Below are positions 1 to 32,390 of a DNA stretch of 32,390 bases, piece by piece. The translations under genes and the position numbers were made by a program. Where the stretch lies: contig JAUIBX010000014.1 in assembly GCA_030427595.1 (NCBI GenBank), positions 1-32,390 of the forward strand. The letters run 5' to 3'. Each line of letters opens with the position of its first letter. The first letter of the stretch is position 1. Origin of the DNA: Bacteriovoracia bacterium (GTDB lineage Bacteria > Bdellovibrionota > Bacteriovoracia > Bacteriovoracales > Bacteriovoracaceae). The notes under the pieces were generated by a model. That model was not told the DNA's origin. It searched no databases and worked only from the letters and a program-made list of their open reading frames with translations.

Positions 1-892
1 GGGTATTCTCTCTACCATGAAACAAACCAATGCTGCTTCATTTGAGCAACTTTTTGAACTTGGTAAAGAACGAGTTGAGAGAATTTCATGCTATGGCGTC
101 GGGACAATCGAGGTAAAGACCGGCTATGGACTCAATATTGAGAAAGAAATTGAATGTGCCCAAGTCATTAAAAAACTTAAAGATCATTTTTCCCCCAACG
201 TTCAAATTATCTCTACCTTTATGCCAGCACACGCTATTCCTAAAGAATATGTCAGCGGAAAACAATTTCTAAAGGAGGTCGTCTACCCTGCTTTTGAAAA
301 AGCACTCGCACTCGACCTTATTGATTGTGCCGATATATTCTTTGAAGAAGGCTACTTTAATAAAGAAGATACAGAAGAGTTTTTGAAATATTGTCAGGAA
401 AAATCTATTCCGATCAAAGTTCATGCTGATGAATTCAATGATAATGGTGGGGCAAAGCTAGCCTGTGATTATAAGGCCATAAGCTGTGATCATCTTCTCA
501 GAACAGGACTCGAGGGTATTAGTGCCCTCTCCCAATCCAAAACAGTGGCCACAATTCTTCCTGGCACCGGCTTCTTCCTTGGAAAACCTCAGGCCAATGC
601 AAGAGAACTTCTCGATAAAGGTGCAAAAGTGGCCATGGCCTCTGACTATAATCCAGGGAGCTGTCATTGCGATAACCTTCTTATGATTGCCTCAATAGCA
701 GCTCCTAATCTTAAAATTTCGCTCGTAGAGTTATGGGCGAGCATAACCTACAATGCCGCTCACGCATTGGACCTCACCAATCAGGGTGCCCTTGTTGCTA
801 ATATGAAGCCTCGCTTTAGCTTCTTTAAAGTCCCCCAAGTAGATGAAATTACTTACAACTGGGGTCGAAACTTCGCTATTTCCGAGCCCTAA
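1..892 (+). CDS. hutI: Imidazolonepropionase HutI, 5'-truncated
   Basis: Imidazolonepropionase hydrolyses imidazolone-5-propionate to formiminoglutamate in histidine degradation. The reading frame is open from base 2, and the residues before the first in-frame ATG (base 17) read G-I-L-S-T-M, matching the usual HutI 'GGGI-ST' stretch. The real start is therefore outside the window and the N-terminal metal-binding HxH is missing. Visible family motifs in order are EVKTGYGL, the AHAIP segment, KVHADEF with a metal-ligand His, CDHLL, the LPGTGFF loop and ASDYNPGS with the catalytic-site Asp. About 296 residues remain of the usual ~400. It ends 37 bp before a small lipoprotein gene. No other hut gene is visible, so the rest of any hut operon would lie to the left. 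The identification is firm. Confidence 0.93.
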   Translation, partial: GILSTMKQTNAASFEQLFELGKERVERISCYGVGTIEVKTGYGLNIEKEIECAQVIKKLKDHFSPNVQIISTFMPAHAIPKEYVSGKQFLKEVVYPAFEKALALDLIDCADIFFEEGYFNKEDTEEFLKYCQEKSIPIKVHADEFNDNGGAKLACDYKAISCDHLLRTGLEGISALSQSKTVATILPGTGFFLGKPQANARELLDKGAKVAMASDYNPGSCHCDNLLMIASIAAPNLKISLVELWASITYNAAHALDLTNQGALVANMKPRFSFFKVPQVDEITYNWGRNFAISEP

Positions 893-929
893 GCTCAAGT
901 AAAACGCGTTTCCATCCGAAAAAGCAGAT

Positions 930-1328
930 GTGAAAGCAGTAATTTACTTCTTACTCATTGGTCTTTTCTTTTCTTGTGGTCAAGAGATCCGATCACCATT
1001 AACGCGCTCAACTCAAGTTGAAGAATATAATGCAATGACGTGCTCATGCAGTGAAACATCAAGCCCTGTATGTGGCTTCAATGGTCAACACTATGTAACC
1101 ATCCTCAATGCATGTATCGCTCAATGTAATGGGTATGAATATAAGAGTGGAGCATGTCCGGCCAACGTAGGCAGTACATGCGATGAAAACTCCGGTGAGC
1201 TTTGTGGCCTCCCCCCATGTCCTAACAATGTTAATTGTGAAGGACCCAGACTCTATGCAGATCAATGCGCGCTTAGAGCGGCCCAAGCAGAGGTTTTAGA
1301 TCTTAGTCAGTGTAGTGGGTCACTTTAA
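930..1328 (+). CDS. Small secreted/lipoprotein with Kazal-type inhibitor domain
   Basis: A 132-residue exported cysteine-rich protein. The N-terminus is a short signal peptide (VIYFLLIGLFFSC) whose Cys at about residue 16 could be a lipidation site, though FFSC is a loose lipobox. Residues ~38-75 fit a Kazal-type serine protease inhibitor domain: C-x-C, then PVCGFNGQHY, then NAC-x3-C and a final Cys. A second Cys-rich stretch (residues ~83-128) has a similar C-G/C-P pattern and may be a degenerate second domain. The start is GTG at 930, overlapping an ATGTGA stretch, and the ribosome binding site is weak. The 3' end overlaps the convergent thioredoxin gene by 9 bp. The fold class is likely; the target protease, or any inhibition at all, is unknown. 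Confidence 0.7.
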   Translation: MKAVIYFLLIGLFFSCGQEIRSPLTRSTQVEEYNAMTCSCSETSSPVCGFNGQHYVTILNACIAQCNGYEYKSGACPANVGSTCDENSGELCGLPPCPNNVNCEGPRLYADQCALRAAQAEVLDLSQCSGSL

Positions 1329-1880
1329 CCAGGTTGTTACCTGGTCAATGAACTCTTCGGCCATCAAGTCTTTAGAGCCCTTTGAAACCTCCATTACCTT
1401 TCCCTTATGATAGACAATAGAGATTGGTATGGTAGAAACCAAAAAGTCATTAATATAGTTTCCTTCTTTGTCCAAGACGACAGGAAAGGATAACTCATAC
1501 TTTTTAATTATTTTTTTAACCTTACCTATTTGATCTTTTTCATCAGTATTAATACCTACGACCTTTAAGTCTTGGCCTTCAAATTTAGAAATAAGAGAAT
1601 TCAATGAGGGAAATTCCTCAAGGCACGGTGTACACCAGCTGGCCCAAAAGTTAAGAATCAAAACTTTGGGTGGCTTAGAGAAGGATAGAGAATCCCCATC
1701 CATACTCTTTGCCTTAAAGCTCGCTAATACATCTTCATAGTGCTTATTAATTTTGCTCTGCTTGGCAGGTTGAGTCGCAGTAGGGTCACCATTATCCAAA
1801 AAGCCCTGGCTAACCAAGTATAAGGTCAGGCCGAAGATAAGAATGAATATTGGGATATATTTCTTCATTGTTTTTAGCAT
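1320..1880 (-). CDS. TlpA/ResA-like membrane-anchored thioredoxin
   Basis: A 186-residue periplasmic thiol-disulfide oxidoreductase of the TlpA/ResA type. An N-terminal membrane anchor (IPIFILIFGLTLYLV) is followed by a linker and a thioredoxin fold with the active site NFWASWCTPCLEEF (WCxxC) at about residues 76-89. The cis-Pro region reads STIPISIVY, and the central GINTDEK segment is typical of AhpC/TSA-Redoxin members. Proteins of this type reduce cytochrome c apo-cysteines or other exported thiols; the actual substrate cannot be told here because no ccm genes are nearby. An alternative start at 1868 (MKKYIP) is equally plausible, as neither start has a clear Shine-Dalgarno. The 3' end overlaps the Kazal gene on the other strand. 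Confidence 0.85.
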   Translation of the reverse strand: MLKTMKKYIPIFILIFGLTLYLVSQGFLDNGDPTATQPAKQSKINKHYEDVLASFKAKSMDGDSLSFSKPPKVLILNFWASWCTPCLEEFPSLNSLISKFEGQDLKVVGINTDEKDQIGKVKKIIKKYELSFPVVLDKEGNYINDFLVSTIPISIVYHKGKVMEVSKGSKDLMAEEFIDQVTTWLK

Positions 1881-1893
1881 AAGAATTTTTATA

Positions 1894-2142
1894 ATGGATT
1901 ATATGGCCTTTTTAGCGATTAATCACCTCAGGCAAAAGATTCGTACCTTTAAAGTCAAGAAACAGGAAAAAATTCTAGACTCAAAGGGTCAATCTTTCAT
2001 TGAGTTCCTTTTCTTACTTCTTATTTTGATGGGTTTATCTATCTCATTGATTGCCGGAATGAACACTACCGTTAGTAAACAATGGAGTGCCCTCGTTAAT
2101 GCCATCGCTCTTCCCAACGACACAGACGATTTTCAACTCTAG
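1894..2142 (+). CDS. Short TadE-like/pseudopilin-like membrane protein
   Basis: About 82 residues from the ATG at 1894. A basic cytoplasmic N-terminus is followed by GQSFIEFLFLLLILMG, a hydrophobic helix led by G-Q-x-x-[IV]-E, the arrangement seen in TadE/Flp-like small pilins where a Glu sits at position ~5 of the mature helix. The remainder is ~35 residues without Cys. An ATG at 1843 in the same frame would give 99 residues but would overlap the divergent thioredoxin gene head to head, so I prefer 1894. A third option is 1903. The stop lies 10 bp before glpK. No tad secretion genes are nearby, so a role in a pilus is only suggested by the motif. Confidence 0.55.
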   Translation: MDYMAFLAINHLRQKIRTFKVKKQEKILDSKGQSFIEFLFLLLILMGLSISLIAGMNTTVSKQWSALVNAIALPNDTDDFQL

Positions 2143-2152
2143 GACTTAAAAA

Positions 2153-3631
2153 ATGGGTGCAATTCTCTCTATCGACCAAGGAACAACTGGAACTACTGCT
2201 GTTTTAATAGACTCAAAATCTTTAAAGCTCATTGCAAAGGTTAATCACGAGTTCCCTCAAATTTTTCCTCAACCAGGATGGGTTGAACACAACCTTAATG
2301 ATATTTGGAATACCGTTATCAAGACCGTTACGGAAGTACTTGTTAAAGGCTCTATCAAGGCCAATGAAATCGAATGTATCGGTATTACAAATCAAAGAGA
2401 AACCATTTGCCCTTTTCACCGAGATGGAAGACCCGTACGAAATGCAATCGTTTGGCAAGATCGAAGAACCTTTAAGACATGCCAAGAGCTTAAGTCTCAG
2501 CATGAGGAGACCATTAAAAGAAAAACGGGTTTACCTCTTGACCCTTATTTTAGTGGAACAAAAATTCACTGGATGATCCAAAATGATCCTCAAGTTCAAG
2601 ATGCCATCAAAGATGATGATTGTCTTTTTGGAACTATTGATACCTTCCTTATATATAAATTAACGGGATGTACTAGTCATAAAACAGAAGCATCGAATGC
2701 CTCACGAACCCTTCTGTATAATATTGAGAAGGATGAATGGGACCAAGAGCTTTTAGACCTCTTCCAAATTGATAAAAAACATCTACCAGAAGTTACAGAT
2801 AGCTTTACTCACTTTGGAGAAACACTAGGTCTTGGCTTTTTGCCAGATGGAATTCCTATTACGGGCGTTCTCGGCGACCAGCAGTCTGCTCTATTTGGCC
2901 AAGCGGGTATCGATAAGGGCATGTCAAAATGTACATATGGAACAGGCGCCTTTTATTTGATCAATACTGGTACCGAACTTGTGAGGTCTCAAAATGGACT
3001 CCTTACTACCATAGCCTATCGAAAAAATGGGAAGTGCTTCTATGCGGTAGAAGGTTCTAGTTATATCGCAGGAGCTGCAGTTCAATGGCTCCGTGATCAG
3101 CTCGAATTTTTTCCAGAAAGTTCTCAAATTGAAAAAATGGCCATGGAAGCCAGTGATGAGCGAATGGAAAATATCCTCTTTTTACCGTTCTTTACTGGCA
3201 TTGGATCTCCCTACTGGGTTGGTGATGCTACCGCTGCCATCGTTGGCTTAACTAGAGATACTGGTAAATCTGAAATTTCTAGAGCCTGTCTTGAGGGGAT
3301 CACCCTTTCCATCAATGACCTTATTGAAAGTGTGGAACAGGATACCCAACAAAAAGTTAAAGAACTTAGAGTTGATGGTGGTGCTGTTGTTAATGATCTT
3401 CTCATGCAAACCCAGGCGAATTTTTCTCAGACTCAAATCATTAGACCTGAAGTTATCGAGACAACGGCTTATGGTGCTGCCTGCGCTGCTGCAATTGGAA
3501 AAGGGACATTAACGAATGAAGAACTCTCTAAAAAATGGCGAGAAGATAAGTCATTTCATCCCAAAGAAAGCCCTTACCATGAGGGCAAAAAGAAAAAATG
3601 GAAAGAAACGATTAAGAAGCTCTATCTTTAA
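2153..3631 (+). CDS. glpK: Glycerol kinase GlpK
   Basis: Glycerol kinase phosphorylates glycerol to sn-glycerol-3-phosphate with ATP in the cytosol. The 492-residue length is normal for the family. It opens with the FGGY phosphate-binding loop SIDQGTTGTTAVL and contains ITNQRET, AIVWQDRRT, the substrate-site GILGDQQSALFGQ-like segment (here GVLGDQQSALFGQ), the adenosine-site YGTGAF loop and the C-terminal RVDGGAVVNDLLMQ and ETTAYGAACAAAIG motifs. It starts 10 bp after the TadE-like gene and may be co-transcribed with it. The 3' end overlaps the convergent radA by 20 bp. No glpF or glpD is visible. The identification is firm. Confidence 0.97.
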   Translation: MGAILSIDQGTTGTTAVLIDSKSLKLIAKVNHEFPQIFPQPGWVEHNLNDIWNTVIKTVTEVLVKGSIKANEIECIGITNQRETICPFHRDGRPVRNAIVWQDRRTFKTCQELKSQHEETIKRKTGLPLDPYFSGTKIHWMIQNDPQVQDAIKDDDCLFGTIDTFLIYKLTGCTSHKTEASNASRTLLYNIEKDEWDQELLDLFQIDKKHLPEVTDSFTHFGETLGLGFLPDGIPITGVLGDQQSALFGQAGIDKGMSKCTYGTGAFYLINTGTELVRSQNGLLTTIAYRKNGKCFYAVEGSSYIAGAAVQWLRDQLEFFPESSQIEKMAMEASDERMENILFLPFFTGIGSPYWVGDATAAIVGLTRDTGKSEISRACLEGITLSINDLIESVEQDTQQKVKELRVDGGAVVNDLLMQTQANFSQTQIIRPEVIETTAYGAACAAAIGKGTLTNEELSKKWREDKSFHPKESPYHEGKKKKWKETIKKLYL

Positions 3632-4910
3632 TCATTTCATTCAGCTCTTTGATGCTTGAAACATTTTCATAAGAGAAGCCTCCGTGAACTCCAAATTTAT
3701 TACCAAAGGCCTCATAGTCACTAGAAGGTGCTATTAAGGATATATTCCCCCCTAAGCGGACTTCTCCTATCATTGCGAAAGGATTTTTCAATACTGACTG
3801 ATGAAAGCTTGAAAGGATAGATGTCGCTATGGCGAGATCTGGAAAGCATCCCTCCGAACGAGCCTCGTCACTTGCTTTAATAAATACATCAAAAGTTGAA
3901 AGAGGAATTTTAAGCTCCTTTTCAAGAACGGCAAGTATAAGATGAAGCTTATTGAGTTCTATGTTTTGGCATATTCGTTTGCCTTGATTATATTTATTTT
4001 CAATAACCAAGGCTTGAATCTCTATTAAATTTAGGGTTGTTCCTTTTCTGGAGACAAGATAGGCCACCCCATATTCGTCTGTTCTTACACTAGGGTAATA
4101 ATCTGCGGCCATGAGTGGACGTAAACCATCTTCCTTCATTTGAAAGTAGGCCTCTTCGTTTACCGTACCAAATCTATTCTTATTGGCCTTAAGAATTCTT
4201 ACCTCTTTTTGATTCTTTGTTAGGGTAAATACAGAATCAACCATGTGTTCCACATGCTTTGGACCTGCAATACTTCCCTCTTTGGTTACATGCCCAACAA
4301 GAATGGTCGTTATTCCTGCGCCCTTAAAGTGATGGATAATTTCTGATGTGATGGCCCTTAGCTGATTAGGACTTCCAGCTTGGCTCGGTAGATCGTCATC
4401 CCTTATTGTTTGAAGGGAGTCTATAATCACAATATCCGGCTTTTTGACAATTACTGTCTCCAAAATATTTTGCCAAAGTCCTGTGCTTAAAATACTTAGT
4501 CCACCCTCATTATGGCGGAGTCTTTTCGCCCTACTAGAGATCTGAGCTTCTGACTCCTCCCCACTTACGTAAAGTATCGTTTTAATTTTGTTTTCTTTGA
4601 TTAGTGTTTTACACAGCTCGATGAGAAAAGTTGATTTTCCAACACCTGGTTCCCCTGCAAGTAAGGATAGTGAGCCCACCATTAATCCACATCCAAATAC
4701 TTTTCCAGTATCCCCAAGCTCAAGAGTAAAGTGATCGATATGAGATGTTACCTGAGTAATTGGTCGGGTTAGAGATATTTGATTCGAATGCTTATTAATT
4801 GAATACTCTTCAAAAGAGTTCCAGCTTTTACAGTCTTGGCACTGCCCTTGCCACTTAGCTGTACGGTACCCACACTGTGTACACTCATACCCTTGTCTTT
4901 TCTTTGTCAT
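3612..4910 (-). CDS. radA: DNA repair protein RadA (Sms)
   Basis: RadA/Sms is a RecA-like ATPase that drives branch migration during recombinational repair. The 432 residues show the full layout: a C4 zinc finger at the N-terminus (YECTQCGYRT...CQDC), a Walker A GEPGVGKST at about residue 88, Walker B VIIDSLQTI, the RadA-specific KNRFG motif and a C-terminal Lon-protease-like domain without an obvious catalytic pair. It lies 1 bp downstream of the ligA stop, and its ribosome binding site (GGGAGAC) sits inside the end of ligA, so the two are translationally close and belong to one leftward operon. The 3' end runs 20 bp into the convergent glpK. Confidence 0.96.
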   Translation of the reverse strand: MTKKRQGYECTQCGYRTAKWQGQCQDCKSWNSFEEYSINKHSNQISLTRPITQVTSHIDHFTLELGDTGKVFGCGLMVGSLSLLAGEPGVGKSTFLIELCKTLIKENKIKTILYVSGEESEAQISSRAKRLRHNEGGLSILSTGLWQNILETVIVKKPDIVIIDSLQTIRDDDLPSQAGSPNQLRAITSEIIHHFKGAGITTILVGHVTKEGSIAGPKHVEHMVDSVFTLTKNQKEVRILKANKNRFGTVNEEAYFQMKEDGLRPLMAADYYPSVRTDEYGVAYLVSRKGTTLNLIEIQALVIENKYNQGKRICQNIELNKLHLILAVLEKELKIPLSTFDVFIKASDEARSEGCFPDLAIATSILSSFHQSVLKNPFAMIGEVRLGGNISLIAPSSDYEAFGNKFGVHGGFSYENVSSIKELNEMIKDRAS

Positions 4911-4911
4911 T

Positions 4912-6795
4912 TTAGTCTCCCATTAATTCGTAGAGAGACTCCTCGCTTATGATTGATATGCCAAGTGTTGTTGCTTTTTTGAACTTAGAGCTCGTTCCAG
5001 CGGTATCATTAGTTAAAAGATAGTCTGTATTCTTTGAAACGGAACCTACAACAATTCCACCATTGTCACGAATGTCTTTTTCAATATCACCACGCTTTCG
5101 ACTTAGTGTTCCTGTGATACAAATCTTCTTCTGACTAATAGGTGAATCTTTTATGGTCGTTTCTTTGAAGTCAAAGCCTTGTTTTTCTAAGGCCTTAATC
5201 GTATCCATTTTTGATTGTAAGCTATTATGAAATTCTGTGGCAGTCTTCTCAGCAAAACCTTCGATATCTATTAAATTTTCAACAGTAACGGATTTTATTT
5301 TTTCTAATGTATTATAACCGGCCAAAACGACCTTCTCACACTTGTTGTAAGCGCCACCTTGAATCCCTAGAGAGCTAAGAAAAGTGATCAGGTCCACTTG
5401 CTTTGATTTTTCAATGCTTGAAAGGAGCTTAGTTGCGAGCTTTTCTTTGACCTTATCTAGTGTCAAGAGGTCATCCATTTTTAACTTGTAGAGGTCAGGG
5501 ATTTCTTTAATGAGACCATTTTTTAGCATCTCATCTAATCGCTTAGAAGAGAGATCATCAATCCCAATTTTTTGGATAAAGTTTAGGATGATTTCTTTTA
5601 TTTGTGCTGGGCAGGACTTGTTATCACACCTTAGCCTAATATCATCTTCTCGGACGTTTCCACTACAGCTCGGGCACTCTGAAGGAATTTCGTAGCGACC
5701 TGGTGCAGGCTCTTTAACGGCCATGAATTTAGGAATGACTTCACCACTTCGTATGATTTCAATTTTATCTGCTTTTTTAAGGTTGTATTGTTTTACCATG
5801 CCGAAGTTATGAAGCGTTACCCTTGAAATTTTAGCACCTGACAACTCTACAGGCTTCACCTCAGCAATAGGTGTTAATATTCCGTTTCTTGATACTTGCC
5901 ATGTAATTTTCTTTATTTCTGTAGCTTTTGCTTCACCCTGAAACTTATAGGCTATTTTATAACGAGGGTGGTGTGCAGTTGAGCCAAGTTCTTCATGAAG
6001 ACTTAAGTCATTATAAGAAAAAACAAGTCCGTCGATCTGGTAATCACCTTCACTCATAAAGGCTTGGGTTTCTTCCAGCCTTTTAGTGATGTCCTTCTCA
6101 TTCTTATGAATATAGATTTCTTCGGGATCAATTCCCAAATTTTTAATAGTTTTTATTTTTTCTAATTCAGTTTTGTAAGATGCCTTATCCTCTATAAGGT
6201 CAAATGCCTTAAACTGGATATAGCGACATAACTCAATATTTTCTTTTCTTCCGATTAGCACTGCAACGATATTCCTTTGAGATGTTGGCCTTTCTAAACC
6301 TAAGGACTCCATTTCATCGCTCAAATGAAAGAAGTCTTCCTCGATACAAAAAATTTCTCCCCGTATTTCAGCGTTTACCTCCGCTTTCAATGTAGAAGGA
6401 ATATTTTTCATCCATATGGCCTTCTCTGTAATATCTTCCCCTACGGAACCATCTCCTCTTGTCTTGGCCATAACAAGGGAGCCCTTTTCGTAGACGAGTG
6501 AGCAGCTCACACCATCGATTTTAAAAGTGCTCACGATCTCATTTTCATCTTTCCAGCTTAGAAGTTCTTCAAATTTATAAGTTTTATTTAAAGATAGCAT
6601 CTTGGTAGCATGCTGAACTTTATTTGAACCAGAGGGGACACTTCCTACTATTTGGAGAACTCTATTTCGAGGATCCTTTCTCTTAAGCTCCTCCTCCAAT
6701 TTATCGTATTCAATATCAGAAATTTCTGGATGGCCTTGATAATACTTGGCCTTATGGTATTTGATGAGTTCTTCAAGCTCTTTAACTCGATTCAT
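4912..6795 (-). CDS. ligA: NAD-dependent DNA ligase LigA
   Basis: Seals nicks during replication and repair using NAD+. Domains in order: N-terminal NAD-binding Ia region (YY-x-G-x-PEISD-x-EYD), HATKMLSL loop, adenylation motif FKIDGVS with catalytic Lys at about residue 92, RGDGSVGEDIT, the OB fold, a four-Cys zinc finger (CPSC...CDNKSC), helix-hairpin-helix repeats and a C-terminal BRCT domain (ICITGTLSRKRGDIE). At 627 residues it is somewhat shorter than the common 660-675, mostly in the N-terminal part and linkers; no key motif is missing. It follows the barrel-protein gene by 13 bp and precedes radA by 1 bp. Confidence 0.97.
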   Translation of the reverse strand: MNRVKELEELIKYHKAKYYQGHPEISDIEYDKLEEELKRKDPRNRVLQIVGSVPSGSNKVQHATKMLSLNKTYKFEELLSWKDENEIVSTFKIDGVSCSLVYEKGSLVMAKTRGDGSVGEDITEKAIWMKNIPSTLKAEVNAEIRGEIFCIEEDFFHLSDEMESLGLERPTSQRNIVAVLIGRKENIELCRYIQFKAFDLIEDKASYKTELEKIKTIKNLGIDPEEIYIHKNEKDITKRLEETQAFMSEGDYQIDGLVFSYNDLSLHEELGSTAHHPRYKIAYKFQGEAKATEIKKITWQVSRNGILTPIAEVKPVELSGAKISRVTLHNFGMVKQYNLKKADKIEIIRSGEVIPKFMAVKEPAPGRYEIPSECPSCSGNVREDDIRLRCDNKSCPAQIKEIILNFIQKIGIDDLSSKRLDEMLKNGLIKEIPDLYKLKMDDLLTLDKVKEKLATKLLSSIEKSKQVDLITFLSSLGIQGGAYNKCEKVVLAGYNTLEKIKSVTVENLIDIEGFAEKTATEFHNSLQSKMDTIKALEKQGFDFKETTIKDSPISQKKICITGTLSRKRGDIEKDIRDNGGIVVGSVSKNTDYLLTNDTAGTSSKFKKATTLGISIISEESLYELMGD

Positions 6796-6808
6796 TTCGC
6801 CTCAAAAT

Positions 6809-8272
6809 TTAGAAAGTGAATGTAGTACCTAACTTAAAAGTCGATTGCTTCACCGTAGTACTTCTCACAGGGGAAACAAAGGATGCCTTACTGGAATTTA
6901 CACCATAAGCGAAATCAAATGTCATGTTCGGAGCATAGAGATATTTGCCTCCAAACTCCAATGTATAATTTCTTGCTGAGTCATCCTCTGTTGCATAAAC
7001 AGAAGCTTCTTCGGTAAAACCAGGGTTGAAAAGAAAAGATAGCTCTACATGGGCACGGAAAACCTTTTTAATGGGAATACTTCCCTTAGCACCCATCAGA
7101 ATGCCCTTGAAGCTTACCTCCGTAAAACCGTCACTCGTTGCTGTATCCAAAGCGTAGGTATAGTTCGCATAACCGAAATAAGCATCAATTTGTGGGCCAT
7201 AGAAAAAGCCCATAGGAAGATATTTATAACCGGCCTTTACTCTAAAAAATGAGTTTGCCATTGAGTTTGAAGAGTTCGTTAAGGTTCCCTCTTCTTGAGA
7301 CAAGCTTCCCACGACACGAGAAATGTCTAGTCCTACCCAATATTTTCGAGTTATCCACAAAGTTGTCCCCAAATCCACGCCTAAAACTGTTCCACCAATT
7401 TTTTTAGTTGTTGGATTCTCTGACGTTGCAGAGCCTTTACCAAAATTAAACATGAGGGAGACTTCCCCTAGCTTTCCAAAGGAGTAATCATCCTCTTCAA
7501 CAAACTTCTTTTGCTCTACAACTCCTACCTTTGAAGATTTTTTTAAAACGACCCAGTCCCCGTTTCTTACTTTTCTCTTCGTATCATACTGGGTCACATT
7601 TGCCTGAGACTGCCCCTCTGTAGAATGAATAATTTTAGCGCTACCTAGTTTTTCAGTCTCCCAATCAATAATTTCCTTCAAGAGCGGATGTTTACGCTTT
7701 CTAATAGGTCTTAAAATAAGTAATTCGTTACCAGCAAAAAGACTTCTATTCGTACCAACATCGATTGAAAACTGATTACCCAAAACACCTATAATTCGGC
7801 CGTCATATGGAATTTGTTTTTCATAGACAGAAAGCCAATTCTTAACGGTCTGTGCTATCACCTTTGGGTCATCTACTGTAAGTCTTGTTTTCTCCTTAAA
7901 ATAAACGTCTTCACCATTTTCTCCAAAGACTCCAATCTCTAGGTCCACTCCTTGGATCTGGTTGGTAATTTCTACCTTTATCAGGCTACCCGTCTGAGTC
8001 TTTTCCGAGATGATTTTAAGTACTCTTGGGTCCTCCAATATAGAGTTAAGGTTTCTTTTGTAATTTGAAAGTATGTTGAGAATTTCACTATTACTTGTGT
8101 AATAGCACCAATCAGAGTCTTTTAAATATCGTTCAACATCCGTAAACACTTTGAAGCCAAGAGCGCCACCGACACTATCCTTTACAGGGAGAAGCATACA
8201 CCTTCTCATGCTTCCATAGACCATAGAAGACCATGTAAATATCAAGGCAAAGAGAACTAGCTTAATTTTCAT
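6809..8272 (-). CDS. Outer-membrane beta-barrel protein with FlgT-C-like periplasmic part
   Basis: 487 residues with a signal peptide (MKIKLVLFALIFTWSSMVYG, cleavage near residue 20). The N-terminal half (to about residue 265) looks soluble and periplasmic. Residues ~155-245 have the pattern G-x-I-x-G-V-x-G-x-x-x-x-I-D-V-G followed by LFAGNELLILRP, a KLGSAKII strand and VRNGDWVVL, which recalls FlgT C-terminal/CsgG-associated domains. The C-terminal ~210 residues alternate hydrophobic and polar residues with aromatic girdles and end in Phe (KLGTTFTF), the signature of an eight-stranded outer-membrane barrel. The start overlaps the upstream HTH gene as ATGA with AGGAG upstream, so translation is coupled. 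Family assignment is inference; the function is unknown. Confidence 0.7.
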   Translation of the reverse strand: MKIKLVLFALIFTWSSMVYGSMRRCMLLPVKDSVGGALGFKVFTDVERYLKDSDWCYYTSNSEILNILSNYKRNLNSILEDPRVLKIISEKTQTGSLIKVEITNQIQGVDLEIGVFGENGEDVYFKEKTRLTVDDPKVIAQTVKNWLSVYEKQIPYDGRIIGVLGNQFSIDVGTNRSLFAGNELLILRPIRKRKHPLLKEIIDWETEKLGSAKIIHSTEGQSQANVTQYDTKRKVRNGDWVVLKKSSKVGVVEQKKFVEEDDYSFGKLGEVSLMFNFGKGSATSENPTTKKIGGTVLGVDLGTTLWITRKYWVGLDISRVVGSLSQEEGTLTNSSNSMANSFFRVKAGYKYLPMGFFYGPQIDAYFGYANYTYALDTATSDGFTEVSFKGILMGAKGSIPIKKVFRAHVELSFLFNPGFTEEASVYATEDDSARNYTLEFGGKYLYAPNMTFDFAYGVNSSKASFVSPVRSTTVKQSTFKLGTTFTF

Positions 8273-8604
8273 GAAAGCTCCTGAGGTAACTCTGGTGGGA
8301 TACCATTTTGATTTATGCCCAGTTTTGCCTCATAAATTTCTATCAGCATTTTAAGATCATTGTTCTCTTCTTCGAGAAGTCTTACCCGATCTTTTAGCTC
8401 ATGTACTTCTAAGCGAAGAGCAAGTTCTTCTCTCTCTTTTTTGTTGACTCTTATAGTAAAGTTTTCATCAGATACATGGATAAAGTATTTTCCATCTTCT
8501 TTTTTAAACTTAACTCTTTCGGCCTTTATATAACGTCTGACAGTTGAAATAGAGATATTTCGATATGCTGAGTAGTCAGTAATAGATAGCCACTTTCCTT
8601 CCAT
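8269..8604 (-). CDS. MerR/excisionase-like HTH protein with coiled coil
   Basis: 111 residues. Residues ~5-45 form a winged-helix unit of the MerR/excisionase kind (ITDYSAYRNISISTVRRYI followed by a short beta wing KKEDGKYFIHV). Residues ~58-95 are a heptad-rich coiled coil (LEVHELKDRVRLLEEENND). It is probably a DNA-binding dimer, but it lacks an effector domain. I start it at the ATG at 8604 because GGAGG lies 6-7 bp upstream; a TTG at 8622 in the same frame has no such support. It is first in the leftward run HTH, barrel protein, ligA, radA and overlaps the barrel gene by 4 bp. It could be a regulator or a polarity/cell-envelope adaptor. Confidence 0.72.
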   Translation of the reverse strand: MEGKWLSITDYSAYRNISISTVRRYIKAERVKFKKEDGKYFIHVSDENFTIRVNKKEREELALRLEVHELKDRVRLLEEENNDLKMLIEIYEAKLGINQNGIPPELPQELS

Positions 8605-8693
8605 AGAAAACCTCCACCTCAATGTTATTCTAAATTGTTAAAATTTAAAAGAATTCGCTATTAAATTGTCTACTTTTCACCGATAACATTAGT

Positions 8694-9869
8694 ATGAGAA
8701 GAGTTGAGTTAGATAATTTTAAAGGCAAGAAGGTTGCCCTTGTACTAAGTGGTGGTGTTGTAAAAGCTGCAGCATGGCACATTGGTGTTGGGCTGGCCCT
8801 TGAGGAACTCGGCTTCACGTTAAAAAGCAATAAAAGTGATCCCAGTAACCTTGAAATAAGTACCTATGTCGGTAGCTCCGCTGGTGCACTCATCTCTCTC
8901 TATTTTGCCAGTGGTTATCGACCTATTGATATTATTCATGCTCACATGAATAAGAATGGCAGGGCAATTAAGCCTGTTACCTATAAGGACATGCTAACCA
9001 TTAGAAAGGATCGACCCAACCCTCCCAAAGGAAATAACTACGACCCCTTCGCTGAATTCCCTTCGTTTTTAAAGACTATTTTAAACCCTCTACTTAAGTT
9101 TAATGGTCTCTTTACAACTGCAGGGTTAAAAAAATATTTAGAGGAAGAAGTTCTTATTTCAAATAATTATGAAGATTATCTAGCAGACGTATTCGTTGTT
9201 GCTACGCAACTGGACCATAGTCGTAAGGTTATCTTTTCTAAATATAAATATCCTTCACCCTACCACGACAAAACTGCGAGTTATTATACTGGCATACCTA
9301 TCAGTGAGTCTGTGGCCGCATCAATGTCCGTACCACCTTTTTATTCACCAAGTCCTGTTACGAACCCCTACACGGGTGGAGTGGATTACTATATTGATGG
9401 TGAAATTAGAGAGACCCTCAGTACCCATGTTGCTGTCGACAATCATTGTGATTTTGTAATTAGCAGTTGGACACATACCCCGTATCACTTCCAGGATGCT
9501 ATTGGCAGTTTAGTCAACTATGGCCTTCCTGCTATCGCGACTCAATCCATTTACCTCATGATACAAAAGAAGATTGTTGCCTCAAGAGCGAGAAGGGCGG
9601 CGAGTGAAGACATTATTAATACTGTTAATGAGTACTTTAAAATCAACAAGTTTGGTGAAGAGCATAGAAAAAATCTCATGAGAATTTTGGAACGAAAGCT
9701 TAACTACAATCCAAATGTACACTTTGTGGATATCTGTCCCACTCATGAAAACTATGACATCTTTTTCAAAAATAGTTTTTCACTAAATCCTGAACGGATG
9801 AGAGAGCTAGTTAAATTGGGATATACCAGAACTATTGAAATCTTTAAAAGGCACGAATGGGAAAGTTAA
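8694..9869 (+). CDS. Patatin-like phospholipase
   Basis: 391 residues with no signal peptide. The nucleophile elbow GSSAGAL (G-x-S-x-G) lies at about residues 61-67, and the catalytic Asp is in YYIDGEIRE (D-G-x) near residue 245, so the Ser-Asp dyad is complete. The oxyanion-hole loop reads LSGGVVKAAAWHIGVG rather than the usual GGGx[RK]G, which is atypical: the basic residue is displaced. Patatins hydrolyse membrane lipids as acyl hydrolases; in predatory or pathogenic bacteria some are effectors. The start ATG at 8694 has no clear Shine-Dalgarno. Its last 13 bp overlap the lytic transglycosylase gene, so the two are co-transcribed. It is divergent from the HTH-ligA-radA operon. Confidence 0.88.
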   Translation: MRRVELDNFKGKKVALVLSGGVVKAAAWHIGVGLALEELGFTLKSNKSDPSNLEISTYVGSSAGALISLYFASGYRPIDIIHAHMNKNGRAIKPVTYKDMLTIRKDRPNPPKGNNYDPFAEFPSFLKTILNPLLKFNGLFTTAGLKKYLEEEVLISNNYEDYLADVFVVATQLDHSRKVIFSKYKYPSPYHDKTASYYTGIPISESVAASMSVPPFYSPSPVTNPYTGGVDYYIDGEIRETLSTHVAVDNHCDFVISSWTHTPYHFQDAIGSLVNYGLPAIATQSIYLMIQKKIVASRARRAASEDIINTVNEYFKINKFGEEHRKNLMRILERKLNYNPNVHFVDICPTHENYDIFFKNSFSLNPERMRELVKLGYTRTIEIFKRHEWES

Positions 9870-11221
9870 TCTTTCTATTTCTTTTACCCACATTTGCTTA
9901 TGCATTTTCCCCGGAAAATCTTTTCCAAGATGATTTAAGTTTAAAAGACACCCTTACCCATAAAGTTTCAGCTACTCACAGGTCAGCTGGAAAAGAAGTC
10001 CTTTTTAAAAAGTACCTCTCTGACCCCAAAAATCGTATTAGTGCAGACTTTAAAATCCCCTCAGGTCTTAGAGACCGAGTTGAATTTTGGTATAGAGTCT
10101 ATACTCAATTTGATAGTTCTCATTCTTTACTTCACGACATTGAAAACTTAGGTCTCATTTATGACGTTGTAAATTTCTCAGATCTTAAAGGAGCCGACCT
10201 CAATAAGAACACTCGCTATAGTCTACAAAATAAGGCCATGAGATCTGTAGTAAAATCCTACAAAGAAGCTTTTAGAAAGTTAGAAACAAAAAATTGCACA
10301 GAGGCCAAATGTAAAAAGGTATTAGAGGCGATCTCTAAGGTTGGTTTTAAGATTCCTAAGAATAAACGGAGTCGTCGTAGATTTTTTAGAAATCTATCCA
10401 ATAATCTTAGGACTCAAACTGGCCAAAAAGATCATATTTTACAAGGGCTTGAGAACTTAAAGGGCTACGCCGAAACGATTGAAAAGCTTTTTGTAAGCTT
10501 TAATATGCCTCATGAGCTTCTTGCTATTAGCTTCCTAGAGTCTTCCTTCAACATTAATGCCCGCTCTAAAGTAGGAGCGACTGGTCCTTGGCAGTTTATG
10601 TCCGTAATAGGAAAACACTTCATGACTATGAACCGCTACTCAGACCAGAGAAAGAGCGCCGTCTTGAGTACAGCAGGAGCCCTTCATCTCCTTGCTCAAA
10701 ATAAAAAAATTATGAAACACTGGGACCTCGCTGTTAATGCTTATAATAGTGGAACTGGGCTTTTAAGAAGAGGGGTAAAAAGTCTTCTTAAACGAGGATT
10801 TAAAAGTCCGAGAGTCGAACACCTTATTGATCACTTCAGACATCCTAACTGGGGCTTTGCAGCTAAGAATTTCTATAGTGAGTTCGTGGCCCTAGTTTAT
10901 ACTTTGGCCTACAAAAATGAGATCTATAATATGACCTTCGATGAGCATGACGGTCTCATCGATATCTATGTTACGAAATGTAAAATTCCAATTCTTAAGC
11001 TCTTGCCTACTATAACTTCTTCAACCCGAAATATGGCAAAGCTCAACAACCACCTTTCTCTTCGTTATCGCAAAAGCAACTTTCCTAAAGGGACAGTTGT
11101 TTTGTCCGATGTGAAACTAAATGAACGTAAATATCTAAAAGTTGATCATGCAAAGCTTAGGCGTCGCTACCCTAAAAATTTGTTTAAATTTGTAAAGAAT
11201 TATAATTGCTCTAGTAAATAA
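9857..11221 (+). CDS. MltD/Slt-type lytic murein transglycosylase
   Basis: 454 residues with a signal peptide (LIFLFLLPTFAYA, cleavage near residue 16). The SLT (goose-lysozyme-like) domain covers about residues 215-340: ISFLESSFN with the catalytic Glu, then KVGATGPWQFM, then AVNAYNSGTGLL. This order is that of MltD-like enzymes, which cleave peptidoglycan glycan strands leaving 1,6-anhydro-muramic ends. About 200 residues of uncharacterised, Lys/Arg-rich sequence precede the domain, and a basic C-terminal part follows with no convincing LysM repeat. It overlaps the patatin gene by 13 bp upstream and converges on the lipoprotein gene with a 22-bp overlap downstream. The pairing of a lipase with a muramidase-like enzyme suggests envelope work. 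Confidence 0.88.
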   Translation: MGKLIFLFLLPTFAYAFSPENLFQDDLSLKDTLTHKVSATHRSAGKEVLFKKYLSDPKNRISADFKIPSGLRDRVEFWYRVYTQFDSSHSLLHDIENLGLIYDVVNFSDLKGADLNKNTRYSLQNKAMRSVVKSYKEAFRKLETKNCTEAKCKKVLEAISKVGFKIPKNKRSRRRFFRNLSNNLRTQTGQKDHILQGLENLKGYAETIEKLFVSFNMPHELLAISFLESSFNINARSKVGATGPWQFMSVIGKHFMTMNRYSDQRKSAVLSTAGALHLLAQNKKIMKHWDLAVNAYNSGTGLLRRGVKSLLKRGFKSPRVEHLIDHFRHPNWGFAAKNFYSEFVALVYTLAYKNEIYNMTFDEHDGLIDIYVTKCKIPILKLLPTITSSTRNMAKLNNHLSLRYRKSNFPKGTVVLSDVKLNERKYLKVDHAKLRRRYPKNLFKFVKNYNCSSK

Positions 11222-13452
11222 GTTGAGGGAGAGCAATATGTACGTAGATAGTCACTAGTTCCGTCTTCATACAGCACTTTAATATTGTAGATACCTTCTT
11301 CATTTCCAAGAACAAATAGTTTTTTGGATAGAGGTGATAATTCTGAGCTAAAGACACCATCCTCATCTAGGTAAGATAAATCATAAGCTGTTGGACCCCT
11401 GTCACTTTCCCCATTTAGCTTAATCTCACGAATAGACTTCTTCATATTAAGTTGAAGGAGACATTCTCTATTAATTCCATCCATTTGGAAGGCCTGCATA
11501 ACCTCTCCGATAAACTCTAGGCTTGGTAATTCTAAAGAAGCATCTCGATCTAGACCTACAAATATGGAATCATTTAGATAGCCTAACTCAAAATAAGACC
11601 TTGAGCCCTTAATCTTCCATGGTGTCTTGAATATATACTCACCAGGAGCCTGCTTTTCTGCCTTTTCACCACTTAGAAAATTTACAATATTTTTTGCCTC
11701 AATATCTAAGACTGAGGGCTTTTTACCAAGAGTATGCTGAAGAGTGGTATTAATTTTAAGATCAATTGGTCTCTCTAGCTGACTAAAATCATAGGTTAGC
11801 TCTTCTGGGGCTATAAATGTAATTTTTGAGGTTTCTTGACCGTTTATACCCAGATATCTGACGTTAATATTACCAGGTTCAACACCAATAAAGAGTACAT
11901 AACGATAGTTTCCCCCCTCTTTAACGATTTTAAAATCATCGCTAAGGAGTACCCTATGCTCATAAACATTAAAGTTTTGGACATTGAATTTTTCCAGGTC
12001 AACATCTTCTAGGAACTCACCTAAGTCTACTAAATAAAATCCTCCCGCTCCCTCTAAGTTATTCTTATCCAAGTAATCAATCAGACTATCTTGGGTAATC
12101 ATGGGGATTTCAAACTTTGAGTATTCACTCCCTAGCGGAATTTCCAGGGTGGTTCTAACAAAATAATTTTTTACTAGTGTTCCTCTTAATACCCCAGTCT
12201 CTCCATTTAATGAGTAGTCAATATTAAGAAAGCCTTCGGTGTAATCTTCTTTGACTTCATTATTGTCATAGCTAGGAATGAAGTTAAAGTTCGTGACATC
12301 ACCCTTAAAGCCCTCCCCAAGGCTTGCTTCAAGTGTATATAGAGTTACTCTATTACGAAGCTTATTCTCCTTTTCTGAGTCTCTCATGACATCTGTATTT
12401 GGATTAGAAGATCCCTTTCTCTTTGCTGGTCCAAAGTTGTTAAGCTCTTTCATTAGCTTTCTTTCAACTGGACCCATTTCCCTTTTAATTACATTTTGAA
12501 CCGCTGAAGAGATCGGTGTAGCTACAAGGTTAGATAGGTTTTTTTCATTAAAAGGTGTTGCCTGTACGGCCTCAGCGCCTTTTGACTTTTCTTGATAATC
12601 AATAAGAACCAAATCATCATTGCTTTGACTAGTCAGGTCCTGCTGTGCCTTTTCTTCGCGCTGTTTAACAATCTCTTCAATATTAACTTGTGAGTTATCA
12701 AACATCGCCAGCATTTTAGGATCTGCTGGATCATAACTTCCTTTAGCAACGCCAGACTGAATACTCTTCACCTCATCTTCTTTTGAGGTTTGTTCAAAGG
12801 CCCTGGCCATTGTCTTGGCAAGAGGACTTTCATCTTGTTCATTTTTAAGATCTGCTACTCTTTGAGACTCCGTCTCAGCTAAGGCCAAAAGCTCTTCCTC
12901 AATACCTTCACCAAACGCCTCACTCCAAGAAACGACCTTTGATGGCATCTCAATATTAAACCCATTGTGTGTTATTCCGGTGTCGTAGCTTAGTTCATGA
13001 TTTGAATGTTCTAAAGAATCCTTTAAGCTGGAACTTGCTAAGTTCGCTGCTAAAAATTCCTCAACTTTAACTGGTTTAGGAGTTTTATCTTCAACTATAT
13101 TGTAAATTTTCTTAATAGGTTCAGATGGTGTTGGAGCCTTTTCTAAACTTCCCTTAAGCTTGGCCACATCTTTAGCTTCAAGTTTTCTTCTCTCTATTTT
13201 TAAATCGTCACTTGGTTTAGTTTTAAAGATTTCGAGCTTTTCCTTTTTCGCTAATACTTTTTCAATAGGGGCTTCTTTAACAGTAACTGGTGCAATTTTT
13301 GGCAGGTCTATTTTTGAAATTTTTGAAAAAGAAGGAAGTGGCACAGAGACGATATGATCTACTCCTGCCCCACCATTGAGCGCACTACAGCCCTGCCCCA
13401 ATACCAACAGGTAGATGATATACATGGAATAGAGGGCGAGAAACTTTTTCAT
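11200..13452 (-). CDS. Large lipoprotein of unknown function
   Basis: 750 residues. The N-terminus is a hydrophobic signal ending LVLGQGC, so Cys22 could be lipidated, although Gln at -2 makes the lipobox imperfect. Residues ~30-340 are low in aromatic residues and rich in Lys, Glu, Pro and Ser (VKEAPIEKVLAKKEKLE, EKAPTPSEPIKK), probably disordered and able to span the periplasm. Residues ~365-750 look folded and beta-rich, with many DYS/DLG/YLD turns and three Cys. I recognise no domain. The ATG at 13452 has only a weak ribosome binding site. It sits alone between the transglycosylase gene (convergent, 22-bp overlap) and the atp terminator. Confidence 0.75.
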   Translation of the reverse strand: MKKFLALYSMYIIYLLVLGQGCSALNGGAGVDHIVSVPLPSFSKISKIDLPKIAPVTVKEAPIEKVLAKKEKLEIFKTKPSDDLKIERRKLEAKDVAKLKGSLEKAPTPSEPIKKIYNIVEDKTPKPVKVEEFLAANLASSSLKDSLEHSNHELSYDTGITHNGFNIEMPSKVVSWSEAFGEGIEEELLALAETESQRVADLKNEQDESPLAKTMARAFEQTSKEDEVKSIQSGVAKGSYDPADPKMLAMFDNSQVNIEEIVKQREEKAQQDLTSQSNDDLVLIDYQEKSKGAEAVQATPFNEKNLSNLVATPISSAVQNVIKREMGPVERKLMKELNNFGPAKRKGSSNPNTDVMRDSEKENKLRNRVTLYTLEASLGEGFKGDVTNFNFIPSYDNNEVKEDYTEGFLNIDYSLNGETGVLRGTLVKNYFVRTTLEIPLGSEYSKFEIPMITQDSLIDYLDKNNLEGAGGFYLVDLGEFLEDVDLEKFNVQNFNVYEHRVLLSDDFKIVKEGGNYRYVLFIGVEPGNINVRYLGINGQETSKITFIAPEELTYDFSQLERPIDLKINTTLQHTLGKKPSVLDIEAKNIVNFLSGEKAEKQAPGEYIFKTPWKIKGSRSYFELGYLNDSIFVGLDRDASLELPSLEFIGEVMQAFQMDGINRECLLQLNMKKSIREIKLNGESDRGPTAYDLSYLDEDGVFSSELSPLSKKLFVLGNEEGIYNIKVLYEDGTSDYLRTYCSPSTYLLEQL

Positions 13453-13558
13453 ACTTCTCTATATTTTCGCAAACATAGAGAAATATGCTAGGTGGGCAAG
13501 GTTTTTTCACCAAGAATTTAGATAGTCAGGACAATTTAGAAACGTTTTTTACAAAAAA

Positions 13559-13580
13559 GCCCCCTAGAAAACTAGGGGGC
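13559..13580 (-). terminator. Intrinsic terminator of the atp operon
   Basis: On the minus strand a nine-base-pair GC-rich stem (GAGCCCCCTAG arm paired with CTAGGGGGC) with an AAAA/TTTT loop is followed directly by a run of six T. It lies 34 bp past the atpC stop. There is no T run on the plus-strand side, so it works for the leftward operon only. Confidence 0.92.
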
Positions 13581-13613
13581 TCAATGACTAGTCATGGATA
13601 ACCATGATCAATA

Positions 13614-14030
13614 CTAAGACTGTTGTGCCAATTGAACTCGAAGTTGAGCTCTTTCAACTTTACGACGGTATTTTTCAACCTCTTCATCGCTGAGAGCATC
13701 ACCACTATTGAGTCTTGATAGTGCTGCTTCAAGTGCTTCTTGAGCCCTTTCAACACTAATCTCGTGGCTTTCTTCTGAAGTGTGAGACATGATAATGACC
13801 TTATCCTCAAGTACCTTACAGATTCCGTAGGTTACCGAGAAGTGACGGTCTGGATCATCAGCTCCACCAAAAATTGAAAGTACTCCAGTACTCAACCTAT
13901 TAATAAGATGAGTATGGTGCGGCAAAATGTTGATCTGGCCACGTACCGTTGGAATCAAAAGTGACTCCGCTGGTACATCCTTGGCGACAACTTTTTCTGG
14001 AGTTAAAACATCAACAGTAAAGTAATTCAT
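13614..14030 (-). CDS. atpC: ATP synthase F1 epsilon subunit AtpC
   Basis: 138 residues. The N-terminal beta-sandwich (TVDVLTPEKVV, then GQINILPHHTHLI, a close match to the family's 'GEIGILPGHAPL') is followed by the C-terminal helical hairpin (ERAQEALEAALSRL, KYRRKVERAQLRVQLA) that regulates ATPase activity. Epsilon links gamma to the c-ring in the F1Fo rotor. It is the last gene of the leftward cluster, 14 bp after atpD, and ends just before the terminator. Confidence 0.95.
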   Translation of the reverse strand: MNYFTVDVLTPEKVVAKDVPAESLLIPTVRGQINILPHHTHLINRLSTGVLSIFGGADDPDRHFSVTYGICKVLEDKVIIMSHTSEESHEISVERAQEALEAALSRLNSGDALSDEEVEKYRRKVERAQLRVQLAQQS

Positions 14031-14044
14031 TATTTATACCCTTA

Positions 14045-16334
<2,290 letters not shown>

Positions 16335-16347
16335 TATAGCTACCTAA

Positions 16348-18413
<2,066 letters not shown>

Positions 18414-18422
18414 TTATCTCAC

Positions 18423-18953
18423 CTATATTTGCGAAATTAATTTATTAGTGGCTTTTTTATTAAGATCACCATCACTAGCAATTTTAGTTTTCGCCTTATT
18501 AATGACCTCAGTTACCAAGTCTTCCGTGAGCTTGTTTTGAAGAGTTTCTTTTTCATGCTGGATTTTACTTTCAGCGTCTCTTTCCATTCTTTCTAAGTAG
18601 GCTCTGGATTCTTCTTGAGCTTTCTTTACAAACTCTTGAGCCTCCGTCTCTGCATTCTTTACGATTTTGGCTTTTTCTCCCTCAAGATTTTCCATTTTTT
18701 TTTGATACATCTCGAGCTTGATCTTAGCTTCTTTGTCACGCCTATCAGCATACTCAAAAAGGTTAGATACATCTTCAGCATTTTTATCAAACATTTCTCT
18801 CATTGGTTTTTTTACGAAATAAAGAAGACCAGTTAAGAGAATTACGAAGTTAACTGCGGGCCATGCAAGGTCGGCCACACTACCACCACCCTTGCCTGCT
18901 GCAAGTACTGGGGTGATCATTAAGAGAGGGAGTAAAACTTTAATCATACTCAT
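18423..18953 (-). CDS. atpF: ATP synthase stator b subunit AtpF
   Basis: 176 residues from the ATG at 18953, which has GGAAGAAGG about 8 bp upstream. A longer frame to 19028 would overlap the upstream gene and lacks such a site. The N-terminus is a predicted cleavable-looking signal (LLPLLMITPVLAAG), then a membrane helix (WPAVNFVILLTGLLYFV) and a long charged coiled coil, as for b subunits of deltaproteobacterial type. It pairs with the upstream b' gene, so the peripheral stalk is probably a b/b' heterodimer. Confidence 0.93.
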   Translation of the reverse strand: MSMIKVLLPLLMITPVLAAGKGGGSVADLAWPAVNFVILLTGLLYFVKKPMREMFDKNAEDVSNLFEYADRRDKEAKIKLEMYQKKMENLEGEKAKIVKNAETEAQEFVKKAQEESRAYLERMERDAESKIQHEKETLQNKLTEDLVTEVINKAKTKIASDGDLNKKATNKLISQI

Positions 18954-18969
18954 TTGTTTTGCCTTCTTC

Positions 18970-19416
18970 CTAAACAAGTTTATTAACGAGACTTTCAGAA
19001 AGTTCACCTGCAGCTGAGAGAACCTCACTCTTACTTGCCTCTACTTCTGCAATCGCTTTTTTCTTTTTCTCTTCATATTCAGCCAAGAGTTCAGCTTCTC
19101 TTGCCTTTTGCTTTTCATAAATTTCTTTAGCTGATGAGTTTTTCATTTCACTCATCTTGGCGTGAGCTTTCTCACTGGTCTTTTGAATTTCAGTATCAAA
19201 TTTTTCGGATAGCTTTTCGGCTTCTTTAAACTTTTCGCCTGCTTGCTCATCTAGCTTCGTTGTTTTGGATTCTCTTGTTTGAATAACAAAGAGAAGTTTT
19301 TGAAAAAGGAGATGCTTTAATAGAGCAAAAAGAACAACAAAAATGACAAATTGATAAAGAATGGAATCAGAAGTTCCCGCTTGAATTTTATCCAGAATAC
19401 TAGTGATAGCTTCCAT
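18970..19416 (-). CDS. atpF': ATP synthase stator b' subunit
   Basis: 148 residues: one N-terminal membrane helix (LYQFVIFVVLFALLKHLLF) followed by a charged coiled coil (EKLSEKFDTEIQKTSEKAHA) and no signal peptide. This is the b' form found beside b in Deltaproteobacteria-like, alphaproteobacterial and cyanobacterial operons. Its position as first gene of the run supports that. GAGGA lies 9 bp before the ATG. A small hairpin (CACCC/GGGTG) sits in the leader just upstream of the ribosome binding site. Confidence 0.92.
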   Translation of the reverse strand: MEAITSILDKIQAGTSDSILYQFVIFVVLFALLKHLLFQKLLFVIQTRESKTTKLDEQAGEKFKEAEKLSEKFDTEIQKTSEKAHAKMSEMKNSSAKEIYEKQKAREAELLAEYEEKKKKAIAEVEASKSEVLSAAGELSESLVNKLV

Positions 19417-19485
19417 TTGAACTAGTCCTCATGAGCACCCGTTTTTGTGGGTGATTTTTGAATTAAAAAGCGCTTAAAAATGAGT

Positions 19486-19518
19486 CTTATATGTAGTCAC
19501 AGAAGGGAACTTTGTCAA
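19486..19518 (-). promoter_or_regulatory. Possible atp operon promoter
   Basis: On the minus strand TTGACA is followed after 21 bp by TATAAG, about 70 bp before the atpF' start. Each hexamer is good for a housekeeping sigma factor, but the 21-bp spacer is longer than the usual 16-19. With a 17-bp spacer the -10 would be the poorer TACATA. Confidence 0.3.
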
Positions 19519-19536
19519 AGTCAAAAATAGGCTAAA

Positions 19537-19556
19537 TGGCCCTAAATATAGGCCCA
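19537..19556 (-). other. Split palindrome downstream of bactofilin
   Basis: TGGCCCTA-AATA-TAGGCCCA lies 28 bp past the bactofilin stop. On the minus strand it can fold as a hairpin with one mismatch and is followed by a T-rich stretch after a short gap, so it could be a weak terminator. Its half-sites also resemble those of the 16-bp palindrome found in mnmE and upstream of bactofilin, but with a 4-bp spacer. Confidence 0.4.
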
Positions 19557-19583
19557 GAGTGAATTTAGTTAGAAATAAATCGA

Positions 19584-19919
19584 CTAGCGTTTTTCACGCA
19601 TTTTTGTAGTTCCGTGGAAAATAACGCCCTCTTCCACAATTAGACTCGGTGTGGTGATTGTTCCCTCAAACCTGGCAGGCTTAATTATTTCAACCCTACT
19701 ACTGGCCTTAACATTGCCCTTAACTGTGCCTGAGATAAGGATGACGTTGGCATTAATATCTGCGTTGACGACAGCACCCTCAGAAACGATGACTGTATCA
19801 TTAGAAAAGACAGAGCCGTTTACTATTCCAGCAATACGAGCAACGCCATTAAAACTTAGGTTACCCTCAAACTTACAGCCTTCTTCAATGATGGCCGAAA
19901 TCTCGCCTTTTTGTCTCAC
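19584..19919 (-). CDS. Bactofilin
   Basis: 111 residues consisting almost entirely of the bactofilin (DUF583) beta-helix: SAIIEEGCKFEGNLSFNGVARIAG, followed by short repeated strands with Val/Ile every second residue (VFSNDTVIVSEGAVVNADI). Bactofilins form nucleotide-free filaments that scaffold envelope enzymes or, in Myxococcus, the ParABS machinery. The start is GTG at 19919 with AAGGA 9 bp upstream; an in-frame stop excludes a longer form. It lies directly downstream of parB, which fits a link to chromosome segregation. The 60-bp gap to parB carries a 20-bp palindrome. Confidence 0.93.
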   Translation of the reverse strand: MRQKGEISAIIEEGCKFEGNLSFNGVARIAGIVNGSVFSNDTVIVSEGAVVNADINANVILISGTVKGNVKASSRVEIIKPARFEGTITTPSLIVEEGVIFHGTTKMREKR

Positions 19920-19940
19920 TGCACAATCCTTGGCTTCCTG

Positions 19941-19960
19941 GGTGGTCCCATAGGACCACC
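19941..19960 (-). promoter_or_regulatory. 20-bp palindrome in the bactofilin 5' region
   Basis: GGTGGTCCCATAGGACCACC, 22 to 41 bases upstream of the bactofilin GTG, in the parB-bactofilin gap. The inner 16 bp (19943-19958) differ by one base from the palindrome repeated in mnmE. As RNA it gives an 8-bp GC-rich hairpin with a 4-nt loop and no T run, so it is not an intrinsic terminator. It may be an operator, a protein-binding site or an mRNA stability hairpin. Confidence 0.65.
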
Positions 19961-19979
19961 ATTACTTTAGGCCTGAGCT

Positions 19980-20885
19980 CTATCTTTTTAGAAGGAACTC
20001 ATAGATATCGTTAAATTCCGCTTCGTTGGAAAATTTTATCACAAATTCTCCCTTTCCAGCTTTTTTAGATTTTAAATCAAAATGAAAACCAGTTTTTTGT
20101 TCTAGCTTCTGCTTAAATTGATCAAGCCTTGAGTCAAAGTATTTTTCTTGAGGCTTTTTAGCTGAGGGAGACTTCTTCTTTAGATTCTTTTCTAGCTCAC
20201 GGACACTTAGTTGCTCAGTCACTGCTTCATTAGCAAGACGTAAACATCTATCACGATCCTTTTCTCCGGCCAACACTTTTGCATGGCCAAAACTAAGAAG
20301 TTCTTTTTGAAGAAGGTCAATGACATCTCTTGGAAGCTTAAGAATTCTCAAATAATTGGCAATCGTGGATCTTTCCTTACCTAATCTCTTAGAGACTTCT
20401 TCCTGAGTAAGATCGAACTCATTCATTAATTGATAATAAGCAAGGGCTTCCTCAACACAGTTAAGGTCACTTCTTTGAACGTTTTCAATAATAGAGATAA
20501 CCATTCTCTCGCGAGCAGTAACCTTTTTAATGACTGCAGGTACTTTATCTAAACCCGCAAGCTTTGCAGCCCTTAACCTTCTTTCACCTGCAATAAGCTC
20601 AAAGCCCTTATCAGCTTTTAAAACAACTAATGGCTGAATGATGCCATTTTCTTTTATTGAGTCACTGAGCTCTTTAAGCTCTTTCTCTTTAAAGATCTTC
20701 CTAGGTTGATTTGGGTTTGCCTTGATTTCATTAATATCAATTAAAACTGGACCATCATTTATGACTGTTTCGGTTTTTGGTTCTTGTACTTCCTCTTTGG
20801 TGTTTAAAGAGGCTTTTAGAATCTCATTAGGAGTATCCTGAATGAGAGATGCAATACCTTTACCTAATGCTACTTTCTTGGCCAT
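19980..20885 (-). CDS. parB: Chromosome partitioning protein ParB
   Basis: 301 residues. The CTPase/ParB-N domain contains IKANPNQPRK and the arginine patch GERRLRAAKLAGL with the typical spacing. A helix-turn-helix follows (LTQEEVSKRLGKERSTIANYL) that reads parS, and a basic C-terminal dimerisation part. The N-terminal tip (KKVALGKGIASLI) resembles the ParA-stimulating peptide of the family (LGRGLxALL). ParB loads on the parS sites found at 21824 and 24263 and spreads as a CTP-dependent clamp. It lies 18 bp after parA. Confidence 0.97.
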   Translation of the reverse strand: MAKKVALGKGIASLIQDTPNEILKASLNTKEEVQEPKTETVINDGPVLIDINEIKANPNQPRKIFKEKELKELSDSIKENGIIQPLVVLKADKGFELIAGERRLRAAKLAGLDKVPAVIKKVTARERMVISIIENVQRSDLNCVEEALAYYQLMNEFDLTQEEVSKRLGKERSTIANYLRILKLPRDVIDLLQKELLSFGHAKVLAGEKDRDRCLRLANEAVTEQLSVRELEKNLKKKSPSAKKPQEKYFDSRLDQFKQKLEQKTGFHFDLKSKKAGKGEFVIKFSNEAEFNDIYEFLLKR

Positions 20886-20903
20886 TTTCTATACCTCTTT
20901 AAA

Positions 20904-21749
20904 CTACTGAAGTTGCTGTCTGTGTTCTTCTGGGATTTCTGGAACTGTAAAGTTCAACTCTGGTTGATCATCTGGCACCTGAGTTCTTTCTCTAAGAATA
21001 AGTTCTTTAGCCAAGGCTAAGTAAGCCTGACTGCCCTTTGATTCAATATCGTAGAGAATGATGGGCTTTCCAAAAGAAGGACACTCTGAAATTTTTACGT
21101 TTCTAGGAATAATTGTTTCAAAGACTTTATCGCCAAAGTGAGTTTTCACTTCCGCTGAAACCTGCTTATGAAGCGAGGTTCGCGCATCAAACATTGTCAG
21201 AAGGATTCCTTCTAAATTTAAAGTTGGATTCAACGATGATCTTACCAAACGAATGGTATTAAGGAGTTGAGCCAGTCCTTCCATAGCGTAGTATTCTGTT
21301 TGAAGAGGAACAATTACTCCTGTACAGGCCGTTAAAGCGTTTACCGCTAAAACATTTAAGCTTGGAAGACAGTCTATAAGGATATAGTCATAGTCCTTAA
21401 TAATTGGCTCAATAGCAGCTTTCAATTTGTGTTCACGAGCGAACTCACTAACAAGTTCAATCTCAGCACCAATGAGGTTTTGATCAGCAGGACATACATC
21501 AAAATGAGGGAGCTCAGTTTGAAAAATACATTCCTTAATCGACTTCTTACCAATGATCGCGTGATAGATATTGCTATCTTCAAATTGCTCTTTATCAAGA
21601 CCTGCACCAACACTGGCATTTCCCTGAGGATCGAGGTCAATTAGTAGAGTCTTTTTCTCAGCTACTGCTAGACACGCTGCAAGATTAATTGCCGTCGTTG
21701 TCTTCCCAACGCCACCCTTTTGGTTGGCAATGGCAATGATTTTAGTCAT
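20904..21749 (-). CDS. parA: Chromosome partitioning ATPase ParA (Soj)
   Basis: 281 residues. A deviant Walker A, KGGVGKTTTAINLAACLA, opens the protein, followed by LIDLDPQGNAS (motif A') and DYILIDCLPSL (Walker B). ParA dimerises with ATP, binds the nucleoid non-specifically and pulls ParB-parS complexes. The N-terminus starts directly with the ATPase domain and has no regulatory HTH, as in chromosomal ParA. It follows rsmG by 38 bp and precedes parB by 18 bp. Confidence 0.98.
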   Translation of the reverse strand: MTKIIAIANQKGGVGKTTTAINLAACLAVAEKKTLLIDLDPQGNASVGAGLDKEQFEDSNIYHAIIGKKSIKECIFQTELPHFDVCPADQNLIGAEIELVSEFAREHKLKAAIEPIIKDYDYILIDCLPSLNVLAVNALTACTGVIVPLQTEYYAMEGLAQLLNTIRLVRSSLNPTLNLEGILLTMFDARTSLHKQVSAEVKTHFGDKVFETIIPRNVKISECPSFGKPIILYDIESKGSQAYLALAKELILRERTQVPDDQPELNFTVPEIPEEHRQQLQ

Positions 21750-21787
21750 TTACGTGCTCCGTTTTGTTGTTGTCGCGATAAGAATTT

Positions 21788-22414
21788 TTAAATAAGTTCG
21801 GTAACTTTGACAAGCTCTTTCTTTGTTCCACGTGGAACACCATCAGAGTGATAAGCGATAAAATAGCGTCCCTCGGTTCCTGACAGACCATAGGGAGCAT
21901 CTAGAACTTTTCTAAAACTTCCTATCTTTTCTGGGACTGGCTCCAATTCTTTAACATTGGGGCCTTTGTAAAAGTAAATCGTAACAGGTGCAGTATTGTT
22001 GACTTTTTTAATGAACTCTTTAATTTTACCAACGGCCTTGAAGCTCATCGAGCATTCCCTATCAAAAAGAACTCCCTCAACTCTTTGATGAAATGTTTTA
22101 ACATTCTCTAGACACAACTCCGTTGCTATGTCCCTAACAGCATCCGCCTTTTTCCTTCTCGCCTCAAAACCAACGAAAGTGGCGGCCGGAAACTTTTTGG
22201 CCAAAGGAAGAAGTGGGAAGCCACCACCAAAGCCAATATCAAAGTGAAGACCCTTTGATACCGATTCGGCAAAAGATTCAAATACATCCGTTGGCAATAG
22301 CGAATCTATAATTTGCTTTTGGTAAAACTCATCTGGAGAATTAATCCGAGTGAGGTTTAAAGAAGCATAGGGACCATTCAGTAAATCTAGGTACTGGTTA
22401 GAAAATTCTTTCAT
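21788..22414 (-). CDS. rsmG: 16S rRNA (guanine-527-N7) methyltransferase RsmG
   Basis: 208 residues from the ATG at 22414, whose A is also the last base of the mnmG TGA stop (TGATG). A TTG one codon upstream is not needed. The fold is a class I methyltransferase with SAM-binding motif HFDIGFGGGFPLLPLA (family: DVGSGAGxPGxPLA) and an upstream LDLLNGPYASLNLTR segment replacing the usual 'NLT' motif. The C-terminal half is less conserved than usual. The codons GVPRGT near the end are encoded by a perfect parS site, so the C-terminus is constrained by DNA as well. Confidence 0.9.
   Translation of the reverse strand: MKEFSNQYLDLLNGPYASLNLTRINSPDEFYQKQIIDSLLPTDVFESFAESVSKGLHFDIGFGGGFPLLPLAKKFPAATFVGFEARRKKADAVRDIATELCLENVKTFHQRVEGVLFDRECSMSFKAVGKIKEFIKKVNNTAPVTIYFYKGPNVKELEPVPEKIGSFRKVLDAPYGLSGTEGRYFIAYHSDGVPRGTKKELVKVTELI
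21824..21839. other. parS site (perfect)
   Basis: TGTTCCACGTGGAACA, a perfect 16-bp palindrome inside the 3' end of rsmG. It matches the conserved bacterial parS consensus (TGTTNCACGTGNAACA). It lies about 75 bp upstream of the parA start and is the probable main ParB loading site near oriC. Confidence 0.95.
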
Positions 22415-24279
22415 CAAAGCCCCGAAGCAACAAAGGTAAGTGTCGCTGGTCTTATACCCTCAATTCTTCTTAGTTGCCCAAAGGTAGAAGGCTTTATCTT
22501 ACTTATCCTTTGCTTGCATTCAAAACTAAGGTTGCTATTTTCCAGGAGAGATTCCCAGTTAATTTTCTTTGCCTCTAGCTTATTGAGAGATTCATTATCT
22601 TGAGCCTCCCTTGCAATATAGCCACTGTATTTAATACTAATAGCGACTGTCTTTAGTACATTGGCAGGGAAGTAAATCCCCTTGCATATTAGAACTTCCT
22701 TCAAGGCTTTAACAGGATCAACAATACTTCTCTGAAGAACTTCTGATAGTGAAGTCTTTTCCTTAAGGCTTCCTAGGTCAAGCTGTCCAAAAAGAGAAAT
22801 ATTCTCTTTAGTGGGTAAAAATTGAGTCTTATGGCAAATTTCCTCTAGATCCTTAGATAGTTGAAGGAATTGATCATTATAGTGGTCAATGGGTTTATTT
22901 AAACCAAGCTGCTTGCGGTAGCTGGCCATTCTCTCAATAGAATTATCTTCTCTTATAAAAAGCCTATTTTCGGACCTGGCAGTAAATAATCTATAAGGCT
23001 CATCTCTTTCATTTGTAACCAGATCCTCGATCATTACGCCTATATAACTCACTCTTCTATCCAGAATGAGGGGATTTCTTTGTAAAACCGCTAAGGCCGC
23101 ATTAACTCCTGCAATATAACCCTGTCCACCCGCTTCTTCATAGCCAGAGGTGCCGCAAACTTGACCAGCAAAATAGAGCCCCGTCACCTCTCTGTGCTCC
23201 ATCGTCTGATAAAGTCTTAGCGTATTAACGACATCATATTCGACAGCATAACCGTAAACAGCTATCTCTGCCTGTTCTAGACCAGGAATTTTTTGAAGAA
23301 ACTCGAGCTGAACATCTTTAGGTAAAGATGTTGAGATACCATTGGGGTAAAAAGTATCGATATCTAGCCCCTCAGGCTCTACAAATACATGATGAGTATT
23401 TCTATCTAGGTAGCGAAAAGCCTTGTCTTCAATGCTTGGACAATATCTAGGGCCGATTCCTTTAATTTGACCATTAAATATTGGGCTTTTTTCTCTATTT
23501 TCTCTAATTATAGACAGAGCATCTTCATTTGTTCGCGTTAGATAGCATGACACCTGTTTGCTTTTTCGAGCCTGATCAGAATTTTCCCAATGAAAGTTTT
23601 CCGCCCTATCGTCACTTGGCTGCTCTTCCATTTTTGAAAAATCTATTGAATGTCTTAAGATCCTAGGTGGAGTCCCCGTTTTAAACCTAGCCTTTAATGT
23701 CTCTATTCCCGAGAAAAGGTTTTCTAAAGATTCCGATGGGCTTTGACCAACACGGCCCCCATCAACTACCTCGGGACCAGTGTGAAGCTTACCACCCAAG
23801 AAGGTTCCAGTGGTCACAACCAGCTTTTTGGTGCGATAAACAGACCTTTCCCCAACAAGATTAAAAAGGTCATTTGAATCTTTAAAAACCCTATCTACCT
23901 TGTCACGAATGACTTCAATTGATGATTTTTCTATTTCTTCTTCGGCGACTTTTGAATAAAGCTCTTTATCAATCTGGACTCGGGTGGATTGAACTGCGTA
24001 GCCCTTACTTTCGTTTAGAATTCTATATTGGATACCGGACCTATCTGCCAGCTTTCCCATCAAGCCACCAAGAGCATCGAGCTCTCTAACAACCTGGCCC
24101 TTCCCAACACCACCAACGGCAGGATTACAGGGAGCAGAACCAAGCCCCACCCCGGGAAGAGAAACAATACCTACTTTTAAATCAAACTGGTGAGAGATCC
24201 ATGCAGCCTCAAGCCCTGCATGGCCACCGCCCATAACTAAAATATCAAAGATTTTTTCAGATTGTTCCACGTAGAACAT
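22414..24279 (-). CDS. mnmG: tRNA uridine-5-carboxymethylaminomethyl modification enzyme MnmG (GidA)
   Basis: FAD protein that with MnmE makes cmnm5U34 in tRNAs. 621 residues, normal length. N-terminal FAD motif VMGGGHAGLEAAW, then AIGGxGKGQ-like NPAVGGVGKGQVVRE, ALGGLMGKLADRSGIQ, the RCPSIE-like YCPSIEDK, EVEYDVV-like VEYDVVNTL, AGQVCGTSGYEEAGGQG and the C-terminal helical MnmE-binding region with YSGYI. The ATG overlaps a parS-like site (24263-24278), which fixes the first six codons. It is separated by 53 bp from mnmE and overlaps rsmG by one base. Confidence 0.97.
   Translation of the reverse strand: MFYVEQSEKIFDILVMGGGHAGLEAAWISHQFDLKVGIVSLPGVGLGSAPCNPAVGGVGKGQVVRELDALGGLMGKLADRSGIQYRILNESKGYAVQSTRVQIDKELYSKVAEEEIEKSSIEVIRDKVDRVFKDSNDLFNLVGERSVYRTKKLVVTTGTFLGGKLHTGPEVVDGGRVGQSPSESLENLFSGIETLKARFKTGTPPRILRHSIDFSKMEEQPSDDRAENFHWENSDQARKSKQVSCYLTRTNEDALSIIRENREKSPIFNGQIKGIGPRYCPSIEDKAFRYLDRNTHHVFVEPEGLDIDTFYPNGISTSLPKDVQLEFLQKIPGLEQAEIAVYGYAVEYDVVNTLRLYQTMEHREVTGLYFAGQVCGTSGYEEAGGQGYIAGVNAALAVLQRNPLILDRRVSYIGVMIEDLVTNERDEPYRLFTARSENRLFIREDNSIERMASYRKQLGLNKPIDHYNDQFLQLSKDLEEICHKTQFLPTKENISLFGQLDLGSLKEKTSLSEVLQRSIVDPVKALKEVLICKGIYFPANVLKTVAISIKYSGYIAREAQDNESLNKLEAKKINWESLLENSNLSFECKQRISKIKPSTFGQLRRIEGIRPATLTFVASGL
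24263..24278. other. parS site (one mismatch) over the mnmG start
   Basis: TGTTCCACGTAGAACA, one base short of a perfect palindrome. It begins at the second base of the mnmG initiation codon and encodes FYVEQ. It is the second parS in the window, 2.4 kb from the first. Confidence 0.85.
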
Positions 24280-24332
24280 TTACAATTAACCAAGCATTTG
24301 TGTCCAGTAAATAACCTAACACACTGTAAATA

Positions 24333-25850
24333 CTACTTTCCTATACAGAAATTACTAAATATATGATCAAGGACTTCCTGGGGACTCACTATACCCACCA
24401 GCGAGTCTAACCGAGCCCCTAACCGATTTACGAGTGAGCTCAAAATAGCTGAATCTCTTATTTTTTTATAAGTGTTTGAAAACTCATTAAAAGCATCGTA
24501 AATAGCTGAAATTTCAATACGATGCCTTTCAATCGCTATAGGATTTCCGCTGAGAATAGCCTCGTAACAACCTGAAATCACATCTTCAAGAATTGGCTCT
24601 TTAGGGGCACCACTCTCTTTTGGTCCTATAGGACCAATATTCCCCTTTGCCCCCATAGGACCACTTAACTTATCTGGTCCTATAGAACCACCATCATCTT
24701 TTGCCCCTCTAGGGCCATTCATCTCACTTGGTCCTATAGGACCACCGAAATAAACTGCCCCCATAGGACCACTTTTAAAGAATGTCTTATTGGGCATAGA
24801 GAGCATTTTTTCTTTAACTTTAGATTCAAAGTCTTCAACATCACTATGGGTGAAGAGAATTCCATCGCATTCTTTAAGAGTTGCTTCGTAGTAATCAAAA
24901 TCAAAAGAGTGAAAGGGATTACAAACAAAGAGCTTATAAAATGCTTTCTTAAAAACATCTAAACTGCGCTCTATCCCCTCTTTTTCAATCTTCTCACCTG
25001 TTTCACGCAAGCCTGCTGTATCTATCAGTTTAAAAGAGCTGCCATTGATGGAAATGTACTCAGAAATATAATCTCTAGTGGTACCGTGAACATCGCTAAC
25101 GATTGCCCTATTCTCGCCAACTAGACGATTAAATAATGTGCTCTTTCCTGCATTGGTTGGACCCACAAGAACAATCGATGGTGAAAGAATTTTTGTTAAG
25201 TCTCCCGAGGTTCTCTTGTGCAGCCCCTCGATCAAATCCTCAAACTCTTTCGTATCCTTTTCGAGCTTGGCCCAAGCTTCCTCCTCCCCAACATCTTCAG
25301 CGAAATCAATGAGAAGCTCAATTGTCGCCTTAATCTCCAGAAATACACCACGTAAGGCACTGTAATCTCGATAAAGATCATTATTAAGCAGTTTAGTTCC
25401 GGCCGAGAGTCCAAAACTAGAATTGGCGTTTAATAGAAGATCGAGACCTTCAACTTGAGTAAGGTTCAACTTTTCATTTTTTAAGGCACGGTATGAGAAC
25501 TCACCAGGCTCAGCTAGCCTAAAATCAAATTTATCGACTAAGTAATCACAAAACCTTTGTAGGATAAGTGGATTTCCATGCAAGTGGAACTCGACAATAT
25601 TTTCACCAGTAAAGCTATGGGGACCTTGGAAGAAAGTGAAAAGACCTTCATCGAGGATTTCTCCACTAGTATTGTAGAAGCGAGAGAAGTACGCTTGGCG
25701 GGCTTCTATTACCCTCTTTGCATTTCCTGTGAGCTCTTTGAGGAAGTCCAGGTTAACAAAGCCACTTACTCTTACAATTCCCAAGGCGCTCTTTTCTTTG
25801 AGACCAGTGGAAATTGCTACAATGGGCTTGTCATCCCCAAAAACGGCCAT
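24333..25850 (-). CDS. mnmE: tRNA modification GTPase MnmE (TrmE) with Gly-Pro repeat insertion
   Basis: 505 residues. N-terminal folate-binding domain (ALGIVRVSG, FTGENIVEFHLHGN, PGEFSYRALKNEKLNL), helical domain, then the G domain at ~225-355: G1 GPTNAGKST (230-238), G2 GTTRD, G3 DTAGLR. The usual G4 NKxD is replaced by THSD (334-337), and the G5 'SA' position reads FFKSG. Residues 360-419 are an insertion of 9-residue units GP[IMR]G[AP] absent from ordinary MnmE. The helical C-terminus resumes with ILEDVISGCYEAI and ends in the conserved FCIGK, with the Cys needed for catalysis. Family length is ~450-460, so the extra ~50 residues are mostly this insertion. It lies 5 bp after yidC. GTPase specificity may be altered. 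Confidence 0.95.
   Translation of the reverse strand: MAVFGDDKPIVAISTGLKEKSALGIVRVSGFVNLDFLKELTGNAKRVIEARQAYFSRFYNTSGEILDEGLFTFFQGPHSFTGENIVEFHLHGNPLILQRFCDYLVDKFDFRLAEPGEFSYRALKNEKLNLTQVEGLDLLLNANSSFGLSAGTKLLNNDLYRDYSALRGVFLEIKATIELLIDFAEDVGEEEAWAKLEKDTKEFEDLIEGLHKRTSGDLTKILSPSIVLVGPTNAGKSTLFNRLVGENRAIVSDVHGTTRDYISEYISINGSSFKLIDTAGLRETGEKIEKEGIERSLDVFKKAFYKLFVCNPFHSFDFDYYEATLKECDGILFTHSDVEDFESKVKEKMLSMPNKTFFKSGPMGAVYFGGPIGPSEMNGPRGAKDDGGSIGPDKLSGPMGAKGNIGPIGPKESGAPKEPILEDVISGCYEAILSGNPIAIERHRIEISAIYDAFNEFSNTYKKIRDSAILSSLVNRLGARLDSLVGIVSPQEVLDHIFSNFCIGK
24612..24773 (-). repeat. Six-unit 27-bp palindrome array in mnmE
   Basis: Cores begin at exactly 27-bp steps on the plus strand: 24621, 24648, 24675, 24702, 24729, 24756. 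Copies at 24621 and 24729 are the perfect palindrome TGGTCCTATAGGACCA; 24675 has one change (TGGTCCTATAGAACCA). The alternate copies at 24648 and 24756 read TGCCCCCATAGGACCA, and 24702 reads TGCCCCTCTAGGGCCA. So units alternate in a 54-bp higher-order repeat. A decayed seventh core in register is at 24594. The 11-bp flanks between cores are all different. In frame it encodes alternating SGPMGA and GGPIGP units. Confidence 0.95.
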
Positions 25851-25855
25851 AGAAC

Positions 25856-27358
25856 TTAATCAACAGTCTTATAGACAAAGAGCTGTTGGAGAATACCAAA
25901 AACAGTTGAAACGAAGATATAGAGGTTTAAGCCTGCGGGAAGATCTTTCATAAAGAAAGTGAAAATAAGTGGCATAAACATCATCATTTTCTGCTGAGTT
26001 GGATCTGCAGTAGTCGAAGGGTTGAGCTTCGTTTGACCAAACATTGCAGCCCCCATAAGCACAGGAAGCACATAGTAAGGGTCTTTTACAGATAGATCAG
26101 TAATCCAGAGCATGAAGGGAGCATTAAGTAACTCAACACTGTTAAAGAGAACTTGATAAAAGGCAAAGAATACTGGCATCTGAAGAATGAGTGGCAAACA
26201 ACCACCCATAGGATTAGCACCATTACGCTTAAAAAGCTCCATGGTTTCTTTTTGCATTCTTTGGGGATCATCTCCGTATTTTTCCTTAACTTTAGCAAGC
26301 TCTGGCTGAAGCTTTTGCATCTTCTTCATGCTCTTAAAACTCTTGTATTGAAGCGGGAAAAGAAGGGTTCTAATTAAAAGCGTAATGAGAATAATCGCTA
26401 GACCGTAGTTAGGAATATACTTATAGAAAAACTGAAGGCCCTTAAGAATAGGAACAGCAATAACCCCAAATACCCCAAAATCAACGCTTAAGTGTAGATT
26501 ACTGCCTAATTTATTAAGATCATCATAGGACTTTTTAGTGAAAATATTAAAGGCCGAAAGCTTCGTAGTAGGCTCTACTATTTTCACCGCCATCGTTTGA
26601 TTTTGGGAAGTCACTGCTGCTACAGCCTTTTCGTCTAAGACAGTGGCAAAAAGATGGTAGTGAAAATCGACTCCAAACCATTGGAGTTTACCATCAAAAG
26701 CCTCTTCATCATCAATATTAAATCTCTCAACTTCTCGAAAATACGAAAGAAATTGGCGAATTTGGCGAGCATCGCCCTCTTTCTTCTCTGACTCGTAAAC
26801 AACAACGTATTGAAAGGGCTGCTGTGAGGTTAAACTCCAACGAAAGAGTCCTGAATCCTCTAGAATGCCATTAAATGAAATGCCGAGGGCCTCATCTCTA
26901 CCAGATACTGTTGCCCCATCGGCCATAAAATTAGCAAGATTAAGAGACGTTCTTTGCCCGTTAGTAATAGCAAATACTTGAAAAGGAATTCTCTCACCAA
27001 TAACCTGGCCAAGGGTATCGTTGGCAAGATCGGACTCATGGCCAAGAATTTTCAAATCAGAGGAAAGAGTAATTCTATTGTCACCCTGAGAAACTGTTTG
27101 CATGGAAATGGCTACATTGTTAGTGGAAGCTGCCGGAGCAGGAACATTCGCATTAAACGCCTGACCAGCTTGATGAGTAGTGCTGGCAGAGCCCTTATTA
27201 TTGACCTGATTGGTTTTAACACCTGAATCTTTAGTTTCAGTCTTTTTGGCTATAGTTGCATCAAAATTTGGCTTAGGAGCAAAGTACGCCTGCCATACAA
27301 AGAGAACTACAGCAGATAGAGTAAGTGCTAAAAATAATCGTTTCTGATCAGACGCCAT
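25856..27358 (-). CDS. yidC: Membrane protein insertase YidC
   Basis: 500 residues. N-terminal membrane helix RLFLALTLSAVVLFVWQAYF, then the periplasmic P1 domain (to about residue 285), then the conserved insertase core with LLIRTLLFPLQYKSFKSMKKMQKLQP and helix-rich MGGCLPLILQMPVFFAFYQVL; the groove Arg is in LIRTLLFP. The C-terminus ends QQLFVYKTVD with no long basic tail. YidC inserts and folds inner-membrane proteins, among them the ATP synthase Fo subunits. It is 2 bp after yidD and 5 bp before mnmE. The jag/khpB gene often found here is absent. Confidence 0.97.
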   Translation of the reverse strand: MASDQKRLFLALTLSAVVLFVWQAYFAPKPNFDATIAKKTETKDSGVKTNQVNNKGSASTTHQAGQAFNANVPAPAASTNNVAISMQTVSQGDNRITLSSDLKILGHESDLANDTLGQVIGERIPFQVFAITNGQRTSLNLANFMADGATVSGRDEALGISFNGILEDSGLFRWSLTSQQPFQYVVVYESEKKEGDARQIRQFLSYFREVERFNIDDEEAFDGKLQWFGVDFHYHLFATVLDEKAVAAVTSQNQTMAVKIVEPTTKLSAFNIFTKKSYDDLNKLGSNLHLSVDFGVFGVIAVPILKGLQFFYKYIPNYGLAIILITLLIRTLLFPLQYKSFKSMKKMQKLQPELAKVKEKYGDDPQRMQKETMELFKRNGANPMGGCLPLILQMPVFFAFYQVLFNSVELLNAPFMLWITDLSVKDPYYVLPVLMGAAMFGQTKLNPSTTADPTQQKMMMFMPLIFTFFMKDLPAGLNLYIFVSTVFGILQQLFVYKTVD

Positions 27359-27360
27359 AT

Positions 27361-27591
27361 TTATTCCTTTATGTCCTTTTTAAAAGGCACAGGATCGTGA
27401 CCACCGGGATGAAATGGGTGACATTTACAAATTCGAGTGCATGAATACCATAGCGCCCTGTGGGCTGGAAAGGATTCAAAACATTGATAGATGTATTGGG
27501 AACATGTTGGATAAAAGCGACAATTAGGACCCAGCAGTGGCGATAAGGCCTTTTGATAAATCCTTATCAAAAATAAGAGAATACTCCTCAC
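27361..27591 (-). CDS. yidD: Membrane protein insertion efficiency factor YidD
   Basis: 76 residues with the full family core: IRIYQKALSPLLGPNCRFYPTCSQY and CHPFHPGGHDPVP, given here in two parts. It is a small amphipathic protein that assists YidC-dependent insertion. The start is GTG at 27591, overlapping the rnpA stop as GTGA, with GGAG a few bases upstream. This rnpA-yidD-yidC order is standard. Confidence 0.95.
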   Translation of the reverse strand: MRSILLFLIRIYQKALSPLLGPNCRFYPTCSQYIYQCFESFPAHRALWYSCTRICKCHPFHPGGHDPVPFKKDIKE

Positions 27592-27953
27592 AAGCGCTCC
27601 CTTATGCGACTCTCGGCTTTAGTCCAACACTTTCTCACTTCGTTTTTGACATTATTTTTGTCGCTCCACATGCCCTTAAGGCGCGGGGAAGCCACAATAA
27701 GAATATCTTGGGGAATTTTCCTAAGATCACTCTCGCGAAAACATTCGCGTAAAATACGCTTCACAATATTTCTTTGAACAGCATTTCCAACCTTTCGGGA
27801 AACACTTAGTCCTAGGCGAGCCGAGGACTCTTCAAGACGGGATTCTTTATAATAAAAACGCAAATAGGGAGTGTTGAGGATCAACGCTCCCTTTCTTAAA
27901 TAATTGAAATCTTGAGAATTAAGGAGTCGCGACTCTTTAGGAAAAGAAGCCAC
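27588..27953 (-). CDS. rnpA: Ribonuclease P protein component RnpA
   Basis: 121 residues. FPKESRLLNSQDF at the N-terminus, then LGLSVSRKVGNAVQRNIVKR, the RNR RNA-binding motif in the form NAVQRNIVKRILREC. It binds the 5' leader of pre-tRNA and the RNase P RNA. The start GTG at 27953 lies 10 bp after the rpmH stop and has no strong ribosome binding site, so it may depend on rpmH translation. It overlaps yidD by 4 bp. Confidence 0.95.
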   Translation of the reverse strand: MASFPKESRLLNSQDFNYLRKGALILNTPYLRFYYKESRLEESSARLGLSVSRKVGNAVQRNIVKRILRECFRESDLRKIPQDILIVASPRLKGMWSDKNNVKNEVRKCWTKAESRIRERL

Positions 27954-27963
27954 TTTCTAAGAA

Positions 27964-28116
27964 TTACTTCGTACCAGTTGATACTGTAAGTCTCTTGCGT
28001 CCCTTCGCTCTTCTAGCATTGATGACTTTTTTGCCACCAGCTGTAGACATGCGCTTTAAAAAGCCATGAACACGTAAACGCTTTCTTCTCTTTGGTTGCC
28101 AAGTTCTTTTGCTCAT
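27964..28116 (-). CDS. rpmH: 50S ribosomal protein L34
   Basis: 50 residues, very basic: [20 protein letters not shown] and then [20 protein letters not shown], which is the standard L34 signature. GAGGAT lies 6 bp upstream of the ATG at 28116. It is the first gene of the leftward run, divergent from dnaA across a 270-bp gap, as in most bacteria. Confidence 0.98.
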
Positions 28117-28278
28117 ATCATCCTCACGGAACTAACTACAATAACACTAACTATTAATTTGTAAGGGCGTAAGCTACAAAATAGAGCTTAAAAAAGCAAT
28201 GGCCAATCGCAAAATACAGGGTGCCAAAACTCCAACATTTTGTAAGAAGAGGTCAGAAAATCTGCGCGCCGCAGGATA

Positions 28279-28307
28279 TTGATTCTTCCCCACCCCTCAT
28301 GTACAAA
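28279..28307 (+). promoter_or_regulatory. Possible dnaA promoter
   Basis: TTGATT and TACAAA with a 17-bp spacer, about 66-80 bp upstream of dnaA in the 270-bp rpmH-dnaA gap. Four of six bases of the -10 match TATAAT. I see no consensus DnaA box in this gap, so autoregulation from here is not apparent. A 5-bp inverted repeat (CTGCG/CGCAG) precedes it. Confidence 0.3.
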
Positions 28308-28387
28308 AATGTCCCGCTCTAAACAGGCATACATTACACACAATTTCTAAGAAGACTTAGCAGGATTCTTAAGTGGAGACGTTAGAA

Positions 28388-30007
28388 ATGACTCAGGACT
28401 TTCCTTTCGAAAAATTCCTTACTAACAATACGCAAAAAACTAATAAAAACGAACAATTACTAGACGATATCTTTTCACAAACAACCTCTGCACAGGCTCC
28501 AAAAGAGAGCTCTTTTAACACTCAAAAAAACTCTTTTGAGGAGAAAAATAGTCTAGCAGAAGGCCCAGAAGATGCTCTAAAGCCGATCACCGATGGATTA
28601 TTTCAAATTCTTGAAAGTGAAATTGACCCCATCAAGTTCAACACTTTCATTAAAAATAAAATCCAACTCGTTAAAATTAATGACCATAAAGCACAGTTTT
28701 TGGCGCAAACCCAATTTATTAAATCAACGGTAGAGAATTCATTTTTAAATAATATTAAAAGCTCTCTCTACCAACTCATGGGTAGCCAATACGACATCGA
28801 TATCATTGCTAAAGCTGAAGGAATTCCATCATTTAGCAATCTTATGGATGAAGCTTCTTCATCAAACTCTACAAATGAAAAATCAAATAAACCTTCCTTT
28901 ACCTTAGATTTGACTCCAGAGCAGGAAGATTTAAAAAGCCAGGCCCACAGCCTTTTCATCGATCATATGGAAAAGGAATCCACCGGCCTTACAATTGATA
29001 CTGGTAAAACTTTTGAAAATTATATTGTGGGTCCATCCAATAACCTTGCTTTTGCTACGGCCTGTGCTGTTGCAGATTCTCCAGGTAAGTCAGGAAAGTA
29101 TCCATGTCTCTATATTTATTCAGATTCTGGACTTGGAAAAACTCACCTACTCCATGCTGTCGCCAATGGTATTTTTGAAAACCATCCAGACCTTGCTGTT
29201 TGTCTCATTTCAGCAAGAGACTTCATGAAGGAACTCATCAATGCCTACAAGGACAAAACCCTAAGTGATTTTCAAAGGAAATATACTGAAAATGTAGATG
29301 TCCTCATGATTGATGACATTCATGAGTTAAAAAATAAAAACTCTACTCAAGAAGAATTTTTTCATATCTTCAATTTCTTGCACGATAAAGGAAAACAACT
29401 TATCTTCACTTCAGATAAGTCTCCTGACAAAATCACTGGAATTGAGGAAAGAATTATCACACGCCTGCAATGGGGATTGGTAATCGATATTCAAAGACCT
29501 GATTTTGAAACAAGAACAGCGATTCTTAAAAAGAAAGCTCTTGAGTTAGACCTCTTTGTTCAAGACGAAGTTCTCAACCTAATCGCCAGCTCAATCAAAA
29601 CATCTATTAGAGAACTTGAAGGTTCTCTTATCAGGCTTCAAGCTCATGCTGACCTCATGGAAGCAGAAATTGATACCGAAATGGCGAGAGACATCTTAAA
29701 GCTTCAAGACATCAACGATAGACCAGCAGCTACCCTTGAAAGCGTATGCCGTGCAAGCTCACAATACTTCAAAGTTTCAGTTGGAGATCTTAAATCAAAG
29801 AGTAGAAACAAAGACATTGTACGGGCTCGTCACATTGCCTGGTATCTTAGTAAAAATATTGTCGGTGCTACTTTTATTGAAATCGCTAAATACTATGGTA
29901 ACCGTGATCATTCCTCAGTAATTCATGGTGTTAATAAAATTACTGATAATGTTAAAACTGATAATACACTCTCAAAGGATCTTCTGTTCTTAGAGCATAA
30001 TATCTGA
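28388..30007 (+). CDS. dnaA: Chromosomal replication initiator DnaA
   Basis: 539 residues from the ATG at 28388, which has GGAG 9 bp upstream; a GTG at 28373 (five codons earlier) with AGGA 7 bp upstream is an equal alternative. About 60 low-complexity polar residues (QKTNKNEQLLDDIF, KNSFEEKNSLAEGP) precede domain I, which starts near ALKPITDGLFQIL. A Ser/Asn linker leads to the AAA+ domain: Walker A SDSGLGKTHLLHAV, Walker B VDVLMIDDIHEL, sensor I FTSDKSP and an arginine finger in ERIITRLQWG. Domain IV ends with IAKYYGNRDHSSVIHGV, the DnaA signature that reads DnaA boxes. The first Gly of Walker A and the next residue are Ser-Asp instead of Gly-Gly. The protein should open oriC just downstream. 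Confidence 0.97.
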   Translation: MTQDFPFEKFLTNNTQKTNKNEQLLDDIFSQTTSAQAPKESSFNTQKNSFEEKNSLAEGPEDALKPITDGLFQILESEIDPIKFNTFIKNKIQLVKINDHKAQFLAQTQFIKSTVENSFLNNIKSSLYQLMGSQYDIDIIAKAEGIPSFSNLMDEASSSNSTNEKSNKPSFTLDLTPEQEDLKSQAHSLFIDHMEKESTGLTIDTGKTFENYIVGPSNNLAFATACAVADSPGKSGKYPCLYIYSDSGLGKTHLLHAVANGIFENHPDLAVCLISARDFMKELINAYKDKTLSDFQRKYTENVDVLMIDDIHELKNKNSTQEEFFHIFNFLHDKGKQLIFTSDKSPDKITGIEERIITRLQWGLVIDIQRPDFETRTAILKKKALELDLFVQDEVLNLIASSIKTSIRELEGSLIRLQAHADLMEAEIDTEMARDILKLQDINDRPAATLESVCRASSQYFKVSVGDLKSKSRNKDIVRARHIAWYLSKNIVGATFIEIAKYYGNRDHSSVIHGVNKITDNVKTDNTLSKDLLFLEHNI

Positions 30008-30040
30008 ATCCCAATCCACTCTTTTTCTACCTTTATATAG

Positions 30041-30065
30041 GCCGGCCTTAGTGTCGGCATTTTTT
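30041..30065 (+). terminator. Intrinsic terminator after dnaA
   Basis: GCCGGC and GTCGGC form a six-base-pair stem with one G-U pair and the loop CTTAGT, followed by ATTTTTT. It lies 33 bp past the dnaA stop and separates dnaA transcription from the origin. Confidence 0.75.
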
Positions 30066-30103
30066 ATGCCTAGTTAATTAGAAAAATTCGTTACCTAAAA
30101 TAC

Positions 30104-30258
30104 TTATCCACAAAGTTATCCTGTGTGGAAAAATAGTTTTCCCCAATATCCACAATGTGAATAAAAACTTATCCCCATGTGGAAAAAAATGGGGATAAAA
30201 ATCTCAAACAAGGGTAATTTTACCGTTCTCTGTTGTGAAAAAACTAAACTGTAGATAA
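30104..30258. other. oriC: DnaA-box cluster, probable oriC core
   Basis: Box-like nonamers on both strands: TTATCCACA at 30104 (consensus); TTATTCACA on the minus strand at 30156-30164 (consensus TTATNCACA); ATATCCACA at 30146; TTATCCCCA at 30169 and, on the minus strand, at 30190-30198; TTTTCCACA on the minus strand at 30124-30132 and 30178-30186; TTATCTACA on the minus strand at 30250-30258. Together with the dnaA and dnaN flanks this makes the 530-bp gap the likely origin. No gene is visible in 30008-30537. Confidence 0.85.
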
Positions 30259-30395
30259 AACGTTTATAACCTGTGACTAAGAGTCAAAATTTTGGTGCGA
30301 AAATAATAATATCCGTATTTAGCAGTTGCGCATTTTAAAGTTACTCACACTCACTAACATTGGCAAAATCTCAAATTGCCCATTAATACTAGACT

Positions 30396-30428
30396 TTGAC
30401 ACTTTTCCACTTTTCAACAGCCTATAAT
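30396..30428 (+). promoter_or_regulatory. Possible dnaN promoter
   Basis: TTGACA followed by a perfect TATAAT after 21 bp, about 110 bp before dnaN. The spacer is longer than the sigma-70 optimum, and the -10 lies at the edge of the AT-rich tract, so it may be part of the unwinding region instead. Confidence 0.25.
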
Positions 30429-30466
30429 AAATAATAATTAAATATATATAATACCTATATAGATAA
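30423..30466. other. AT-rich tract, possible DNA unwinding element
   Basis: A 44-bp stretch with only three G/C bases, including AAT/TAAT triplet runs, about 165 bp right of the DnaA-box cluster and 70 bp before dnaN. A shorter AAATAATAAT run at 30301 is closer to the boxes and is an alternative DnaA-trio-like site. Position and composition fit a DUE; melting is not shown by sequence alone. Confidence 0.5.
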
Positions 30467-30537
30467 ATCCCTTTGTGAGACTGCCTTGCTTAGAGAGAAT
30501 CGTTAGGATAGAACAAAAATGTTGAAGGAATTAGGAT

Positions 30538-31653
30538 ATGCACGCACAAGTCAGTACAGAATCAATTAGAGAAGCGATCACAAAAGTGACCTCAGTTGTT
30601 GACCGTAAGAATACAAGACCAATTCTTGCTTACACTCTAGTTGAAGCCAAGGATGGAAAGATTAGTTTTTCAGCAACTGATCTTGAAGTTTCTGCAAAAA
30701 TAACGATTGATGCAATCACTGAAGTTCCTGGTTCATTCTGCGTGAATGCTAAAAATTTCTCAGATATCCTAAGAGAACTACCAAACTCTAATTTAGAATT
30801 AAAATTAGATGAAAATGAAAATAGCCTTAAGATTGACTGTGGTGATATTCACTTCACATTACTAATCTACAAGAACGAAGACTTCCCTCAATTAGTTTTC
30901 CAGAATAAGCAAAATGAATTTTCTGTTTCTAGTGAAAAAGTCTTAGAAATAATTTCTAAAACTGCTCATGCTATAAGCACTGATGAAACGCGTTTGTTTT
31001 TAAACGGAATATATCTTCAGGAAATAAACTCTAATCTACGAGCCGTAGCAACAGACGGTCATAGGCTTTCTATGATCGATACAGAAATTGAAGATAACAA
31101 TATCGACAACCTTATCAATGGAATTATCATTCCAAGAAAGGGTGTTAATGAACTTAAGAGAGTCGCAGAGTCTAACCCTGAATCTAAAATTAACATCAGT
31201 GTGGATGACTCGTTCATGTATGTTAATTGTGACGAAAAATATTTTTTGAGTATCAGACTCATTTCTAGAGAATACCCTAAGTATCAAGCAGTCATTCCAC
31301 AGAAAACATCTTTCACAATGTCTACAGACAAGGGTGCTTTATTTGATGCTCTTAGAAGAATTAAGATCATGTCTAATGAAAAAAGCAACGGTGTTAGAGT
31401 TAAGCTAGAAGAACGCCAAATGATCCTAATGGCAAATCATCCTTCTCTTGGAGATGCCAGAGAAACTATCCCGGTAGAGTACACTGGCAAAGAAATGGAG
31501 ATTGGTTTCAATGCAAAGTACTTAATTGATACCTTAGCTACTTTCAACGATGGCGATATTCAATTTGAATTAAATAATGAGTTTAGTGCAGTAGTTATTA
31601 AATCCCCTACTGCTCCCAATATGCTGGGGATTATTATGCCTCTTAAACTCTAA
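30538..31653 (+). CDS. dnaN: DNA polymerase III beta sliding clamp DnaN
   Basis: 371 residues in three similar clamp domains. Family landmarks: NTRPILAYTLVEA near the N-terminus, ATDGHRLSMID in the middle, REYPKYQAVIP in domain II/III and the C-terminal MPLKL (usually MPMRL) that forms part of the protein-binding cleft. AAGGA lies about 8 bp upstream of the ATG. It is followed after 3 bp by recF, the standard dnaA-dnaN-recF order. Confidence 0.98.
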   Translation: MHAQVSTESIREAITKVTSVVDRKNTRPILAYTLVEAKDGKISFSATDLEVSAKITIDAITEVPGSFCVNAKNFSDILRELPNSNLELKLDENENSLKIDCGDIHFTLLIYKNEDFPQLVFQNKQNEFSVSSEKVLEIISKTAHAISTDETRLFLNGIYLQEINSNLRAVATDGHRLSMIDTEIEDNNIDNLINGIIIPRKGVNELKRVAESNPESKINISVDDSFMYVNCDEKYFLSIRLISREYPKYQAVIPQKTSFTMSTDKGALFDALRRIKIMSNEKSNGVRVKLEERQMILMANHPSLGDARETIPVEYTGKEMEIGFNAKYLIDTLATFNDGDIQFELNNEFSAVVIKSPTAPNMLGIIMPLKL

Positions 31654-31656
31654 AGT

Positions 31657-31910
31657 ATGCTGCCTTTAATTATTAGCAAGCTTCAGGTTAGTAATTTTAG
31701 GAATCTTGAATCTAACATTATTGATTTCTCTCCAAATATAAACTGTATTTTTGGTGAGAACGGAAATGGCAAAACAAATATTTTAGAAGCCATTTTCTAT
31801 CTCATTAAAAGAAAGTCTTTTCGTAAAAATGCAAGTTTTCCACAAATGCTAGGACTTGATGGGGAAAACACTGAAATATCTTTTCAGTCTCTATTTCATG
31901 AAAAAGAAAA
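31657..31910 (+). CDS. recF: RecF, N-terminal fragment cut by a junction
   Basis: About 85 residues of RecF: ISKLQVSNFRNLE at the start, then the Walker A loop IFGENGNGKTNILEAIFYL and the SFRKNASFPQML stretch. RecF loads RecA at gaps and is normally ~360 residues. The frame runs on to 31953, but beyond about 31900 it reads antisense to an acetate kinase gene, so the last ~15 residues (WVYISRSSSHN) are not RecF. The truncation is most likely an artefact, not a mutation. Confidence 0.85.
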
Positions 31911-32390
31911 TAACAGATGGGTCTATATCTCCAGATCTAGTTCCCATAACTAAACCATTCATGGGTCCAAATCCAAGAGAGTTTTCAATGCTTTTTCCAT
32001 CTTTAATGGCAGACATGCTACAGCCATTTCCTAAATGAATGGTAATTATTTTTTTTGCCTTTTCTTTTCCTAAAAACTCAATTGCTTTTTCAGAAACATA
32101 TTTATGACTGGTGCCATGAAAACCATAAGCACGAATATGCTGTTCTTCTAAATACTCATTTTTTATTGCATATTGATAAGCTACTTTTGGCATGGTTTGA
32201 TGAAATGCAGTATCAAAAATGGCAATTTGTTTTGCTGATGTAAAAATGGTTTCTGCAATTTCTATTCCTGTTAAGTTTGCAGGATTGTGTAAAGGGGCTA
32301 AGTCAAATAAATTACGAATACTCACTTTAACTTCTTGAGTAACTATGGTTGGTTTTGCAAATTTACTTCCTCCATGAACCACTCTATGTC
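31892..32390 (-). CDS. ackA: Acetate kinase AckA, internal fragment (foreign segment)
   Basis: About 165 residues, open at the right window edge (reading H-R-V-V-H-G-G, the family's GHRVVHGG). In order: APLHNPANLTGIE, FDTAFHQTMP with the catalytic-site Asp, RAYGFHGTSHKYVS, HLGNGCSMSAIKDGKS and GFGPMNGLVMGTRSGDIDP. These are residues ~85-250 of a ~400-residue acetate kinase, which interconverts acetyl phosphate and acetate with ATP. It stops at the junction with recF. The style (FGPMNGLVMGTRSGDIDPSV) is like Bacteroidota/Flavobacteriia enzymes; that is my impression, not a search result. Confidence 0.9.

Follow-up and report, generated by a model that had tools for sequence, protein, structure and literature searches.

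A palindromic site array at the Bacteriovoracia chromosome origin and a candidate second ParA-ParB system that may read it

What keeps a 16-bp palindrome repeating at strict intervals, in frame, inside mnmE close to a chromosome origin, and which protein reads it? The array lies in the window analyzed here, meaning the whole stretch of 32,390 nucleotides, which derives from the class Bacteriovoracia, whose members are mostly predatory. Bacterial chromosomes are usually described with one ParABS system at the origin. The answer that probably holds, in the absence of binding data, is that the palindrome is parS2, an oriC-proximal loading site for a second pair of partition proteins, ParA2-ParB2, at the Bacteriovoracia origin.

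The array and its origin-region setting

The window is an origin region that carries dnaN (30538), dnaA, rnpA, yidC, mnmE, mnmG, rsmG, parA, parB, bactofilin, and atp genes. The genes with full coordinates and the sites of the palindrome are as follows.

19980-20885, minus strand: parB (ParB1), with canonical parS-reading residues
20904-21749, minus strand: parA (ParA1)
22414-24279, minus strand: mnmG/gidA
24333-25850, minus strand: mnmE (505 aa), with the array in a G-domain loop at the expected position of the G5 motif and the C-terminal FCIGK retained
28373-30007, plus strand: dnaA, the marker by which the array is assigned to the oriC region
19943-19958, no strand: extra copy TGGTCCCATAGGACCA, 1 mismatch, part of the 20-bp GGTGGTCCCATAGGACCACC between parB and the bactofilin gene
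24594-24609, no strand: decayed core TGGCTCTTTAGGGGCA, 5 mismatches, from a direct reading of the sequence
24621-24636, no strand: array core, perfect palindrome TGGTCCTATAGGACCA
24648-24663, no strand: half-type core TGCCCCCATAGGACCA, 3 mismatches, a type also present outside mnmE in relatives
24675-24690, no strand: core TGGTCCTATAGAACCA, 1 mismatch
24702-24717, no strand: degenerate half-type core TGCCCCTCTAGGGCCA, 4 mismatches, encoding GPRGA
24729-24744, no strand: core, perfect palindrome TGGTCCTATAGGACCA
24756-24771, no strand: half-type core TGCCCCCATAGGACCA, 3 mismatches

These positions confirm the arrangement described in an earlier note on this DNA, namely six cores in frame with the minus-strand mnmE at a strict spacing of 27 bp, two of them perfect palindromes, together with the decayed core at 24594. 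The 54-bp higher-order repeat that it reported was recovered by TRF at 24621-24774. The copy at 19943-19958 was absent from that description; the gap in which it sits has sites in many relatives. At up to three mismatches the window holds six matches, the 19943 copy among them, against 0.07 in shuffled windows. Two short 22-bp tandem repeats were also seen, at 22618-22659 in mnmG and at 30147-30189 between dnaA and dnaN.

Near dnaA, the palindrome is restricted to some 15 kb around parAB-mnmG-mnmE-yidC. In the 3.82-Mb assembly no copy with one mismatch or fewer falls outside the window, and the single additional match at two mismatches (contig C101) is what chance would yield, about one per genome. 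The same holds in relatives: all four sites of a single-contig 4.2-Mb genome (G136) fall in a span of 6.3 kb at the parAB-mnmE region, and all six sites of a second genome (G008) fall in a span of 12.6 kb at the origin region, again at parAB-mnmE. The genome-wide count proposed in the earlier note, with its question of clustering near oriC, is answered by clustering at oriC only. A palindromic site of about 16 bp, in few copies clustered near oriC, meets the site component of parS sensu lato. No array DNA was found in plasmids.

Across the class, a search at one mismatch or fewer to TGGTYCTATAGRACCA detected the motif in 120 of 129 Bacteriovoracia genomes, and it is kept in 47 of the 48 genera. 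In a sample of the phylum, the motif occurs in 94/97 genomes of the class and in 8/194 from other Bdellovibrionota classes, the latter with one match each, a rate that resembles a reversed-pattern control and is at chance level. A slightly degenerate form of the site is present at least once in all 36 of the oriC regions extracted from the class and in none of 20 syntenic outgroup oriC regions, although parS is present there. When exact palindromes common to the origin regions of the class were sought without bias, the only notable ones were parS and the C and T forms of this motif. The sites are located in mnmE, mnmG, rsmG, parA, parB, yidC, and intergenic gaps, and genomes without the mnmE array have sites elsewhere.

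One genus (g5) has no site at one mismatch or fewer. The one origin region of this genus that was examined, from member G010, carries only half-type variants, which lie in mnmE, parA, and parB. Half-type sites, in which TGCCCC is paired with TGGTCC, also recur outside mnmE in both orientations. Because of this recurrence, and because G010 has only such variants, the half types look like functional variants of the site.

Canonical parS and a second ParA-ParB pair

The origin region also contains true parS, at two positions.

21824-21839, no strand: canonical-type parS TGTTCCACGTGGAACA
24263-24278, no strand: parS variant with a single change, TGTTCCACGTAGAACA, lying 342 bp from the array

The earlier note was right that the array does not match parS. 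The new palindrome does not meet the consensus of canonical parS (TGTTTCACGTGAAACA class); it shares 10 of 16 positions with the local parS and differs at the other six. In this genome the true parS pair is positioned between two places bearing the new palindrome, and in some relatives new sites lie inside the pair. The new motif has not taken the place of parS, because canonical parS occurs in those same regions. ParB1 retains Q162, G170, K171, R173, N178, and G201 at the parS-contact positions without exception in 34 sequences. At the level of sequence, the new palindrome constitutes a distinct second set of sites beside canonical parS.

Almost every genome of the class encodes a second ParB of about 300 aa, which is about 33% identical to ParB1 over the core. 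A profile search at a strict threshold found ParB2 in 92/97 class genomes and in 0/194 others. Four of the five misses are assemblies that are 81-85% complete, and in the fifth (G032) parA2 is present and is itself truncated by a contig end. Named matches include Bacteriovorax stolpii, Halobacteriovorax marinus, and many Bacteriovoracaceae MAGs. A ParA-type ATPase is encoded directly upstream of ParB2 in 79/79 clustered loci, and in two good genomes (G008 and G136) the parA2B2 operon is about 0.4 Mb from the origin region and its sites. A plasmid or phage source of ParB2 was rejected, as the only relatives are below 60% identity and those listed are at about 27-32%.

ParB2 retains the ParB CTPase motifs GERR and ENxxR. 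With these motifs, an HTH, and a partner ParA in the same genomes, ParB2 fulfills the protein requirement of parS sensu lato, the cognate pairing being inferred. The predicted structure (pLDDT 76.5) matches KorB, ParB, and Noc at Z 14-15; KorB 8qa9 ranks first, level with ParB and Noc. ParB2 has no LG(K/R)G(L) motif for ParA binding, even though its own ParA adjoins it, and there is no match to the Pfam ParB C-terminal domain.

The positions that touch parS were taken from the Caulobacter ParB complex (PMC7383237), and residues were matched through a single MAFFT alignment (34 ParB1 and 34 ParB2 sequences), in which Caulobacter position 201 is less certain than the recognition helix. ParB2 carries E162, I171, K173, R178, and Y201, all invariant (34/34) except I171 (32/34). 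At four of these positions, E162, K173, R178, and Y201 stand in place of the Q, R, N, and G of ParB1. Judged from this alignment, ParB2 has swapped nearly all of the known base-reading residues of ParB-parS for others that are themselves invariant. Because of that exchange ParB2 should read a different, conserved sequence, an expectation for which there are no binding data. A local site was not found: across 80 loci, the 5 kb around parA2B2 contains no shared palindrome and no parS.

Several further observations concern the ParA and ParB families of the class. In 68/80 loci parB2 is followed by a conserved gene with a signal-peptide-like start and no Pfam match (L159:6097-6990 and equivalents). 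One genome encodes a further, different ParB that is 36% identical to ParB1 (G025:C53, L088:4271-5197), and a third ParA-like protein (G136:C1:2905754-2906500) lies apart from both parAB operons. Many class genomes encode a protein of 310-350 aa with a weak ParB_N-like match. In G114, G075, G136, G119, and others, the match to the ParB2 gene contains one TAA, where the profile match probably overruns the gene end.

Candidate readers of the palindrome

The earlier note inferred that a tolerant mnmE loop carries multiple binding sites for some unidentified protein of the origin or of segregation, and this inference is supported by the clustering at oriC, the fixed synonymous codons described below, and the recurrence of sites in other genes and gaps. 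The candidate binder is ParB2 of the second parAB operon, an assignment that is inferred, has no binding data behind it, and is held with reasonably good confidence. The pairing is the simplest reading because two ParAB pairs and two origin palindromes occur in one class. The link between ParB2 and the sites rests on their shared restriction to a single clade and on elimination. As motif and ParB2 are both near-universal in the class, there are few independent events of gain or loss, and their co-occurrence amounts to one clade-level event plus the absences in outgroups. Further points against ParB2 are the 0.4 Mb or so that separates parA2B2 from the sites in two good genomes, its lack of the ParA-binding motif and of a Pfam ParB C-terminal domain, and the presence of half-type variants alone in the g5 region.

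A different class-specific DNA-binding protein is therefore not the preferred binder and is not excluded either. The palindrome could be the operator or loading site of another origin protein with a role in replication, the nucleoid, or membrane anchoring, with ParB2 binding something else, and the fact that clade-wide co-restriction is the only support for ParB2 leaves room for such a protein. This possibility is unlikely, though it retains some weight: a ParB2 without an identified site and an unassigned, parS-like 16-bp palindrome share one class, and no other shared palindrome is present at the origin or beside parA2B2. Less plausible still is recognition by ParB1, for which the palindrome would be a second or low-affinity class of parS. 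The ten shared positions, and the way in which the sites surround parS and adjoin parB1, speak for such a reading; however, ParB1 keeps its canonical contacts, the motif is missing from other classes that have canonical parS, and position 3 and the center of the palindrome are unlike parS.

If ParB2 is the reader, its dimers would load onto the 16-bp sites, close as CTP-dependent clamps, and slide along the origin DNA. Such closing and sliding of CTP clamps is known for ParB, Noc, and KorB. ParA2 would then move or anchor the ParB2 complex, and ParB1-parS would be joined at the origin by a second complex for partition, anchoring, or boundary formation. Having sites in tandem in mnmE would increase loading, and the array may persist there because a loop of the GTPase domain tolerates insertions. 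One option is a second partition or polar anchoring system. Another is a boundary that limits the sliding of ParB1, which is suggested by the new sites flanking the parS pair on both sides here, yet lying inside it in some relatives.

The proposed system resembles chromosomal ParB-parS in its 16-bp, oriC-proximal palindrome with few copies per chromosome, in the ParA-ParB operon of the same genome, in the CTPase motifs and HTH of the candidate binder, and in the 10/16 positions shared with the local parS. It differs in that positions 3, 7, and 8 of each half-site are changed, the palindrome coexists with canonical parS, and the contact residues of ParB2 are not those of ParB. The new sites also often form tandem arrays with a period of 23-36 bp, largely within coding sequence.

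Noc is not known to have a partner ParA gene, whereas ParB2 has one. Noc and its NBS sites in Bacillota (PMC7383237, PMC8429893) are otherwise a close likeness, as Noc is a ParB-family paralogue with altered DNA-reading residues and a parS-derived palindrome, and the best matches of ParB2 include Noc structures and models. In contrast with the new sites, which are clustered only at the origin, NBS are scattered over the chromosome, and the motif changes are at other positions. ParB2 is not a member of the Noc family (TIGR04285), scoring 92 bits against a cutoff of 315. KorB of plasmid RK2 shares the ParB-family CTPase and is the top-ranked, tied structural match (8qa9); it is, however, a plasmid transcriptional repressor without a comparable origin array.

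Two ParAB pairs per cell are also found in dual ParABS systems, reported in 2026 for the Streptomyces plasmid SCP1 (PMC13245405) and also for Vibrio chromosomes I and II (PMC3688505). SCP1 is a plasmid and the Vibrio pairs serve different replicons, whereas in the present case a single chromosomal origin carries the two sets of sites within about 5 kb, and does so in a whole class. A 2025 survey of ParB-fold proteins found orphan ParBs to be widespread (PMC12704722). In Bdellovibrio bacteriovorus, which belongs to a sister class, an unknown factor acting through the DNA next to parS prevents ParB from assembling during attack phase (PMC10547168), and this block may or may not be related to the new palindrome. 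No published second ParAB, and no mention of this palindrome, was found for Bacteriovoracia in the open-access literature searched, an absence that is weak evidence.

A broader proposal, toward which the evidence leans moderately, is that the whole class maintains two complete, differently specified ParABS systems on one origin, the second centromere being partly an in-frame array in a gene of an essential region. The ParB1 complex may be bounded, insulated, or timed by ParB2 clamps, or these clamps may tether the origin to a pole in the predatory cycle. If true, the class would offer, through a further ParA-ParB with origin sites of its own, a natural case of duplicated, re-specified centromeres beside Noc, and ParB2 with the palindrome could be used directly to study how specificity diverges among ParB proteins. 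ParA2-ParB2 and its palindrome would also be a possible means of origin control in predatory bacteria.

Conservation of the palindrome as DNA

Whether DNA, RNA, or peptide is conserved can be judged from codon use in MnmE repeat units that were picked by amino acids only (G[PS][IMVL][GE][PA], n=140). The first glycine is GGT in 139/140 units (background 34%), proline is CCT in 101/105 (background 40%), and isoleucine is ATA in 83/88 (background 23%); the second glycine, where present, is neither GGT nor GGC in any unit. With only the first unit per genome counted, isoleucine is ATA in 28/29 and glycine is GGT in 29/29, with binomial p of about 3e-17 and 3e-14, respectively, in a test that does not remove relatedness. 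Synonymous positions are fixed, since GGT and ATA are near-universal in units chosen by amino acids, and non-synonymous changes are allowed where the palindrome allows them. Freely varying synonymous codons in relatives, which the earlier note named as a refutation, were not found. On sequence grounds alone, it can be held with little doubt that the palindrome is selected and conserved as DNA. A DNA-binding array would then have been imposed on a conserved protein-coding gene, with its synonymous sites frozen.

The earlier note left open whether the DNA or an RNA hairpin is selected, rather than only the protein. The DNA part stands, given the fixed codons and intergenic copies, and the hairpin does not. 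C-to-T changes in mnmE are divided between the left half (Pro to Ser) and the right half (Gly to Glu) as 19 versus 18, and one of these two changes would break a pair in a hairpin, which disfavors it. As pairing-keeping (U-G) and pairing-breaking (C-A) changes are equally frequent, an RNA hairpin element, in which U-G would outnumber C-A on the transcribed strand, is ruled out.

A collagen-like Gly-Pro repeat kept in MnmE for its peptide would account for the in-frame spacing (117/118 mnmE spacings are multiples of 3, mostly 24, 27, and 30 bp) and for a weak match to a collagen-like adhesin model. It is nonetheless hardly tenable and is ruled out by the fixed codons and the intergenic copies: the synonymous sites are fixed while the amino acids vary (GPIGP, GPMGA, GSIGP, GPIEP), the motif also occurs in other genes, and some MnmE proteins lack the array in genomes that have sites elsewhere. 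Spacings in the parB-bactofilin gap are 23, 24, 27, 31, 32, 34, and 45 bp, and intergenic spacings such as 23, 31, 32, and 34 bp are not multiples of 3. The alternative raised in the earlier note, a mobile palindrome that spreads into coding sequence as Rickettsia palindromic elements do, fits the in-frame copies in several genes and the local tandem duplication but has next to no standing, because the copies are not dispersed genome-wide in many unrelated genes, stay in the origin region in genomes with listed positions (bar isolated chance-level matches), and are retained in nearly all genera.

The MnmE G-domain of Bacteriovoracia has a degenerate G4 motif (usually THxD, not NKxD) and no clear G5 at the position of the array, with FCIGK kept. 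Given these features, the nucleotide specificity of MnmE may be altered.
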